A DNA stretch of 64,000 nt, from assembly GCF_014200595.1 (NCBI RefSeq), contig NZ_JACHCG010000004.1, forward strand, positions 124,001-188,000, written 5' to 3'. The stretch's first letter is position 1, and each line of letters begins with the position of its first letter. This document shows positions 1 to 64,000 of this stretch, one piece after another. Made by a program: the position numbers and the translations under genes. The notes under the pieces are model-generated. The model was not told the DNA's origin. It did not search any database and saw nothing but the letters and a program-made list of their open reading frames with translations. Source of the DNA: Pedobacter cryoconitis (GTDB lineage Bacteria > Bacteroidota > Bacteroidia > Sphingobacteriales > Sphingobacteriaceae).

Positions 1-326
1 TGCTCCGCATCATTACAAGACAATTTCAACTTTGCCTTTAAGGGAACACTATAAGTTAACCCACGGTCAATACACTCAGGTATATCATAACGCGGTGGGT
101 CAATAAAATAATCAAGGAATTCCAAAACGAAAATATTTCTGGAATCAGTGATTGGAAAGTTTTCAGCAAATACTTTAAACAAGCCCTCTGTATGACGGTT
201 GTCTGAAGTAGTTTCTATCTGGAAAAATTCTCTGAATGATTGCAACTGTACATCTAGAAAATCCGGGTAATCTATGATGTGCTTACTACGTGCAAAATTT
301 ACTCTTTGGTCGACTTTATTTGCCAA
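1..326 (-). CDS. rpoB: RNA polymerase beta subunit, N-terminal part (cut by window edge)
   Basis: The minus strand reads [20 protein letters not shown] and continues with the Bacteroidota RpoB N-terminus ([45 protein letters not shown]). About 108 residues of a protein of roughly 1,270 are present; the rest lies beyond position 1. The start is a TTG at 324-326: an in-frame TAA lies eight codons upstream and no ATG or GTG start fits the conserved N-terminus better. The gene follows rplL by 153 bp, as in the usual rplKAJL-rpoBC operon. The product is the catalytic beta subunit of RNA polymerase. Identity is certain; the TTG start is inferred from alignment by eye. Confidence 0.95.
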
Positions 327-422
327 GGTACTAAAGTTAATTTAGTTTAAGAATAAACTATTTGTTTGGTTTGCCGTGAACATCTCACCAACCAAACTTA
401 GATGAAATGTATATAAACAGGT

Positions 423-452
423 ATAGACTCCGACTGTTCAGTCGGAGTCTAT
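423..452 (-). promoter_or_regulatory. Perfect hairpin in the rplL-rpoB spacer
   Basis: A 12-bp perfect inverted repeat (ATAGACTCCGAC at 423-434 and its complement at 441-452) with a 6-base loop. It starts 28 bp after the rplL stop codon on the minus strand. No U-run follows, so it does not look like a full intrinsic terminator. Its position matches the E. coli rplL-rpoB spacer, where partial termination and RNase III processing set the ratio of ribosomal protein to polymerase. An attenuator or processing role here is inferred. Confidence 0.6.
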
Positions 453-479
453 GTTTAAAGTTATATTAAAATTAAGTGA

Positions 480-854
480 TTACTTAATCTCAACTACAGC
501 TCCAGCTTCTTCTAATTGTTTTTTCAAAGCTTCAGCTTCGTCTTTAGAAACACCAGCTTTTAATTCTTTTGGTGCACCGTCAACTAAGTCTTTAGCTTCT
601 TTCAAACCTAATCCAGTTAAGTCTTTAACCAACTTAACAACTGCTAATTTAGAACCACCAGCTTCTTTCAGGATAACGTCGAAAGTAGATTTTTCTTCAG
701 CTGCAGGAGCAGCATCACCAGCAGGACCTGCAACAGCAACTGCAGCAGCAGCTGGTTCGATACCATACTCGTCTTTAAGGATTTGAGCTAATTCGTTAAC
801 TTCTTTTACTGTTAAGTTTACTAATTGCTCAGCAAACGCTTTTAAATCTGCCAT
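480..854 (-). CDS. rplL: Ribosomal protein bL12 (L7/L12)
   Basis: A 124-residue protein of normal family length. It has an N-terminal dimerisation region ([26 protein letters not shown]), an Ala/Pro-rich flexible hinge at about residues 35-52, and the conserved C-terminal domain ([38 protein letters not shown]). Multiple copies form the ribosomal stalk that recruits translational GTPases such as the EF-Tu encoded in this same block. It follows rplJ by 67 bp on the same strand. The antisense ORF across it is a composition shadow. Confidence 0.98.
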
Positions 855-921
855 TTTATAGAGTTTTTAAAATTTGACGTGAAAAATAATTTATAATAAT
901 ATGAAACTTATAAGGTGTTCC

Positions 922-1443
922 TTAACCTTCTCTTTCCTGAAGAGTTTTAACAATTCCTGCGATTTTACCACCACTAGATTTAAGTGCTGAAATAACATTT
1001 TTAGCTGGCGATTGTAGCAAGCCAATGATGTCTCCAATAAGCTCTTCTCTTGATTTCAAGCTTACTAATGCATCTAAATGATTATCTCCAACATAGATTG
1101 CTGTGTCAATAAACGCAGCTTTCAACTGTGGTTTGTCAGATCCTTTTCTCAAGGCTTTGATCAGCTTAGCCGGACCATTACCTGTTCTTGAGAATAATAA
1201 TGCTGACTGGCCTTTTAATGCTTCAAAAATACTTGAATTGTCGCCTTCTAATCCTTCGATCGCTTTTCTGATCAAAGTATTTTTAGCAACCTGCATTTCA
1301 ATACCGCTTTCGAAACATTTGCGACGGATGTTGTTAATTTTCTCAACAGATAAGCTTGATGTATCAGCAATATAAAAATTGCCAAAGTCCTGCATCTTCT
1401 CTTGAAGAGCCGAAACTACTTCGTGTTTTTCTTCTCTGTTCAT
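922..1443 (-). CDS. rplJ: Ribosomal protein uL10
   Basis: A 173-residue protein of normal length. It starts MNREEKHEVVSALQEKMQ and carries the L10 core (NFYIADTSSLSVEKINNIRR, MQVAKNTLIRKAIEG, LLQSPAKNVISALKSSGGKI). uL10 anchors the bL12 dimers on 23S rRNA to form the stalk. Only two bases separate it from the stop of rplA, which implies translational coupling. rplL follows 67 bp downstream. No separate promoter is apparent. Confidence 0.97.
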   Translation of the reverse strand: MNREEKHEVVSALQEKMQDFGNFYIADTSSLSVEKINNIRRKCFESGIEMQVAKNTLIRKAIEGLEGDNSSIFEALKGQSALLFSRTGNGPAKLIKALRKGSDKPQLKAAFIDTAIYVGDNHLDALVSLKSREELIGDIIGLLQSPAKNVISALKSSGGKIAGIVKTLQEREG

Positions 1444-1445
1444 AA

Positions 1446-2144
1446 TTAGATCCCTGCTACTGATTTTGTTTCGATTGCGATTCCAGGACTCATTGTAGAA
1501 GAAACATGAATGCTCTTAAAATAAGTTCCTTTAGCAGCAGATGGTTTAAGCTTAGAAATTACTTGAAGAACTTCTAATGCATTTTCATATATTTTTTCTG
1601 CTGGGAATGATACTTTTCCTACCGAAGCATGAATGATACCACTTTTGTCAACTTTAAAATCAATCTTACCGCCTTTTACGTCAGTTACTGCTTTACCAAC
1701 TTCGTTAGTTACAGTACCTGATTTTGGGTTTGGCATAAGGTTACGTGGACCTAAAACGCGGCCCAGTTTACCTACTTTAGCCATACAAGCAGGAGTAGTG
1801 ATAATAATGTCAACATCAGTCCATCCACCTTCAATCTTGGCAACATATTCGTCTAAACCTACGAAATCTGCACCTGCTGCTTTAGCTTCGTCTTCCTTAT
1901 CAGGATTACAAAGAACTAATACACGTACAGTTTTACCTGTACCGTGTGGTAAAGTAGCGATACCACGTACCATTTGATTCGCTTTACGCGGATCAACACC
2001 TAAAGCGATGTCGATATCAACCGAAGCATCAAATTTAGTAGTAGTGATTTCTTTTACCAAAGCAGCCGCATCCTGTAAAGAATACGTTTTACCAGATTCT
2101 AGTTTAGCATGTGCCTTTTTTTGATTTTTTGTTAATTTAGCCAC
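1446..2144 (-). CDS. rplA: Ribosomal protein uL1
   Basis: A 232-residue protein of normal length, with the L1 signatures [39 protein letters not shown] and [16 protein letters not shown]. uL1 binds 23S rRNA at the mobile L1 stalk next to the E site, and in many bacteria represses translation of its own rplKA mRNA. It lies 23 bp after rplK and 2 bp before rplJ. I did not identify an L1-binding mimic in the leader. Confidence 0.98.
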
Positions 2145-2167
2145 TGTTGTAAACTGTTTTTTGTTAA

Positions 2168-2611
2168 TTAATTTGTCCAGGGTGCATCGCCGCTAACGGT
2201 GATTCCCATACTGCGTGCTGTACCGGCAACCATACTCATTGCCGACTCGATAGTGAATGCATTTAAATCAGTCATTTTATCTTCAGCAATTGACTTAACC
2301 TGATCCCAAGTCACCGAACCAACTTTCTTACGGTTGGGCTCAGCAGAACCACTCGCTAATTTAGTAGCATCCTTTAACTGGATAGCAACCGGCGGGGTTT
2401 TGATGATAAATTCGAAAGACTTGTCAGCATAAACAGTAATTACAACAGGTAATACTTTACCAGGCTTATCTTGGGTACGAGCATTAAATTGCTTGCAAAA
2501 TTCCATGATATTAACACCTTTAGCACCTAATGCAGGTCCTACTGGTGGTGATGGATTTGCAGCTCCTCCTTTGATTTGTAATTTAACAAGCGCACTGACT
2601 TCTTTTGCCAT
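2168..2611 (-). CDS. rplK: Ribosomal protein uL11
   Basis: A 147-residue protein of standard length. It has the L11 N-terminal domain ([37 protein letters not shown]) and the RNA-binding C-terminal domain ([21 protein letters not shown]). It forms the GTPase-associated centre with 23S rRNA. It is 69 bp downstream of nusG in the canonical secE-nusG-rplK order. Its leader is AT-rich and has no Shine-Dalgarno sequence. Confidence 0.98.
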
Positions 2612-2680
2612 TTTCTGATTTGTTAATTGTAATACTCAATGTTAAAATGTTGGAAGCATGTAACATTTAAGATCTTTATT

Positions 2681-3223
2681 CTACTCTTTTTCTACTTGCA
2701 TATAGTTAAGCTCCAGCGGAGTTTTTCTGCCGAAAATCTTAACCATTACTTTTAGTTTTTTCTTCTCTTCGTTAACCTCTTCAATCACACCAGTAAAGCC
2801 ATTGAAAGGACCGTCCATTACTTTGACGTTCTCACCAACATAGTAAGCTACATTCATAGTCTCACCCTGCTGACTCATTTCATCTACTTTACCCAGGATA
2901 CGGTTAACTTCTGCCTGACGCATTGGAACCGGGTTTCCCCCTTTATCCCCTAAGAAACCGATTACGCTGTTCACATTTTTAATAATGTGTTCCAGCTCAC
3001 CGTCCAGAGTTGCTTCAATCAAAACATAACCAGGATAAAAGTTGCGTTCTTTTGCAATCTTCTTTCCTTCTTTCATCTGGTAGTATTTTTCCATAGGGAT
3101 TAATACCTGCGGAACAAGATGAGAAAAACCTAAACGACTGATCTCTGAATCGATGTATTGTTTTACCTTCTTCTCTTTTCCGCTTACCGCCCTAACTACA
3201 TACCATTTTAGCTGATCGTTCAT
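2681..3223 (-). CDS. nusG: Transcription termination/antitermination factor NusG
   Basis: A 180-residue protein. The NGN domain occupies about residues 1-110 ([29 protein letters not shown]) and the C-terminal KOW domain about 125-180 ([20 protein letters not shown]). NusG binds the clamp of RNA polymerase and couples it to Rho or to the leading ribosome. The start is 9 bp downstream of the secE stop, in the universal secE-nusG arrangement. Confidence 0.98.
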
Positions 3224-3232
3224 TTAGTTCTA

Positions 3233-3430
3233 TTAATTAGAAAGTGATTTATAAAAAGTATCTAACACAAAAGTAGATCCCTTATCCATTGCAAAGATAA
3301 CTACTGCAATAATAAACGAAGCTACCAAAACCAGCACTGCAGAATTTTGCAATTCTCCCCATGTAGGCCAGGTAACCTTCTGGGTCATTTCCTCATACGA
3401 TTCTTTAATAAATTGAACTATGCTAGCCAT
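3233..3430 (-). CDS. secE: Preprotein translocase subunit SecE
   Basis: A 65-residue single-span membrane protein. The amphipathic region (FIKESYEEMTQKVTWPTWGEL) is the SecE signature and is followed by one transmembrane segment (about residues 30-50). The ATG at 3430 was chosen because an upstream in-frame ATG at 3454 would run into the tRNA-Trp gene at 3444-3514, and SecE homologues begin near this residue. SecE clamps the SecY channel in the inner membrane. Confidence 0.95.
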   Translation of the reverse strand: MASIVQFIKESYEEMTQKVTWPTWGELQNSAVLVLVASFIIAVVIFAMDKGSTFVLDTFYKSLSN

Positions 3431-3443
3431 ATCTAAGTTTTTG

Positions 3444-3514
3444 CACGGGAACAAGGATTCGAACCCTGATCAAAGGTTTTGGAGACCTCTATTCTACCGT
3501 TGAACTATTCCCGT
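3444..3514 (-). tRNA. tRNA-Trp (CCA)
   Basis: A 71-nt cloverleaf on the minus strand. The acceptor ACGGGAA pairs with TTCCCGT, and the discriminator is G, as usual for tRNA-Trp. The anticodon loop CTCCAAA has CCA at positions 34-36, and the T-arm GGTTCGAATCC is intact. No CCA end is encoded. It lies between tuf and secE, a conserved placement in Bacteroidota. Confidence 0.96.
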
Positions 3515-3556
3515 GTATAAGAATCAACCTCTGAAGGTTAATCAAACATTTTTAGA

Positions 3557-3592
3557 ACAAAGTACCCAGACTATAACGTCCGGGCACTTTGT
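3557..3592 (-). terminator. Imperfect hairpin after tuf
   Basis: ACAAAGT at 3557-3563 pairs with ACTTTGT at 3586-3592. Inside it CCC pairs with GGG and GAC with GTC, separated by single mismatches. On the minus strand it is followed by TTCTAAAAA. It lies 44 bp after the tuf stop and before tRNA-Trp, so it may terminate part of the tuf transcript while some readthrough feeds tRNA-Trp-secE-nusG. Confidence 0.5.
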
Positions 3593-3635
3593 ATTATTAT
3601 TTAATTGCTTAGCGACCCGAAGGACGGTTAAGTAA

Positions 3636-4823
3636 TTATTTTACAATTTCAGTTACCTGACCAGCACCTACTGTTCTACCACCTTCACGGATAGCGAAAC
3701 GAAGTCCTTTTTCCATTGCGATTGCGTTGATCAATTTAACATTGATTGTAACGTTATCACCTGGCATAACCATTTCAGTTCCTTCTTGAAGAGTGATCTC
3801 TCCAGTAACGTCTGTGGTACGGAAATAGAATTGTGGACGGTATTTGTTAAAGAATGGAGTGTGACGTCCACCTTCAGCTTTTGATAATACATAGATCTCA
3901 GCTTTGAAATCTGTGTGAGGAGTTACAGAACCTGGTTTACAGATAACCATACCACGACGGATATCAGTTTTCTCAATACCACGTAATAATAAACCTACGT
4001 TATCACCTGCTTCACCATAATCAAGGATCTTACGGAACATCTCAACACCTGTTACAGTTGATTTAAGATTTTCTGCACCCATACCTAAGATCTCAACAGG
4101 ATCTCCAGAGTTGATTACACCACGCTCAATACGACCAGTTGCAACAGTACCACGACCAGTGATCGAGAATACATCTTCAACAGGCATTAAGAAAGGAAGC
4201 TCAGTTAAACGTGGAGGGATTGGAATGTAGCTATCTACAGCATCCATTAATTCCATGATTTTAGCAACCCATTTCTCATCGCCATTCAATCCACCTAAAG
4301 CAGAACCTTGAATAACTGGGATATCATCACCTGGGAAGTCATAGAAAGATAATAATTCACGAACTTCCATCTCTACTAATTCTAGTAATTCAGGATCATC
4401 AACCATATCCACTTTGTTCATGAAAACCACCAATGAAGGTACACCTACCTGACGAGCCAATAGAATGTGCTCACGAGTTTGTGGCATAGGACCATCTGTA
4501 GCCGCTACAACGATAATAGCACCATCCATTTGCGCCGCACCTGTAACCATGTTTTTCACGTAATCCGCGTGACCTGGACAGTCAACGTGAGCATAGTGAC
4601 GGTTAGCAGTTGAATACTCAACGTGTGCAGTGTTAATAGTGATACCTCTTTCTTTTTCCTCTGGAGCAGAGTCAATCGAATCAAATGAACGCGCCTCAGA
4701 TAAACCAGCATCAGATAACACTTTAGTGATAGCTGCTGTTAAGGTTGTTTTACCGTGGTCAACGTGACCGATAGTGCCGATGTTTAAGTGCGGCTTGCTG
4801 CGGTCAAACTTTTCTTTTGCCAT
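3636..4823 (-). CDS. tuf: Translation elongation factor EF-Tu
   Basis: A 395-residue protein of family length. G1 is GHVDHGKT (about residues 19-26), the switch I region ends [10 protein letters not shown]3 is DCPGH and G4 is NKVD. Domains 2 and 3 end at [12 protein letters not shown]-Tu carries aminoacyl-tRNA to the ribosome. It is followed by tRNA-Trp-secE-nusG and preceded by a four-tRNA cluster, the usual Bacteroidota order. No strong promoter was found in the 127 bp upstream, so co-transcription with the tRNAs is likely. Confidence 0.99.
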
Positions 4824-4950
4824 GTTTTTATACTTATTAGTAGGTTAACTTTTATTTTTAATTATTGTTTTGATACAATTCAATACAAAAAACCTTGTTC
4901 ATTCTGGGCATAATGCCAGATTTAACAAAGCTTTTTTATCTTTATTCCTG

Positions 4951-5022
<72 letters not shown>

Positions 5023-5102
5023 TTTTTTATTCTCTTCACAATCTTCAATACCGGTCCGGCATTTAAACTGTGACCATTATGCCGACTGCTCTTTGAATCA
5101 AG

Positions 5103-5175
5103 AGCGAAAGACGAGGTTCGAACTCGCGACCTATAGCTTGGAAGGCTATCGCTCTACCAACTGAGCTACTTTCGC
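5103..5175 (-). tRNA. tRNA-Gly (UCC)
   Basis: A 73-nt cloverleaf. The acceptor GCGAAAG pairs perfectly with CTTTCGC. The anticodon loop CTTCCAA has TCC at positions 34-36. The T-arm is GAGTTCGAACCTC. It reads GGA and GGG codons and belongs to the four-tRNA transcript upstream of tuf. Confidence 0.96.
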
Positions 5176-5194
5176 TTTTATTATTATTATAAAG

Positions 5195-5277
5195 TGGGGG
5201 GAGAAGGATTCGAACCTTCGAAGTCTTGCGACAACAGAGTTACAGTCTGTCCCATTTGGCCACTCTGGTATCCCCCC
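5195..5277 (-). tRNA. tRNA-Tyr (GUA)
   Basis: An 83-nt class II tRNA with a long variable arm. Acceptor GGGGGGA pairs with TCCCCCC and the discriminator is A. The anticodon arm ACAGA-CTGTAAC-TCTGT gives GTA. It lies 41 bp from the next tRNA-Thr in the same orientation. Confidence 0.96.
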
Positions 5278-5318
5278 ATTTCTCCTAAACCGCCACATAT
5301 CAAATGCGGGTTTAAAAG

Positions 5319-5391
<73 letters not shown>

Positions 5392-5464
5392 TTATTATTA
5401 TTTATTAAACATTCACAGAACAAACCAACTCTTTATGGGTTAACCCCTGTTCCGAATTGGAATG

Positions 5465-5496
5465 CAAATCTACAAGAATATTTTATAGTTGCAAAA
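5465..5496 (-). promoter_or_regulatory. Promoter of the tRNA-tuf transcript
   Basis: On the minus strand TTTTG (5492-5496) is followed after 19 bases by TAGATTTG (5465-5472). This matches the Bacteroidota primary sigma consensus TTTG-N19-TAnnTTTG. Transcription would begin just below 5460 and read the tRNA cluster and probably tuf. It lies directly after the hpf terminator-type hairpin. Confidence 0.75.
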
Positions 5497-5502
5497 CTAT
5501 TT

Positions 5503-5540
5503 TGAAAAAAAAACCAGCAGACTGTATTCTGCTGGTTTTA
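5503..5540 (-). terminator. Intrinsic terminator downstream of hpf
   Basis: AAAACCAGCAGA (5510-5521) pairs perfectly with TCTGCTGGTTTT (5528-5539) around a 6-base loop. On the minus strand the stem is followed by a run of T. It starts 27 bp after the hpf stop codon. Confidence 0.85.
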
Positions 5541-5566
5541 TATTTAAAATTTCCAAAAATAGATTC

Positions 5567-5914
5567 CTAATAATCAGACACTTCATCGGCATTTAATACT
5601 GCCTTAAGCTCAGAAACTTTTATTCTATTTTTTTCTTTATGTTTTGTTATTTGCTTTTTTAACGACTCAATTGATAAATCTGTCGCTTCTTCGAAAGACT
5701 TGCATTGTTCCTTTGCGAATAAAATTCCTCCAGGAACCATCAGTTTGATCTCACTTATTTTGTTAGCCTCATCATCTACATTCTCTAATTTTAAATAAAC
5801 TTCCCCACTTATGATCTGGTCGTGGAACTGTTCCAGCTTGTCAACTTTCTTTTGAATAAAGTCTAATAGTTTGTGATCTGCATTGAAATGGATTGATTGA
5901 ACTGTAATTTTCAT
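5567..5914 (-). CDS. hpf: Ribosome hibernation-promoting factor, short form
   Basis: A 115-residue protein of the HPF/RaiA (YfiA) family. The pattern is MKITVQSIHFNADHKLLDFI, then KVDKLEQFHDQI, then a basic helix (SIESLKKQITKHKEKNR). Length fits the short HPF, which lacks the C-terminal dimerisation domain of long HPF. It binds the 30S decoding region and inactivates ribosomes in stationary phase. It begins 15 bp after the xerC-like stop codon and has a near-perfect Shine-Dalgarno sequence, which is exceptional here (see 5920-5926). Confidence 0.93.
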   Translation of the reverse strand: MKITVQSIHFNADHKLLDFIQKKVDKLEQFHDQIISGEVYLKLENVDDEANKISEIKLMVPGGILFAKEQCKSFEEATDLSIESLKKQITKHKEKNRIKVSELKAVLNADEVSDY

Positions 5915-5919
5915 GTTGT

Positions 5920-5926
5920 CCTCCTT
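5920..5926 (-). promoter_or_regulatory. Strong Shine-Dalgarno sequence of hpf
   Basis: AAGGAGG lies 5 bases before the hpf ATG, with further A residues upstream, giving near-maximal pairing to the 16S 3' end. Leaders of the other protein genes I inspected lack such a motif; rpsU is the only comparable case. Confidence 0.85.
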
Positions 5927-5929
5927 TTT

Positions 5930-6814
5930 TTATGCCTTTGGATGGGCCTGTTTATATATTGATTTTAATCTTTCTATAGAATTATGCGTGTAAACCTGGG
6001 TTGCTGCTAAACTGGCATGCCCGAGTAATTCCTTGATCGCATTTAAATCTGCCCCCCTGTTCAACAGGCTTGTTGCATACGAATGCCGTAATACATGGGG
6101 ACTTTTTTTATCCTGTGTGGATATATATGTCAAATAACTTTTTACAATCTTATAAATAAAGACCGGGTAAACTGCTGTTCCTTTATTAGTAACGAACAAG
6201 TCATCCGTTTTGTTATTAAATTTCTGTAACGATTTCAACTCAATATACTCTTTAAGCTGATTAATAAGTGGTTTGGTCACAGGAATAATTCTTTCTTTTT
6301 TTCTTTTTCCCAAAACCTTGACAGATTCCTGGTAAAAATCAATGTCTGTTTCTTTTAAACCTAAAAGCTCTGCTAAGCGCATCCCTGTTCCGAAAAGTAC
6401 TTCGATGACCATTTTATCACGAACTGAAGAAAAAGTCGCGTCAAAGAACTCTCCTGAGTCCAGCAGGTGATCCAGCTTCTGTTCCTCTATAAACACCGGT
6501 AACCGCTCAGGTGTTTTAGGAGCTTTGATTAATGACATTGGACTGGTGAGGATAATTTTCTGGCGATAAAGATATTTATAGAATCCCCGCAGGCTTGATA
6601 ACTTTCTGCCAATAGAGTTGGCTCCAACCTCATCTTCCATCAGGTGAACGATATAATCCCTGATGTGCACATATTTAGCCTCTTCAGGCCCCATTTCATA
6701 AGTTTGTTCAATATATTCATTAAACTGCACCAGGTCCGTTCTATAGGCAAGTACAGTGTGCGGAGAATAGCGCTTCTCGTGCTGAAGATAGTTTAGGTAG
6801 GATTCTACTGACAT
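5930..6814 (-). CDS. xerC: Tyrosine recombinase, XerC/XerD type
   Basis: A 294-residue protein. The N-terminal SAM-like core-binding domain (about 1-85) is followed by the catalytic domain. Active-site elements visible are R in GTGMRLAELLGL, K in VLGKRKKER, HVLRHSYATSLL (H-x-x-R), the second H in LLGHASLAATQ and the tyrosine in VYTHNSIERL. This is the size of a chromosome-dimer resolution recombinase rather than a phage integrase. Its place between rpsU and hpf is a conserved Bacteroidota arrangement, supporting a housekeeping role at dif. XerC versus XerD cannot be decided by eye. Confidence 0.88.
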   Translation of the reverse strand: MSVESYLNYLQHEKRYSPHTVLAYRTDLVQFNEYIEQTYEMGPEEAKYVHIRDYIVHLMEDEVGANSIGRKLSSLRGFYKYLYRQKIILTSPMSLIKAPKTPERLPVFIEEQKLDHLLDSGEFFDATFSSVRDKMVIEVLFGTGMRLAELLGLKETDIDFYQESVKVLGKRKKERIIPVTKPLINQLKEYIELKSLQKFNNKTDDLFVTNKGTAVYPVFIYKIVKSYLTYISTQDKKSPHVLRHSYATSLLNRGADLNAIKELLGHASLAATQVYTHNSIERLKSIYKQAHPKA

Positions 6815-6894
6815 TAATTACAATTATTATCCTTTTAGCGGCTGTTTAAAGTTCAAACAGACCCTGTAAAAGTGAATGTACGGAATTACTACCT

Positions 6895-6932
6895 AAAAAG
6901 AAAGCGCCACCGGAAAAATCCGGCGGCGCTTT
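6895..6932 (-). terminator. Intrinsic terminator downstream of rpsU
   Basis: AAAGCGCC-A-CCGGA (6901-6914) pairs with TCCGG-C-GGCGCTTT across a short A-rich loop, and the minus strand continues CTTTTTAG. The hairpin lies 28 bp beyond the rpsU stop and before the xerC-like gene, so rpsU is at least partly a separate transcript. Confidence 0.8.
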
Positions 6933-6960
6933 AAAATATTTGAAACTAAAAGGGGAAGAA

Positions 6961-7155
6961 TTAAATCTTTCCTTCTAAGTGCATATTTTCTTTATAAATC
7001 GCGTGCTTAACTAATGTACGACGAGCTACAGATTTTTTCTCGTATGCCTGACGGCTACGTAGTTCTCTCAATACACCAGTTTTTTCAAATTTCTTTTTGA
7101 AACGTTTAAGGGCTTTATCAAGTGATTCGCCGTCTTTAATATTAATTATGATCAT
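6961..7155 (-). CDS. rpsU: Ribosomal protein bS21
   Basis: A 64-residue basic protein with the S21 pattern (MIIINIKDGESLDKALKRFK, FEKTGVLRELRSRQAYEK). In Bacteroidota, bS21 is known to help occlude the 16S anti-Shine-Dalgarno sequence, with bS6 and bS18. The gene has its own promoter (7193-7223), an extended Shine-Dalgarno sequence and a terminator. This arrangement fits autoregulation, in which ribosomes lacking bS21 can use the Shine-Dalgarno sequence to raise rpsU translation. Confidence 0.97.
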   Translation of the reverse strand: MIIINIKDGESLDKALKRFKKKFEKTGVLRELRSRQAYEKKSVARRTLVKHAIYKENMHLEGKI

Positions 7156-7166
7156 AACGTTAAAAT

Positions 7167-7175
7167 ACCTCCTCT
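7167..7175 (-). promoter_or_regulatory. Extended Shine-Dalgarno sequence of rpsU
   Basis: AGAGGAGGT on the minus strand, with GGAGG ending 12 bases before the rpsU ATG. The spacing is longer than the optimum, but the motif stands out in a genome where leaders are A/T-rich. It is probably the cis element of bS21 autoregulation. Confidence 0.8.
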
Positions 7176-7192
7176 CGTTGTTTTAAGGATTG

Positions 7193-7223
7193 CAAAGGTA
7201 GAACATAAAACCTTATAAAACAA
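7193..7223 (-). promoter_or_regulatory. Promoter of rpsU
   Basis: TTG (7221-7223), 20 bases, then TACCTTTG (7193-7200) on the minus strand, matching TTG-N19/20-TAnnTTTG. Transcription would start about 30 bases before the rpsU start codon, leaving the Shine-Dalgarno sequence in a short leader. Confidence 0.7.
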
Positions 7224-7225
7224 GC

Positions 7226-7260
7226 ATAAAAAAATCCAGTACGCTTTCGCCTACTGGATT
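7226..7260 (-). terminator. Intrinsic terminator after the acyl-CoA dehydrogenase gene
   Basis: AATCCAGTA (7233-7241) pairs perfectly with TACTGGATT (7252-7260). The minus strand continues with seven T residues. It lies 68 bp past the dehydrogenase stop codon and directly before the rpsU promoter. Confidence 0.85.
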
Positions 7261-7327
7261 GGTAAAATATATTTGGTTAGAATATGTCGTGGTGTATTTA
7301 AACAGCTATTTTAGGTTTAGGCTGTTA

Positions 7328-8500
7328 TTATTTATTTAAGATTTCTCTCGCAATTACAATTTTCTGGATCTCCGAAGTCCCCTCCCCGATCGTACATAAC
7401 TTACTGTCACGGTAAAACTTCTCTACAGGGAAGTCTTTCGTATAACCATAGCCACCAAAGATCTGTACCGCTTCAGTAGCAGCCCTTACAGCGACCTCTG
7501 AGGCAAAGTATTTTGCCATAGCAGACTCTTTAGTCATTTTCTGACCACGGTTCTTTAAATCGGCAGATTGTCTGATTAACAATTCAGCTGCTTCAATTTC
7601 AGTAGCCATATCCGCCAGTTTAAAACTGATCGCCTGGAAACTTGAAATTGGCTGCCCGAACTGGTGTCTCTCCTGAGCATAGGCCAGTGCAGCTTCATAA
7701 GCACCTTTTGCAATCCCCAATGATAATGCAGCAATAGAAATTCTTCCACCATCCAGCACTTTCATCGCCTGTTTAAAGCCTTCACCTACATTACCCAGTA
7801 AATTCGCTACGGGTACACGGCAGTTGTCAAATATCATTTCTGTAGTCTCAGATGCACGCATCCCTAACTTATTTTCCTTTTTACCAGCTGAAAAGCCCGG
7901 AGTTCCGCGTTCTACCACGATAGCAGAAATACCTTTAGAATCTCCCTTTTCACCTGTTCTTACCATCACTACTGCGATATCACCCGATTTACCATGGGTA
8001 ATCCAGTTTTTCGCACCATTTAAAACATAATGATCACCATCCAATGTGGCAGTAGTCATCATTCTCAATGCATCGGATCCTGTATTCGCTTCAGTTAAGC
8101 CCCAGGCACCAATCCATTCGGCAGTTGCCAGTTTAGGCAGCCACTTCATTTTTTGTTCTTCCGTTCCAAATGCAAGGATATGACCTGTACATAAAGAATT
8201 GTGCGCAGCAAGAGATAAGCCTATAGATCCGCAAACCCTGGCTACCTCTACAATTACGTCTACATATTCCTGGTAACCGAATCCCGATCCGCCATAAACT
8301 TCAGGTACTAATACACCCATCATTCCCAGCTCACCCAATTTCTTAAAAACTTCTACAGGAAAAGTCTGTGCTTCGTCCCATTCCATTACATGAGGACGGA
8401 TATTCTTTTCCGCAAAATCTTTAACCATACTTCTGATCATCAACTGATTCTCTGAAGTACTAAAATTGAACCCTGTATTTTGTGCTAACGTTTCTTGCAT
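7328..8500 (-). CDS. Acyl-CoA dehydrogenase
   Basis: A 390-residue flavoprotein of normal family length. The three domains are visible: N-terminal helical, middle beta ([23 protein letters not shown]) and C-terminal helical ([39 protein letters not shown]). The catalytic glutamate is in IGEGTSEIQ. It oxidises acyl-CoA to trans-2-enoyl-CoA with FAD. The chain-length preference (short-chain or branched) cannot be set by eye. It is monocistronic, with a terminator downstream. A weak promoter match (TATACTTG, 8520-8527) lies upstream. Confidence 0.93.
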
Positions 8501-8519
8501 GTTTTATATTTGAATACGA

Positions 8520-8527
8520 CAAGTATA
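8520..8527 (-). promoter_or_regulatory. Possible -7 box of the acyl-CoA dehydrogenase gene
   Basis: TATACTTG on the minus strand, one base off TAnnTTTG, with a TTG 18 bases upstream. It lies about 20 bp before the start codon. Weak support. Confidence 0.4.
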
Positions 8528-8661
8528 GAGAATATAAGCCCAAACAAGCAGTTGAATATTTGCCCGGAAACAGAACGAAACAGTATTTAGTTCATTTTAC
8601 AGTATAGCATAAGAACTGAAGCCCTAAAACAACAGGATTTTTTTTCAACTATTTTAGCCTG

Positions 8662-9192
8662 TTAATAGGAAGCTAATGCAAAATTGTTCTCAGAAAACGC
8701 TTTTAGCCTGTCTTTTCCATTCAGAAAATCGAGAGCAATGATAAACGAGTAACCAGCAACTACAGCATCCAGCTTCTGAATCAGTTTGGAAGCTGCAACC
8801 ACTGTACCACCTGTAGCCAGCAGATCATCGTGAATCAATACATGCTGTCCTGGAAGAATAGCATCTTCATGCACTTCGAGTGTAGCACTGCCATATTCCA
8901 GGTCATAAGTTTGCTGTATAGTTTTGTGCGGTAATTTCCCAGCCTTTCTGATCGGTACAAAAGGAACATTCAGCAAATTCGCCAAAGCCATTCCAAACAG
9001 AAAGCCTCTGCTTTCAATTCCAGCCACTACATCAATCTTAACTGCTGAAAGCTGCATAGCCAGGGCGGTAGTAATTTCACCGCATAACGCTGCATCTTTT
9101 AAAATTGGTGTAATGTCTTTAAAAACGATACCCGGTTTTGGAAAATCGTTTACATCGCGTACAATCTGTTTTATTTTTGTTTCCATTGTCAT
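8662..9192 (-). CDS. apt: Adenine phosphoribosyltransferase
   Basis: A 176-residue protein. The family start (IVRDVNDFPKPGIVFKDITP), the adenine pocket (GIESRGFLFG) and the PRPP-binding loop (VLIHDDLLATGGTV) are all present. It salvages adenine and PRPP to AMP. A second ATG two codons in could also be the start. It is separated from the upstream helix-hairpin-helix gene by only two bases, so the two are probably co-transcribed and translationally coupled. Confidence 0.96.
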   Translation of the reverse strand: MTMETKIKQIVRDVNDFPKPGIVFKDITPILKDAALCGEITTALAMQLSAVKIDVVAGIESRGFLFGMALANLLNVPFVPIRKAGKLPHKTIQQTYDLEYGSATLEVHEDAILPGQHVLIHDDLLATGGTVVAASKLIQKLDAVVAGYSFIIALDFLNGKDRLKAFSENNFALASY

Positions 9193-9194
9193 GA

Positions 9195-10100
9195 TTAAAA
9201 AGAAATATAAGGCGCTAACCTCTCTATAGTTTCAGCAGATAAAATAGCCACCTTTCTTAAGTCTGCAATATTACCATAATTTCCGTGTTGTTTTCGAAAC
9301 TGAATGATTGCATTGACCTGTTTATACTTTAAATAGGGGTGATTTTTTAAATCATCAAACAATGCTGTATTAAGGTTAATTCTGGTCAGCGCCTGCTCGT
9401 CCAAACTGAGCTGATCTTTAATTTCATCATACTTTAAACTATCCAGCCCATATACTTCCAGCAGCTGCTCTTTCTTATAAAATCCGCCAAGACGCTGCCG
9501 GTAATTGAAAATCCTTCTGGCAAAAGCCGGGCCTACCCCTCTGATCTCCATCAATTGTAAAGTATCGGCAGTATTGAGTGGTATTAATACGGCTTTCTGC
9601 TGCGCAGGATAACGTTTTGCAGGGTATTCAGGATTCAGTTGCTGGTGTTTCTGTTCCCCTGCCAAACCAATACTTATATAAGGTATCAGTCTTTCATACA
9701 TTTCCGGACTGATGACATACATTTTCTGCAAGTCTTCTTTCTTAAAATACCGGCCTCCTTTCTCTTTATACCTGGACATTACAGCAGCCTGTTTTACTGA
9801 CAAACCTAATCGCTGCCAGTCATCCGCGTTTATCAGATTGGGATCAAAATTAAACAACGTTGATTTCAGTGACGGAGCTGCTGCCATCTTCTGCTGTCTG
9901 ACTGCTCCCTCCTTCTCCTGTTTCATCCACATTAATTTATTGATAGCCAACCTTTCTGTTTCCGGATCCGTTTGTTCAGGAAAAAAGGACACATAAACAA
10001 AGGGAACTGCTCTGATCAATACGATCAGCACAACCATAGCCAGTAAGCCATTATACTCCCGTTTGGAGAAACTAAAATAAGAACGTAACCATTTTTGCAT
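9195..10100 (-). CDS. Membrane-anchored helix-hairpin-helix protein (ComEA-like)
   Basis: A 301-residue protein. It has one N-terminal transmembrane segment (about residues 20-38) and three helix-hairpin-helix units at about 85-145, 170-225 and 240-300 (VSPEMYERL-, IRGVGPAFARRI- and ILSAETIERLAPYI-type patterns). The family binds DNA non-specifically, and ComEA proteins act in DNA uptake. The topology suggests a DNA-binding domain outside the inner membrane. It ends two bases before apt, an arrangement common in this phylum. A competence function is inferred. Confidence 0.8.
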   Translation of the reverse strand: MQKWLRSYFSFSKREYNGLLAMVVLIVLIRAVPFVYVSFFPEQTDPETERLAINKLMWMKQEKEGAVRQQKMAAAPSLKSTLFNFDPNLINADDWQRLGLSVKQAAVMSRYKEKGGRYFKKEDLQKMYVISPEMYERLIPYISIGLAGEQKHQQLNPEYPAKRYPAQQKAVLIPLNTADTLQLMEIRGVGPAFARRIFNYRQRLGGFYKKEQLLEVYGLDSLKYDEIKDQLSLDEQALTRINLNTALFDDLKNHPYLKYKQVNAIIQFRKQHGNYGNIADLRKVAILSAETIERLAPYISF

Positions 10101-10260
10101 CTCCAGTCAATGTACTCCCCTTATTCAGAAAGATGGTTAGATTTCTGAATAAAATTCTTCTTTCTCTTATTTTCCAATAAGATGAGGCAATTATGACGGC
10201 AAAAAGGAAGCTTAAACATATGATCAGATAAATTTTAAACTTTTCTAAAAATATAAATCT

Positions 10261-10268
10261 TATTTTTG
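10261..10268 (+). promoter_or_regulatory. Possible -7 box for the PlsC-GNAT gene
   Basis: TATTTTTG matches TAnnTTTG on the plus strand. A start site near 10275 would exclude the TTG at 10266 as translation start and supports an ATG downstream. No good TTTG element is visible at the expected upstream distance. Confidence 0.4.
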
Positions 10269-10340
10269 AGATTGATTCAGGAACATATTCAGATCTCTAT
10301 TCCAGATATGCTCCCAATTCTCCCCCTTTTAAAAACAAAT

Positions 10341-12092
10341 ATGAAGATCATAACAACCAAAGAATTTGCAAAGGCTACTAAAATTGATAAACTCGGTGTT
10401 CCGGGACTTGCAGATTTACTGATGGAAGTCATGAAATTGAACGATATTAATAAAGTTTTCTCTCAGAATCAGCATTTCAATGGTTTAGAGTTTGTAGATA
10501 AAATACTGGAAACTATAGGGGTGTCAATTGATTTCGATGAAGATGACCTGAGAAATATTCCCAAAACAGGTGGTTTTATTGCGATTGCAAACCATCCTTA
10601 TGGAGGGATAGAAGGACTTGCATTGGTAAAACTATTATGTACCGTGCGTCCGGAAGCCAAAGTAATGGTGAATTTCATCCTTCAGAAGATCCCTAATTTA
10701 AATGAGTTTTTTGTTGCCGTTAACCCTTTTGAAAATGTACAGCATTCTTCAAGTATCAGCGGGTTAAAAGCAACATTTGATCTTTTGCAGAACGGGGTTC
10801 CTATTGGGATCTTTCCAGCAGGTGAGGTATCTACCTTTAGCCTGGACAAACAGGAAATTACAGACCGCTTATGGCATCCTGTAGTTGGAAAGCTGATCGC
10901 CCGTGCAAAAGTACCGGTAGTCCCGATTTACTTCCACGGTAATAATGGTGTATTATTCAATATTCTGAGTTTCATTCACCCAACTTTGCGTACAGCAAAA
11001 CTACCTTCAGAATTCCTCAATAAACAAGGGCTGAAAATAAAAGTCAGGATAGGGAAGCCGATTCATATCGAAGATATTTCTTACCGCAACAACACCAATA
11101 AACTACTTGATTTTCTTCGTGCACGTACTTATGCTCTGGGCACAAGTATCGAACAGGAAAAGAAATTATTTAATCCCATCAATCTTTTCAAAATCAAGAA
11201 GACTCCGGAGCCAATCATTGAGGAAACTCCAGGAGCGAGTATTGTGGAAGAAATTGAACAGCTGGAAGCTTACCGGGTGTGGACGGAGAAAAATTATGAA
11301 GTATACATCACCCCTTCAGCTAATATCCCAAATGTATTGAGGGAAATAGGCCGTCTGAGAGAAATAACTTTCAGAGAAGTCGGCGAAGGTTCTAATAAAA
11401 AGATAGACCTTGATAACTATGATATTTACTATCATCACTTATTCATCTGGGATGTAGAGCAGAAAAATATTGTCGGTGCTTACCGGATTGGTAAAGGAGA
11501 TGAGATTTTAAATACTTTAGGCAAAAGAGGATTTTATCTTTCTGAGCTCTTTAAAATAAAAGAACCATTCTATCCTGTATTAAGACAGGGAATTGAATTG
11601 GGACGTTCATGGATCCGTAAAGAATATCAGCAAAAAGCATTACCGTTATTCTTGTTATGGAAAGGTATCTTAAAGTATCTTTTAGATAATCCACAGTACC
11701 GCTACATGTTTGGCCCGGTTAGTATCAGTAATAACTTTTCCAAATTCTCTAAATCACTGATTGTTGATTTCATTACCAAGAATCACTTCGATTATGAGTT
11801 GGGACAATATGTAAGACCAAGAAATAAATTCAAAGCAGATTTATCAGCGATTGATAAAGACCTGCTGATTGAAAGCAGTGATTCACTAAAAGATCTTGAT
11901 GTATTGATATCTGATATTGAAAATACACATATTAAAATTCCTGTGTTGTTAAGACAATACCTTAACCTCAATGCGAAGATTATCTGCTTTAATATAGATC
12001 CGAAATTTTCAGATTGTCTGGATGGATTCCTCGTGGTGGATATGCAAAGTATCCCACCAGAAATGCTGGAGAAAATTGGTAAGAACTTCTAA
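10341..12092 (+). CDS. Bifunctional PlsC/GNAT acyltransferase, OlsF-like aminolipid synthase
   Basis: A 583-residue protein from the ATG at 10341; in-frame starts at 10266 or 10302 are possible but less likely. The N-terminal half is a PlsC-type acyltransferase (IANHPYGGIEG in place of the NHxxxxD motif, and FPAGEVST in place of FPEGTRS). The C-terminal half is a GNAT-type N-acyltransferase (VGAYRIGKGDEIL, ELGRSWIRKEYQ, FGPVSISNNF). Bifunctional OlsF enzymes with this order make ornithine-type aminolipids: one domain N-acylates the amino acid and the other O-acylates the hydroxy-acyl chain. Substrate amino acid unknown. A terminator follows at once. Confidence 0.8.
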   Translation: MKIITTKEFAKATKIDKLGVPGLADLLMEVMKLNDINKVFSQNQHFNGLEFVDKILETIGVSIDFDEDDLRNIPKTGGFIAIANHPYGGIEGLALVKLLCTVRPEAKVMVNFILQKIPNLNEFFVAVNPFENVQHSSSISGLKATFDLLQNGVPIGIFPAGEVSTFSLDKQEITDRLWHPVVGKLIARAKVPVVPIYFHGNNGVLFNILSFIHPTLRTAKLPSEFLNKQGLKIKVRIGKPIHIEDISYRNNTNKLLDFLRARTYALGTSIEQEKKLFNPINLFKIKKTPEPIIEETPGASIVEEIEQLEAYRVWTEKNYEVYITPSANIPNVLREIGRLREITFREVGEGSNKKIDLDNYDIYYHHLFIWDVEQKNIVGAYRIGKGDEILNTLGKRGFYLSELFKIKEPFYPVLRQGIELGRSWIRKEYQQKALPLFLLWKGILKYLLDNPQYRYMFGPVSISNNFSKFSKSLIVDFITKNHFDYELGQYVRPRNKFKADLSAIDKDLLIESSDSLKDLDVLISDIENTHIKIPVLLRQYLNLNAKIICFNIDPKFSDCLDGFLVVDMQSIPPEMLEKIGKNF

Positions 12093-12098
12093 AAAAAC

Positions 12099-12131
12099 AA
12101 ATAGCCCGGACATCCACCCGGGCTATTTTGT
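12099..12131 (+). terminator. Intrinsic terminator of the acyltransferase gene
   Basis: AAATAGCCCGG (12099-12109) pairs perfectly with CCGGGCTATTT (12118-12128), followed by TTG. It starts 7 bp after the stop codon. It may also work on the opposite strand. Confidence 0.85.
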
Positions 12132-12261
12132 TATCAACTAAACCTAAACTTGATAAATACTAACCAAATATTTACACCACAAATATAGAGGCGATATGTT
12201 AAGTCAGGATTAAGGATGGGTTATCTGTATTAAACATTTCTATACGCTAATTACATAGCTG

Positions 12262-13401
12262 TTACTTCATATATTCTGCCAGCTGATATTGCAATTCGAC
12301 ACCATTTAAGTCCCTGGTAACTATCTTTCCTTCAGGACCAATCACGATACTCGCCGGAGTTCCCTGAGTACCATAAAGCTTTGCAGTGGCAAGCGGCCCG
12401 GATTTCAATCCCCATACTTGTACCCATGGAAGTTTATTTGCTTTCACTTCTTTTACCCAAACTTGTTTTCTTTTTTCGGGGTCTAAAGAGATACTGATAA
12501 TCTTAAATTTCTTCTGCTTATATAATTCGGCAGATTTAATCATTTTATAGTTTTCTGCTTTGATCAGGTCGTTACCTGTAACCCAGAAATACAGTACTAC
12601 ATAATTGCCACGATAAGCAGATAACTTTACCGCTTTGCCATTCACATCATATAAAGTAAAATCTGGTGCGGGCGTACCCACAGCGCCCTGGCTCATGGAC
12701 TGAATAAGTTTCCCGATACGTTGTCCTTCCTGTGTATTCCTGAATTTCGCATCAATAGACCTGTAAGCAGTACCCGTTTTATTCATATCCTTTCCATAAC
12801 CCATATTAATAATATCAGTCAGGGCATACAGACTGAAGTAAGATTGAGGGTTTTCATGGATAAACTGTAATTGTTTTTCAAAGCGCTCCGCTTTGAATTT
12901 ATGCATGTATTCATCAAACTCTTTAAAAAAAGGATAGGAGTTCCATAAATAAGGAGAAATTCTGTTCCGGTAATTTTTATAAGCAGCAGAGACTGTACCG
13001 CCTATAAATTTATTATAAGCCATGTACGCGTCATTGATCTTTGAACCGGTAACCTGACCACGTATCAAAGAATCTTGAGCAGTGACAGTAATTTCAGAAT
13101 TATCCAAAAACAGCCCAAGTTCATCTGTATTATTTTCCAGATCAATACTATCTTTTCCGACCCCGTATCTATCTAAACTTAAGTAAGCGAGTACTGGCTT
13201 TTTCGCAATACCTTTAAATTGAAAGATGCCATTATTTACAACTGCCGAATCCAGTATTTTGGCTCCATAAGAATCTAAATAAACTTTTGCAGGGCCGCGA
13301 AGGCCTCTGATTTCCCCCTTGATTATAAAACCTTTCTGCTGAGCAGCAGCTCCACCTATTCCAATACTAAAAACTAATAAACTTAAAACTACACGCTTCA
13401 T
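12262..13401 (-). CDS. TlpA-like thioredoxin-fold protein lacking the CXXC motif
   Basis: A 379-residue secreted protein. The ATG at 13401 gives a proper signal peptide (MKRVVLSLLVFSIGIGGAAAQ); an upstream ATG at 13443 would bury it. The N-terminal half resembles the DUF4369-type domain of Bacteroidota TlpA proteins (IKGEIRGLRGPAKVYL). The C-terminal half is AhpC/TSA-thioredoxin-like (GTPAPDFTLYDVNGKAVKLS, VVLYFWVTG, GTQGTPASIVIGPEGKI). Where TlpA proteins have WCxxC this one has VTGNDLIK, so the redox cysteines are missing. A binding or structural periplasmic role is more likely than thiol exchange. Confidence 0.8.
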   Translation of the reverse strand: MKRVVLSLLVFSIGIGGAAAQQKGFIIKGEIRGLRGPAKVYLDSYGAKILDSAVVNNGIFQFKGIAKKPVLAYLSLDRYGVGKDSIDLENNTDELGLFLDNSEITVTAQDSLIRGQVTGSKINDAYMAYNKFIGGTVSAAYKNYRNRISPYLWNSYPFFKEFDEYMHKFKAERFEKQLQFIHENPQSYFSLYALTDIINMGYGKDMNKTGTAYRSIDAKFRNTQEGQRIGKLIQSMSQGAVGTPAPDFTLYDVNGKAVKLSAYRGNYVVLYFWVTGNDLIKAENYKMIKSAELYKQKKFKIISISLDPEKRKQVWVKEVKANKLPWVQVWGLKSGPLATAKLYGTQGTPASIVIGPEGKIVTRDLNGVELQYQLAEYMK

Positions 13402-13490
13402 AAAATGGGTAACTATACTAAGATGAAATGAATAAATCATCATTTCGCAGCCAATATAGCAGAATCTTATAAGTTATGCCCAATTATATA

Positions 13491-13847
13491 CTATTTACCT
13501 TCTGTTAATTCGGCAGGAAAAAAGTCACGACTGAACAAGATCTTAATTTCTGTACTATTTGCCTGGTTGGTGGAGATATTGCCTTCATAATGCCACCCTA
13601 ATTCGGTAATGTAGTTTATTACCTGAACAAAATTAGACATATACTCTACCTGATTCAACTTGTGTACAAAGATAGAGTCCTTCAGAGGACTATATTTTCT
13701 GGTCTGTCCATAATCTATATGTGGAGTGCGCAAATCTTGACCGTAATAAGTTAAAGTACAGAACTTTTTTATTTTTACCTGTGCATCGGATGGTAAAATA
13801 AACAAGAACGAAATAAGTGCAATAAGGACCAGCGTTTTAGAATTCAT
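13491..13847 (-). CDS. Small secreted protein of unknown function
   Basis: A 118-residue protein if started at the ATG at 13847, which gives a signal peptide (MNSKTLVLIALISFLFILPSDAQ). The mature part (KFCTLTYYGQDLRTPHIDYG, FVQVINYITELGWHYEG) does not match a family I know. It lies 89 bp from the TlpA-like gene, on the same strand and upstream of it, so co-transcription is possible. Confidence 0.6.
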   Translation of the reverse strand: MNSKTLVLIALISFLFILPSDAQVKIKKFCTLTYYGQDLRTPHIDYGQTRKYSPLKDSIFVHKLNQVEYMSNFVQVINYITELGWHYEGNISTNQANSTEIKILFSRDFFPAELTEGK

Positions 13848-13941
13848 AATTTTATAATGTAAAATCAAATAACTGAAAATTTGTTCATCAATAAAAATAC
13901 CGATCAAATATTAACTGAATATTAATTCACACAACAAACAA

Positions 13942-13975
13942 AAAACCCTTATCTAAATTAATAGATAAGGGTTTT
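13942..13975 (-). terminator. Intrinsic terminator of the Oar-like receptor gene
   Basis: AAAACCCTTATCTA (13942-13955) pairs perfectly with its complement at 13962-13975 around a 6-base loop. An A-run precedes it on the plus strand, which becomes a T-run on the minus strand. It lies 36 bp after the receptor stop codon. Confidence 0.85.
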
Positions 13976-14010
13976 ATATGATATCCTTCCATAAGAAGGT
14001 TAACCATTCA

Positions 14011-17000
14011 TTAGAAGCTGTATCTCAAACCAAATTGCATTTGGAATCTTGAAGCAAAGAAGTCTTTTGAATAATTACTTGTATTCTTCTGATCAAATGT
14101 ATAAGTAGGGTAAGTTGTTGGAGTACCAGCAGTAACACTTGTTAATCCTACACTAGCCATTGAGTTGAAAGTATTAGGAGAGAAATATTGAACTCCCCAG
14201 TTTTTGTTCAGTAAGTTAGTTAAGTTAACGATATCATAAGTAAACGTTAAAGTATGCTTATGTGTACCATTTTCTATGATTTTGAAGTCCTGAGCAAAAC
14301 GGAAATCAAGTTGTGTATTCCAAGGTGTACGTGCTCCATTTCTTTCAGTGAAATTACCTCTTCTTGTTTTCAGGTATTTATCACTGTCAATAAATGCATC
14401 AAAAGCTGCTGCTTGCTGTGCACCTATTGCTGTTTTAGCAAAGAAATTAGCCGTTTCACCTACGTTAGGAATATAAGCTAAACTTACAGTCTGTCCTGTT
14501 CCATTGATCGTAGAGTTAACGAATCCATAAGAATAAGGAGTACCAGACTGAGCACTATAGAACAGAGAGAAACTTGATACATATTTGTTGGCCTTATCCC
14601 AGCTCAGTCTGTAGTTAACTGTAGAAATGATACGGTTACGAATATCGAAGTTTGAAGTCGCTAATTGTGGATTATTCGGGCTTAAAGCCTGATTTAACTG
14701 CCAGTTAGACTCCATTGAGTTCCTGATACCATTGGTTACATCTTTAGACTGTCCGTAAGTATAGGCAGCCATTACATCTAACCCAAAAGGGAAAGATTTG
14801 CCAATCTGACCAGTTACACTGTAACGGTAACCTTTGCTTGTATTAGAAAGCAGGTATGAGTTAGTATATAACGAGTTGTTTTTAAGGTTAGCATTGTAAA
14901 TTGGTTGTTGATGTTGTGTATCATAAATCATATATGTAGGGTTATCTACAATATTGATCTGTTGAAATTTCAAGTCGTTGATTACTTTAGTATAAATACC
15001 TTCTACAGTGAATTTCCACTGATCATCAGTTTTATAATCAAAAGCTAAGCTACTTCTCCATGTTTTAGGCATTTTGAAGTTATTATCAATTAAGTCAACC
15101 TGAGTTGGGCCACTTGCATCACTAACGTTGATTGGTTTACCATTTTTATCCACTTGCTTAGAAACAAATCCAGCTTCACCATTTCCGGTTAATGCATCTC
15201 TGATAGGATCGCTTCCTGGAGTGAATGCAACCTGACTTGATTTATTATCATATGCACCATAAGTTACCCCGTTGTTATAATAAGCATAACCTAACCAGGC
15301 AAAAGGAACTCTACCAGTAAATAAACCACTACCACCACGCATGATCAAGCTTTGATCACCTAATACGTCGAAGTTAAATCCAATACGTGGGGAAACTTGT
15401 ACCTGTCCAAAGAAGCTGTTCTTAATCTGGCTTGGTTGTGTATAAGTAAAAGTAGTACCATAGTTAGGATCAACAGGTGCATTTGTAGTTTTCGAACTTA
15501 ATGGTTGTTTGTTTGGCATATCAGCTAAATCAAATCTCAAACCATATGTTAATTTGAAACGATCTGATATCTGCCATTGATCTTCACCATATACACTGTA
15601 CATATTTAACTTAAACTGTGCAGGCGGATTAGCTATAATGTTATCTCTTGAATTATCAGCATAGTTATAGTTCGTACGAACACGTGTAGGAGTACCTGCT
15701 AAGAAACCATCTACATCTTTATAAGAGATACGACCGTTCCATGCATTCACGAAACCATAAGTAATATTATATAACTCGTTATGTGTACCGAAAGTAAATG
15801 TGTGTTTTCCTTTTGTTAAAGTGAAGTTGTCAGTAAATTCAAAAGTCTTTTGTTTCATATTGAAGATACTTGCTTCACGATCTGTTCCTAAGAAAATCGT
15901 TCCACCATTTGCACCACCAATTTCAATTTGAGGTAATGCAGCATTAGATGTTGGAGTTCTGAAATCATGGATATTTGAATAACCTACTACTAAGCTATTA
16001 GACATATCATTGTTGATCCTGCTTTTTAACTCAGCAACAGTAGAACTTTGATTATTTGTTTGTTTATAATCAATACCACCAAATCTGAAGTTTGACTGGT
16101 CACGCTCTAAGTTAGTCGCTTCAGAAGTAATCGTGTTGTTACGGATAGTCAACTGATTTTTATCATTGATGTTCCAATCCACACGGTTGAAGAATTTATT
16201 TGATCTGGCGTAGATATCATAGTTTCCAAAAGAACCAACATCAACACCATATTTGTTTTTCATCAAGTCAGAAATTTTCTGAGCCTGATCTAAAGTAAGA
16301 ACCTTCATATCCGGAGAACCAGCACCAAGGATCACAGGATCCTGACGACGGGTAATCTCCTCATTGGTAAAGAAGAATAATTTATTTTTGATAATCGGGA
16401 AACCTAATCTGAAACCAGTTTGATAATCATGGAAAGAAGAAGGCTCTTTTGATCCGTCACCAGTTTTATTGTTACCAATTAAACTTGCATTACGACCGTA
16501 AGCATAAACAGATCCCGATACATCATTAGTACCAGAACGCGTTACCGCATTCACACTACCACCAGTAAAGTTACCAATCTTAACATCGTAAGGAGCTAAT
16601 AAAACCTGAACATCCTGGATCGCATCAATCGATACCGGGTTTGTTCTTGTACTGCTACCTGGCATACCAGAACTTCCACTCTGACCACCCAATGAAGGAC
16701 TGAAACCAATAGCATCATTATTAATCGCACCATCAATAGTTACGTTATTGTATCTGAAGTTGGTTCCCATGAAAGAGTTGTCTTTGCTACCTTGTGGAGT
16801 TGTACGGGTTAAATCCGTTAAGCTTCTGCTTACAGTTGGCATGTTCTTGATTTGCTCTTCGCCAATCTGTGTGCCTGCACCAACTTTAACGCCACCTCTT
16901 TTACCTTTAACAGTTACTTCACTCAGTTGTTGACCTTCATCTGTTAAGGTGAAGTCTAAACGCTGGTCAGTACCTAAACCCAGGCTGTTAATGTCTTTTT

Positions 17001-17283
17001 CCTGTTTATTATAACCTACATAAGTTACAGTGATTTTGTAAGGTCCACCAGGATTTAAGTTATTGATACGGAAGTATCCATCAGATCCGGTAACCGCACC
17101 ATATTTAGTTCCGGTTGGAACATGTAAAACTAAAACACTCGCTCCGGGAATAGTCTGTCCCTTTGCATCTTTAATTTTACCATTAACGCTTGATGTCGTT
17201 ACCTGAGCATTTACTCCTAACCCCATAAAAAGGAGGAAAGTAAGCATCACGCAGGAGAGATTAATTGTTAGAAATTTTTTCAT
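14011..17283 (-). CDS. Oar-like TonB-dependent outer membrane receptor
   Basis: A 1,090-residue protein with a signal peptide ending VNAQ. A carboxypeptidase-regulatory-like domain (about 30-125: VNGKIKDAKGQTIPGASVLV) is followed by a plug region (TVSRSLTDLTRTTPQGS, IDAIQDVQVLLAPYDVKIGN, GGSVNAVTRSGTN). The C-terminal barrel ends FQMQFGLRYSF with the terminal aromatic residue. This matches the Oar-type group of TonB-dependent transporters, which has no SusD partner, and none is encoded here. The ligand is unknown; members have been linked to protein or peptide secretion and uptake. It is a single-gene unit with a terminator downstream. Confidence 0.9.
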   Translation of the reverse strand: MKKFLTINLSCVMLTFLLFMGLGVNAQVTTSSVNGKIKDAKGQTIPGASVLVLHVPTGTKYGAVTGSDGYFRINNLNPGGPYKITVTYVGYNKQEKDINSLGLGTDQRLDFTLTDEGQQLSEVTVKGKRGGVKVGAGTQIGEEQIKNMPTVSRSLTDLTRTTPQGSKDNSFMGTNFRYNNVTIDGAINNDAIGFSPSLGGQSGSSGMPGSSTRTNPVSIDAIQDVQVLLAPYDVKIGNFTGGSVNAVTRSGTNDVSGSVYAYGRNASLIGNNKTGDGSKEPSSFHDYQTGFRLGFPIIKNKLFFFTNEEITRRQDPVILGAGSPDMKVLTLDQAQKISDLMKNKYGVDVGSFGNYDIYARSNKFFNRVDWNINDKNQLTIRNNTITSEATNLERDQSNFRFGGIDYKQTNNQSSTVAELKSRINNDMSNSLVVGYSNIHDFRTPTSNAALPQIEIGGANGGTIFLGTDREASIFNMKQKTFEFTDNFTLTKGKHTFTFGTHNELYNITYGFVNAWNGRISYKDVDGFLAGTPTRVRTNYNYADNSRDNIIANPPAQFKLNMYSVYGEDQWQISDRFKLTYGLRFDLADMPNKQPLSSKTTNAPVDPNYGTTFTYTQPSQIKNSFFGQVQVSPRIGFNFDVLGDQSLIMRGGSGLFTGRVPFAWLGYAYYNNGVTYGAYDNKSSQVAFTPGSDPIRDALTGNGEAGFVSKQVDKNGKPINVSDASGPTQVDLIDNNFKMPKTWRSSLAFDYKTDDQWKFTVEGIYTKVINDLKFQQINIVDNPTYMIYDTQHQQPIYNANLKNNSLYTNSYLLSNTSKGYRYSVTGQIGKSFPFGLDVMAAYTYGQSKDVTNGIRNSMESNWQLNQALSPNNPQLATSNFDIRNRIISTVNYRLSWDKANKYVSSFSLFYSAQSGTPYSYGFVNSTINGTGQTVSLAYIPNVGETANFFAKTAIGAQQAAAFDAFIDSDKYLKTRRGNFTERNGARTPWNTQLDFRFAQDFKIIENGTHKHTLTFTYDIVNLTNLLNKNWGVQYFSPNTFNSMASVGLTSVTAGTPTTYPTYTFDQKNTSNYSKDFFASRFQMQFGLRYSF

Positions 17284-17547
17284 TTTTCTTGCTTCTGTTT
17301 GTTTTTGTAAAACTAGGGCAGCAATGTGACGTTAATATTAATTTTATATGAATGAGCCCATGAGTTAATATCAAATTATAGATGAATTAAAACACTGCTA
17401 AAAACAGGTGAAAATGACCCATTAAGGCTATCAAAAAGAGGTTAGAAGGCCTTAATATTATTTCTCCGGATGCTCAGGGAGCCTTAAAATAGTGTTTCCC
17501 TAATATTAAGCTTACGTTAACCCGATACAAATCAGTATATATCGCAT
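17284..17547. other. Intergenic region upstream of the Oar-like receptor
   Basis: No gene seen. It should contain the receptor promoter, but I could not fix a convincing -7 box. A 10-bp inverted repeat (CTTAATATTA at 17451-17460 and TAATATTAAG at 17501-17510) encloses 40 bp; this could be a regulatory site or chance in AT-rich DNA. Confidence 0.4.
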
Positions 17548-17582
17548 AACAAAGCCGCTGAGTATTACCCAGCGGCTTTGTT
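17548..17582 (-). terminator. Terminator-like hairpin downstream of the Mpo1-like gene
   Basis: AACAAAGCCGCTG (17548-17560) pairs perfectly with its complement at 17570-17582. The T-run (eight T) lies on the plus-strand side, and the minus strand continues TTATGCG. It probably ends the Mpo1-like transcript arriving from the right, although the T-run orientation suits the plus strand better. Confidence 0.6.
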
Positions 17583-17648
17583 TTTTTTAACGTATTTAAG
17601 ATGTTGAGCTGAAGCCACAAGCATAGCTTGTTAGCTAAATCGCAGTAA

Positions 17649-18173
17649 CTAATATTTCAAGCCAACCTTCAGACAAATAAAGTGTAATAACCAGATCGGG
17701 CCGATTAACAAAAATTTAACATCCTGTAAAAATGAAGGTTTTTTACCCTCGATTTTATGACCGATGAACTGTCCAACCCATGAAAGCACGAAAATTACTG
17801 CACAAACCAGCCAGAGTGCAGGTCCACCAGCCAATTCCCACTTCTCCAGCTGTACAATTACAGCAGCAGCAGCAAAGATTAATAAGATCATCATATAAGA
17901 AAGTACCGGCGAAAGGCGGTAATAATAATATCCAGAAAAAGCAATGACAAAAGAAGCCCAGTTCACAAATCCATTATACTTTCCAAGGAAAGCCAGGTGC
18001 GGAAAAGGGATAGCCCAGATCATTCCTAATAAGCTAAATACAATCAACGGCACACAAACCCAGTGAATCAGTTCATTACTGGGATTCTGATGACTTTCTG
18101 AGTAGGTATCAAATAGAATATCCACTTCCTTTTTACGCTCCAATTTTTCCACCGGGGATTTCTGCTTCTTCAT
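17649..18173 (-). CDS. Mpo1-like (DUF962) membrane protein
   Basis: A 174-residue protein with about four transmembrane segments. The N-terminal pattern (ILFDTYSESHQNPSNELIHWVCVPLIVFSL) carries the histidines typical of the DUF962/Mpo1 family, and another histidine occurs late in GQFIGHKIEGKKPSF. Yeast Mpo1 is an Fe(II)-dependent dioxygenase that shortens 2-hydroxy fatty acids by alpha-oxidation. The bacterial role is not established. It lies just downstream of the rny gene on the same strand, with a terminator between them. Confidence 0.8.
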   Translation of the reverse strand: MKKQKSPVEKLERKKEVDILFDTYSESHQNPSNELIHWVCVPLIVFSLLGMIWAIPFPHLAFLGKYNGFVNWASFVIAFSGYYYYRLSPVLSYMMILLIFAAAAVIVQLEKWELAGGPALWLVCAVIFVLSWVGQFIGHKIEGKKPSFLQDVKFLLIGPIWLLHFICLKVGLKY

Positions 18174-18183
18174 AGTATAAAAA

Positions 18184-18214
18184 TAAAAAAAAGCGATAGA
18201 ATAATCTATCGCTT
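18184..18214 (-). terminator. Intrinsic terminator of rny
   Basis: AAGCGATAGA (18191-18200) pairs perfectly with TCTATCGCTT (18205-18214) around ATAA. The minus strand continues with a T-run. It lies 25 bp after the rny stop codon. Confidence 0.85.
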
Positions 18215-18238
18215 CGGTAATAATATTTATTGAGCTGC

Positions 18239-19801
18239 TTATTTAGCAAAGGCAACTGAACGGGTTTCTCTGATTACAGTAACCTTGATCTGACCCGGAT
18301 AAGTCATCTCCGTCTGAATACGGTTAGAAATATCTGCTGCCAGTAATTCTGCCTGCTGATCAGTTACTCTTTCACTTTCAACCACCACTCTTAACTCTCT
18401 ACCTGCCTGAATAGCGAAAGTTTTCTCTACACCAGGATAAGAAAGAGCCAGCTCTTCTAATTCTTTTAAACGTTTGATATAACTTTCAACAACCTCACGT
18501 CTTGCACCAGGGCGCGCACCGGAAATTGCATCACAAGCCTGTATGATCGGTGAGATCATAGAAGTCATTTCGATTTCATCGTGGTGAGCTCCGATTGCAT
18601 TACAAATTTCAGGATGTTCCTTATATTTTTCTGCAAGCTGCATTCCTAAAATAGCGTGTGGCAATTCAGGATTATCATCAGGTACTTTACCTATATCGTG
18701 TAATAATCCTGCACGTTTGGCCATTTTAGCATTTAAGCCTAATTCTGCTGCCATTGTTGCACAGAAGTTAGCCACCTCACGAGAGTGATGTAATAGATTC
18801 TGTCCATAAGAAGAACGGTAACGCATACGTCCTACCATTCTGATTAACTCAGGGTGCAGACCATGAATACCTAAATCAATAACCGTACGTTCACCGATTT
18901 CTACAATCTCATCCTCAATTTGTTTCTTCGTTTTCGCTACCACCTCTTCAATACGTGCAGGGTGAATACGTCCGTCAGTTACCAGGCGGTGTAAAGCTAA
19001 ACGGGCAATCTCTCTTCTTACCGGGTCAAAACCTGATAAAATAATTGCCTCAGGTGTATCATCTACAATGATCTCAATACCAGTCGCAGCCTCCAGTGCA
19101 CGGATATTTCTACCCTCACGCCCAATTACACGACCTTTAATCTCATCACTTTCAATATGAAAAATAGAAACTGTATTTTCGATCGCCGCTTCCACAGCTG
19201 TACGCTGTATAGTCTGGATCACAACTTTTTTAGCTTCTTTAGTTGCAGTTAACCTGGCCTCATCCACAATATCCTTAACCTGGATCATCGCCTGGGTTCT
19301 GGCTTCCTGCTTCATGTTCTCTACCAGCTGATTTTTTGCTTCTTCAGCACTTAATCCTGCGATAGTTTCCAGTTGTTTCACATGCTGATTTTTCAGCAGA
19401 TCAACTTCTTCTTGTTTTTTAATCGCAATATCAGTTTGTTTATCCAGGTTTTTCTTGCTGTTATCCAGCTCCTGTTCCTTGCGGTTCATGTTTTCCAAAC
19501 GCTGATTTACAGATTGTTCTTTCTGTTTAATAGCATTCTCTCTTTGATTTACCTGGTTATTTTTTGCATTTACTTCCTGCTCATGCTCAGTCTTCAATTG
19601 TAAAAACTTCTCTTTAGCTTCCAGTAATCTGTCTTTCTTTAAGATCTCTGCATTACTTTCTGCTTCTTTTAAGATCTTTTTCACTTTTGATTGTGCAGCA
19701 ATCTCCTGTTTTTTCAACAGGTTGCGCAGCAAATATCTGCCAACCAGTATCCCAACAACTAAGCTGGCCAGTACATATCCAATTATTCCTATTATTTCCA
19801 T
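18239..19801 (-). CDS. rny: Ribonuclease Y
   Basis: A 520-residue protein. One N-terminal transmembrane helix ([20 protein letters not shown]) precedes a long coiled coil (about 30-195). Then come a KH domain ([20 protein letters not shown]) and an HD domain ([45 protein letters not shown]). RNase Y is a membrane-bound endoribonuclease that starts mRNA decay. It is downstream of zapA and a 6S RNA candidate. The minus-strand order pheT-orf-zapA-6S-rny appears to be a conserved Bacteroidota arrangement. Confidence 0.96.
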
Positions 19802-19880
19802 TTTAATTTATATATATAAACGTGCATAAACATAACCTATGCTCATGCAAGCCTCTTATTACCTTTCTCAATTCTGACTT

Positions 19881-20020
19881 AAAAAAAAACCGCTGTTCAA
19901 TTTTAAGTTTCCTGTGCTACTGCTCTAAATACATGCAATGATTAACAGCAGCTGATCCCAGCCACCTGCCTGTATTTAAAGATTACGAAACATGAAACAA
20001 AAAATTCAACAACGGTTAAA
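19881..20020 (-). ncRNA. ssrS: Candidate 6S RNA (SsrS)
   Basis: The spacer between zapA and rny encodes a structured RNA on the minus strand. The 5' stem (20001-20017, AACCGTTGTTGAATTTT) pairs with 19888-19904 along 17 bp, with one mismatch and one G-U. It is followed by nine T residues (19881-19889), so the closing stem doubles as a terminator. Inside, GTTTC pairs with GAAAC. An apical arm closed by AAATACA/TGTATTT encloses a CAGCTG-type hairpin. A long closing stem, asymmetrical internal loop and apical arm, placed next to zapA, match 6S RNA, the global regulator that sequesters RNA polymerase. Length is about 140 nt. The 5' end is not fixed. Confidence 0.68.
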
Positions 20021-20053
20021 TCTCTTTATACGCTTTGAAATTACAGACCGATC

Positions 20054-20344
20054 CTATCTGGTAAAAAAATCGTTCAGTAAACTATCTAATTCTTCAACTT
20101 TTTCAGCTACCGCAGTATCTTGATCCTGCACTTTATTTTCCACCCTTAGTACAGCCGTTGCATAATGCAATACTGCCATAGATAGCAAATCCTGTTTATC
20201 TCTGACCGCATAATTTTCCTGATAGTCCTTTATACGCTCATTAATAATTTTGGCTGCCCGCCTTACAATTTCTTCCTCCTCCATATTCACCTTTAAAGGG
20301 TAAATGCGGTCCGAGATAGTTATTTTTATCGAGATTTCTCCCAT
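20054..20344 (-). CDS. zapA: Cell division protein ZapA
   Basis: A 96-residue protein. The N-terminal beta-rich part (ISIKITISDRIYPLKV) and helix (EEEIVRRAAKIINERIKDYQ) lead into a C-terminal coiled coil (VLRVENKVQDQDTAVAEKVEELD), the ZapA layout. ZapA tetramers bundle FtsZ filaments at the division site. It lies 31 bp after the coiled-coil gene at 20376-20666, on the same strand, and is followed by the 6S RNA candidate. Confidence 0.85.
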   Translation of the reverse strand: MGEISIKITISDRIYPLKVNMEEEEIVRRAAKIINERIKDYQENYAVRDKQDLLSMAVLHYATAVLRVENKVQDQDTAVAEKVEELDSLLNDFFTR

Positions 20345-20375
20345 TTCTTAGCTTTGTTTCAATTTCGTGTAATCC

Positions 20376-20666
20376 CTATTTTTTAAGCAACACTACACAT
20401 TTATCGATTTCACGCACAAAATCGTTAATTTTTTGCTTTATATCAAGTGTCTTTTCGCTTGTTCCTTCAATACTCTTCGCCAATTTAAGCACCCTCATCT
20501 TCTCATCCAAATCTGAGTTCTTAATTTTTGCCGCATTCAAGGCTAACTTAACAGATGAATTTTCCTGCTTTAACAACTCGTTTTCCTCTTGTAATGCATT
20601 ACAAAGCTCGATAAGCCGGGCCGCTTTATGTAATACTGAATCTAATTGTTCTGCAACCGAAGACAT
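20376..20666 (-). CDS. Small coiled-coil protein encoded beside ZapA
   Basis: A 96-residue, almost fully helical protein (LIELCNALQEENELLKQENS, LDEKMRVLKLAKSIEG) with clear heptads at about residues 10-62. No enzymatic motif. It is directly upstream of zapA (31 bp) and downstream of pheT. A small coiled coil encoded next to ZapA recalls ZapB, the coiled-coil ZapA partner of enterobacteria, but I see no sequence match that would prove homology. The function is inferred from context only. Confidence 0.7.
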   Translation of the reverse strand: MSSVAEQLDSVLHKAARLIELCNALQEENELLKQENSSVKLALNAAKIKNSDLDEKMRVLKLAKSIEGTSEKTLDIKQKINDFVREIDKCVVLLKK

Positions 20667-20720
20667 CTTTTATTTAAAAATTGATAGTATTTATATTATT
20701 CCTAAAAGTAACAAATAAAA

Positions 20721-23120
20721 TTACTTTCTTATCTCTGCTTTCGCACTTTGGGCTAAGTTAGCGATAATCTTTTGCATAACTGCATCAATTTGCTTGTCAG
20801 TCAAAGTCTGCTGGTCATCCTGCAAAGTAAAGTTCAGTGCATAAGATTTCTTATTTTCCGGTAGTTTATCACCCACATACACATCAAAGATCTGCACATT
20901 CTTCAGTAATTTCTTCTCTGTTTTGAAGGCTATTGTTTTCAAAGCTTCGAAGGTTACCTCCGTATCCACCAGCATAGAAAGATCTCTCCTTACCGCAGGA
21001 TATTTAGGGATTTCTTTGCTGATTACTTTATTCTTTCTGACAATATCCAATAATAAGGCCCAGTCAAAGTCTGCATAATACACATCCTTATCCACATCCG
21101 TCTGCTTTTTATCTGCTGCTGTTACCGCACCAAAAGTAACAATCGGCTGCGGCCCTCTGAAATACTTCAATCCGAAAGCAAAGTTCTCATCACTGATTTC
21201 TTCCGTCTGGTAATTTGTGATTCCCAATCTGCCGATCACAGCATCAACTGCGGCCTTTAAGTTATAAAAGCTTACCGGAGCAGGTTTTTGATTCCATTGT
21301 TCTGTAGCATCCGAACCAGAAAGCACCAATAACAATCTTGGACGCTCTACATATTTTTCATTTATCAAATGATAAGTTTTACCAAACTCATAAAACTTAA
21401 CATCTCCATTTTTTCTGTTCTGGTTATAAGCAACACTTTCCAGTGCCGGCATCAGCAAACTCTGACGCATCACATTTAAATCCGAACTTAAAGGATTCAG
21501 GATCTGAACCACCTCTTCCGTATTTTTAGAATAGGTACCTTTAGTTAAAGAGTTACACCAGATCTCCAGATAGCCATTAGCCGTTAACATATCTGCAACC
21601 ACATGCTGTGTCTGCTCTCTGTCTGGCTTGGCAGAAAAAGTAAGTGAAGCATTTACTTTACTTGGAATCTCAATATTATTATACCCGTAAATTCTTAATA
21701 CCTCTTCAGTAATATCACACTCACGCGTAACATCAACTTTAAAGCTTGGAACTTTTAAAGATAAACCTTCAGCTGTTTCTTCAGCAACACTAATCCCTAA
21801 TGAGGTAATGATCGCTTTGATTTCCTCATCTGGAATAGCTGCACCAATCAGCCTGGTAATATTTTTATAGCTAACTTCTACATCAAAAGGGGCAACCGGC
21901 GTTGGATATACATCTGAAACTACAGAAGAGATTTCTCCGCCTGCCAGTTCCTGAATCAATAAGGCAGCATATTTTAAGGCAGTAACAGTCATTTCAGGGT
22001 CCGTACCACGCTCATAACGGAAAGAAGCGTCCGTTTTCAAAGTATGTCTTTTCGCCGTCTTACGTACCGATACCGAATTGAAATAAGCACTCTCTAAAAA
22101 TATATTTTTAGTTTCTGCACTCACACCAGAATTCTTACCCCCGTAAACACCTGCAATCGTCACTGGTTTCTCTGCATCACAGATCATCAGATCTTCAGCA
22201 GATAACTTACGTTCTGCCCCATCCAGCGTAACGAATGGAGTTCCTTCAGCAACCTTCTGTACAATGATCTTTTTTCCTGCCAGCTGATCTGCATCAAAAG
22301 CATGAAGCGGCTGGCCTAAACCATGCAGCACATAATTGGTAATATCTACTATATTGTTAATCGGGCGGATGCCAATTACTTTTAATTTATCCTGTAACCA
22401 GTCCGGAGAAGTTTTAACCGTTACCCCACTGATCGAAACACTGCTGTATCTCGGGCAGGCAATTGTATCTGCAACTTCAACCGCAATCGTTAAATTTTCA
22501 TTTGTTGTTTTAAAAGAATCAATAGCCGGCATTTTCAAATCAATTCTCAGGTAAGCCGCTAAATCTCTGGCTATCCCTAAATGTGAAGCTGCATCTGCTC
22601 TGTTTGGTGTTAATCCGATTTCAAAAAGATAATCATCCTCCATTTTGAAATAATCTTTCGCTGGCTGACCGATCAGTGCGTCTTCCGCAAGAACCATAAT
22701 ACCAGCATGAGAACCACCTAAACCAATTTCATCTTCTGCACAAATCATCCCTTCAGAAACTTCGCCCCTGATTTTTGATTTATTAATTTTAAAAGGTTCG
22801 CCTTCATTCGGATAAACAGTTGTTCCTACTGTAGCCACTACAACTTTTTGTCCTTCGGCAACATTCGGCGCACCACATACAACCTGTATAGCTTCTGCAC
22901 CTCCAACATTTACCGTAGTAACCCTCAGCTTGTCTGCATTGGAATGTGGAACGCATGTAAGCACATGGCCAATCACTAATCCTTCCAGACCGCCTACCAC
23001 TGGTTGTACTTTTTCAAGGCTCTCCACCTCCAGACCGATATTGGTCAGAATCAATGAAAGCTCCTGTGGATTAAGGTCAGTTTGTATGAATTGTTTAAGC
23101 CAGTTATATGATATCTTCAT
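20721..23120 (-). CDS. pheT: Phenylalanyl-tRNA synthetase beta subunit
   Basis: A 799-residue protein. The N-terminus is MKISYNWLKQFIQTDLNPQE. The tRNA-binding (EMAP-like) domain (about 40-155), the B3/B4 editing domain (SVSISGVTVKTSPDWLQ), the B5 domain and a C-terminal ferredoxin-fold anticodon-binding domain (FALKYFRGPQPIVTFG, PAVRRDLSMLVD) are all present. The ATG at 23120 was chosen over one at 23204 because homologues begin here and a -7 box lies at 23142-23149. It charges tRNA-Phe, two genes for which lie in this window. pheS is not in the window. Confidence 0.97.
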   Translation of the reverse strand: MKISYNWLKQFIQTDLNPQELSLILTNIGLEVESLEKVQPVVGGLEGLVIGHVLTCVPHSNADKLRVTTVNVGGAEAIQVVCGAPNVAEGQKVVVATVGTTVYPNEGEPFKINKSKIRGEVSEGMICAEDEIGLGGSHAGIMVLAEDALIGQPAKDYFKMEDDYLFEIGLTPNRADAASHLGIARDLAAYLRIDLKMPAIDSFKTTNENLTIAVEVADTIACPRYSSVSISGVTVKTSPDWLQDKLKVIGIRPINNIVDITNYVLHGLGQPLHAFDADQLAGKKIIVQKVAEGTPFVTLDGAERKLSAEDLMICDAEKPVTIAGVYGGKNSGVSAETKNIFLESAYFNSVSVRKTAKRHTLKTDASFRYERGTDPEMTVTALKYAALLIQELAGGEISSVVSDVYPTPVAPFDVEVSYKNITRLIGAAIPDEEIKAIITSLGISVAEETAEGLSLKVPSFKVDVTRECDITEEVLRIYGYNNIEIPSKVNASLTFSAKPDREQTQHVVADMLTANGYLEIWCNSLTKGTYSKNTEEVVQILNPLSSDLNVMRQSLLMPALESVAYNQNRKNGDVKFYEFGKTYHLINEKYVERPRLLLVLSGSDATEQWNQKPAPVSFYNLKAAVDAVIGRLGITNYQTEEISDENFAFGLKYFRGPQPIVTFGAVTAADKKQTDVDKDVYYADFDWALLLDIVRKNKVISKEIPKYPAVRRDLSMLVDTEVTFEALKTIAFKTEKKLLKNVQIFDVYVGDKLPENKKSYALNFTLQDDQQTLTDKQIDAVMQKIIANLAQSAKAEIRK

Positions 23121-23141
23121 GTTATATTTTCTTCTAAAATG

Positions 23142-23149
23142 CAAAGATA
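23142..23149 (-). promoter_or_regulatory. -7 box upstream of pheT
   Basis: TATCTTTG on the minus strand matches TAnnTTTG and sits 21 bp before the chosen pheT start codon. The upstream TTTG element is not clear. Confidence 0.5.
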
Positions 23150-23203
23150 TAAAATAATGCTTTGCTGTATATTGATTAGCCCATAAACATGGAAGAATTG
23201 ACA

Positions 23204-23902
23204 TTAAATAATTTCTTCATCTGCCATGCTGTAGAACTTTTTATTGGTAATAATAAGGTGATCCAGTACCGGGGTATCTAATAACAGACCTGCTTCAACC
23301 AGTTTTTTAGTAACTTCAATATCTTCTTTACTAGGTTTACAGTTACCCGAAGGATGATTGTGTGCGAGGATAAGATAAGCTGCCTTCATAGCAATTGCTT
23401 TTTCAAAGATGATTTTCGGATCAACGGTTGTACTGGCCTGCCCTCCTTTACTAATCATATGTTTGCAGATCACAAAATTGGCTTTATTTAAAATCAGCAT
23501 CCAGAACTCTTCGTGATCCAGATCTGCCAGTACAGGGCGTAATAAATCAAATGCGTCACTGGAAGAGTGAATCTGAGGGGATTCCTCATGAGGTTTTTCT
23601 TTTCTCCGGCGGCCAAGTTCCAGTGCGGCAATAATGGATAATGCTTTGGCTTCTCCTATTCCTTTAAACAGGACCAGTTCCTGAAAGGATGCCTTTGCTA
23701 ATAAATCGAGATCGTTTCCATAGTTGAGCAGGATCCGCTGACCCACCTCTACTGAGGTTTCACTTTTATTTCCCGAACTGATCAGGATTGCAATCAGCTC
23801 GGCATCTGACAAATGCCTGCGGCCATTCAGCATTAGTTTTTCGCGGGGGCGATCTGCGGGGGCTAAAAATTTAATCCCTATTTTCTGTTCATATTTTACC
23901 AT
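23204..23902 (-). CDS. radC: RadC family JAB/MPN-domain protein
   Basis: A 232-residue protein from the ATG at 23902 (MVKYEQKIGIKFLAPADRPR). It has an N-terminal helix-hairpin-helix part (LVLFKGIGEAKALSIIAALELG) and a C-terminal MPN/JAB metalloprotease-like domain (LILAHNHPSGNCKPSKEDI, with the H-x-H...D metal site). Despite the historical name, a direct DNA-repair role is doubtful and the function is unresolved. The start codon lies two bases beyond the rpsT terminator hairpin region. Confidence 0.9.
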   Translation of the reverse strand: MVKYEQKIGIKFLAPADRPREKLMLNGRRHLSDAELIAILISSGNKSETSVEVGQRILLNYGNDLDLLAKASFQELVLFKGIGEAKALSIIAALELGRRRKEKPHEESPQIHSSSDAFDLLRPVLADLDHEEFWMLILNKANFVICKHMISKGGQASTTVDPKIIFEKAIAMKAAYLILAHNHPSGNCKPSKEDIEVTKKLVEAGLLLDTPVLDHLIITNKKFYSMADEEII

Positions 23903-23903
23903 A

Positions 23904-23940
23904 AACAAAAAAACGGGATAAGCCAAAGCCTATCCCGTTT
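23904..23940 (-). terminator. Intrinsic terminator of rpsT
   Basis: AAACGGGATA (23911-23920) pairs perfectly with TATCCCGTTT (23931-23940), and the minus strand then has seven T. It lies 21 bp after the rpsT stop and just before the radC start, so radC depends on readthrough or an internal promoter. Confidence 0.85.
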
Positions 23941-23960
23941 ACAATATTGTAAAGCTATTA

Positions 23961-24215
23961 CTATTTTAAGCCGTTAACAAATTTAGTTAACTTAGATTTG
24001 TTGTTTGCAGCTTTGTTTTTGTGAATAACATTTTTCTTAGCTAAACGATCTAACATAGAAATCACTTTAGGCAATAACTCCTGACCTGATTTTTTATCTA
24101 CAGATGCACGTAATCTTTTAACAAAAGTACGAGTAGTTTTTGCTTGGTATCTGTTACGTAAACGTTTAGTAGCGTTTGCTCTGATTCTTTTTAAAGATGA
24201 TTTATGATTTGCCAT
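23961..24215 (-). CDS. rpsT: Ribosomal protein bS20
   Basis: An 84-residue basic protein with the S20 pattern (MANHKSSLKRIRANATKRLRN, KNVIHKNKAANNKSKLTK). It binds 16S rRNA early in 30S assembly. It has its own promoter and terminator. Confidence 0.97.
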   Translation of the reverse strand: MANHKSSLKRIRANATKRLRNRYQAKTTRTFVKRLRASVDKKSGQELLPKVISMLDRLAKKNVIHKNKAANNKSKLTKFVNGLK

Positions 24216-24291
24216 TTTCTAGTATAATAATATTTTTATATGTAAAGGTCTGGTAATTACAACAAACCCTGTTTATCCTTTTTTCGGACTG

Positions 24292-24324
24292 CAAATATAG
24301 AACTTATGTTTTTAATATGCAAAA
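24292..24324 (-). promoter_or_regulatory. Promoter of rpsT
   Basis: TTTTG (24320-24324), 20 bases, then TATATTTG (24292-24299) on the minus strand. This is a near-consensus Bacteroidota promoter that gives a leader of about 70 nt before rpsT. Confidence 0.75.
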
Positions 24325-24719
24325 CGATATTACAAATATTTTAAATAATCTTGATTATACTATAATCTGATTATAAGATTCTTAAATATTGATTCACAAT
24401 ATTTTGCAAAAAGACAGTATTACATTAGTTGTTACATCACAATCACGCGGTTTATTATATATAATTATATATCTATCTGTATGAGTTCATGTCGACTACA
24501 GTTTCACATTCCATGACGTCAGGTAATCTCAATATAAAACACCTTTTGTATAAGGGTTGTGGCATACTTGTGGTATACCAGAATATCAAGTTAACAGGTC
24601 TGGAAAATGGTTATCCTCCTCAAAAGAAAAAAGAATTGAAATTTGAAGTGAGAATAAGGCCTTTAAGTTAAAAAATGAATATATTCTCATTAAACCCTTT
24701 CATTCAATACTCAAAATAC
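24325..24719. other. Intergenic region between divergent rpsT and purN
   Basis: About 395 bp, mostly AT-rich. I see no convincing gene. A 60-codon ORF at 24489-24671 has no recognisable features and no upstream signals. ATATATAATTATATAT at 24457-24472 is a 16-bp palindrome but of low complexity. Confidence 0.5.
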
Positions 24720-24727
24720 TATTTTTG
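24720..24727 (+). promoter_or_regulatory. Possible -7 box of purN-purH
   Basis: TATTTTTG matches TAnnTTTG and lies 65 bp before purN. A TTTC, one base off TTTG, is 18 bases upstream. Moderate support. Confidence 0.45.
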
Positions 24728-24792
24728 ACAAAAAACCACTTTATATGGATTCAACGCTATCCCCCGCTTGAATACCTAACTATAAACTGCAC

Positions 24793-25371
24793 ATGAAAAA
24801 ACGTATAGCAATCTTTGCCTCCGGTTCGGGTTCTAATGCCCAGAAAATTATGGAACTGTTCAAACACAGTCCAGAAGTAGAAATTGCGCTGGTATTGACC
24901 AACAACCCTGATGCATACGTTTTACAACGTGCAGATAATTTTGAAATCCCTTCTCATATTTTTGACAGAAAAGAATTTTATCAGACCGAATCCATCATCG
25001 ATTTATTAAAAAATCTGGATATAGACCTGATAGTTCTGGCTGGTTTTCTCTGGCTGATTCCTCAAAACCTGATTGCAGAATATCCCGGCCGCATTATCAA
25101 TATCCACCCGGCTATCCTCCCTAAATTTGGCGGTAAAGGAATGTATGGAGATCATGTACACAAAGCGGTACTCGCAGCGGGCGAAACTGAAGGCGGCATC
25201 ACGATTCATTACGTAAATGAAAATTATGATGAAGGAGAATATATCTACCAGGCCAAATATAAAATTGATAAAGATGACAATTTGGAAATGGTAAAATTCA
25301 AGGGACAACAGCTTGAACACCAACATTATCCCCGTATTGTGGAGAGTATTTTGAAAAAGATAAAAAAATAA
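24793..25371 (+). CDS. purN: Phosphoribosylglycinamide formyltransferase
   Basis: A 192-residue protein. The start IAIFASGSGSNAQKIMELF binds the phosphoribosyl substrate. The folate/catalytic region is INIHPAILPKFGGKGMYG with the general-base aspartate in NENYDEGEYIYQ. It transfers a formyl group from 10-formyl-THF to GAR in purine synthesis. It is followed after 73 bp by purH, which catalyses the last two steps of the same pathway. Confidence 0.95.
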   Translation: MKKRIAIFASGSGSNAQKIMELFKHSPEVEIALVLTNNPDAYVLQRADNFEIPSHIFDRKEFYQTESIIDLLKNLDIDLIVLAGFLWLIPQNLIAEYPGRIINIHPAILPKFGGKGMYGDHVHKAVLAAGETEGGITIHYVNENYDEGEYIYQAKYKIDKDDNLEMVKFKGQQLEHQHYPRIVESILKKIKK

Positions 25372-25444
25372 GGTACTTTTTATCATTTCTCTCTGAAATT
25401 TATCGCTTAAAAATCATAATTTTGCGGCTCAAAAATCACACCCA

Positions 25445-26971
25445 ATGAGTCAACAAATAAAGATCAAAAACGCTTTAATCTCAGTATATTACAAAGACGG
25501 TCTAGAACCACTTGTTCGCTTGCTTGCACAGCAAGGTGTTCAATTGTTTTCTACAGGTGGAACAGAACAGTTCATTAAAGACTTGAATTTACCTGTTACA
25601 GCTGTTGAAGATCTGACCGGTTATCCCTCTATTTTAGGCGGAAGGGTTAAAACTTTGCATCCAAAAGTTTTCGGTGGTATATTAAACCGCAGAAACCTGG
25701 CAGAAGACAAGGTACAGATTGCTGAATATGAAATTCCTGAAATCGACCTGGTCATCGTTGATTTATATCCTTTTGAAGAAACACTGAAAGCAGGTGGTTC
25801 TGAAGAAGAAATCATTGAAAAAATTGATATTGGTGGTATTTCTCTGATCAGGGCTGCTGCTAAAAACTTTAATGATGTAGTAATCCTTGCTTCAAAAGAT
25901 GACTACGCAACCCTTCAACAACAATTAGAAGAGCAAAATGGCGAAACTTCCTTAGCACAGCGTAAAGCTTATGCCAAAAAAGCATTCCACACTTCTTCTC
26001 ACTACGATACAGCAATCTTCAATTACTTCAATACTGAAGAGCCGCTTACTTTATTCAAACAAAGCATTAATACTGCAAAAACTCTTCGTTACGGAGAAAA
26101 TCCACATCAGCAAGGTGTTTTTTACGGAGATCTGGATGAAATGTTCACCAAATTGAATGGAAAAGAACTTTCTTACAATAACCTGGTTGACGTTGATGCA
26201 GCAGTAAGTTTGATCGATGAATTTATCGAGCCTACTTTCGCGATCTTAAAACACACCAATGCCTGCGGAATTGCTTCGAGAGAAACAATCGGACAAGCAT
26301 GGGACGATGCCCTGGCCTGTGACCCTGTATCTGCATTCGGCGGCGTACTGATTGCAAACCGTGAAATTGACTTAGCTACAGCGACCGAAATCAACAAATT
26401 GTTTTTCGAAGTACTGATTGCTCCTTCTTACGCACCTGAAGCAGTTGAACTGTTCAAAGCGAAGAAAAACAGGGTAATCCTTCAGCGTAACCCTGTTGAA
26501 TTGGGTAAAAAACAATTCAAGACTTTATTGAATGGTGTAATTGAGCAGGATAAAGATTTAATTATCGAAGGAACTGATCAAATGGTTACCGTAACAGAGA
26601 AATCACCGTCGGCTGCGGAGCTAAAAGATCTTTTTTTCGCAAATAAAATTGTAAAACATACTAAATCGAACACAATTGTGTTTGTAAAGGACAATACTTT
26701 ATTGGCAAGTGGAGTTGGACAGACCTCAAGAGTTGATGCTTTGAAACAGGCAATCGTAAAAGCAGATGCTTTCAACTTCAGTTTAATCGGATCGGTAATG
26801 GCTTCAGATGCCTTTTTCCCATTCCCTGACTGCGTTGAAATCGCTGCCGGAGCAGGCATTACCGCTGTTCTTCAACCAGGTGGTTCAATTAAAGATGCTG
26901 ATTCCATTAACATGGCGAACGAAAAAGGTATCGCAATGGTAACCACTGGCATCAGACATTTTAAGCACTAA
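25445..26971 (+). CDS. purH: Bifunctional AICAR transformylase / IMP cyclohydrolase
   Basis: A 508-residue protein. The N-terminal MGS-like IMP cyclohydrolase domain (about 1-195: LVRLLAQQGVQLFSTGGTEQF, GGRVKTLHPKVFGGIL) is followed by the AICAR formyltransferase domain (LRYGENPHQQGVFYGD, KHTNACGIASRETIGQAW, SDAFFPFPDCVEIAAGAGI). It completes de novo IMP synthesis. Length and motifs are complete. It lies 84 bp before mreB. Confidence 0.97.
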   Translation: MSQQIKIKNALISVYYKDGLEPLVRLLAQQGVQLFSTGGTEQFIKDLNLPVTAVEDLTGYPSILGGRVKTLHPKVFGGILNRRNLAEDKVQIAEYEIPEIDLVIVDLYPFEETLKAGGSEEEIIEKIDIGGISLIRAAAKNFNDVVILASKDDYATLQQQLEEQNGETSLAQRKAYAKKAFHTSSHYDTAIFNYFNTEEPLTLFKQSINTAKTLRYGENPHQQGVFYGDLDEMFTKLNGKELSYNNLVDVDAAVSLIDEFIEPTFAILKHTNACGIASRETIGQAWDDALACDPVSAFGGVLIANREIDLATATEINKLFFEVLIAPSYAPEAVELFKAKKNRVILQRNPVELGKKQFKTLLNGVIEQDKDLIIEGTDQMVTVTEKSPSAAELKDLFFANKIVKHTKSNTIVFVKDNTLLASGVGQTSRVDALKQAIVKADAFNFSLIGSVMASDAFFPFPDCVEIAAGAGITAVLQPGGSIKDADSINMANEKGIAMVTTGIRHFKH

Positions 26972-27055
26972 TTTTTTAACTGCGAATACAATAAAAAGAC
27001 GTAGTTTTACATTAAATAGTATATAGAATTTTTAATAATAACTTATCACCTATAA

Positions 27056-28078
27056 ATGGGTTTATTTAACTGGTTCACACAAGAGGTTGCCATCGATTTA
27101 GGCACCGCCAACACCCTGATAATACACAATGATAAAGTGGTTGTTGATGAGCCTTCAATAGTTGCTTTTGACAGACAAACAAATAAAATTATCGCAATAG
27201 GCCGTCAGGCAATGCAGATGGAGGGTAAAACCCATGATAACATCCGTACGGTCAGGCCACTGAAAGATGGTGTTATCGCCGACTTTAACGCTGCTGAAGC
27301 AATGATCAAAGGTATGATCCGTATGCTGAACGGCGGAAAAGGCTGGATGTTTCCATCTTTGAGAATGGTAATCTGTATTCCATCAGGAATTACTGAAGTT
27401 GAAAAACGTGCAGTAAGAGATTCGGCAGAAATTGCCGGCGCAAAAGAAGTTTACTTAATCCATGAGCCAATGGCAGCAGCTGTAGGTATCGGAATTGACG
27501 TAGAAGAGCCGATGGGTAACATGATCATCGATATCGGTGGTGGTACAACTGAGATCGCTGTAATTGCGCTTTCTGGTATCGTATGTGACCAGTCTATCCG
27601 CGTTGCGGGAGATAACTTTGACTCAGATATCGTAAATTATATCCGTCGTCAGCACAATATTATGATTGGTGACCGTACTGCGGAGAAAATCAAAATTGAA
27701 GTTGGGGCTGCTTTACCTGAATTATCAGATCCACCGGCAGATTTCGCGGTACAGGGAAGAGATTTAATGACAGGTGTACCAAAACAGATCACTGTTTCAT
27801 ACACTGAAATTGCACACTGCCTGGATAAATCTATCTCTAAAATTGAAGAAGCAATTCTGAAAGCATTAGAGATCACTCCACCAGAACTTTCTGCGGATAT
27901 TTACCAGACTGGTATTTACCTGACAGGTGGCGGAGCTTTATTACGCGGACTGGACAAACGTGTCGCAGCCAAAACTAAACTTCCGGTACACGTAGCAGAA
28001 GATCCATTACGTGCGGTTGTTCGTGGTACTGGTATCGCACTGAAAAATATCGGTGGCTATAAGTTTTTAATGCAATAA
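27056..28078 (+). CDS. mreB: Rod shape-determining protein MreB
   Basis: A 340-residue actin homologue. Phosphate 1 is VAIDLGTANTLI and phosphate 2 is MIIDIGGGTTEIAVIALSG. The adenosine region is TGIYLTGGGALLRGLDK. It polymerises under the inner membrane and guides the elongasome. It is the first gene of the mreBCD-mrdA-rodA cluster; a hairpin follows it, so mreB may be expressed at a higher level than the rest. Confidence 0.98.
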   Translation: MGLFNWFTQEVAIDLGTANTLIIHNDKVVVDEPSIVAFDRQTNKIIAIGRQAMQMEGKTHDNIRTVRPLKDGVIADFNAAEAMIKGMIRMLNGGKGWMFPSLRMVICIPSGITEVEKRAVRDSAEIAGAKEVYLIHEPMAAAVGIGIDVEEPMGNMIIDIGGGTTEIAVIALSGIVCDQSIRVAGDNFDSDIVNYIRRQHNIMIGDRTAEKIKIEVGAALPELSDPPADFAVQGRDLMTGVPKQITVSYTEIAHCLDKSISKIEEAILKALEITPPELSADIYQTGIYLTGGGALLRGLDKRVAAKTKLPVHVAEDPLRAVVRGTGIALKNIGGYKFLMQ

Positions 28079-28102
28079 ATTAATCATTACATACAGTATA
28101 AG

Positions 28103-28140
28103 AAATGTGAGCCGCTTGTATAAAAGCACTCACATTTTAT
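28103..28140 (+). terminator. Hairpin between mreB and mreC
   Basis: AAATGTGAG (28103-28111) pairs with CTCACATTT (28129-28137), with an inner GCTT/AAGC extension, followed by TAT. It probably acts as a partial terminator after mreB, because mreC has no obvious separate promoter. Confidence 0.6.
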
Positions 28141-28185
28141 CATTAAATAAAATGAGGACTGTAGCTCAATACAGAATGAAGAAAT

Positions 28186-29025
28186 ATGCGTAACCTTTGG
28201 ATTTTCATAAATAGATACAACGCATTTTTCCTGTTTGTCATCTTTTTCACCATTGGCATTATCCTTACTGTTCAAAATAACGCTTACCAAAGGAGTGTAA
28301 CGCTTAATTCTACCAATGAGGTTGTCGGACATGCCTATGAGCGGCTCAATGTATTCAAAAAATACATGAACCTGGGCACTGTAAATGATAGCCTTGCCTT
28401 TGAAAATGCAAGACTTCATACTGCACTCCTCGCCCTTAAAAATATTGACAGTGCCAAAAACACACTGGTTAAAGATACCGCTACTCATGTGCAGTATACT
28501 TACCTGGCGGCCAGGGTCATCAAAAACTCTGTCACGCTGAGGAATAATGTCATTACGATTAACAAAGGAAGCTTAGACGGGATAGAAAGCGGGATGGCTG
28601 TCATCTCTGCCGGCAGAGGTGTCGTTGGGATTATCCGTGATGTATCACCGCACCTGGCTACGATAGAATCTTTGCTGAATAAAGACGCGAAAATCAGTGT
28701 CAGCATCAAATCAACAAAAGCATTAGGCTCACTGGTATGGGGTGACCGGAATTCTGATTACAGAACAGCATTTATCAAAGACGTTCCCAACCATTTTAAA
28801 GTAAAACTAAAGGATACCGTGATCACTTCTGGTTTTGGCTCCTTCCCTCCTGGCATACAGGTAGGAACGATCAGTAACAGAGGGATCTCCACCGGAGATA
28901 ATTTCCTGACTATCCAGATTAACCTTTTCAATGATTTCAGCACTTTACAATATGTGTATGTAATCAAAGATAAATTGGCAGAGGAAGAAAAAGCATTAGA
29001 ATCAAAATTGCCGAATGAACAGTAG
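28186..29025 (+). CDS. mreC: Rod shape-determining protein MreC
   Basis: A 279-residue protein. It has one N-terminal transmembrane helix (NAFFLFVIFFTIGIILTVQN), a coiled coil (about 50-90) and the MreC periplasmic beta domain (VITINKGSLDGIESGMAVIS, GVVGIIRDVSPHLATIESLL, VITSGFGSFPPGIQVGTI). It links cytoplasmic MreB to the periplasmic wall synthases. It overlaps mreD by 11 bp. Confidence 0.95.
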   Translation: MRNLWIFINRYNAFFLFVIFFTIGIILTVQNNAYQRSVTLNSTNEVVGHAYERLNVFKKYMNLGTVNDSLAFENARLHTALLALKNIDSAKNTLVKDTATHVQYTYLAARVIKNSVTLRNNVITINKGSLDGIESGMAVISAGRGVVGIIRDVSPHLATIESLLNKDAKISVSIKSTKALGSLVWGDRNSDYRTAFIKDVPNHFKVKLKDTVITSGFGSFPPGIQVGTISNRGISTGDNFLTIQINLFNDFSTLQYVYVIKDKLAEEEKALESKLPNEQ

Positions 29026-29530
29026 AATCATATTAATCAATATCTTAAGGTGGTTCATTCTGCTTTCCATACAGATTCTTTTGTTAAGGAACCTGAGTTT
29101 TTACGATCTGGCGACCCCTTTTACCTATATCTTATTTTTATTGTTGTTACCTTTTGGTATCCCTAACCCTATTCTGTATCTCATCGCTTTTGGTACAGGT
29201 TTAACACTGGATGCTTTTTATGATACCTTAGGGGTACATACTGCTGCCTGTGTAACGCTGGTTTTTGTACGGATTTTGTTTATTTCCGTAACGGTAAGCC
29301 GTGACAATTTTGATGAACCCGAACCCACTTTAGGTAATATGGGATTCAAATGGTTCGGCTTATATGCCTTACTTTGTACCTTCTCACATCACCTTGTGCT
29401 TTTCTTATTAGAAGCTTTTAAATTAACAGAACTCTCGTATACTTTGTTAAGATGCCTGCTTAGCGGTATCTTTACTTTATTCACTGTTATATTGATAGAA
29501 TTTATCTTCTATAATAGAAAAATGCGCTAA
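29015..29530 (+). CDS. mreD: Rod shape-determining protein MreD
   Basis: A 171-residue integral membrane protein with about five hydrophobic segments (ILRWFILLSIQILLLRNLSF, TYILFLLLLPFGIPNPIL). Sequence conservation in MreD is low, and identity rests mainly on size, topology and position. It overlaps the end of mreC by 11 bp, and its stop codon overlaps the mrdA start codon by one base (TAATG). Confidence 0.9.
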   Translation: MNSRIILINILRWFILLSIQILLLRNLSFYDLATPFTYILFLLLLPFGIPNPILYLIAFGTGLTLDAFYDTLGVHTAACVTLVFVRILFISVTVSRDNFDEPEPTLGNMGFKWFGLYALLCTFSHHLVLFLLEAFKLTELSYTLLRCLLSGIFTLFTVILIEFIFYNRKMR

Positions 29531-31467
29531 TGGAGAATCTTTTCAACCGAAAATATATTATACAAGGTCTGTTTATAGTAGTTGCACTTATTTTATTAGG
29601 GCAGCTTTTCTATATACAAGTAGCCAGTGACCGTTATTTTTTATCCGCAAACAGTAATGTATTACGGAAAAAATATACTTTCCCGGCTCGTGGGGTTATT
29701 ACAGACCGCAACAATAAAGTGCTTGTTCAAAATGAACCAGTATATGACCTGATGGTCACCCCCAGCCTGGTTAAACCGTTTGATACACTTGCTTTATGCA
29801 GGATTATTGGTATCGATATGGCTGGTTTTCATAAACGATTTAATAAGGCCAGAAATCAGTCTAAATACCAGCGTTCAGTATTTGAGAAACAATTATCTGT
29901 ACAAACCTACGCCGCTTTACAAGAAAGACTTTCCCGCTTTATTGGTTTTGAAACACAAAACAGAACAGTAAGACATTACCCGGATAGTGTAGCCGGACAG
30001 TTTTTTGGCTATGTAAAAGAGGTTTCAGATAAGGATATTGAGGAAAGTGATGGCTATTACCGCCCGGGAGATTATATCGGAAAATCGGGTGTAGAGCGTC
30101 AGTATAATGATGTACTTCGCGGAGAGCGTGGAGTAGAGAATACGATTTATAATGCAAGGAATGTCCCTCAGGGGAGTTACCTGAATGGTAAATTTGATAC
30201 CCTGGCCATTTCCGGAGAAACATTGGTTTCTTCACTGGATATCGATATTCAGAAACTAGGAGAACAACTGCTGAAAAATAAGGTAGGAAGTATAGTAGCG
30301 ATTGAGCCAAGTACAGGTGAAGTGCTGGCTTTTGTCAGCAGCCCTACTTATGATCCTAACCTGATGGTTGGAAGGCAGCAGGGCAATAACTACATGGATA
30401 TTTTCCGTTCGCCAAACAGACCATTCTTAGTAAGGCCACTTTCAGGTTATTATTCTCCTGGTTCTTCTTTTAAACCACTGGATGACTTAATTGCGTTGCA
30501 GGAAGGTGTAATTGATCCGAATACGACTTTTAATTGTCCTGGCGGCTATTGGGCAGGAAACCACTTTGTAAGTTGCGAACACGTAGATGGAAATATTTCC
30601 CTTCGTAAAGGATTGGCAAGATCTTGTAATACTTATGCCTGTTATGTATTTCAGAAGCTGATGACGCAGAAGAAATACAAAAACAAAATTGAGGCTTATG
30701 ATTCCTGGTCTGCCAAAGTCCGTAAGTTCGGTCTGGGTTCTAAACTCGATCTGGATATGCCGTTTGAGCGTAAAGGAAGAATATTTACCTCCGAAGAGTA
30801 TACAAAAAGATTTGGTAAACATTGGGGATATACGACTGTAATCTCTTTGGCAATTGGCCAGGGTGAGATGAGTGCTACACCTTTACAGATGGCCAATATT
30901 ATGGCGATCATTGCAAACCGCGGTTATTATATCAAGCCTCACCTGGTTAAAGGTATCGGAGAAAAGAAAGATGTAAAAAAAGAATACCTGGTTAAGAACT
31001 CTGTAGACATCGATGCTGCACATTTTGAGCCCGTGATTGATGGAATGCAAGATGCCGTTAATGCACCTTATGGTACCGCCCGCGCTTCGGCGATCCCGAA
31101 TATTCTTTTCTGTGGAAAGACGGGTACGGTACAGAATCCACATGGAAAAAATCACTCTGTATTTGTTGGTTTTGCACCGCGTGATAATCCAAAAATAGCT
31201 ATTGCTGTAATTGTAGAAAATGCAGGTTTTGGTGGGGTCTATGCCGCACCTATTGCCAGTTATATTACAGAAAAATATTTGACAGGCAAAATTTCTGGTG
31301 GAAGGCTGGCGCAGTCAGAGGCGATGAAGAAACTTGTCGTTTTACCTGATGTACCAAGACCGAAAATCAAATGGGCCCCTAAAGGAACTGATAGTGCTGC
31401 TAAACCAGTTGTATTGCCAGCTTCACCAGAAAATAAAATTGTGAGTACTAAAACAACTATTAACTAA
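29530..31467 (+). CDS. mrdA: Penicillin-binding protein 2 (elongasome transpeptidase)
   Basis: A 645-residue class B PBP. It has an N-terminal transmembrane segment (YIIQGLFIVVALILLGQLFY), the PBP dimerisation domain (RGVITDRNNKVLVQNEPVYD, GKSGVERQYNDVLRGERGV) and the transpeptidase domain. Active-site motifs are SxxK in SPGSSFKPLD, SxN in ARSCNTYACY and KTG in FCGKTGTVQNP. It cross-links peptidoglycan during side-wall growth with RodA, which follows after 4 bp. The C-terminal tail after residue 600 is Pro/Lys-rich and low in complexity. Confidence 0.96.
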   Translation: MENLFNRKYIIQGLFIVVALILLGQLFYIQVASDRYFLSANSNVLRKKYTFPARGVITDRNNKVLVQNEPVYDLMVTPSLVKPFDTLALCRIIGIDMAGFHKRFNKARNQSKYQRSVFEKQLSVQTYAALQERLSRFIGFETQNRTVRHYPDSVAGQFFGYVKEVSDKDIEESDGYYRPGDYIGKSGVERQYNDVLRGERGVENTIYNARNVPQGSYLNGKFDTLAISGETLVSSLDIDIQKLGEQLLKNKVGSIVAIEPSTGEVLAFVSSPTYDPNLMVGRQQGNNYMDIFRSPNRPFLVRPLSGYYSPGSSFKPLDDLIALQEGVIDPNTTFNCPGGYWAGNHFVSCEHVDGNISLRKGLARSCNTYACYVFQKLMTQKKYKNKIEAYDSWSAKVRKFGLGSKLDLDMPFERKGRIFTSEEYTKRFGKHWGYTTVISLAIGQGEMSATPLQMANIMAIIANRGYYIKPHLVKGIGEKKDVKKEYLVKNSVDIDAAHFEPVIDGMQDAVNAPYGTARASAIPNILFCGKTGTVQNPHGKNHSVFVGFAPRDNPKIAIAVIVENAGFGGVYAAPIASYITEKYLTGKISGGRLAQSEAMKKLVVLPDVPRPKIKWAPKGTDSAAKPVVLPASPENKIVSTKTTIN

Positions 31468-31471
31468 GCAA

Positions 31472-32737
31472 ATGACTACGCAACAAGGCAGCCGTTTTTT
31501 CTTCAATGTAGATTGGATCACCATTTTGATTTACACGGCCTTATGTACTATTGGCTTCGTTAATATTTATGCTTCTCTTTATAACCCCGAAACTTCAACG
31601 CTGTTTAACTTCAGCAGTAACTACGGGAAACAATTAGTGTATATCATCACAGGCTTAATGCTGGGGTTCTCTATCCTGTTACTTGATGCCAAGTTCTTCA
31701 GTGTATTTTCACCAGTAGTTTATGGGATTACCATGTTACTGCTGATGGCCGTACTGGTGGTTGGCCGTAAAGTGGCTGGTAACCAGGCCTGGATTCCTCT
31801 GGGTGCCTTCAGGTTACAACCTTCTGAGCTGGCTAAATTCGGAACAGCCTTGCTGATTGCCAGGTATGTCGGGAATTTCAACCCCAAGTTCACGGATATT
31901 AAATCCATTTTTTTTGCAGCGCTGATCATCGGCTTTCCGTTGCTACTGATCATGCTTCAGCCTGATACGGGATCGGCACTGGTCTTTCTGGCCTTCATGT
32001 TCCCCTTGTACAGAGAAGGTTTATCAGGTTATTTCTTATTGATTTTCCTGGGGATGATCGTGTTATTTATTGCCGACTTCCTGGTCCCTTCTTATATCCT
32101 TATCCCTATTATTGCAGTAGTTGGGGGTTTCTTTATTTATCAGAACAGAAGAAAACAGAAGATGATGTTTTCGATGATCCTGACCACCATCATAGCCATT
32201 GCTTATTTATTTCTGGTGAAGGTCGCTTATGAAAAGGTTCTGGAGCCACATCAGCGTACAAGGATTGAAATCATGCTGGGTCTTAAAACAGATCCTAAAG
32301 GGGCTGGTTATAACGTGATCCAGTCCAAGATCGCTATTGGGGCAGGGCAATTGACCGGAAGAGGTTTTCTGGAAGGTACACAGACTAAATATGGCTATGT
32401 ACCTGAGCAAAGTACCGACTTTATCTTCTCTACGATTGGAGAGGAATGGGGTTTTCTGGGTTGTTCGGTTGTGATCGGGTTGTATATCTTTTTACTGTTA
32501 AGAGTAATTAACCTGGCCGAACGGCAACGTTCTACCTTTTCCAGGGTTTATGGATACTGTGTGGCCAGTATTATCTTCTTCCACGTTTTTATTAATATAG
32601 GGATGACTATTGGTATCATCCCGGTAATTGGTATTCCATTGCCATTCATTAGCTATGGAGGGTCTTCTTTATGGAGTTTTACAGTATTACTCTTTATTTT
32701 CCTGAAACTGGATTCGAATAGAATGGGCTTTATTTAA
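31472..32737 (+). CDS. rodA: SEDS glycosyltransferase RodA
   Basis: A 421-residue polytopic protein. SEDS motifs include WIPLGAFRLQPSELAKFGTA, LQPDTGSALVFLAFMFPL, AIGAGQLTGRGFLEGTQ and FIFSTIGEEWGFLG. The C-terminal part is IPVIGIPLPFISYGGSS. It polymerises lipid II glycan strands together with PBP2. Its 3' end overlaps the convergent gene at 32730-33863 by 8 bp. Confidence 0.96.
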   Translation: MTTQQGSRFFFNVDWITILIYTALCTIGFVNIYASLYNPETSTLFNFSSNYGKQLVYIITGLMLGFSILLLDAKFFSVFSPVVYGITMLLLMAVLVVGRKVAGNQAWIPLGAFRLQPSELAKFGTALLIARYVGNFNPKFTDIKSIFFAALIIGFPLLLIMLQPDTGSALVFLAFMFPLYREGLSGYFLLIFLGMIVLFIADFLVPSYILIPIIAVVGGFFIYQNRRKQKMMFSMILTTIIAIAYLFLVKVAYEKVLEPHQRTRIEIMLGLKTDPKGAGYNVIQSKIAIGAGQLTGRGFLEGTQTKYGYVPEQSTDFIFSTIGEEWGFLGCSVVIGLYIFLLLRVINLAERQRSTFSRVYGYCVASIIFFHVFINIGMTIGIIPVIGIPLPFISYGGSSLWSFTVLLFIFLKLDSNRMGFI

Positions 32738-33863
32738 CAGTAAAGCGCTGGTTTAACAATTCGTAAAACTGATCTGCTGTTTCTTGTTTAGCTGCCCAGT
32801 TATTCTTCGCTGCATAATTGCGCTGTAAAAATTCGTCTGCACTTTTGAAATCAGGCATTTTGTTAACCAGATCTATCGCTTCTGCATAGGCAAGATTATA
32901 ACCGTTAAACAGATCTTTAATATAACGCATCTTATCATTCAGACTGATGGCTTGTTTCAAGTCTTTTATTTCTATCCGGCTATTCTCAGCGTTAATATTC
33001 CGGGAAGCAGTATTGCCAGCCAGGATATCATTTAATGTAGGCTTTGCGACCGGTTTTTCCGGCTCAATATCTGCCTGTTTTTGCACAGGTACTGGTGCGA
33101 ATAATTCTTCCTGAACAGGCTTTGTTTCAAATGCAAAAATTGGTTCTTTAACAGGTTCCTCTTTATAAACAGGTTCTTCTGCAACTTCTTCAATCTGCTC
33201 AATTACAGGAACAGGTTCTTCTTTTACAGGTTCTATTACAGGCGCAATCTCTTCTTCTACAGGTTCGATTACCGGAATAACTTCTTCTTCCGGCTCAGGT
33301 ATAGCTGGTGTTTCCTCCACTTCAGTCTCTATCACAGGCTCTGATACTAAAAACGGTTCTGGCCCTACCTCATCATCTTCTGGCAGCTGTATGCCCAGGC
33401 TATCCATTTCTCTGAGCTTTTGTTTCTGTGCAATAATCACTTCTTCTTCTTTGCTCAGCGGCCTGTCAAATATGGCATCTATAGATTTCTCTTCAAATTC
33501 GAACTTATCGGTAGATGGCTTCTCATTTAAGATGAATTCGAAATTTGAAGGTTCATTGTCCAGTTTGAAGATATCCTCATCCAGTCTTGGTCTGGCCGGA
33601 AGGATCTCATGCGTAGCAGAAGTATCTTCAGCAGGTTCATCTTTCTTGATTTCGGCAGCACCGGATAGTATACGGGGGGCAGTCCCGCTATTTATTTTCT
33701 TAATAATATTAACATGATCAGCTAAGAAACTCGCATTTGCCAGAAAAAGTTCAAGCTCCAATTCATTGAGTTCACGGGGATTTTGAGCAAGATATTGATA
33801 CTGATCATTTAACTCATTAAGTATCTGCCCTATCTTTTTGAATATGTCCTCCTGGTTCATCAT
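32730..33863 (-). CDS. Acidic Glu/Pro-rich protein with a conserved C-terminal domain, function unknown
   Basis: A 377-residue cytoplasmic protein (the start could be either of two adjacent ATGs). Residues about 1-50 are helical (ILNELNDQYQYLAQNPRELN). Residues about 165-275 are a low-complexity stretch of Glu, Pro and Val with repeats of the EEVIPVIEPVEE kind. The C-terminal 100 residues form a helical domain (LKQAISLNDKMRYIKDLFNG, FYELLNQRFTVK) that I recall as recurring in Bacteroidota proteins of unknown function. No signal peptide. A -7 box (TACTTTTG, 33911-33918) lies upstream. It is convergent with rodA and divergent from tdk. Confidence 0.75.
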   Translation of the reverse strand: MMNQEDIFKKIGQILNELNDQYQYLAQNPRELNELELELFLANASFLADHVNIIKKINSGTAPRILSGAAEIKKDEPAEDTSATHEILPARPRLDEDIFKLDNEPSNFEFILNEKPSTDKFEFEEKSIDAIFDRPLSKEEEVIIAQKQKLREMDSLGIQLPEDDEVGPEPFLVSEPVIETEVEETPAIPEPEEEVIPVIEPVEEEIAPVIEPVKEEPVPVIEQIEEVAEEPVYKEEPVKEPIFAFETKPVQEELFAPVPVQKQADIEPEKPVAKPTLNDILAGNTASRNINAENSRIEIKDLKQAISLNDKMRYIKDLFNGYNLAYAEAIDLVNKMPDFKSADEFLQRNYAAKNNWAAKQETADQFYELLNQRFTVK

Positions 33864-33910
33864 AGTTGTATAACGTAAGAATTGGTGATTTATGTTGATA
33901 ACTAAACACT

Positions 33911-33918
33911 CAAAAGTA
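33911..33918 (-). promoter_or_regulatory. Possible -7 box of the E/P-rich protein gene
   Basis: TACTTTTG on the minus strand matches TAnnTTTG, 47 bp before the start codon. No convincing TTTG at the expected distance. Confidence 0.4.
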
Positions 33919-33964
33919 CTACAAAATTTCGATATTCGCCGGTCATTACACCCCAGAATACAGC

Positions 33965-34540
33965 ATGTTATTTAGCGAACAAAATTACAGCAGAGGAGAA
34001 TATGGCGGCAGCATTGAAGTAATTTGCGGCTCCATGTTTTCAGGCAAAACGGAAGAACTGATCAGAAGATTAAAGCGCGCAGAGATCGCTAAACTAAAAG
34101 TAGAGATTTATAAACCGGCAACAGATACCCGTTACGATGAAACAGCAGTCGTATCCCATAACTATAATTCTATCGAAGCTACCCCTGTAGCACATTCTTC
34201 TGCAATTCTGTTGCTGAGATCCGATACACAGGTTGTAGGTATTGATGAGGCTCAGTTTTTCGATGATGAACTTCCTGAAGTTTGTAATAAACTTGCAAAT
34301 AAAGGCATCCGTGTAATTGTAGCTGGTTTGGATATGGATTTCAGCGGCAAACCTTTCGGCCCTGTTCCTGCCTTAATGGCCATTGCAGAATTAGTTACCA
34401 AGGTGAATGCAGTCTGCGTAAGATGCGGAAGCCCTGCTATGTATTCTTTTCGCCGGGTAGCCAGCGATGCTAAAATCCTGCTTGGAGAAAAAGAAAGTTA
34501 CGAACCCAGGTGCAGAGCTTGTTTCCACGCGAGGGACTAA
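33965..34540 (+). CDS. tdk: Thymidine kinase, type II
   Basis: A 191-residue protein. The P-loop is [16 protein letters not shown] and the Walker B-like segment is [18 protein letters not shown]. The zinc-binding cysteines are CVRC and CRACF near the end, with the lasso around GSPAMYSFR. It phosphorylates thymidine in salvage. It ends 8 bp from the convergent GT39-like gene. Confidence 0.96.
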
Positions 34541-34548
34541 TTTAAACT

Positions 34549-36081
34549 TCAGCGCTTATTGTATAATTGTGGTTTCACCAGGTAAATATCCCCGTCTTTG
34601 AAACTATACTGTTTCAGTACATCTGCCCTTTTTCGCAAAGCGGATAGATTAAGCAGATCAGGATCGTCTACTGCGTGGAACCAGATCACGTATACTGCAT
34701 CTTTACAGAAGAAATCATGAATATCGTGGTCTTCGATCCAATGTGGCAGTGAAGTTGCTCTTAATCCTCCGTTAAAGTACACTGCTTCTGCTGCATTAGA
34801 ATATAACTCATGCCCAGGTTTAAAAGCTGAGGAATGTTTTCTGAGAAACCTGGCAGTTTGGGAATTCTTCCAGGAATCGTCCGTATATCCCGCAATACCG
34901 TATTCGCTGACCTCCTGGTACATTCCATAAAGTTTGACAAGTTCACCCGCCTGAAAAGCAATGAGGACAATACCTGCACCAGCTAAAGCTATGTACCGCT
35001 TTACAACCGGCAGCCGGACTATTGTTTTCGGTATCCAGCAGGTGAGTACAATCAGCATAGGAATATATACCGGGGAGATAAATCTGTTATTGATCTGCTC
35101 GAAATGCGAAAGTGTAGAAACCCCGATAATAAATACGGTATAGACAATAAAAAATGCGGCAAAGCAATTTTCTGTAGTAGTATAACCTTTAACAAACCAC
35201 ACGCGCTTCAAGTATACCACACATACAATCAGGAACAGAACAATAGCCGTGCTCATATAGGCCCCCGGATGCTCGTCCAATGCAGGCAGCCACCAGCAGA
35301 TCACTTTTCCATAATAAAAAATATTATCTCCTAAAGAGGTAATTCCTGATTCCCTGGGGCCGGTCAGTGATTCTGCTACAAGCCTGTTGTGAATCAGGTT
35401 AGCTGCCAATAAAGTAATAGAGAGAAAGCCGAACAGCAAACAATGTCCTGTTTTTTTCCGCCATTCCAGAGAACGGTCAAAAACCATCATCATCAAACCG
35501 GTTGCGATCACTGTAATACCTGCATATCTGGTTATACAGGTGATGGCAGCAATAAACGAACAAAAGAGCAGCGCAGTTATGGAACGCGTCCTCATATAGC
35601 TTCTAAAGGCTATCAGGAATAAAAGCGACAGCAATATGAATAATGTTTCCGACCAGAACATGGCATAAACATCAAATAGTGACGGGCTGATAGCAATACA
35701 CAGGAGAATCACCAGTTTATAAATGCGGTTTTTTCCCTGAAATGATTCAATCAGGTTACCGGTACAGAAAATAACCAGCGCAAAGAGCAAGGCGTTCAGC
35801 CAGGGCCCCGCAGCAACCGGGTCCAGTCCGGAAAAAAAGGCAGCCGTGCTTAAAAATAAAGGATAAAATATAGGAAAGTCAACTATTGGCTTTAAGGTGT
35901 AGTCCAGTAATGCACCATATTCATGGATATTCCTGGCGACGCTTACATATACGATAGAATCGGGGGAGATCCCAATTCCTGTATGACCGGTATAAATCAG
36001 GAGCAGGATAAAGCCAAGTAATGCAATAAGAAGGCTATCCAGATTTTTAAAAGCTGATAAACCAGCCAGAGTCTTATTCAT
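34549..36081 (-). CDS. Polytopic membrane protein, GT39/ArnT-like glycosyltransferase
   Basis: A 510-residue protein with about ten hydrophobic segments. The first periplasmic loop begins GIGISPDSIVYVSVARNIHEYG, with an acidic residue after the first helix, as in GT-C enzymes. The next block is DFPIFYPLFLSTAAFFSGL, followed by a C-terminal soluble part (EDHDIHDFFCKDAVYVIWF). GT39-type enzymes use polyprenyl-phosphate sugars to glycosylate proteins or lipids outside the inner membrane. Acceptor and sugar are unknown, and no glycan genes are nearby. A clear -7 box lies upstream. Confidence 0.72.
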   Translation of the reverse strand: MNKTLAGLSAFKNLDSLLIALLGFILLLIYTGHTGIGISPDSIVYVSVARNIHEYGALLDYTLKPIVDFPIFYPLFLSTAAFFSGLDPVAAGPWLNALLFALVIFCTGNLIESFQGKNRIYKLVILLCIAISPSLFDVYAMFWSETLFILLSLLFLIAFRSYMRTRSITALLFCSFIAAITCITRYAGITVIATGLMMMVFDRSLEWRKKTGHCLLFGFLSITLLAANLIHNRLVAESLTGPRESGITSLGDNIFYYGKVICWWLPALDEHPGAYMSTAIVLFLIVCVVYLKRVWFVKGYTTTENCFAAFFIVYTVFIIGVSTLSHFEQINNRFISPVYIPMLIVLTCWIPKTIVRLPVVKRYIALAGAGIVLIAFQAGELVKLYGMYQEVSEYGIAGYTDDSWKNSQTARFLRKHSSAFKPGHELYSNAAEAVYFNGGLRATSLPHWIEDHDIHDFFCKDAVYVIWFHAVDDPDLLNLSALRKRADVLKQYSFKDGDIYLVKPQLYNKR

Positions 36082-36109
36082 TTAGATGTCGTATACTTTT
36101 TTTATGTAA

Positions 36110-36117
36110 CAAATATA
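36110..36117 (-). promoter_or_regulatory. -7 box of the GT39-like gene
   Basis: TATATTTG on the minus strand, a full match to TAnnTTTG, 28 bp before the start codon. No TTTG is evident upstream. Confidence 0.5.
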
Positions 36118-36463
36118 CTGAGAAACGATCAGATATCGTTTTTTGTATGTGATGAATAGTACAGATTAACTATTCTGGAAAATTTTGTAATAATTAGCGG
36201 ATATTATACAGTTAAAGTTTTTTTTCTGTATCTTATCCTCTTGTTAGTTCACATCACCGATTGCCTGTTTAAAACTCAAATTGTTTTATAAAAATTAATC
36301 TCCTATGTGCTAAATGATAAGGGTTTACAAATTTTGAAATAGATTAAATTATGCAACATTATATTGTCAAATTTCAATAATTTAACTTAGAAAATAGAAA
36401 CACGTCATATTTACACTCATATGTGTAAATTATAAATGGGAATATAAATTACTTAGTCGGCAA
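36118..36463. other. AT-rich intergenic region upstream of the XRE gene
   Basis: About 345 bp with no gene that I can support. It separates the divergent GT39-like and XRE genes and presumably holds the XRE promoter, but I could not assign it. Confidence 0.5.
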
Positions 36464-36730
36464 ATGGAAGGAAAGGTAAAACTAGATCTTATTGAACAGC
36501 ATGTGGTTGATTTCGTCAGAAAATTAAGAGCTGACAAGAAATTAAGACAGGAAGATATTGCTTACATTATTGGGGTTAAAGCATCTTTCATTGGTAACGT
36601 GGAAAACAGTGGAAATCCGGCTAAATACAATTTAAAACACATCAATGTATTTGCCGATCATTTTGGACTGTCGCCCAGAGATTTTCTACCATCCACGGCA
36701 CTGCTCGAGAAAAAAGACAAAAAAGTGTAG
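36464..36730 (+). CDS. Small XRE-family transcriptional regulator
   Basis: An 88-residue protein. It is essentially one helix-turn-helix domain (VVDFVRKLRADKKLRQEDIA, YIIGVKASFIGNVENSGNPA, KYNLKHINVFADHFGLSPRD). No ligand or oligomerisation domain is present. It stands alone, convergent with two paralogous genes of unknown function (36780-38452). It may regulate these, itself or the sigma/SusCD locus; nothing in the sequence decides this. Confidence 0.8.
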   Translation: MEGKVKLDLIEQHVVDFVRKLRADKKLRQEDIAYIIGVKASFIGNVENSGNPAKYNLKHINVFADHFGLSPRDFLPSTALLEKKDKKV

Positions 36731-36738
36731 TCCGTCAG

Positions 36739-36783
36739 TTGAAAGGTTTAATGCATCCCCTAAAATTCCATTAAACCTTTCAA
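36739..36783. terminator. Bidirectional terminator hairpin between convergent genes
   Basis: TTGAAAGGTTTAATG (36739-36753) pairs perfectly over 15 bp with its complement at 36769-36783, around a 15-base loop. The right arm includes the TGA stop codon of the convergent gene. It starts 8 bp after the XRE stop codon. Confidence 0.7.
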
Positions 36784-37532
36784 TTGATGTTTTTCCGCAA
36801 AGAGTTATACCATTCTTTATAGAACGCTCTGTAAACAGCAATACGCTTATCCAGGTTTTCTTCTCTCTTTAGCCGGTCATCGAGCAGGAGTAATTTTTCA
36901 CCATACCATTTATGAATTTCCTGATGAATGGGGATTCTGTTTTTTTTGTCGCCAAGACTCAGCCTCATCATTCCAAAAAGAGACATACAGGAATTCGTTT
37001 CCACAAACTCTATCAGGTTTATAGCTCTTTCACTGGCCATGGAAATATTATTCATAAAATATTGCAGTACTTGTACAGCTTCAATGCCATTCATTCTGCA
37101 AAGCAGATTAAAATCAAAAGTCAGGGTTAAAGAACGCTCTTCGTCCAGCAGGAAGTGCTGCGGATAATCCACCAGTGGTGACATATCAATTTCCCATTCT
37201 CTCATCAGAATATAACTTTCCTTCATTTTATCCACCGTTGACAGATAAGGATTATCATTCAGCTCACTCAGCATTAAAATATATTTCAGAGATATTCGCT
37301 TGACCTTTCTGTCCTTGACTGCTTTTATCTCCGCATTTACTTCTTTTTTACAATCAATCACGATACTCGTGGCCCATAAAGAGACTGCTTCCATTTCCCC
37401 TCCGTTAAACGCGTAAAAAGATACCCTGTTAATGAAGTATTGCAATACATCTTCTTGTTTAAGATTGTTGATCGTACAGGCCACCCTGAAATCGTCAGTA
37501 TAGGCTAACCTATCTCGTCCTTTTGAGTCCAT
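36780..37532 (-). CDS. Protein of unknown function, paralogue A (250 aa)
   Basis: A 250-residue protein from the ATG at 37532; an upstream ATG at 37637 would add 35 residues, but the chosen start matches the length of the neighbouring paralogue exactly. It has no signal peptide or membrane segment and is mostly helical. Two similar segments occur inside: residues about 13-41 (FRVACTINNLKQEDVLQYFI) and about 139-167 (FNLLCRMNGIEAVQVLQYFM), so the gene arose by internal duplication. The C-terminus ends NSLRKNIN. I do not recognise a family. The gene at 37700-38452 is a tandem paralogue. Confidence 0.75.
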   Translation of the reverse strand: MDSKGRDRLAYTDDFRVACTINNLKQEDVLQYFINRVSFYAFNGGEMEAVSLWATSIVIDCKKEVNAEIKAVKDRKVKRISLKYILMLSELNDNPYLSTVDKMKESYILMREWEIDMSPLVDYPQHFLLDEERSLTLTFDFNLLCRMNGIEAVQVLQYFMNNISMASERAINLIEFVETNSCMSLFGMMRLSLGDKKNRIPIHQEIHKWYGEKLLLLDDRLKREENLDKRIAVYRAFYKEWYNSLRKNIN

Positions 37533-37653
37533 ATTATTTATTTTGTTTTCCTCACAGGCATAACCATGTCCATGACTCAAGAGTTTTAATTTTGTTGATT
37601 TGCTGCACTGCACAATGGTTTCATTGAAAGCAGTCAAAAGATGTACCTCACCT

Positions 37654-37675
37654 ATTGTCCGTTTAAACGGACAAT
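37654..37675. promoter_or_regulatory. 22-bp perfect palindrome between the two paralogues
   Basis: ATTGTCCGTTT followed by its exact complement. It lies between the paralogue genes, 25 bp beyond the stop of one and 122 bp before the start of the other. There is no T-run, so it is more like a dimer-binding operator than a terminator. The half-site ATTGTCCG also occurs in the repeat arrays of the mobile elements at 55 and 63 kb. Confidence 0.5.
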
Positions 37676-37699
37676 CATGGCAGGAATAACCGGGTTTGA

Positions 37700-38452
37700 T
37701 TAATTGATGTTCTGATTTAGTGCATTATACCACGCTAGATAAAATTTATTATAATTTCTTGTTTTGCTTTCAAGATCACTTTCCCCCTCCAGTCTTTCAT
37801 CCAGTTTCTGTAATTGAGCTGCGTATTTTTTATACATCTCCTGCTGTGGTAGTATCTTATTTTTAAAGCTTTCATGCTTGCTGCTCAAAAGCAACAGGAA
37901 AGCTGTGCTGGGATCTGTTTTAACAACCTGATAGAGATTTAAAGCCCGTTCCCTCGCTAAAGATATCCGGTTGATAAAATATTGAAGCAATTCCTGTATT
38001 TCAGTTCCGTTCATCCGGCAGACTAAATTAAAGTCGAATGACAATTCCAGTTGATAACCATCCACAGTCTCTATTTCCAGTTCATAATCTGTAATGGGAA
38101 GCATTTCTGAAGACCATTCTTTCATGAGGGAAACAATTTTATAGTGTGCTATCATTTTGGAAGCTCCGCTGCTCATATTTAAAGCAGTCAGTTTCTTGAT
38201 ATATTTTAAACAAATTTCCTGTATTCTATGATCATTTACTGGTTGTGGTTGTCCGCCATGTACTTCTTTAAAATCAATACATGCATTGGTTGCCCACAAG
38301 TACATAGCTTCCATGTTACCACCTATAAACGCATAAAAAGAGACATAGCTGATAAAATACTGTAGCAACTCTTCAGGTTTCAAATTATTTATTTTACAGG
38401 CAATTTTAAATTCCTGAGTATAATTGAGTTTAATTTGTCTTTTTGTTTCCAT
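37700..38452 (-). CDS. Protein of unknown function, paralogue B (250 aa)
   Basis: A 250-residue protein, the same length as paralogue A and aligning with it along its whole length (YTQEFKIACKINNLKPEELL versus YTDDFRVACTINNLKQEDVL; both end in NIN). The internal repeat is clear here: residues 13-41 and 139-167 share the pattern F-[KN]-[IL]-[AV]-C-[KR]-[IM]-N, then ELLQYFI and a Ser/Leu-rich end. It is predicted helical and cytoplasmic. It may be a helical adaptor or regulator, but no known function can be assigned. Confidence 0.75.
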   Translation of the reverse strand: METKRQIKLNYTQEFKIACKINNLKPEELLQYFISYVSFYAFIGGNMEAMYLWATNACIDFKEVHGGQPQPVNDHRIQEICLKYIKKLTALNMSSGASKMIAHYKIVSLMKEWSSEMLPITDYELEIETVDGYQLELSFDFNLVCRMNGTEIQELLQYFINRISLARERALNLYQVVKTDPSTAFLLLLSSKHESFKNKILPQQEMYKKYAAQLQKLDERLEGESDLESKTRNYNKFYLAWYNALNQNIN

Positions 38453-39014
38453 CCTTCTTGTTCATTACGATTTAAACATAAAAACAGGTTTCTTTCTTCC
38501 AGGAAGATGAAACTTTATTCGGTCTGCAAAAACCTTCAAAATAGCCTTGTTTAGTCCAAAGTGGAACTTTAACCTCTAAAATAATAGTTTTGATTAAAAA
38601 CACAGAAACATAGGATATATTTTTTCCATATCAAAATAAATTTAACTCTAATTGACAAAAAATTTCCTTCACAATAGTATTGGATTCCAGCCAATTGTTC
38701 AACTATTTTGACTGCGCCATTTATATTTAATATTTCTTTTGAAATATTAAATGCCGATAACTTGTTATTGTTTAGGACATTATTAATGATTAAATTACTA
38801 ACTTAAGGGCTTAAAATAATTAAGATTTATAGTTTTTATCGGGTCAATAGCTAAATTTATACTTAAAATGGTCTATTTTTAGATAGAAACCAATCATTTC
38901 TACTATTTCTTAGTGTATTCAGGATGATTTTAAAAAAGCGATTAAACAATTACACCAATAGGTGTTTAAACGAGCGAATAGTTTAATTAATTTTTATTGC
39001 CAGATATAATTTAA
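38453..39014. other. AT-rich intergenic region upstream of the sigma factor gene
   Basis: About 560 bp with no supportable gene. It contains a perfect 11-bp hairpin, TTTAATATTTC (38726-38736) and its complement at 38741-38751, around TTTT. It must contain the start signals of both the paralogue B gene and the sigma gene, but I found no consensus promoter for either. Confidence 0.5.
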
Positions 39015-39599
39015 ATGAAATACAATAGTCTCTCTGATAATTCTTTAGTGGATTTATTAAAAGATAACGATGGGTTAGCTTTTAAAGAAATCTATACCCG
39101 TTATTGGGTAGGGATCTATAAAGCGGCCTATATCAAAGTTTACCATAAGGAACTGGCTGAAGAGCTGACGCAGAATCTATTTGTAGACCTTTGGAGAAGA
39201 AGAGAAAGTATAGCGATCAATTCACTGGACTGTTATCTGTTTGGAAGTCTGAAATATAGTATTATCAACCACTACAAATCTCAGCTGGTTAAAGAAAAGT
39301 ATCAGGATCATATAATTGGTCAGCTGTCCCCTATGACCAGCAGTACCGATGATTTAGCACTGGTCAATGATCTTTCTAAAGCACTGAACCAGGGGATTGC
39401 ATTATTACCTAAAAAAACGGGAGAAGTATTCAAGCTAAGCAGGATCGATAACCGGTCTACCAAAGAGATTTCTCAACAATTGAATATTTCTGAAAAAGCA
39501 GTTGAATATCATATTACACAATCCTTGAAAAGTATGCGGTTTCATCTAAAGGAATACCTCTTTTTACTACTCACTTTTCTATTCTTTCATAAATTTTAA
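39015..39599 (+). CDS. ECF sigma factor of a SusCD regulatory system
   Basis: A 194-residue RNA polymerase sigma-70 family protein. Region 2 is at about 10-80 (DNDGLAFKEIYTRYWVGIYK, LAEELTQNLFVDLWRRRESI) and region 4 at about 120-180 (LPKKTGEVFKLSRIDNRSTK, ISQQLNISEKAVEYHITQSL). Followed after 64 bp by a FecR-type gene and then SusC/SusD, it forms the standard Bacteroidota sigma/anti-sigma/transducer set. The C-terminal hydrophobic stretch (YLFLLLTFLFFHKF) is frequent in this subfamily. Confidence 0.92.
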   Translation: MKYNSLSDNSLVDLLKDNDGLAFKEIYTRYWVGIYKAAYIKVYHKELAEELTQNLFVDLWRRRESIAINSLDCYLFGSLKYSIINHYKSQLVKEKYQDHIIGQLSPMTSSTDDLALVNDLSKALNQGIALLPKKTGEVFKLSRIDNRSTKEISQQLNISEKAVEYHITQSLKSMRFHLKEYLFLLLTFLFFHKF

Positions 39600-39663
39600 A
39601 TTTCTTTCATTTTTCATTAGGGATAAGGCCGCTTAAACGTACATATAGTTTTAAAGGCACCAA

Positions 39664-40701
39664 ATGAAAAGACAAGCCCTTCATTCATTATTAGAAAAAT
39701 ACCTGGAGAACAAATGTTCTCAGGAAGAATTAATCGTGATTGAAAAATTGTACGGCATGCTGGACAGAGATGATCTGGAAGAGATTTATCCAAATGAGTT
39801 ACCTACACTTGAACAAAAACTATGGGACAGGATCAATCTGGAAACCGATAGTATCAACCAAACTCAGCCGCCTGCTGGCCGGCTCAAACGGTTGTCAATT
39901 CTGACCTGGCTTGCTGCCGCCGCAACAATAGCACTTACTTTGACTGCTGGTTATTTGTTTTTAAACAATCATCAGGATCCCCGGTATTTAAAATTCCAGG
40001 CACTGACCACTATCCTGGAAAAGAAAAACAATACTTCTGCCCCACTCCGGGTTAATCTGGAAGATGGAAGCGTTGTCATCCTTCAACCTTCTTCTTCCTT
40101 GTCTTATCCGGAGCATTTTTCTGCACAGACCCGGGAAGTATCTTTACAGGGAGAGGGTTATTTTCTGATCAGTAAAAATCCACACAGACCTTTCTTCGTC
40201 TATAACAAAAATGTAATTACCAGGGTAGTTGGAACCAGTTTCATTGTCAGGTCCAATCCGGTTACGGAAGAAACCCAGGTCATTGTAAAAACAGGAAAAG
40301 TAATGGTTTGCCCGAATAAGGATCAGCATTTAGATCTTAAGCATCTTTTTAATCAGGATCAAAAGGTTATCCTTACCCCCAACCAAAAGACAACTTATAA
40401 AAAGGACAACGACAATTTTGAAACTACTTTAGTCGCCGATCCCCTTCCAATCGTCCCTGTTAATCAAAATGCACATCAAGCTGCCTACGTATTTGAAGAG
40501 GCCCCGCTCACTGAGGTACTGAATCAATTGCAGACCACCTATGGAATTGCATTCATCATTGAAGACCGGGAACTTTACAACAATACGTTTACGGGAGATA
40601 TTTCCAAACAGAATTTATATCAGAAACTAGACCTGCTGTGCCATACGATAAAAGCACATTATGAAATATCAGGTACCAAAATAATTATCAAAACTAAATA
40701 A
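39664..40701 (+). CDS. FecR-type anti-sigma factor
   Basis: A 345-residue inner membrane protein. The cytoplasmic N-terminal part (about 1-78) precedes a transmembrane helix (ILTWLAAAATIALTLTAGYL). The periplasmic FecR domain (VNLEDGSVVILQPSSSLSYP, REVSLQGEGYFLISKNPHRP, VVGTSFIVRS) and the C-terminal DUF4974 domain (AYVFEEAPLTEVLNQLQTTY) follow. It passes the state of the SusC STN domain to the ECF sigma factor. Confidence 0.93.
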   Translation: MKRQALHSLLEKYLENKCSQEELIVIEKLYGMLDRDDLEEIYPNELPTLEQKLWDRINLETDSINQTQPPAGRLKRLSILTWLAAAATIALTLTAGYLFLNNHQDPRYLKFQALTTILEKKNNTSAPLRVNLEDGSVVILQPSSSLSYPEHFSAQTREVSLQGEGYFLISKNPHRPFFVYNKNVITRVVGTSFIVRSNPVTEETQVIVKTGKVMVCPNKDQHLDLKHLFNQDQKVILTPNQKTTYKKDNDNFETTLVADPLPIVPVNQNAHQAAYVFEEAPLTEVLNQLQTTYGIAFIIEDRELYNNTFTGDISKQNLYQKLDLLCHTIKAHYEISGTKIIIKTK

Positions 40702-40786
40702 CCGATCAACTAACCTAACCAACCAAAAATCAAAGTAGCCTATGGACCGATTAAAGATCTACTAACCAAATTCCTCAAAAAAAAGA

Positions 40787-40816
40787 GGCTGACAAAGTTC
40801 CCCAACATTGCCAGCC
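40787..40816 (+). promoter_or_regulatory. Hairpin in the susC leader
   Basis: GGCTGACAA (40787-40795) pairs with TTGCCAGCC (40808-40816), with one mismatch. It lies about 50 bp before the susC start. No T-run follows. It may be a leader regulatory structure or the end of the sigma-fecR transcript. Confidence 0.35.
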
Positions 40817-40867
40817 AATAATCTCTGTACGAAATTTTCACATTAACGAACAAAAACTTCTAAAGGT

Positions 40868-43800
40868 ATGAAAAAAAAGCGATTTGTTGCTTTAATCAAA
40901 ACAGCAATGCGGATATCCATGACACAAATTTTTCTTGGCATTTTATTCACCTGCACGTCCTTCGCCAAAAATGTGACGGGGCAGGAAATATTAAACAAGG
41001 AAATCTCAATTAATATTAACCAGGGCCAGATCAAGCAGATACTGGCCGAAATACAACTGCTGACCAAGGTAAACTTCGTCTACAGTGCTACTGTAATCAA
41101 AGCACAGCGTAAAGTGAATGTAAGTGCAGTTAACAAGCCTTTAGGGCAGATACTGAACGAGACGCTGAATCCGCTGAACATTTACTATAAAGTGGAGGAT
41201 AACCAGATCCTGCTTTATGAGAAAGATGTTTCAGGATTAACAGCTGGTTTGCTGACTAATCAGAACCAGCTCACTGTAAAAGGTAAAGTAACTTCTGATA
41301 AAGGAGAACCATTGCCGGGTGTAAGTGTCAATGTAAAAGGGACTAAAATTGGTACTACAACAGATGCAAACGGAAGTTATGCGATTGTGGCAACCGGACC
41401 GGATGCGATATTGGTTTTCTCTTACATTGGTTTCACCGCTAAAGAAATGCCTGTAAACGGCCGTACCACAATAAATGTACAACTAGTTGAAGAACTTACT
41501 TCCTTAGGAGAAGTCGTGGTAGTTGGTTACGGTACGCAACGAAAGAAAGATCTGACAAGTGCAGTATCGGTAGTGAATGTAGGGTCAATGATCAAACAGC
41601 CAACTGCATCAGTTAATAATCTCTTGCAAGGCCAGGCTTCTGGTGTTACGGTATTAGGCTCAGGGCAGCCTGGAGAAGAGCCGCAGGTAAGAATCAGGGG
41701 TGTGAACACCTTTGGAAATAATAATCCTTTATATGTAGTGGATGGTGTGCCTACGCAAAGTATCGCCGATCTGAATCCGAATGATATTGAGACTATGCAG
41801 GTACTGAAGGATGCAGGATCAGCTTCAATTTATGGATCCAGAGCTGCAAACGGGGTAATTGTCATTACCACTAAAAAAGGTAAGGGTAAAGTAAGCGTGA
41901 CTTATGATGCGTATTATGGTACCCAGCGCCCTAAGGGTGGCAATGTATGGAATATGCTGAATCCCCAGGAAATGGCAGATCTTAAGCATCTGGCCATGAC
42001 CAATTCGGGAGCTACAGACTTTGTAGATTCTTTATATGGCAGCGGCCCGGCGTACGTACTGCCTGATTATATCTTACCAGCAGGCGCTAAAGAAGGTGAT
42101 CCAAGAGCCAATCCTGCGCTCTATAAACTAAAACCTTTTTATACTTCTGCGAATGAATACAATAGTTTTTACCGGATTTCAAGAGCGAATAAAGAAGGAA
42201 CTGACTGGTATCATGAAATATTCAGACCGGCATCAATCACCAGCCAGAATGTGGCCATTACAGGAGGATCTGATCAGGGTAGTTATTTGTTTTCTGCAAA
42301 TTATTTCAATCAGCAGGGTACTTTACTGAATACTTACCTGAAAAGGTATACGATCCGTTCTAATAGTCAGTATAATGTGAGTAAACACGTCCGTGTGGGT
42401 GAAAACCTTGCGTATTCCATTACAAATAATCCGCAGATCGCGGGTTTAAGTGGTGACAATGCAATTGGTCATGCTTTCAGAGAGCAGCCTATTATTCCTG
42501 TAAGAGATATCATGGGAAACTTTGCCGGATCTTATGGTGGTAATTTGGGTGATGCTTACAATCCGGTAGCAATGCAGGAACGTACTAAAGATAATAAATC
42601 CCAACAAAACAGGTTATTCGGAAATATCTTCGCAGAGGCTGATTTAACAGACTTTTTGACGATAAGATCTCAGTTTGGCGGAGAAAACTATTCGGGTGCT
42701 ACCCGCGCGTTTGTGTATCCGCAGTATGAGAATTCAGAAAACTCGACAACCAATTCTTATTCAGAATCTGCTTTGGATGGTTATAATTATAGCTGGACCA
42801 ATACATTATCTTTTAATAAGACATTTAATAAACACCGGATTAAAGCGGTAGCAGGAACAGAGTTTTTTAGAGAAAATACACACGTTTCTACAAGTTCTAA
42901 CCAGGGATATTTTTCTTTTGATCCGGATTACACCAATCTCTCGACCGGAAGCGGGCCGATGAAAACGACCAGTGAGCGGACGGCCAATACTTTATTCTCC
43001 CTGATTGGAAGAGTAGATTATAGTTATAATGATAAATATCTGATCGGTGCAACGATACGCCGTGATGGTTCTTCAAAATTCCTTCAGCATGTATACGGCT
43101 GGTTCCCTGCGGTAAGTGCGGGATGGAGAATTTCTCAGGAAGGTTTCCTTAAAAATGTAAAATGGATCACTGACCTGAAAATCAGAGGTGGTTATGGCAT
43201 CATGGGAAATCAGCTGAATGTAAGTGGTGGTAATTCGTTTACAACCTTCGGAAGCAAAGTAGGGACGTCTTATTATGCCATTGGTGGCGGAAACAATATC
43301 GTTTCCGGATTCTATCAGAATCAAACTGGTAATCCAAACGCCAAATGGGAGAAAAACATCAATTCAAACTTTGGTTTTGATGCGACTTTATTTGGTGGGC
43401 ATATTGATATCTCTGCTGATTATTACCGTAAAAACATCAAAGATCTGTTATATAATCCTGAAATGATCGCAACAAGTGGTGCAGCAAAAGTGCCTTTTGT
43501 GAATATAGCACAGATGAAAAACAATGGCTTTGACATCTCTGTTTCCGGAAATACACAGGTCAGCAGTTCTCTTAAACTGAATGCGACGGCTACAATCACG
43601 ACTTACCACAATGAAATCCAGAAGATTTCTGGTGGTTCTGATTATTATGATGTGGATGCCCGTCGTTTTGATGGAAGTAATATTATCCGCAATGCAGTAG
43701 GACATCCGATCAGCCAGTTTTTTGGCTATAAAGTAGATGGTTTCTGGAATTCTCAGCAAGAGGTGGATGAGGCTAACAAAAAAGCACAATCGGCTACAGG

Positions 43801-44431
43801 TAACCCCAATGATGTTTACCAGACTGATATAGGGGTAGGCCGTTTTAAATATGCGGATGTGAATGGTGATGGCCGTATCACTGCGGAAGACCGTACCTTT
43901 TTGGGTAATGCTAATCCATCTTACAGTTATGGATTAAACTTAGGCCTGACTTATAAAAACTGGGACTTCAGTGCATTTTTCTATGGTGTTCAGGGTAACT
44001 CGATCTGGAACCAGGTAAAATGGTGGACTGATTTCACGCCATCATTCGGAGGGGCGAAAAGTAAAACAGCTTTATATGATTCCTGGACTCCACAGAATCA
44101 CAATGCAAAAGCACCGATTCAGGAAACGGCGAATTCATTCAGTACCAATGCGGTTCCTAATTCATATTTCGTAGAAAACGGTTCTTACCTGAGATTAAAA
44201 AATGCGCAGATTGGTTATTCTTTCAATTCGGCAAGATTACAGAAAATAGGCGTTAACAAATTAAGAGTTTACCTGTCTGGAGCGAACTTGTTTACGATTA
44301 CCAAATACTCTGGTGTTGATCCGGAAATTGGCACATCAAGTGAAACCGGACAGCAGACTGCTTATGGAGTTGATGATGGGTCTTATCCTAGTCAGCGCAC
44401 TTTCTTAGTTGGTGTAAACTTATCCTTTTAA
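40868..44431 (+). CDS. SusC-type TonB-dependent transporter with STN signalling domain
   Basis: A 1,187-residue protein. It has a signal segment (ISMTQIFLGILFTCTSFAKN), an STN domain (about 48-110: ISININQGQIKQILAEIQLL) and a carboxypeptidase-regulatory-like domain (about 132-212). The SusC plug follows (VVVGYGTQRKKDLTSAVSVV, NTFGNNNPLYVVDGVPTQSI), then a barrel ending LVGVNLSF. The STN domain is the part that contacts FecR, so uptake and induction are linked. It is partnered by the SusD gene 27 bp downstream. Confidence 0.95.
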   Translation: MKKKRFVALIKTAMRISMTQIFLGILFTCTSFAKNVTGQEILNKEISININQGQIKQILAEIQLLTKVNFVYSATVIKAQRKVNVSAVNKPLGQILNETLNPLNIYYKVEDNQILLYEKDVSGLTAGLLTNQNQLTVKGKVTSDKGEPLPGVSVNVKGTKIGTTTDANGSYAIVATGPDAILVFSYIGFTAKEMPVNGRTTINVQLVEELTSLGEVVVVGYGTQRKKDLTSAVSVVNVGSMIKQPTASVNNLLQGQASGVTVLGSGQPGEEPQVRIRGVNTFGNNNPLYVVDGVPTQSIADLNPNDIETMQVLKDAGSASIYGSRAANGVIVITTKKGKGKVSVTYDAYYGTQRPKGGNVWNMLNPQEMADLKHLAMTNSGATDFVDSLYGSGPAYVLPDYILPAGAKEGDPRANPALYKLKPFYTSANEYNSFYRISRANKEGTDWYHEIFRPASITSQNVAITGGSDQGSYLFSANYFNQQGTLLNTYLKRYTIRSNSQYNVSKHVRVGENLAYSITNNPQIAGLSGDNAIGHAFREQPIIPVRDIMGNFAGSYGGNLGDAYNPVAMQERTKDNKSQQNRLFGNIFAEADLTDFLTIRSQFGGENYSGATRAFVYPQYENSENSTTNSYSESALDGYNYSWTNTLSFNKTFNKHRIKAVAGTEFFRENTHVSTSSNQGYFSFDPDYTNLSTGSGPMKTTSERTANTLFSLIGRVDYSYNDKYLIGATIRRDGSSKFLQHVYGWFPAVSAGWRISQEGFLKNVKWITDLKIRGGYGIMGNQLNVSGGNSFTTFGSKVGTSYYAIGGGNNIVSGFYQNQTGNPNAKWEKNINSNFGFDATLFGGHIDISADYYRKNIKDLLYNPEMIATSGAAKVPFVNIAQMKNNGFDISVSGNTQVSSSLKLNATATITTYHNEIQKISGGSDYYDVDARRFDGSNIIRNAVGHPISQFFGYKVDGFWNSQQEVDEANKKAQSATGNPNDVYQTDIGVGRFKYADVNGDGRITAEDRTFLGNANPSYSYGLNLGLTYKNWDFSAFFYGVQGNSIWNQVKWWTDFTPSFGGAKSKTALYDSWTPQNHNAKAPIQETANSFSTNAVPNSYFVENGSYLRLKNAQIGYSFNSARLQKIGVNKLRVYLSGANLFTITKYSGVDPEIGTSSETGQQTAYGVDDGSYPSQRTFLVGVNLSF

Positions 44432-44458
44432 TCACCTTTTGGTTTAAAAAATATTAAG

Positions 44459-46246
44459 ATGAAAAAATCTACATTTATTTTATTGACTGTACTGGTTTTG
44501 ACAGGACAATCATTCTATTCCTGTAAAAAGGCATTACAACAGCCTCCTCTGGGTTCGGTATCTGAAGAACTCGTGGCTAATAAAAACGGTGTAAACTCCC
44601 TGCTGATTGGCGCTTACGCGGCGCTGTATGGTATGCAGGGAGCAAACCAGAGTTTAGGCGGCGGTGAAGCCTGGCAGGGTTCACCAAGCAACTGGGTCTT
44701 CGGATCAATTGCTGGTGGCGACGCCTCTAAAGGTAGTGACGGCTCTGATCAGCCCGCTATTGACCCTATTGCCAACTTTTATTCTGATGCAAACAATGCT
44801 TATTATAACGGAAAGTGGAAGGCACTGTATGAAGGTGTCTCCCGCACAAATAACGTACTGAAATTTTTAGCAAAGGCGACGGACATCACACCGGAGGAAG
44901 GAAAAGTTATTGCCGGACAGGCCAGGTTTTTAAGAGCTCACTTCTATTTTGAAATTAAGAAGTTCTGGAACAATGCGCCATGGATCGATGAAACCACCAC
45001 CGATTTTAATCAACCAGTAAGTACTGAGCTATGGGCCAGAATTACCAGTGATTTCAAATTTGCTTACGAAAATCTTCCTGCAACACAGGGAGAAATAGGC
45101 AGAGTCAATAAATGGGCAGCCGGTGCTTACCTCGCAAAGTCTTATTTATACCAGAAGAAATATGCGGATGCTAAAGCGGTATTTGATGTGGTGATCCCGT
45201 CGGGCGTAACCAGCAGTGGTAAAAAGTACGATCTGAATGCTTCATTCGAGGATAATTTTATGCCTAGTAAGGAAAACAATCCGGAAGAAGTATTTACGAT
45301 ACAGATGGCAGCGAATGCAGATCCGTCCGGCCCGACAAGTGGTAATAACGGAGATATGCTGAATTTCCCTTATGGGGGCAGTCCATTTGGGTGCTGCGGA
45401 TTCTTCCAGCCTTCTATTGATTTAGTAAACAGGTTCAGAACCAATGAAACAACGGGTCTTCCTTACCTTTCCAATTACAATGACTACGCGGTTAAAAACG
45501 ACATGGGTGTTGGCGGAGGTACAGAATTTATTCCTGACCAGGGAACTTTAGACCCAAGAATTGACTGGACTGCTGGCAGAAGAGGTGTTCCTTATCTGGA
45601 CTGGGGAAATTATCCGGGAGCAGCGTGGATCAGAGATCAGAGCTATGGTGGGCCTTATGGACCAAAGAAAAATATATACTGGCAAAAAACTGCGGCTACA
45701 GATGCGGATAAAACAACCTGGGCTCCGGGTTCAGCAATCAATTACCTGGTTATCCGCTTTGCTGATGTCTTGTTACAAGCTGCCGAGTGTGAAGCACAGG
45801 CGGGAAGCCTGGCTACTGCACAACAGTATGTAAACAGGGTAAGAGCCAGAGCTGCAAATAAAGAGGGCTGGGTTTATAAATATATAGATGATTCTAACCC
45901 GCTTGGAGGGTTCTCTGATGTTCCGGCTGCAAATTATAAGGTGAGTGAGTATCCTGCCGGTGATTTTGCCAGCCAGGGCCAGGCATATGCACTAAGCGCA
46001 ATCTATTATGAACGTAAGATAGAACTGGCAATGGAAGGACACCGCTTTTTTGACCTGGTACGCTGGGGTATTGCAGAGAAAGAACTGAATGCTTATTTCA
46101 ACTATCAGGGCAAGATAACTTCTGATGTAAGAAGGGGTAAATTCACGTCCGGAAGAAATGAGTATTACCCTATACCTCAACGTCAGATTGATCTGAGTAT
46201 TCAGGGAGGTACAAAAATACTGACACAAAACCCCGGGTATAACTAG
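44459..46246 (+). CDS. SusD/RagB-type substrate-binding lipoprotein
   Basis: A 595-residue protein. A type II signal ends at SFYSC (Cys at about residue 22). The SusD helical repeats are visible (VNSLLIGAYAALYGMQGA, EGKVIAGQARFLRAHFYFEI, WAAGAYLAKSYLYQKKYADA), and the C-terminal part includes YYERKIELAMEGHRFFDLVRWG. It forms the surface lid of the SusC pore. Ligand unknown. The absence of neighbouring glycoside hydrolases means that the name Sus should not be read as starch use. Confidence 0.95.
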   Translation: MKKSTFILLTVLVLTGQSFYSCKKALQQPPLGSVSEELVANKNGVNSLLIGAYAALYGMQGANQSLGGGEAWQGSPSNWVFGSIAGGDASKGSDGSDQPAIDPIANFYSDANNAYYNGKWKALYEGVSRTNNVLKFLAKATDITPEEGKVIAGQARFLRAHFYFEIKKFWNNAPWIDETTTDFNQPVSTELWARITSDFKFAYENLPATQGEIGRVNKWAAGAYLAKSYLYQKKYADAKAVFDVVIPSGVTSSGKKYDLNASFEDNFMPSKENNPEEVFTIQMAANADPSGPTSGNNGDMLNFPYGGSPFGCCGFFQPSIDLVNRFRTNETTGLPYLSNYNDYAVKNDMGVGGGTEFIPDQGTLDPRIDWTAGRRGVPYLDWGNYPGAAWIRDQSYGGPYGPKKNIYWQKTAATDADKTTWAPGSAINYLVIRFADVLLQAAECEAQAGSLATAQQYVNRVRARAANKEGWVYKYIDDSNPLGGFSDVPAANYKVSEYPAGDFASQGQAYALSAIYYERKIELAMEGHRFFDLVRWGIAEKELNAYFNYQGKITSDVRRGKFTSGRNEYYPIPQRQIDLSIQGGTKILTQNPGYN

Positions 46247-46260
46247 CCAGAAAATACATT

Positions 46261-46294
46261 CAGGAACTCCCTATCTTTAAGGGAGCTCCTGTTT
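46261..46294 (+). terminator. Terminator-like hairpin after susD
   Basis: CAGGAACTCCC (46261-46271) pairs with GGGAGCTCCTG, with one mismatch, followed by TTT. It lies 14 bp after the susD stop and 26 bp before the acyltransferase gene, so readthrough is possible. Confidence 0.65.
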
Positions 46295-46320
46295 AAAAAA
46301 GGAATAAACCTAATAAGCCT

Positions 46321-47460
46321 ATGAAACCACTAACCGAGCGTTTTCTTTCCCTGGATGTATTCCGTGGCATGACTTTATGTTTCATGATCATTGTAAATTC
46401 TCCCGGAAGGGGCGCAATACCTTTTGGCATCCTTGAACATGCCGCCTGGCACGGGTTCACTCCTACTGACCTGGTTTTCCCTTCGTTTCTTTTCGCTGTA
46501 GGGAATGCAATGAGCTTTTCTATGAAAAGATTCAGCCAGATGGACAATTCCCAGGTGCTGCTGAAAATATTCAAACGTACTTTTCTCATTTTCCTTATCG
46601 GATTCCTGATCTACTGGTTTCCGTTTTTCAAACATGATAACCAGGGGCATATCATATTTGCAGATATAAGAAACACCCGTATTCTGGGTGTTTTACAAAG
46701 AATAGCGCTGTGTTTTGGAATTGCTTCGCTAATGATCCATTACCTATCAGGAAAAACAGTCATCTGGATGAGTGTGCTCTTTCTGGTGGGTTATTGGATT
46801 TTTTTATTAGTTTTTGGTGATCCTGGTGCCGAATTAACCATGACAGGGAATGCAGGGTATTACCTGGATAAATTCGTGATGGGAACTTCTCATTTGTATC
46901 ATGGTGATTTTATGAATGGTAAACATGTTGCTTTTGACCCCGAGGGGATTTTAAGTACAATTCCATCCATCGTAAATGTGATTATCGGATACTTTGCCGG
47001 TAAATTTATCCAGGAAAAAGGGAAAGGATATGAAAGCATTGCCAAACTTTTTCTGCTGGGAAGTTTATTCGTCTTAATCGCAATATGCTGGAATGCTGTA
47101 CTGCCTATTAACAAAAAGTTATGGACCAGTTCTTTCGTACTGGTCACCACCGGACTTGACCTGATGATTATTGGTGCCCTGCTTTATATTATTGAGGTTA
47201 AACAATCTACCAAATGGACAAAATTCTTCGTGGTTTTCGGGAAAAACCCGTTGTTCATTTATATTGTTTCAGACTTATTACTGATTATTATTGATTTACT
47301 TTTTCCACAATTCCATTTTAGTAAGTGGATAAATGTTAATTTCTTTCAGGTGATTGCACCGGGGCCGATAGGTTCCTTACTATTTGCAATTAGCTTTATG
47401 TTAGTATGTTGGCTGGTAGGTTATGTACTTGACAGACGCAAAATCTATATTAAAGTCTAA
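46321..47460 (+). CDS. HGSNAT-like membrane acetyltransferase (DUF5009/YeiB-type)
   Basis: A 379-residue protein with about ten transmembrane segments. The N-terminal signature RFLSLDVFRGMTLCFMIIVN and the loop EHAAWHGFTPTDLVFPSFLF match bacterial relatives of heparan-alpha-glucosaminide N-acetyltransferase. In that family a histidine accepts acetyl from cytoplasmic acetyl-CoA and passes it across the membrane to an amino sugar. It is on the same strand and directly after susD, suggesting modification of the imported substrate. The exact acceptor is unknown. Confidence 0.83.
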   Translation: MKPLTERFLSLDVFRGMTLCFMIIVNSPGRGAIPFGILEHAAWHGFTPTDLVFPSFLFAVGNAMSFSMKRFSQMDNSQVLLKIFKRTFLIFLIGFLIYWFPFFKHDNQGHIIFADIRNTRILGVLQRIALCFGIASLMIHYLSGKTVIWMSVLFLVGYWIFLLVFGDPGAELTMTGNAGYYLDKFVMGTSHLYHGDFMNGKHVAFDPEGILSTIPSIVNVIIGYFAGKFIQEKGKGYESIAKLFLLGSLFVLIAICWNAVLPINKKLWTSSFVLVTTGLDLMIIGALLYIIEVKQSTKWTKFFVVFGKNPLFIYIVSDLLLIIIDLLFPQFHFSKWINVNFFQVIAPGPIGSLLFAISFMLVCWLVGYVLDRRKIYIKV

Positions 47461-47478
47461 GCTATTAATTTTAACTCT

Positions 47479-47513
47479 AACAAGTTATCCACATAAAATG
47501 TGGATAACTTGTT
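47479..47513. repeat. Inverted repeat containing two DnaA-box-like sequences
   Basis: AACAAGTTATCCACAT (47479-47494) is perfectly repeated in inverted form at 47498-47513 with only AAA between. Each arm contains TTATCCACA (47485-47493; complement at 47499-47507), the consensus DnaA box. It lies between two convergent genes, where a bidirectional terminator is expected. The hairpin is followed by TTTA on one side only. Confidence 0.7.
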
Positions 47514-47543
47514 TACAACGTGAATAACGTGTTATGGATTGGC

Positions 47544-48614
47544 TTAATGCCATGCTTTTCTGAGGAACCGCAGCCAGTTTCCCTGCATCAGGTTTTTAAT
47601 ATCCTCAGTTGTATATCCTCTTTTTGTTAAAAGTGCAGGTATCTTCTGTAAATCGGCAATGTTTTCCACATCATATGGACATTGTTCTGTTCCGAATGCA
47701 CCATCCAGATCCGATCCGATACCTACGTGTAAGGTATTACCAGCGATCTGGCAGATATGATCTAAATGGTTCACCATAACTTCCAGGTTACAGTTCATAC
47801 TTCTTGGTGTTGACTGTCCGCGAACCCAGTTTGGGACCATCATCCAGGCATCAAGTGCTAAGCCAATAACTGCGCCACGGGTAATTAGTGCTTTAATTTG
47901 CCCGTCGCTATATTGACGGTTGTGGTTAACTAAGGCTCTGCAATTGTTATGAGATGCACAGATATGTCCGTTAAAATGGTCCAGTGCTTCCCAGAAACTG
48001 TCATCGCACAAATGTGTGGCATCCAGAATGATGTTCAGACGTTCCATTTCTTTGAGCAGTTCATGACCTTTTGGACCCATAAAACCTGTGGCATCTGTAC
48101 CTTGTGCATACCGTCCGGGGCCATAATGGGCCGGTCCGACTGCACGAAGACCATTGGCATGAGCGCGTTCCAGATGCTGAATAGTCACGATAGAATCTGC
48201 ACCTTCGAGGCTTAAAATATAACCGATGGGCTTCTGTTCGTCCGGTTGATCGTTCTCCCATAACTGCACATGCTTTTCGAGTGTTTGCAGGTTATTGATC
48301 TGTACCATCTCCCCGGCTTCTTCCATGGCCTTATACCAGGCCAGCTGACCTTGTGTTTGTGCCCAGGCCTGTTCTGGTGAATGCCAGCCGGGCAAGTTAT
48401 TCCCAGGGGCAACATAACGTGCAATCTGGGTAGCGACGACTAAACCTATCTTACCTTTCCGAAGCTCCGGTAAAGACACTACGGCTTTGGCACGATCAGG
48501 TTTATCTGTTAATCCTTTTTCTCTTTCATTAATGGCAGCAATTGGCAACCGCAAATCGCGGTTCCATTCCAGCGCATTCATACTTAAATCCAGGTGTGCA
48601 TCTATAGTAAACAT
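47544..48614 (-). CDS. Membrane dipeptidase, peptidase family M19
   Basis: A 356-residue protein without a signal peptide. M19 motifs include FTIDAHLDLSMNALEW (H-x-D), YILSLEGADSI (bridging glutamate), LDATHLCDDSFWEALDHF, GHICASHNNCRALV and LHVGIGSDLDGAFG. The family hydrolyses dipeptides and often accepts D-residues at the C-terminal position. It is the last gene of a minus-strand operon with a D-threonine-aldolase-like enzyme, RidA and a GntP-type permease, with gaps of 11, 1 and 10 bp. Confidence 0.93.
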   Translation of the reverse strand: MFTIDAHLDLSMNALEWNRDLRLPIAAINEREKGLTDKPDRAKAVVSLPELRKGKIGLVVATQIARYVAPGNNLPGWHSPEQAWAQTQGQLAWYKAMEEAGEMVQINNLQTLEKHVQLWENDQPDEQKPIGYILSLEGADSIVTIQHLERAHANGLRAVGPAHYGPGRYAQGTDATGFMGPKGHELLKEMERLNIILDATHLCDDSFWEALDHFNGHICASHNNCRALVNHNRQYSDGQIKALITRGAVIGLALDAWMMVPNWVRGQSTPRSMNCNLEVMVNHLDHICQIAGNTLHVGIGSDLDGAFGTEQCPYDVENIADLQKIPALLTKRGYTTEDIKNLMQGNWLRFLRKAWH

Positions 48615-48625
48615 CAGCTTAAAAA

Positions 48626-49738
48626 TTAAATATTAATCTTCCTCTCCCGTGAAATTATCTTCCACCCCTCTGTTAGTTTATGATTGTTAATGATATTCGC
48701 ACTGCCGTAAAGTGCTACTGTAGGACAGATATGTACTGGTAAACCATACAGGATATCCCCGATCCGGAAACCATGACCTGACCCCAGCTCCAGCACCAGG
48801 TGTTCTTCGCTCTGGCTTACGGCTTCTGCTGTGGGTGCATTCAAAAAATAAACCCTCTTTTTTAATAAATTCTCTGCTGCTACTGCTTTGTGCCCGAGGT
48901 CCACCGTGATCTTTGTAGCAGATGTTAAGGAAATAACACGGGTAATCACCAGTGCTGCCGTCAGATAATCCTGCTCTGCAAAAGCATCCTGATAGCCTTT
49001 ATCCCATAATACAAATGTACCAGGACTGCATTCTATAGAGTCCAGCTTTGCATAAATCGGGAAAGTAGGTGTTCCTCCGGCAATAATCACCGGCTCTGCC
49101 ATCCCTTTCCCAACAAGCTGTCTGGTTAATTTATCAATAGACGCTAATATAACAGCGGCCTGCTTTTCTCTTAATGCGTAATCTGCATCATGAATGTGTC
49201 CGTCATAAGCATGAAGCCCTAAAATTTCAACACCTTTTTCGGCTGCCGCAGTTTCATAAAGTGCCAATGCATGCTCGTCCGGCAGTATGCCAGTTCTGTT
49301 CATCCCGACGTTAAGGTCAAGAAAAACAGGTATGACCACTCCTGAAACTGTCGCCGCATGGGCAATCTCTTTCAGAGAGGATTCATTATCAATCAGACAA
49401 GAAAACACAGTATCCGGATAGGTTTTGATCAATTGAATAAACCGGTCAATCTTTGGCCCTACAGGTTGATAGGCTAACAACACATCCGATGCTTTACAAA
49501 GACCAAGCATCTCTGCTTCGGCAATAGTTGCACATTTAAATTTAGTGATCCCGGCAGCTAATAACTGCTGCGTAATTTCTACTGTTTTATGGGTTTTAAC
49601 ATGTGGTCTCAGCCTGTTTATGGCAGGAATGTGCTGCTTTAATTTTTCAATATTTGCAGTTATTCTTTCCTGGTAGAATACCAGGGCTGGCGAGTCCAGC
49701 TGTTCCACTTCATCAATTAAATACCAGTCTGCTGCCAT
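48626..49738 (-). CDS. D-threonine aldolase-like PLP enzyme
   Basis: A 370-residue protein from the ATG at 49738, one base after the RidA stop; upstream in-frame ATGs overlap RidA. The fold-type III alanine-racemase-like barrel is shown by IDEVEQLDSPALVFYQERI, the PLP lysine in RPHVKTHKT, LDLNVGMNRTGI and the C-terminal metal-binding VHICPTVAL. Relatives cleave or dehydrate D-beta-hydroxy amino acids (D-Thr, D-Ser). With the dipeptidase it suggests breakdown of D-amino-acid-containing peptides. Confidence 0.85.
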   Translation of the reverse strand: MAADWYLIDEVEQLDSPALVFYQERITANIEKLKQHIPAINRLRPHVKTHKTVEITQQLLAAGITKFKCATIAEAEMLGLCKASDVLLAYQPVGPKIDRFIQLIKTYPDTVFSCLIDNESSLKEIAHAATVSGVVIPVFLDLNVGMNRTGILPDEHALALYETAAAEKGVEILGLHAYDGHIHDADYALREKQAAVILASIDKLTRQLVGKGMAEPVIIAGGTPTFPIYAKLDSIECSPGTFVLWDKGYQDAFAEQDYLTAALVITRVISLTSATKITVDLGHKAVAAENLLKKRVYFLNAPTAEAVSQSEEHLVLELGSGHGFRIGDILYGLPVHICPTVALYGSANIINNHKLTEGWKIISRERKINI

Positions 49739-49739
49739 A

Positions 49740-50213
49740 TTACTCATGCAATTCGAACATCGCCTCAATTTCTACCGGAATATTATCAGGCAATGAACCA
49801 AAGCCTACAGCACTGCGTGTACCTATTCCGTTTTCTTCTCCCCATACTTGTGCAAATAATTCACTGCATCCGTTGATAATAAAAGGGTGTTTTTCGAAGT
49901 CCGGTGTACAATTGACCATGCCTAAAACTTTGATCACTCTTTTTACCCGGTTCAGTGTACCCAGGTTAGTTTTAATGGTGGATAACATGGTCAGACCAAC
50001 TTGTCTTGCTGCCAGTTTACCTTCCTCCTGAGTAAGATCAGCACCGATACGGCCAATAATCAGGCTTTTATCGTCATTCACAGGCCCGTGTCCGGACAAG
50101 TAAAGGTATTTACCATCAATCAAATATGGTTTATAAACTCCAAGAGGTGTTGGTGCTGGTGGCAGCGTTAATCCTGATTTTGCAAATTGCGCTTCTGCAC
50201 TTAAGTTTTCCAT
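49740..50213 (-). CDS. RidA-family enamine/imine deaminase-like protein
   Basis: A 157-residue protein. It is longer than archetypal RidA (about 128) owing to an N-terminal extension. Family patterns: LYLSGHGPVNDD, AARQVGLTMLSTIKTNLGTL, VKRVIKVLGMVNCTPDF, and the conserved arginine in GTRSAVGFGSLPDNIPVEIE. RidA proteins hydrolyse reactive 2-aminoacrylate released by PLP dehydratases, which fits the D-threonine-aldolase/D-serine-dehydratase-like enzyme encoded next to it. Confidence 0.88.
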   Translation of the reverse strand: MENLSAEAQFAKSGLTLPPAPTPLGVYKPYLIDGKYLYLSGHGPVNDDKSLIIGRIGADLTQEEGKLAARQVGLTMLSTIKTNLGTLNRVKRVIKVLGMVNCTPDFEKHPFIINGCSELFAQVWGEENGIGTRSAVGFGSLPDNIPVEIEAMFELHE

Positions 50214-50223
50214 TGTATATTAT

Positions 50224-51537
50224 TTAGATAATTTGATTTAATAAAAGTACGCCGATCAGTCCTGCTGTTCCAACTATTGATTCCATCAATGCCCATGATT
50301 TAAACGTATTTTTCAGACTAAGGTTAAAATATTCTTTAAACATCCAGAATCCGGCATCGTTTACGTGAGAGAACATTAAGCTCCCGGCCCCTACTGCGAG
50401 TACCATCAGATTGGGATTGGTGTTCGTAGCCACCATCAGCGGTAAGATAATACCTGCGGTGGTTAAGCCGGCCACTGTAGCTGAACCGACACAAAAACGG
50501 ATGACAGCAGTAATGAGCCAGCCAAGGAACAGTGGTTGCATATGCAGTTCTTTTAACATCACTGCGATTTGTGCACTGACGCCACTGTCTACGAGTACTT
50601 GTTTTAATGCACCCGAACCGCCAATAATCAGCAGAATAAGGGCTACATCTTTAATAGCTTCTCCATAGAGCTCCATGATATAGGTCATTTTCTTTCCCTG
50701 GAAAATCCCAAGAGTCAGTGTTGCGGTAATTAAAGCAATCAGCATGACCACATTTGATTCGCCTGCAAGCCCCATCAGGTTATTTAGTCCGGGTAATTGT
50801 TTAGCGGAGAAAGATAATACCGAAGCAACAACGAGTAATAAAACCGGTAAAAGAGCAGTAAAGAAACTATTGAAAGTTCCTGGCAATTCGTCCTCAGGTT
50901 TATCGGCAGGAACAAAACTTTTTAATGGAGTAGAAGGAATGTTTTTGAGTGTTCTGGCAAAAAGAGGCCCGCCAATCACAATTGCGGGTATAGCAACAAT
51001 TAAACCGTACAACAAGGTAAGCCCCATATTCGCTTTAAATTGTATCACTAAAGCAGATGGTGAGGGATGCGGCGGAAGAAATCCATGGGTCACAGAAAGT
51101 GCTGCCAGCATGGGCAGACCGATATATATTGCGGGCAGTTTATATTTATAGACTACAGAAAAGATTAACGGAATCATTAATACAAATCCAATTCCGTAAA
51201 AGAGTGGGATACCAATTAAAAATCCGGTCACCACTACTCCCCATTGAATGTATTTTTCTCCGCAGATCTTCATAATTACAGCAGCGATCCGCTGGGCTGC
51301 CCCACTATCAGCAACCAGTTTTCCCAGCATGGCCCCTACGGTAATAATGATAAGTAATGAGCCCAGTACATCGCCTATTCCCTTTTCAACTGAACCAGCA
51401 ATTTTATTTAGCGGGATACCCAGCGCTATGCCTGCAATGATAGATACGATCAGGAAAGAAAGAAAAGCATTGATCCGCATGGCGGACACCATTATAATTA
51501 ATAAAAGGATACAAAGCAGTACAATAATCAGGGTCAT
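50224..51537 (-). CDS. GntP-family permease
   Basis: A 437-residue protein with about 12 transmembrane segments. The GntP pattern includes ISIIAGIALGIPLNKIAGS, GSLLIIITVGAMLGKLVADS, THGFLPPHPSPSALVIQF and ATVAGLTTAGIILPLMVATN. GntP relatives transport gluconate and other hydroxy acids, and one E. coli member (DsdX) takes up D-serine. The neighbouring D-amino-acid genes favour a D-hydroxy-amino-acid or related hydroxy acid. It is the first gene of its operon. Confidence 0.9.
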   Translation of the reverse strand: MTLIIVLLCILLLIIMVSAMRINAFLSFLIVSIIAGIALGIPLNKIAGSVEKGIGDVLGSLLIIITVGAMLGKLVADSGAAQRIAAVIMKICGEKYIQWGVVVTGFLIGIPLFYGIGFVLMIPLIFSVVYKYKLPAIYIGLPMLAALSVTHGFLPPHPSPSALVIQFKANMGLTLLYGLIVAIPAIVIGGPLFARTLKNIPSTPLKSFVPADKPEDELPGTFNSFFTALLPVLLLVVASVLSFSAKQLPGLNNLMGLAGESNVVMLIALITATLTLGIFQGKKMTYIMELYGEAIKDVALILLIIGGSGALKQVLVDSGVSAQIAVMLKELHMQPLFLGWLITAVIRFCVGSATVAGLTTAGIILPLMVATNTNPNLMVLAVGAGSLMFSHVNDAGFWMFKEYFNLSLKNTFKSWALMESIVGTAGLIGVLLLNQII

Positions 51538-51599
51538 TTGGCTCTTTTTAGATCAGATAAGATACAAAGATTAAAGGCAACAGGAGAGGAAATCCCAAT

Positions 51600-51650
51600 A
51601 AAAAAAGAGGCCGCTTATTCCTGAATTTTCATCAGAAATTTAGCAGCCTC
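51600..51650 (-). terminator. Intrinsic terminator of the GMC/small-subunit operon
   Basis: On the minus strand GAGGCTGCT (51642-51650) pairs with AGCGGCCTC (51607-51615), one G-U pair, with a small inner hairpin in the loop, followed by TTTTTTT. It lies 19 bp past the stop codon of the small subunit. Confidence 0.75.
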
Positions 51651-51668
51651 CAATATAAAGTGTTAGAA

Positions 51669-52295
51669 TTAAACGTTCTCCATTCCGTACTGCTTCAATA
51701 CATCGGCAGGTACTCCAGTCCATTTGTTAGGTACATTACCTACATATCCCAAATCTTTTACACCCATTTCTGTGGTGAAAAATCCAGAGGCCGTCAGATC
51801 TCTCATCAGGCTGAAAAAAGCGGCTCCCTGCTGCATTCCAGGTTTAACTTTTTTCGGGTAGGCAATGTCTTCGACCATCTCAATACGCTGTTTTTCTGAC
51901 GCGTCTTTAAATGTTTGCTGAAAACGGTTAAGGCACTGGATGTCCAGCCATTTTAATCCGCCACGCATAGGTATCTGGTGGTCGGGAATATCTTTAACGA
52001 TAAATTCAATAAATTCCGGCACTTTAGCATCTGTGGCACTTCCTGATTTTCCATCCTTTGGAATGATAATATCTGAAAGGATTGCAATAGTAGCCATCTC
52101 ATGTGCATTGAAGAACTTTGCTGCATTTAAAGCATTGTCTCTTTCTACTTCGAAAGCTTCTCTGCCTGGTTGAGCAGCAGCTTTTTCATCTGCTGCTTTA
52201 TCTGTTTTAAGCGCTCCTGGTTTACAAGCTTCCAGCAATACTGCTGAACTTATAGCCGTTAAGCCTAAGGCTTTGAGTGATTCACGTCTGTTCAT
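51669..52295 (-). CDS. Gluconate 2-dehydrogenase subunit 3 family protein (Tat signal)
   Basis: A 208-residue protein from the ATG at 52295. The N-terminus is MNRRESLKALGLTAISSAVL, a twin-arginine signal ending in LLEAC, which could be a lipoprotein site. The body (EVERDNALNAAKFFNAHEMA, TIAILSDIIIPKDGKSGSAT) is typical of the small subunit of FAD-dependent sugar/polyol dehydrogenases. It starts 11 bp after the GMC gene, and its Tat signal may export the folded GMC subunit, which lacks a signal of its own. Confidence 0.85.
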   Translation of the reverse strand: MNRRESLKALGLTAISSAVLLEACKPGALKTDKAADEKAAAQPGREAFEVERDNALNAAKFFNAHEMATIAILSDIIIPKDGKSGSATDAKVPEFIEFIVKDIPDHQIPMRGGLKWLDIQCLNRFQQTFKDASEKQRIEMVEDIAYPKKVKPGMQQGAAFFSLMRDLTASGFFTTEMGVKDLGYVGNVPNKWTGVPADVLKQYGMENV

Positions 52296-52306
52296 GTCTA
52301 TTTTGG

Positions 52307-54046
52307 TTAGCTCAGGTTTAATTTTTTCTTTTCTGCAAGGATATATTCTGCTGTACGCATCGATAGGGCCAGAATTGTCCACGTTGCATTTTTATCACCC
52401 TGTTGTACAAAAGGGGCAGCATCCACCACAAACAGATTTTTACAATCGTGTGCCTGGCACCATTTATTTAAAGCAGATTTTTTTGGATCATCTCCCATCC
52501 TTACGGTACCTACCTCATGGATAATTTTACCCGGGGCTTCTAATCCATAATTATCTTCCGGCCCATGAACTTTTGAAGTCACAATAGCGCCCATGGTATG
52601 CATCATTTCCTGGAAGGTCTCCTGCATGTGTTTAGCTTGTTTTACTTCTTCAACAGCCCATTTATAGTTAAAACGTAATACAGGGATACCGTATTTGTCC
52701 ACTACTTTAGGGTCTATTTCACAGTAATTAGATTCTCTGGCGATCGCTGTTCCACGTCCGGCCATACCTACTTGTGTACCAAAGAAACGTCTGTAATCGT
52801 CTTTTAAACCAATACCGTATCCACCTGCTTCTTTCATTTTACCGTCTCTTGCGGGTACAGCACCATTCATGTTCTCTATGCCACCACCAAAGCCGTAGCC
52901 CGGCATATGTAATCCACCGCCGTATTCGATATGGTAACCACGCGGAAAGTCCAGTTTTTTATTGTCTAGCCACCATGGAGAGTAAATGTGCACACTACCT
53001 ACTCCATCTTCGTTATAACGTTTACGGTCCATGAGTTGTGGCAGAAATCCACTTAAACTTGCACCAGTTGAGTCATGTAAGTATTTACCGACTACGTTGC
53101 TGTTATTAGCCAGACCATTAGGGTGGGCCACTGATTTAGAGTTTAACAACAAACGGGCAGATTCGCAGGCACTGGCGCCAAGGATAACTACTTTCCCTCT
53201 AACCTGATGTTCTTCCATCGTAGTCTTATCTACATAAGATACACCGGTAGCCAGACCACCTTTATCTGTAAGTACTTCACGTACCATTGCATTGGTGATC
53301 ACGGTCAGGTTCCCTGTTTTTACTGCTGGTATAACCAGGCAGGATGAGGAAGAAAAGTCACCGTAAACTTTACAGCTTCTGCCGCATTGCCCACAATAGA
53401 AACAAGGGGCACGATCTTTATTATTTGGTAATGCTTCTGTTAATACTGATCCGCGGCCCGGAATAACGGTTACGCCATTCTTTTTAGCTGCTTTTTTAAT
53501 AAACAGCTCATTTAATCTTGGTTTCGGCGGCGCCATGAAAATACCATCAGGCTCGCTTTCTATACCTTCTACAGTACCGTAGATCCCGATTAACCGGTCT
53601 ACTTTATCATAAAATGGCTTGATTTCCTCATAAGTTATAGGCCAGTTGTCTGTCAGTCCGTCTTTACACTTAAAATCCTCTGGTCCCATCCTCAAAGAGA
53701 TACGCCCCCAGTGGTTGGTCCTTCCTCCCAGCATCCTTGAACGGAACCAGGCGAATTCAGAATTGTTCTTTTGGGTGTAAGGTTCTCCATCAAGTTCCCA
53801 ACCTCCATAAGCAGCATCAAAATCTCCGAACGGGCGTACAGTTCCTGCACCACGTCTTGGAGATTCCCATGGCCATTTTAGTTGCTGCGCATCCAGACGT
53901 GGATCAAAATAGGCACCTGCTTCAAGCATCAGCACTTTTTGACCGGCATTGGCCAGCACGTATCCTGCCATACCCCCACCCGCTCCGGATCCAACTATTA
54001 TGGCGTCATATTCGACGTCTGACTTTTTAATTTGAAATTCGTTCAT
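52307..54046 (-). CDS. GMC-family FAD oxidoreductase (large subunit)
   Basis: A 579-residue protein. The FAD motif is IIVGSGAGGGMAGYVLANAG with the following LMLEAG. The substrate-site histidine lies in HEVGTVRMGDDPKKS and the family C-terminal block is NLFVVDAAPFVQQGDKNATW. A cysteine cluster (CFYCGQCGRSC, about residues 215-225) resembles the Fe-S ligand region of three-subunit FAD glucose dehydrogenases. No signal peptide. It probably oxidises a sugar, polyol or sugar acid in the periplasm together with the Tat-type subunit; substrate unknown. No cytochrome c subunit is encoded nearby. Confidence 0.88.
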   Translation of the reverse strand: MNEFQIKKSDVEYDAIIVGSGAGGGMAGYVLANAGQKVLMLEAGAYFDPRLDAQQLKWPWESPRRGAGTVRPFGDFDAAYGGWELDGEPYTQKNNSEFAWFRSRMLGGRTNHWGRISLRMGPEDFKCKDGLTDNWPITYEEIKPFYDKVDRLIGIYGTVEGIESEPDGIFMAPPKPRLNELFIKKAAKKNGVTVIPGRGSVLTEALPNNKDRAPCFYCGQCGRSCKVYGDFSSSSCLVIPAVKTGNLTVITNAMVREVLTDKGGLATGVSYVDKTTMEEHQVRGKVVILGASACESARLLLNSKSVAHPNGLANNSNVVGKYLHDSTGASLSGFLPQLMDRKRYNEDGVGSVHIYSPWWLDNKKLDFPRGYHIEYGGGLHMPGYGFGGGIENMNGAVPARDGKMKEAGGYGIGLKDDYRRFFGTQVGMAGRGTAIARESNYCEIDPKVVDKYGIPVLRFNYKWAVEEVKQAKHMQETFQEMMHTMGAIVTSKVHGPEDNYGLEAPGKIIHEVGTVRMGDDPKKSALNKWCQAHDCKNLFVVDAAPFVQQGDKNATWTILALSMRTAEYILAEKKKLNLS

Positions 54047-54111
54047 ACTACCTGCTTTTATTATTAAATGGTTTTAGCTCGTATTTGGCGTATGTAATTT
54101 AGTATTAAATT

Positions 54112-54612
54112 CTAAATTTTGGAATTTTTATCAAATAAGTTACTGATGATGGATTCAGTCTCAGGATGAGTAATAACCGGCTGTTTAATGACATAGTCTG
54201 TAGCAAGTTGCGTGAGCACGGTAGAAAGCGTATTTATGCCCCAGTGTTCACTGTATTTACCGTTTACAATCTTTACAATATCAATGACCTGAATGGCAAC
54301 TTTTTTTCCGGTAGGCGGCATTCCCATGAAAGTACCGTTGTGTGTTCCTGTAATTGTTTTACGGGTAGTCACCAGCTCTCCTTCTGCAATCTGATCATAG
54401 ATCGTAACTTTAAGGTCAGGAAAGGCGGGTCTTAAGACTTGATTAAATGTATAAATCATTCCTCCCGGACCGTTATCACTTCCTTCAGGGGCGGTATGGT
54501 TAATAAACTGGTCATCCATCAATTCTTTAAAGCTTTCCAGGTTACCTTGTTCAATGACTTCGAGATTAAAGCGCTTGACTACTGTTTTGTTTTGTTCAAG
54601 TTGAGTTTCCAT
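54112..54612 (-). CDS. Ester cyclase / SnoaL-like polyketide cyclase family protein
   Basis: A 166-residue protein. The SnoaL pattern is NKTVVKRFNLEVIEQGNLES, FKELMDDQFINHTAPEGSDN, LRPAFPDLKVTIYDQIAEGE and GTFMGMPPTGKKVAIQVIDI. Members form an NTF2-like cone and mostly have no assigned reaction. It is 65 bp upstream of the GMC gene on the same strand and may share its transcript. The C-terminal 20 residues are poorly conserved. Confidence 0.82.
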   Translation of the reverse strand: METQLEQNKTVVKRFNLEVIEQGNLESFKELMDDQFINHTAPEGSDNGPGGMIYTFNQVLRPAFPDLKVTIYDQIAEGELVTTRKTITGTHNGTFMGMPPTGKKVAIQVIDIVKIVNGKYSEHWGINTLSTVLTQLATDYVIKQPVITHPETESIISNLFDKNSKI

Positions 54613-54775
54613 CTTTCTATTTGTTATGGGAACCTTAAATTGGTTCGGTATTCTACAAACAAAGATAAGGCCGGATAGGTTCTGCCTATCAGGTTTAGTA
54701 TTAATTTTCTACAATGGTTTTATGAATGATTTAAAATATCATTAGCTTTATCAGGCTGTTTATTTAGCATTATTT

Positions 54776-54997
54776 ATGGCCGAACTGCTCTTATTAATGG
54801 GTTTACTATTACCACAAACTATTGCCGGGATTTTTGCAAAAAGCCAGGGAAGAAGTTTTTGGTTCTGGTTTTTCATTTCCTTTCTTATTCCAATCATCTC
54901 TTTAGTAGTGTTATTATTTCTGGACGATAAGAGTGAGGGTAGTGATACTGGCTTCAAGCTCGCAGACCATGTAAAAAGAGATAAAGAGGAAGTATAA
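54776..54997 (+). CDS. Small membrane protein of unknown function
   Basis: A 73-residue protein. It has two hydrophobic stretches (MAELLLLMGLLLPQTIAGIF and SFWFWFFISFLIPIISLVVL) joined by a short KSQGR turn, and a charged C-terminal tail (LADHVKRDKEEV). The layout resembles small two-helix membrane proteins with a GR-x-FWFWF motif, of unknown role. Its TAA stop lies within the 8-bp flanking duplication of the mobile element that begins at 55000, so the element sits immediately behind the gene. Confidence 0.6.
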   Translation: MAELLLLMGLLLPQTIAGIFAKSQGRSFWFWFFISFLIPIISLVVLLFLDDKSEGSDTGFKLADHVKRDKEEV

Positions 54998-55436
54998 AAG
55001 GATCAAGTCATCAACTTTTGGAGCAGGTTTTTTTTTAAGCATAAATTTTTGACATGCTCAACAGAAAGTCTTTGAGATCACGGATGCTCTTATGCCTGTG
55101 GAAGTTGCGCTGAAAGCTTTCAATTTGCATGGGAATGACCCGGCCGAAACAAGGCCGGGCTGTTAGTAAATAAATTCAAAATAGCTAAATAATAACTCTA
55201 TACCGGCCGGGTACTGCCTGAGTACTGCCCGGGTACTCGTTAGGGTAAGAGCAATGCTAAAGTAACGTGAGTCCATGGCAAGTCCAAGTCAAAACAACTA
55301 GTTGAAATGACTTAGAGTACGTATGCTTAAAGGCTGTTTACAACCTGGTATCACTCCGATCTCTATTCAGGCACAACTTAGGTCATAACCGGATGAAGAT
55401 TAATGAAATTATAATTTTCCCTTTGACTAACCCACA

Positions 55437-55480
55437 GACAACTGCGGACAATTGCAGACAGCTGCGGACAATTGCGGACA
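55437..55480 (+). repeat. 10-bp tandem repeat array inside element copy 1
   Basis: Four successive 10-mers, GACAACTGCG, GACAATTGCA, GACAGCTGCG and GACAATTGCG, followed by GACA. Each has a CAATTG- or CAGCTG-like palindromic core, phased by about one helical turn. The array is preserved in copy 2 with point changes. Confidence 0.85.
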
Positions 55481-55546
55481 TTTTTTACGCATCCGGATAA
55501 TCTTTAACGCGAATAGCTTACATTGGTGGAAAAGCATTTATTTATT

Positions 55547-55627
55547 ATGGGAAGTTTAACGGGTAAATTTTCAAAGGGAATCCTGGGCGGTTTCATTTTT
55601 AAAGCAGCAGTTTGGAGTACATTATGA
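55547..55627 (+). pseudogene. Truncated small ORF, DUF6266-like N-terminus (copy 1)
   Basis: ATG at 55547 opens 26 codons beginning MGSLTGKFSKGILGGF and ending in a stop at the right terminal repeat. The start resembles the N-terminus of DUF6266 proteins (of the MGK..KGILGGFSGKVG type) as I remember it from Bacteroidota; the rest of such a protein, about 200 residues, is missing. Copy 2 has the same ORF with a different continuation, so copy 1 is probably internally deleted. Confidence 0.5.
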
Positions 55628-55678
55628 ATTGATCCCTATAAAATGAATTTTGGATCAGTAAAAAATTCAGGCAGAAAA

Positions 55679-55712
55679 CAAAAAAGCTCTATTTCGTATG
55701 AAATAGAGCTTT
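55679..55712 (-). terminator. Intrinsic terminator of tRNA-Phe copy 1
   Basis: AAAGCTCTATTTC (55683-55695) pairs perfectly over 13 bp with its complement at 55700-55712 around GTAT. The minus strand then reads TTTTTTG. It starts 9 bp past the tRNA 3' end. Confidence 0.9.
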
Positions 55713-55720
55713 CTAAGTTG

Positions 55721-55793
55721 TGGTGTGGGCCGGGATCGAACCGGCGACACAAGGATTTTCAATCCTTTGCTCTACCGACTGAGCTACCGCACC
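55721..55793 (-). tRNA. tRNA-Phe (GAA), copy 1
   Basis: A 73-nt cloverleaf. Acceptor GGTGCGG faces CCACACC, with one C-A mismatch at pair 5-68. The anticodon arm AAGGA-TTGAAAA-TCCTT gives GAA. The T-arm is GCCGGTTCGATCCCGGC and the discriminator is A. It is identical to copy 2 at 63409-63481, including the mismatch. Confidence 0.95.
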
Positions 55794-55844
55794 ATCCTTT
55801 TATTAACATGATTTCAATCATGCCCCACCTCGGTTGGTGGGCTG

Positions 55845-55875
55845 CAAATGTAGTTTCTTTTTTTGGATTTCAAAA
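55845..55875 (-). promoter_or_regulatory. Promoter of tRNA-Phe copy 1
   Basis: TTTTG (55871-55875), 18 bases, then TACATTTG (55845-55852) on the minus strand. Between promoter and tRNA the leader forms a CCCACC/GGTGGG hairpin. The same promoter sequence precedes copy 2. Confidence 0.8.
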
Positions 55876-55909
55876 TGGTTAGTGCATTTTATTTAAAATA
55901 AATGCATTT

Positions 55910-56290
55910 TTATTCTTCTGAGTCAGAATTTACAGGCTCCAGTGTCTTCAACTCTTCTTCAGTAAACAGCCTTGAATGTATGATAAACCCCATATCTAAA
56001 GTTGATTCAAGGGAGAAACCAGCGGCCCTCCCTTCCATAACATCTAAAGTAAGCTGGGTGTGTTTCCAGTATTCAAACTGATCTCCAGCCATATAAAACT
56101 TGCATCCTTCAATTTCTCCAAGACAAACATCGTTAGATCCGATCAGAAAACCTCCTTTTTCAAAACAATGTGGATAGGACCCTTCACAACATCCCCCGCT
56201 CTGATGAAAAAATAACTCACCATATTCTGCTTTCAACTGATTGATTACACCTATGGCTTTTTCTGTCACTAAGATTCTCTTGCTGCTCAT
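55910..56290 (-). CDS. DUF779 family protein
   Basis: A 126-residue protein with the pattern RILVTEKAIGVINQLKAEYG, FFHQSGGCCEGSYPHCFEKG, GSNDVCLGEIEGCKFYM and GRAAGFSLESTLDMGFII. The family has conserved cysteine/histidine residues (CCEGSYPHC) and is often encoded beside aldehyde dehydrogenases, but its role is not established. Here it follows an alcohol dehydrogenase (gap 2 bp) and an aldehyde dehydrogenase on the same strand. Confidence 0.88.
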   Translation of the reverse strand: MSSKRILVTEKAIGVINQLKAEYGELFFHQSGGCCEGSYPHCFEKGGFLIGSNDVCLGEIEGCKFYMAGDQFEYWKHTQLTLDVMEGRAAGFSLESTLDMGFIIHSRLFTEEELKTLEPVNSDSEE

Positions 56291-56292
56291 GA

Positions 56293-57360
56293 TTATTTAG
56301 CAATTTTAACCAATATTTTCACCTGTGTAGGATTGTTCAGCAAGGCTTCAAATCCTTCTTCTACGATATTTTCAAGCTCAATTCTTGCAGTTACCAGTTT
56401 TTCAACAGGCATTCTGCCAGTATGAATCAGCTGAATTACTTCTGGAAAGATGTTCCGGTAAGCTATAGTCCCCTTAATGGTAATTTCACGCACAACCTGA
56501 TCAAAAGCGTTCGTTGTGACCGGTTTTCCAAAAAGAGCGACTAATAAAGCAGTACCTCCATTTTTTAAACTAGCAATTCCAGCATCATAAGTTGCCTGCA
56601 CACCTGCCGCATCAATATAAATATCCGCACCACCAGCAGTTAATTGCTTAACCTGAGCTGACACATCTTTCTCTTTTCCATTGATGACCTGGGTAGCGCC
56701 AATTTCAAGCGCTTTCTCTAAACGTTTTTCGGCAACGTCTACAACAATCACGGTTGCAGCACCAGCTGCAATTGCAGCCTGTACACAGAGTAACCCAATC
56801 GGTCCGGCCCCAAATATAACACAAGACTGTCCGAGCTTTAATCCACTGCTTTTTACCGCATATACAGCTACCGCAGCTGGTTCAACCAATGCTCCCTGCT
56901 CAAAGCTCATGCTGTCAGGAATAGGATGTACCATATAATCTTCTACGACAACAAACTTCGCAAAACCACCGTTCGAGGTCAGTCCGACAAAGCCCAGTGG
57001 TTCTGACAGATTATACTCACCAGTCACAATAAAGGGGCTTTCAGGATTTCTAAAAAGAGGTTCTACAACTACTCTGTCCCCTACTTTCACTTGCCTGACT
57101 TCTTTTCCAACTTCGGTAACCACGCCCGAGAATTCATGACCTAAAGTGGTTACGCCAATATGTCCGTTTAAAGGATAGGGCACATCAGCAGGAATCAACA
57201 TAGGCCCGTGTGCATATTCATGCAAATCAGAACCACAAATACCCGCGTACTGCACTTCTATTTTCACTTGTTTACTACCAGTGGAGGGTATTGGGGCATC
57301 TTCTACTCTAATATCTTTAGCGGCATACCAACGGGCAGCTTTCATAACAGGAACTGACAT
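56293..57360 (-). CDS. Zinc-type alcohol dehydrogenase, 2,3-butanediol dehydrogenase-like
   Basis: A 355-residue MDR-family enzyme. Catalytic zinc ligands are C in YAGICGSDLHEY and H-E in TTLGHEFSGV. The nucleotide-binding motif is VIFGAGPIGLLCVQAAIAAG. Overall pattern is closest to (R,R)-butanediol dehydrogenases. The four cysteines of the structural zinc loop are absent (EPLFRNPESPFIVTGEYNLS), as in some members of that group. It lies between the DUF779 and aldehyde dehydrogenase genes and probably supplies the aldehyde or ketone step. Substrate is inferred. Confidence 0.85.
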   Translation of the reverse strand: MSVPVMKAARWYAAKDIRVEDAPIPSTGSKQVKIEVQYAGICGSDLHEYAHGPMLIPADVPYPLNGHIGVTTLGHEFSGVVTEVGKEVRQVKVGDRVVVEPLFRNPESPFIVTGEYNLSEPLGFVGLTSNGGFAKFVVVEDYMVHPIPDSMSFEQGALVEPAAVAVYAVKSSGLKLGQSCVIFGAGPIGLLCVQAAIAAGAATVIVVDVAEKRLEKALEIGATQVINGKEKDVSAQVKQLTAGGADIYIDAAGVQATYDAGIASLKNGGTALLVALFGKPVTTNAFDQVVREITIKGTIAYRNIFPEVIQLIHTGRMPVEKLVTARIELENIVEEGFEALLNNPTQVKILVKIAK

Positions 57361-57387
57361 ATATAAAATGGTTTAATAATAATTAAT

Positions 57388-58881
57388 TTAAAAGAACCCT
57401 AGCTTGTTCTTGTCATAAGAGATCAGCATATTCTTAACGCTTCGGTAATGGTCAAGCATCATTTTATGGTTCTCTCTGCCGAATCCGGATTTTTTATAAC
57501 CACCGAATGGCGCATGGGCAGGATAAGAGTGATATTGGTTCACCCATACACGACCAGCCTGGATAGCACGTGGCACCTGATATAACTCATGTGCATCACG
57601 TGTCCATACGCCGGCACCTAACCCATATAAAGTATCGTTTGCAATTTCAATAGCTTCTTCTACTGTTTTAAATGTTGTTACACAAAGGACCGGGCCAAAT
57701 ATTTCTTCCTGAAAAATCCGCATTTTGTTATGCCCTTTAAAGATGGTTGGTTCAATATAGTATCCTGTTTCCAGCTCTCCAGGTAATTTATTGATTCCTC
57801 CTCCGGTCAGTACTTCTGCTCCTTCTTCGATTCCTATTTTGATATAAGATAATATTTTTTGATACTGCTCATTGGAAGTCTGCGCGCCCATCATACTTTC
57901 CTGATCCAATGGGTTTAATGTTTTGATGGCCTTTGTCCGTTCAATAACACGACTGATAAATTTATCATAAAGGCCTTCCTGTATCAATAAACGGGATGGA
58001 CAGGTACAGACCTCACCCTGGTTCAGTGCGAACATCACCGCTCCTTCTACTGCTTTATCAAAGAACTCATCATCCTGAGCGCCTACAGAATCAAAAAATA
58101 TATTTGGTGATTTACCGCCTAACTCCATCGTTGATGGAATAATGTTTTCAGCAGCATATTGCATGATTAAACGACCTGAAGTGGTACTGCCGGTAAAGGC
58201 AACTTTAGAGATTCTTGAAGAGGTAGCCAGTGGTTTTCCGACTTCCAGACCATAACCATTTACAATATTTAATACCCCTGGAGGAAGAATATCACCAATC
58301 AGCTCCATTAAAATAATAATTGATACTGGAGTCTGTTCTGCTGGTTTAACCACCGTACAGCAGCCCGCAGCCAATGCCGGCGCTATTTTCCAGGTAGCCA
58401 TCAGCAAAGGAAAATTCCAGGGTATAATCTGCGCTACAACGCCTATCGGCTCGTGCAGCACGATGCTTACTGTATGTTCATCATGCTCTGCAACAGTACC
58501 TTCCTCGCCTCTGATTACACCAGCAAAATATCTGAAGTGATCTACTACAAGAGGCAAATCCGCAGCTAATGTTTCTCTGATCGCTTTACCATTGTCGATG
58601 GTTTCAACTGTGGCGAGGTAAGTTAAATTATCTTCTATTTTCTGCGCAACTTTCAACAGGATATTACTTCTGTAGGCTGGAGAACTTTTACTCCACGTTT
58701 TAAAAGCTTCGTGTGCGGCATCCAATGCCAGCTCCACGTCTTCTTTACTTGATCTTGCTGCTTTTGTAAATACTTTCCCGTCTACAGGAGATATGTTATC
58801 AAAATAGATACCTTTTACTGGCGGTACAAACTTGCCTCCGATAAAATTATCATAATGAGATTTAAATGCCGGTCTTTCCAT
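57388..58881 (-). CDS. NAD-dependent aldehyde dehydrogenase
   Basis: A 497-residue protein of normal length. The catalytic cysteine is in [16 protein letters not shown] and the general-base glutamate is in [10 protein letters not shown]. Cofactor and fold motifs are [37 protein letters not shown] and [14 protein letters not shown]. It resembles AcoD/acetaldehyde dehydrogenase-type enzymes that are encoded with DUF779. It is the first gene of a three-gene minus-strand operon, with a divergent AraC-type regulator upstream. Confidence 0.93.
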
Positions 58882-58910
58882 GAGGATATGAATTTATGAT
58901 TTGGTTACTG

Positions 58911-58918
58911 CAAACGTA
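58911..58918 (-). promoter_or_regulatory. -7 box of the aldehyde dehydrogenase operon
   Basis: TACGTTTG on the minus strand, a full match to TAnnTTTG, 29 bp before the start codon. There is no TTTG at the usual upstream distance, as expected for a promoter that needs an activator such as the divergent AraC protein. Confidence 0.6.
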
Positions 58919-59002
58919 ACAGCTAATTGAAACCGGAGATAGGACAATTGTAGCAAGTAGTAGCATTATTGTTGCAGAAACGTAAGCGTACTGAAATAAA
59001 GT

Positions 59003-59010
59003 TATATTTG
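59003..59010 (+). promoter_or_regulatory. -7 box of the AraC-type gene
   Basis: TATATTTG on the plus strand, 37 bp before the start codon. The 84 bp between this and the opposite -7 box are the probable operator region for the regulator. Confidence 0.55.
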
Positions 59011-59047
59011 AGTATACGCCCTTAGTACTAACCAAAACCTATAGGTC

Positions 59048-59962
59048 ATGATGCAGCATAAATTAAATCTTGTTGAGCTGAGTAAGGAAGCGAATTTACA
59101 AACCCTGGTAGAAAACAGAACAGCCTATACACTGGAACGCTGTGAGCTGAACGTGTTTGAAACTTATTCTGAGTCGTATAAAGTACCTTTGACTTTCAAT
59201 GATTTTGTCATCACCAGCATGTTGCGCGGTAAAAAGGTAATGCATCTTGGTGATCAGCAGGGTTTCGATTATTTGCCAGGAGAGACTGTCATTGTCCGCC
59301 CTTCCCAAACAATGGAAATAGATTTCCCCGGGGCTTCCGATCACAATCCTGCACAATGTATTGCATTGGCCATAGACAACGACCAGATTAAACAGACTAT
59401 CCGTTATCTGAATGAGTATTTTCCTAAAACTACCGCTGGTCAGCAGTGGTCTTTGAATTATGAGGAATATCATTTTTACAACAATGAAGAGATCTCATTT
59501 TTAATTAATAAGATTATCCGCATTTGTGCGGAGGAGTCAAAAGAGAAAGATGTACTGGCAGATTTGACCTTAAAGGAATTACTGGTCAGGATTATGCAGA
59601 CACAAAATTTAAAGACCATTGGCCGCACTGATACGAATCATAATCCCCTGGCTTTTGTAATTGGTTATATTAAAGCTAATCTGAATGAGAAAATAAGCAT
59701 CAATAGCTTAAGTAGTAAGGCTTGCATGAGCAAAGCTACTTTTTACAGATTATTTAAACGGGAACTCGGTATCAGTCCAAATGATTTTATCTTAACCGAA
59801 AAGATAAACCGCGCGAAACAAATGCTTGCTACACCTGGTTCAAAGATTGCTGCGGTCAGTTATGAGCTTGGATTCAGTGATGCTAATTACTTTATCCGTG
59901 TATTCAAAAAACTTGAGGGTATTACTCCCGGAAGTTATCAATTGCAATTATCTGCGCTATAA
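59048..59962 (+). CDS. AraC-family transcriptional regulator
   Basis: A 304-residue protein. The N-terminal sensor domain (about 1-190) resembles the AraC_N cupin-like region (YKVPLTFNDFVITSMLRGKK, DYLPGETVIVRPSQTMEIDF). The C-terminal double helix-turn-helix (about 205-300) reads LSSKACMSKATFYRLFKREL, INRAKQMLATPGSKIAAVSY and ELGFSDANYFIRVFKKLEGI. It is divergent from the aldehyde/alcohol dehydrogenase operon and is the likely activator of that operon. Confidence 0.92.
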   Translation: MMQHKLNLVELSKEANLQTLVENRTAYTLERCELNVFETYSESYKVPLTFNDFVITSMLRGKKVMHLGDQQGFDYLPGETVIVRPSQTMEIDFPGASDHNPAQCIALAIDNDQIKQTIRYLNEYFPKTTAGQQWSLNYEEYHFYNNEEISFLINKIIRICAEESKEKDVLADLTLKELLVRIMQTQNLKTIGRTDTNHNPLAFVIGYIKANLNEKISINSLSSKACMSKATFYRLFKRELGISPNDFILTEKINRAKQMLATPGSKIAAVSYELGFSDANYFIRVFKKLEGITPGSYQLQLSAL

Positions 59963-60045
59963 TATTACCAGCTTATAAATTTATCAGGAAGTTCTCTTGC
60001 AAAAATTTATTTGCCGGCAAAAATCATATTTAACAAACAATTCAA

Positions 60046-60053
60046 TACATTTG
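60046..60053 (+). promoter_or_regulatory. -7 box of the outer-membrane barrel gene
   Basis: TACATTTG, full match to TAnnTTTG, 34 bp before the ATG at 60087. This excludes the in-frame upstream start at 59997 as the translation start for this transcript. Confidence 0.6.
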
Positions 60054-60086
60054 CGCTCCAAGAAAATAAACCACTTAGCGCTCAAA

Positions 60087-60914
60087 ATGTTATCATATAT
60101 TAAAATTAATTTTATTGCTCAGGCAATTTTTAAATCATCACGTGTTTTTCTTTTAACAACAACATCAATATTATTTCTTATTAATATTGCTTCTGCTCAA
60201 AAAACTAAGGAAACCAATAAACACAGCAAATTTTCTGACTCTTTAAAAAATAAATTAGAAGTTGGTATAGCTGCTGGGTTAAGTTTAAACCACTTCACTA
60301 AAGGACAGCCTCAAACTGGATCAAATACAGGATATACTGCCGGAATTTCAGTTAACTACAAGTTGGTTAAGGAAATAAGCCTGCAATTAGAAGTAAATTC
60401 TTTGCAGCAAGGTGGAAGTATGATCCGTTTCAAGGATGACACGAGGTTTGGTTTACCAGAAAGTTTTGAGACTAAAAATGTGAAGAACAGTTCTTATAAA
60501 CTGAATAGTATCGAGATCCCTCTTTTACTTAATTATACATTTAAGCTTAAACAGCTATGGAAACCTTCGGTCTATGTTGGTGGAAGTTATGCATACACTT
60601 ATAATGTAAACGAACGCTATCAGAAAACCGGCGACCTTCTACCGGGAGAAGATATTATTGCGACAGTTAATGCTTCACAGAATGCGGGCAACTTATTCAA
60701 TGCTTCAAGGTTCAACTTAATAGTAGGCGCGAATTTAAAGTTGCCTTTGACTTCAAGATTCCTCCTGCTTATAGACATGAGATATTTAAATGGCTTGTCA
60801 TCAGCAAGGGACAAATATTCTTATATGGAAAAAGTGGGGTTTGGAACAAATATCAGAGCAAACTCTTTCCTTACAAAACTAGGCATCATTATGCCGCTAT
60901 CAACTCTTAAATAG
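60087..60914 (+). CDS. Outer-membrane beta-barrel protein (PorT/OmpA-barrel type)
   Basis: A 275-residue protein from the ATG at 60087. The signal peptide is the hydrophobic segment VFLLTTTSILFLINIASAQ. The mature part has alternating beta-strand patterns (LEVGIAAGLSLNHFTKG, GYTAGISVNYKLVKEISLQL, IPLLLNYTFKLKQLWKPSVY, FNLIVGANLKLPLTSRFLLL), as in small porin-like barrels of Bacteroidota. It lies 49 bp upstream of a lipoprotein gene and probably shares its transcript. Confidence 0.8.
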   Translation: MLSYIKINFIAQAIFKSSRVFLLTTTSILFLINIASAQKTKETNKHSKFSDSLKNKLEVGIAAGLSLNHFTKGQPQTGSNTGYTAGISVNYKLVKEISLQLEVNSLQQGGSMIRFKDDTRFGLPESFETKNVKNSSYKLNSIEIPLLLNYTFKLKQLWKPSVYVGGSYAYTYNVNERYQKTGDLLPGEDIIATVNASQNAGNLFNASRFNLIVGANLKLPLTSRFLLLIDMRYLNGLSSARDKYSYMEKVGFGTNIRANSFLTKLGIIMPLSTLK

Positions 60915-60963
60915 AGTTCCATTCAATCAAAAAATCCAATTTACTTAAATAAATAAGCATAAT

Positions 60964-62391
60964 ATGAAGCCAAAATTTACTATTTTAACGGTTATAGCGC
61001 TCGCTATTCTGATTGCAGGTTGCAGTAAGGATAAGTTCAACGAGAATGATGCCATCAATGCCCAAAAAGACCTGCTGAATTTAAAATATCAGCATGAACT
61101 TGATCTTGAAATATTAAAACAAAAGGGTGCAACTGCTATGCAGCAATTAATCAATACAGCTGCTCTTGAACAGTTAAAGCTGAATGATAGTTTGAAAATA
61201 AAAAGTAATATCGCTGCTAGAAAGCAAGATTATACGGTAAGAGTTGTTGATGTGATCTCTAATGCTCCACTTGCAGATGCTGATGTTACAGTATCTTCTG
61301 AAGGAAAAATATTCGCAGCAAAAACAAATGCACAGGGTATAGTTACTTTTACAGCCTTATATCTATTCCCAACAAGTACTTTCCTGGTTTCAAAAACCGG
61401 ATACGCTGCAACTCAGATTTCACAACAGTTTGCTGGTAATAGCAATGTGAAATTGTGGAATACTACAGATTTAACAAATGAGATTACTGGTAGTCTTTAT
61501 ATTGAAACAGATTTAACAAATAATATTCCAGAAAAAGTAGGGGCCAAAGTATTAGTGACAGCTGCTGCAAACATTCCTACAAATTCTTCAGAGTCTTATA
61601 CTGTTTATTTTCCAACATATACTGATGCAGCTGGTGTTTACAGTATTAAAGTTCCTGCTGCTCCAAACGGATATACACTTACATTTGAACAAATCTCTGC
61701 CGATCAAAAGCTTTATGTAAACGCAACAGAAGATAATGCTGTAACTTCATTTCCAAGTAGCTTACCAAGGTTAACTACAGTAAAAACTTATTTTAATGTG
61801 AATAGTTACAATGCTCCGGTTCCAGCAGTATATAGCGCTTATTACTTTAAAGCTACACCTGATAAGGCTGGTAAAATTCTATACATTCCAGGAAATACTA
61901 ATTACAGTTATTACAACCAGGTGTTGTTATCTACTTTAGGTGACAAATTTCAGGTAGAAAAACTTAATATCAACAGTACTAATACCCAAAATGGTAATGT
62001 CGACATGGGTTTATATACCTACGATGCCAATACCAAAATTGATGTAGAAATAGTTGACATAACGGGAAATACAATACAATCGGCTCCTAAATTAATGGCT
62101 AACATAGGGTCTAATGGAAAGATAGCTTATACTTACTCTGCTGAAGGTGGAAATGGCTATATTCATCTTAAAAGAGATGATGCCGGTGTTTTAGTACCTG
62201 ACGCTAAAGGAGTTATTTTAAAGGCTGTGCCATATGATTCATACTACTCTGCACTAGGTAATAGTTCAAATCTAAACATAGCATCAAACAGATACGTAAC
62301 CAATAGTTACTTACTAAGTAATAAAGGTGACAAAAAAGTTGTCAACTTTTACTACGGTTCTGGCGATAGCAGAGTAAAACAAGTATACTAG
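60964..62391 (+). CDS. Lipoprotein with carboxypeptidase-regulatory-like domain, function unknown
   Basis: A 475-residue protein. The type II signal ends LAILIAGCSKDKF (lipid Cys at about residue 20). A short coiled coil follows (about 30-85), then a beta-sandwich with the pattern VRVVDVISNAPLADADVTVS, TNAQGIVTFTALYLFPTSTF (about 90-150), as in CarboxypepD_reg domains. The remaining 300 residues are beta-rich and Tyr/Asn/Thr-rich. Probably exposed on the cell surface. I do not recognise a named family. It is followed by a strong terminator. Confidence 0.75.
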   Translation: MKPKFTILTVIALAILIAGCSKDKFNENDAINAQKDLLNLKYQHELDLEILKQKGATAMQQLINTAALEQLKLNDSLKIKSNIAARKQDYTVRVVDVISNAPLADADVTVSSEGKIFAAKTNAQGIVTFTALYLFPTSTFLVSKTGYAATQISQQFAGNSNVKLWNTTDLTNEITGSLYIETDLTNNIPEKVGAKVLVTAAANIPTNSSESYTVYFPTYTDAAGVYSIKVPAAPNGYTLTFEQISADQKLYVNATEDNAVTSFPSSLPRLTTVKTYFNVNSYNAPVPAVYSAYYFKATPDKAGKILYIPGNTNYSYYNQVLLSTLGDKFQVEKLNINSTNTQNGNVDMGLYTYDANTKIDVEIVDITGNTIQSAPKLMANIGSNGKIAYTYSAEGGNGYIHLKRDDAGVLVPDAKGVILKAVPYDSYYSALGNSSNLNIASNRYVTNSYLLSNKGDKKVVNFYYGSGDSRVKQVY

Positions 62392-62420
62392 TTAATAGCC
62401 AACATATTTAGTTTAACATA

Positions 62421-62459
62421 AAAAAAGAGAGGGTTTCCCAGGAAGCCTTCTCTTTTTTT
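62421..62459 (+). terminator. Intrinsic terminator after the lipoprotein gene
   Basis: AAAAAAGAGAGGGTTTCC (62421-62438) pairs over 18 bp, with two G-U pairs, with the arm at 62441-62458, ending in seven T. It lies 30 bp after the stop codon. Confidence 0.88.
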
Positions 62460-62614
62460 ATGTTATGTTTTCCAATATCAAGGGATCAAGTCATAAACTT
62501 GCGGATTAGGGATTAAATTTCAAGTTTTGGGTTTGATATTTTTTGAGTTCAAAGCAACTGGTTAAGATTCTTTAATAAGATGATTACTTCCTGATTTTTC
62601 CAGGCTTGCTACTT

Positions 62615-62767
62615 TTACGAAAGTTCTCTGATGCCTTTTTCGGTTTCCATTGATTGTTTCATTATGCCCGGTACAGAACTTTTGAAACAACCAGTACTCC
62701 AAACTGCTGCTTTAAAAATGAAATCGCCTAGGATTCCCTTTAAAAATTTACCCGTTAAACTTCCCAT
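62615..62767 (-). pseudogene. Truncated small ORF, DUF6266-like N-terminus (copy 2)
   Basis: From the ATG at 62767 the minus strand encodes 50 residues, beginning MGSLTGKFLKGILGDF and ending GIRELS before a stop. It differs from copy 1 by few changes in the first 24 codons and then continues. Beyond the stop, another frame reads FRKSSKPGKIRK, which could be the frameshifted remains of a longer protein. Assignment to DUF6266 rests on memory of the N-terminal KGILGGFSGK pattern. Confidence 0.5.
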
Positions 62768-62834
62768 AATAAATAAATGCTTTTCCATAAATGTAAATCA
62801 TTAATGTTAAAGTGCATCATCAGGAGTAGACAAT

Positions 62835-62878
62835 GTCCGTAATTGTCCGCAGCAGTCTGCAATTGTCCGTAGTTGTCC
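62835..62878 (-). repeat. 10-bp tandem repeat array inside element copy 2
   Basis: On the minus strand, units GACAACTACG, GACAATTGCA, GACTGCTGCG and GACAATTACG, followed by GACA. The period and unit order of copy 1 are kept despite base changes. Confidence 0.85.
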
Positions 62879-63372
62879 ATGCCTTAGTCAAAGGAAAAAT
62901 CATAAGGTTTATGAAGCTTCAGTTAGTTGTGCTTGAGTTGTGCCTGAGTGGTGGTCGGTGTAAGTGCAGGCCGTAACCAGCCCGGGAGTATGACAACTCT
63001 AAGTCATTTCAACTAGTTGTTTTGACTTGGACTTGCCATGCTCTCACGTTGCTTTAGCATTGCTCTTACCCTAACGAGTACTCGGACAGTACTCAGGCAG
63101 TACCCGGCCGATATAGATCTGTTATTTAGCTGTTTTGAATTTATTTACTAACAGCCCGGACTTGTTTCCCCTGAGTCATTCCCATGCAAATTGAAAGCTT
63201 TCAGCGCAACTTCCACAGGCATAAGCGCATCCGTGACAGCAAAGACTTTCTGTTTAGCGTGTCAAAAATTTATGCTTAAAAAAGAGACTGCTTCACAAGT
63301 TGATGACTTGATCCATATCAAGACTTACCCCTGCACAGTATGTTATCCAAAATAAAAAACCTTTGAAAACAA

Positions 63373-63400
63373 AAAAGCTCCAGATTTCTCTGAAGCTTTT
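63373..63400 (-). terminator. Intrinsic terminator of tRNA-Phe copy 2
   Basis: AAAAGCTCCAGA pairs with TCTGAAGCTTTT with one mismatch. The minus strand continues with TTTTTTG. It starts 8 bp past the tRNA 3' end. Confidence 0.8.
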
Positions 63401-63408
63401 AGAAGAAG

Positions 63409-63481
63409 TGGTGTGGGCCGGGATCGAACCGGCGACACAAGGATTTTCAATCCTTTGCTCTACCGACTGAGCTACCGCACC
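63409..63481 (-). tRNA. tRNA-Phe (GAA), copy 2
   Basis: A 73-nt cloverleaf, identical to the copy at 55721-55793, in the same orientation 7.7 kb away. Anticodon GAA; discriminator A; the same C-A mismatch in the acceptor stem. Confidence 0.95.
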
Positions 63482-63526
63482 ATCTTATTTCAACATGTTT
63501 GACCATGTTCCCCTCGGTTGGGAGTG

Positions 63527-63557
63527 CAAATGTAGTTTCTTTTTTCGAATTGCAAAA
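63527..63557 (-). promoter_or_regulatory. Promoter of tRNA-Phe copy 2
   Basis: TTTTG (63553-63557), 18 bases, then TACATTTG (63527-63534) on the minus strand. Spacing and core match the copy 1 promoter. Confidence 0.8.
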
Positions 63558-63692
63558 CTTTTTCTGAAAATAATTTAAAAACCCCTCAGAATTATTTAAA
63601 AAGGCTCTAAATTTGAAATAATTATGCAAGCATAGTATTTTTTGTCTGCTAATTATTTTAACTTAGCATGACTGTAAAAGATTAACCAAATA

Positions 63693-64000
63693 ATGATTTC
63701 ACAAATTCTATTTATAGCAATCACTTTAGCGGCTATCGCCTTATTCAGCTTCAACCTGAAAAAGGTCATCCGTAACATCAGAATTGGTAAAGCGGCAGAC
63801 CGTACTGACCAACCTCAAAAAAGATTGATGACCATGATCAGGGTTGCCCTTGGGCAAAGCAAGATGGTGGTACGTCCAATTCCTGCTGCCCTGCATTTTG
63901 TCGTGTACATTGGTTTTGTGATTATCAATATCGAAGTGCTCGAAATTATGATTGACGGCATGTTTGGCACTCACCGCGTATTTGGCGGGCTGGGCAGCTT
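63693..64000 (+). CDS. Membrane Fe-S oxidoreductase, N-terminal part (cut by window edge)
   Basis: The plus strand from the ATG at 63693 stays open to the window end (102 codons). It has a first transmembrane helix (MISQILFIAITLAAIALFSF), a basic loop (NLKKVIRNIRIGKAADRTDQ), the segment RVALGQSKMVVRPIPAALHF and a second helix (VVYIGFVIINIEVLEIMIDG), followed by FGTHRVFGGLG. I recognise this as the start of the large GlpC/HdrD-like 4Fe-4S membrane oxidoreductases of Bacteroidota that often neighbour electron-transfer genes. The Fe-S motifs would lie beyond the window, so the function is inferred. Confidence 0.75.
   Translation, partial: MISQILFIAITLAAIALFSFNLKKVIRNIRIGKAADRTDQPQKRLMTMIRVALGQSKMVVRPIPAALHFVVYIGFVIINIEVLEIMIDGMFGTHRVFGGLGS

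Follow-up and report, generated by a model that had tools for sequence, protein, structure and literature searches.

Two blocks of the stretch of Pedobacter cryoconitis DNA analysed here (64,000 nucleotides, hereafter the window; C4:124001-188000 of genome G000) are very probably copies of a non-autonomous MITE of the ISL3 family that carries captured host DNA and that would choose its landing sites by transcription termination. This reading builds on the observed anatomy of the copies, their homology, their target duplications and position statistics calculated on predicted terminators. Positions 55000-55635 and 62483-63314 hold the same non-autonomous element, whose ends read GGATCAAGTCATMAACTTG and which is bordered by target duplications of 8 bp (Table 1). 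An earlier note on this DNA had the coordinates, the ends and the opposite orientation of the two copies right, and it correctly took them for two independent insertions, the duplication GTATAAAA/CTATAAAA of copy 1 (7/8) being distinct from ATATCAAG/ATATCAAG of copy 2 (8/8). In the scenario that we propose, an ISL3 element would have shed the greater part of its transposase gene and taken up about 510 bp of host DNA, made up of the leader of a gene and its initial ~57 codons. ISL3 transposase would move the resulting MITE in trans and would recognise something that termination produces, such as an RNA polymerase that has stopped or let go, strained DNA in front of that polymerase, or the hairpin-forming DNA itself.

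Table 1. Position of the two MITE copies, their parts and the neighbouring features in the window
Feature	Position	Strand	Remarks
MITE copy 1	55000..55635	+	636 bp, internally deleted form; ends GGATCAAG...TTGATCC; from aligned copies; right ISL3-derived segment missing except its last ~14 bp
Copy 1 target duplication, left (GTATAAAA)	54992..54999	.	7/8 identical to 55636-55643
Copy 1 target duplication, right (CTATAAAA)	55636..55643	.	7/8 match to the left one
Copy 1 left TIR and decayed 3' end of ISL3 transposase gene	55000..55206	-	Read on the minus strand, frames broken; inner limit approximate; three pieces match ISL3 transposase residues 275-330 (tblastn, E 3e-7)
Copy 1 captured host-gene leader and start	55207..55607	+	80% DNA identity to G000:C1:1369076-1369473 (5' region of the intact gene)
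Copy 1 truncated reading frame MGSLTGKFSKGILGG...	55547..55627	+	26 codons plus stop; what is left of the start of the captured gene; tblastn with the parent protein, 68% (residues 1-19)
MITE copy 2	62483..63314	-	832 bp; orientation opposite to copy 1; from aligned copies
Copy 2 target duplication, left (ATATCAAG)	62475..62482	.	8/8 identical to 63315-63322
Copy 2 target duplication, right (ATATCAAG)	63315..63322	.	8/8 identical to 62475-62482
Copy 2 ISL3 3' end with transposase remnant	63122..63314	+	Remnant ...IRDSKDFLFSVSKIYA* ending at 63279; 73% DNA identity over 164 bp to the G002 ISL3; inner limit approximate
Copy 2 captured host-gene leader and start	62596..63107	-	80.5% identity over 513 bp to L074
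Copy 2 ISL3 5' end and other TIR	62483..62621	.	72.5% identity over 142 bp to the P. quisquiliarum ISL3 end; overlaps the limit of the captured block, boundary uncertain
tRNA-Phe intrinsic terminator beside copy 1 (target feature)	55681..55714	-	Promoter/terminator scan
tRNA-Phe upstream of the terminator of copy 1	55720..55793	-	ARAGORN
Intrinsic terminator left of copy 2 (target feature)	62416..62463	+	Second-tool terminator scan
tRNA-Phe intrinsic terminator right of copy 2 (target feature)	63373..63400	-	Second-tool terminator scan
tRNA-Phe beside copy 2	63408..63481	-	ARAGORN

As judged from its sequence, the element is an ISL3-family MITE, with the broken 3' end of an ISL3 transposase gene on the left and an ISL3 5' end on the right. 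Over its left ~190 bp it resembles an ISL3 3' end (73% over 164 bp, genome G002), and over its right ~140 bp the opposite end of such an element (P. quisquiliarum, 72.5% over 142 bp). The statement of the earlier note that no transposase is present holds for the gene, which is missing, but pieces of the transposase C-terminus (about residues 272-330) can still be read in broken frames. In the long copy L109 (G018) a second small transposase piece lies between the captured block and the right end. Since no intact DDE_Tnp_ISL3 transposase gene was found in the MITE beyond this remnant, we regard the element as an ISL3 derivative and not as an autonomous member. The terminal inverted repeat of the MITE (GGATCAAGTCATMAACTTGTGGA) is ISL3-like when set beside that of the P. 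quisquiliarum ISL3 (GGATCRAGTCAAAAACTTGTGGA). The latter element (L210/L332) is autonomous, 1432 bp long, with GGATCRAGTCAAAAACTTGTGGA ends and GGGATTTG on both sides. The termini, which had been thought to be those of no named insertion sequence, are thus ISL3-family ends, nearly identical in this 1432-bp element. The element is short, lacks a transposase, has terminal repeats and occurs in multiple copies, as is the rule for MITEs; by the size convention, ~926 bp is long for a MITE.

The element gave 24 matches in its own genome, 21 of them of at least 296 bp and 12 of these with both ends recognisable; the 21 include the 5' region of the donor gene itself (L020) and a fragment without element ends (L021). 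When 99 genomes were searched, with at most five candidates scored in each, 10 genomes (own included) showed a match, which was strong only in the own genome, G018 and G022. A search for the terminal motif, covering 145 genomes of the genus, was positive in 13, the own genome among them, and brought in G107 and G172 as further carriers, so that two-ended copies are present in five Pedobacter genomes, with 49 bounded copies in all. Around these 49, the 8-bp duplication, which has the classical ISL3 length (PMC7643977), is perfect in 23, matches at 7/8 or better in 29 and at 6/8 or better in 37. This rate is far above chance and bears out the earlier description of a MITE-like non-autonomous element with TIRs and 8-bp duplications. 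Aligning many copies, as had been suggested, did define the ends and the duplications; it also revealed, however, that copy 1 is internally deleted, the majority consensus from 42 long copies being 926 bp. Insertions common to genomes were seen for own/G107 (L011/L207), own/G022/G172 (L004/L112/L199) and own/G172 (L006/L241), the duplication being the same or nearly so and at least one flank matching, and hence part of the spread of the element is old. An ISL3-sized element of G018 (L127:75-1500) has interrupted a MITE copy within its terminal repeat, with the duplication CAAGTCAT. In the gap of G018 that matches copy 2, another, truncated MITE copy (L444; G018:C1:4160098-4161092) lies beside the same tRNA-Phe gene, with a ~60-bp repeat on each side. 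Six genomes were examined for an uninterrupted copy 1 site, but no such site could be established, the best match (G107, query 15-391) covering little beyond the joint.

The ~510 bp between the ISL3 ends match, at 80-83% identity, the leader and initial ~57 codons of a host gene. Intact copies of this gene are present once in the own genome (G000:C1:1369413-1370189), once in G022 and twice in G018, and their proteins share 92-94% identity. This gene adjoins a DUF6266 gene and hit nothing in Pfam at E 0.001. In the protein collection its product matched nine proteins, among them one from Pedobacter sp. PAMC26386 with 51% identity over the full length. Because these relatives, the full-length match included, assign the N-terminal part to a protein family, capture probably proceeded from gene to element. 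The earlier note had reckoned that membership of the block in a longer conserved gene would count against a mobile element; the ~510 bp do belong to such a gene, but merely as a captured fragment. A host gene fragment thus sits between transposon ends while a related intact gene is present, as in Pack-TYPE elements. Short degenerate repeats of ~10-12 bp, with units such as GGACAATTGC or GTACTGCC that vary from gene to gene, were noticed by eye in the leaders of DUF6266 and donor genes of the own genome (L074:4449-5111, L161, L163 and L164). Pieces of the captured block without ISL3 ends occur at L075:2665-3123 (G000:C2) and at G018:C1:1287407, 1459124 and 1555920. With 89.6% identity to the MITE, against 80.5% for the intact gene, the L075 piece may be nearer the true donor, or else a relic of a MITE.

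Two hybrid elements, L123 (G018) and L202 (G172), join the left end of the MITE to a right end of the resident-ISL3 type and each have an exact 8-bp duplication. They are most simply read as products of an ISL3 transposase that paired an end of the MITE with one of ISL3, and the MITE would thus be moved in trans by such a transposase. The resident ISL3s of G018 have GGATCAATACC ends, and three of the five bounded ones (L079, L083, L127) show a perfect 8-bp duplication, while L089 and L092 are without one. The single near-complete ISL3 of the own genome (L080) has no target duplication and different ends (GGATCAGTGCC), and its main frame counts 299 aa against 330 aa in its relatives; for these reasons the active partner in this strain is only putative.

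According to the earlier note, conservation of the interior hinted at a function. Among 42 long copies, conservation is even, at 0.82-0.97 per 30-bp block outside 691-810, and the captured block does not exceed the ISL3-derived ends; it drops to 0.68-0.79 at 691-810, where the low values probably include copies without that stretch. The divergence of element and flanks was compared in five pairs of shared insertions. In L011/L207 the element (97.5%) falls between its flanks (96.6% and 98.9%, 350 bp each), and it is less conserved than the left flank in L004/L199 (89.9% vs 97.1%) and L006/L241 (92.6% vs 96.6%), two pairs whose right flanks could be aligned only partly or not at all. In L112/L199 the element shows 90.0% against 93.0% and 94.4% for the alignable parts of the flanks. 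In L004/L112 (own/G022) the element reaches 92.1% against 91.8% and 86.1% for the alignable flanks, or 80.1% and 69.7% over 350 bp. When flanks are taken over their full 350 bp (64-81%), the element looks more conserved in both L112/L199 and L004/L112. These comparisons are mixed, and on the whole they suggest no slower change in the element. The truncated frame ranges from 14 to 86 codons among the 31 of 49 copies that have the exact start motif. The promoter motif of the Bacteroidota type, TTTG/TAnnTTTG, is absent from both copies, and a sigma-70 scan over the region found sites no more numerous than in shuffles. Neither copy had an Rfam match at E 0.1 or better, and a scan of 54500-63700 returned two tRNAs and three sub-threshold matches, all of them outside the elements.

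On balance, these data give no clear sign of a block kept for function, and it seems very improbable that the conserved interior is a functional RNA or a regulatory block spread by the element. Such a role would be in keeping with the gene leader and its short repeats, with the gene's promoter if one exists, and with the L004/L112 insertion, where the element surpasses its flanks. Against it stand the even conservation all along the element, the other shared pairs, in which the element lies between or below its alignable flanks (L011/L207; L004/L199), the lack of an Rfam match and the variable length of the truncated frame. A functional RNA in the interior was accordingly rejected as a candidate, with the Rfam matches all lying outside and conservation being of little help. 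That the blocks are old segmental duplications around two tRNA-Phe genes is virtually out of the question, even though both copies adjoin tRNA-Phe and have like flanks (156 bp, 89%). The target duplications differ, which by itself rules out this candidate, and the orientation is opposite; moreover, copies lie at many unrelated loci, each with its own duplication, and a G018 sequence aligns across the site of copy 2 without an element at that point.

We then measured the distance from each bounded insertion to predicted terminators, using flanking DNA only. Terminators were predicted with a home-made scan, a second tool being applied to those of the window. Three sets of insertions were considered: (i) 44 MITE insertions, after L112, L199, L106, L207 and L241 had been dropped as the same insertion in another genome or locus copy, (ii) 42 ISL3 sites of the genus, kept out of 64 loci examined on the basis of 22/24 matching end bases, an accepted end type, a flank of ~100 bp or more and no repeated site, with L294 left out by hand, and (iii) 24 ISL3 sites of other Bacteroidota, for which 80 loci of named ISL3s were reduced to 26 (48 were without clear ends or at contig edges and 6 were from Pedobacter) and then to 24 by dropping L346 and L370 (doubtful ends; neither at 20-60 bp). 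The control consisted of IS256-family insertions of the genus, represented by the 25 of 50 loci with both ends and a duplication; this set was thus selected by duplication, whereas sites entered the ISL3 sets with or without a perfect one. The intergenic background came from the own genome alone (400 kb in 20 stretches, with 5 tRNA genes).

Copy 1 itself lies 35-40 bp downstream of the tRNA-Phe terminator in our own scan. With respect to the nearest terminator edge, 24 of the 44 MITE insertions are at 20-60 bp, none at 1-19 bp and 2 inside a terminator, as against 8.1% of background intergenic positions at 20-60 bp (400 kb of the own genome). Counted behind the T-run, 25/44 MITE, 20/42 genus ISL3 and 13/24 other Bacteroidota ISL3 insertions fall within 20-60 bp, the corresponding local controls being 6.5%, 7.5% and 6.9%, and the mean distance inside this range is 36-39 bp (standard deviation 9-11 bp). 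The pooled profile, in 10-bp bins from 0, reads 1, 0, 12, 24, 20, 9, 9, 4, 2 and 1, the 9 and 4 cases between 60 and 80 bp forming a shoulder. Beside one-directional terminators, 26 insertions at 15-65 bp are on the T-run side and 1 is on the other, and 33 further insertions at this distance are beside two-directional terminators. The excess is robust to terminator cut-offs from 14 to 26 (at 26: 17/44 MITE, 16/42 genus ISL3 and 10/24 other ISL3, with controls of 3-4%), persists when similar loci are collapsed (29/65 clusters) and holds in the subsets with a perfect duplication (11/18, 11/24 and 8/17, respectively). None of the 25 IS256-family insertions of the genus lies 20-60 bp behind a terminator. 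As for the ISL3-type sites (MITE and ISL3), 52 of 110 are without a terminator at 20-60 bp. This directional test superseded an early one on the distance to hairpin centres (27/43 within 80 bp, background 26%). No strong consensus of the target sequence was found, only a mild A+T richness at the duplication, and orientation relative to transcription was not convincing (17 same and 8 opposite among 25). A second ISL3 group of the genus (L306, L308, L311 and L313) has transposase frames of 534-571 aa and mostly GGTTCTTC ends; 0/4 of its insertions are at 20-60 bp, and none shows a full duplication.

The 200 bp 3' of tRNA genes hold 14/44 of the MITE, 23/42 of the genus ISL3 and 13/24 of the other ISL3 insertions, compared with 721 of 32,573 intergenic background positions in the own genome (5 tRNA genes, 400 kb). 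MITE and ISL3 insertions are absent from tRNA genes themselves and from the 200 bp 5' of them, and none of the 25 IS256 insertions falls in the 200 bp 3' of a tRNA gene. Sixteen kinds of tRNA are used as sites; one ISL3 insertion (L078) is near a tmRNA and another (L286) near rRNA genes.

Both the tRNA genes and the survival of insertions offer other ways to account for these positions. That the signal is the tRNA gene and not the terminator, as for the tRNA-directed elements of eukaryotes, seems unlikely to us, despite the large share of genus and other ISL3 insertions behind tRNA genes of sixteen kinds and the weaker terminator excess among ISL3 insertions without a tRNA gene (6/18 genus and 3/11 other at 20-60 bp). 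Twenty-six MITE insertions have no tRNA gene in the 400 bp on the corresponding side, and 12 of them are nonetheless 20-60 bp behind a terminator. At 45 sites where a terminator separates the tRNA gene from the insertion, the distance to the terminator is uncorrelated with the gap between tRNA and terminator (r -0.05 to 0.11), while the distance to the tRNA modestly follows this gap (r 0.33 to 0.46). Four rules for choosing the terminator gave the same outcome, although the two distances have similar spreads (sd 27-29 and 30 bp). The MITE insertions without tRNA and the independence from the gap indicate that the anchor may be the terminator rather than the tRNA. A different account, in which the elements insert at any place and are retained only where a gap behind a gene makes them harmless, appears quite unlikely. 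It draws on the fact that the sites are those retained in genomes and not fresh events; an insertion is safest in a gap behind a gene, and the DNA preceding a terminator is often coding. Yet the peak is narrow (20-60 bp), with next to nothing at 1-19 bp, although such positions are common in the background of convergent gaps. Furthermore, IS256 of the same genus scored 0/25, local controls from the same flanks gave about 7%, and the 200 bp 5' of tRNA genes contain no insertion. Selection against insertions in genes could add to the pattern, but leaves the near-empty 1-19 bp zone unexplained.

We infer that the preference of the MITE and of ISL3 reflects target selection at transcription termination sites, by a mechanism that can be outlined as follows. 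If the target were the DNA in front of an RNA polymerase that has stopped at the T-run, both the near-empty first 20 bp and the peak that follows could be accounted for, the downstream footprint of the enzyme being roughly of this size; alternatively, hairpin-forming DNA may be what is recognised. More tentatively, and as no more than a plausible generalisation, a Bacteroidota clade of ISL3 might read termination, its transposase being led to the DNA immediately in front of a polymerase that an intrinsic terminator has stopped or released; stable-RNA operons would then be its main landing zones, and MITEs would ride along. An ISL3 element of P. aeruginosa has been reported within genes (PMC7643977), and a large survey found ISL3 over-represented between like-oriented genes (PMC9208149), so that the rule need not hold family-wide.

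Both ISL3-linked MITEs (PMC11448079) and gene capture by non-autonomous elements of plants (PMC8903248) are already known. The element shares with ISL3 insertion sequences (DDE_Tnp_ISL3, PF01610) the GGATCA termini, the 8-bp duplication, both end sequences and the transposase remnant, and differs from them in having host DNA between its ends and no transposase gene. A 187-nt MITE of Microcystis aeruginosa, attributed to ISL3, is likewise short and non-autonomous, with ISL3-matching ends and 8-nt duplications, but is much shorter and has other ends (GGCTCTTCG); the main text describing it lacks the word terminator, and the parts consulted describe no gene capture or terminator preference (PMC11448079). 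Like the Pack-TYPE transposons of plants, our element is non-autonomous and amplified with host gene sequence between its ends; unlike these, it is bacterial and carries one captured fragment, not many, in a search that covered this block (PMC8903248). The TIMEs derived from Tn3, with their hybrid forms, are also bacterial miniature elements able to carry other DNA, but belong to the Tn3 and not the ISL3 family (PMC4133298). Yeast Ty1 resembles the present case in its intergenic insertion at stable-RNA genes, yet is a retrotransposon that inserts upstream of the gene through RNA polymerase III (PMC7337890), whereas ISL3 and the MITE are DNA transposons that insert downstream, behind the terminator. 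In Enterococcus faecium, an ISL3-linked insertion in the terminator of an rRNA operon had an 8-bp duplication and ISL3 at one end of the insert; in contrast to our sites it was a single event inside the terminator, and its mechanism was not characterised in that report (PMC11702846). In the literature covered, consulted in part, we found no report of ISL3 targeting terminators or tRNA genes; the pairing of insertion sequences with tRNA genes lay outside that search, and a prior report is possible.

The element represents a bacterial MITE that has amplified a captured host-gene fragment. If the proposed aim behind terminators is true, it would spare genes and could help explain the persistence of ISL3; insertions would mark real transcript ends, a termination-sensing transposase could become a tool, and the system would be a bacterial counterpart of eukaryotic tRNA-gene-directed integration.

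As to the tRNA genes of the window, the two tRNA-Phe genes are 7.6 kb apart and have like 3' flanks, with a MITE copy behind each, and five tRNA genes (Trp, Thr, Gly, Tyr and Thr) are located at positions 3443-5391.
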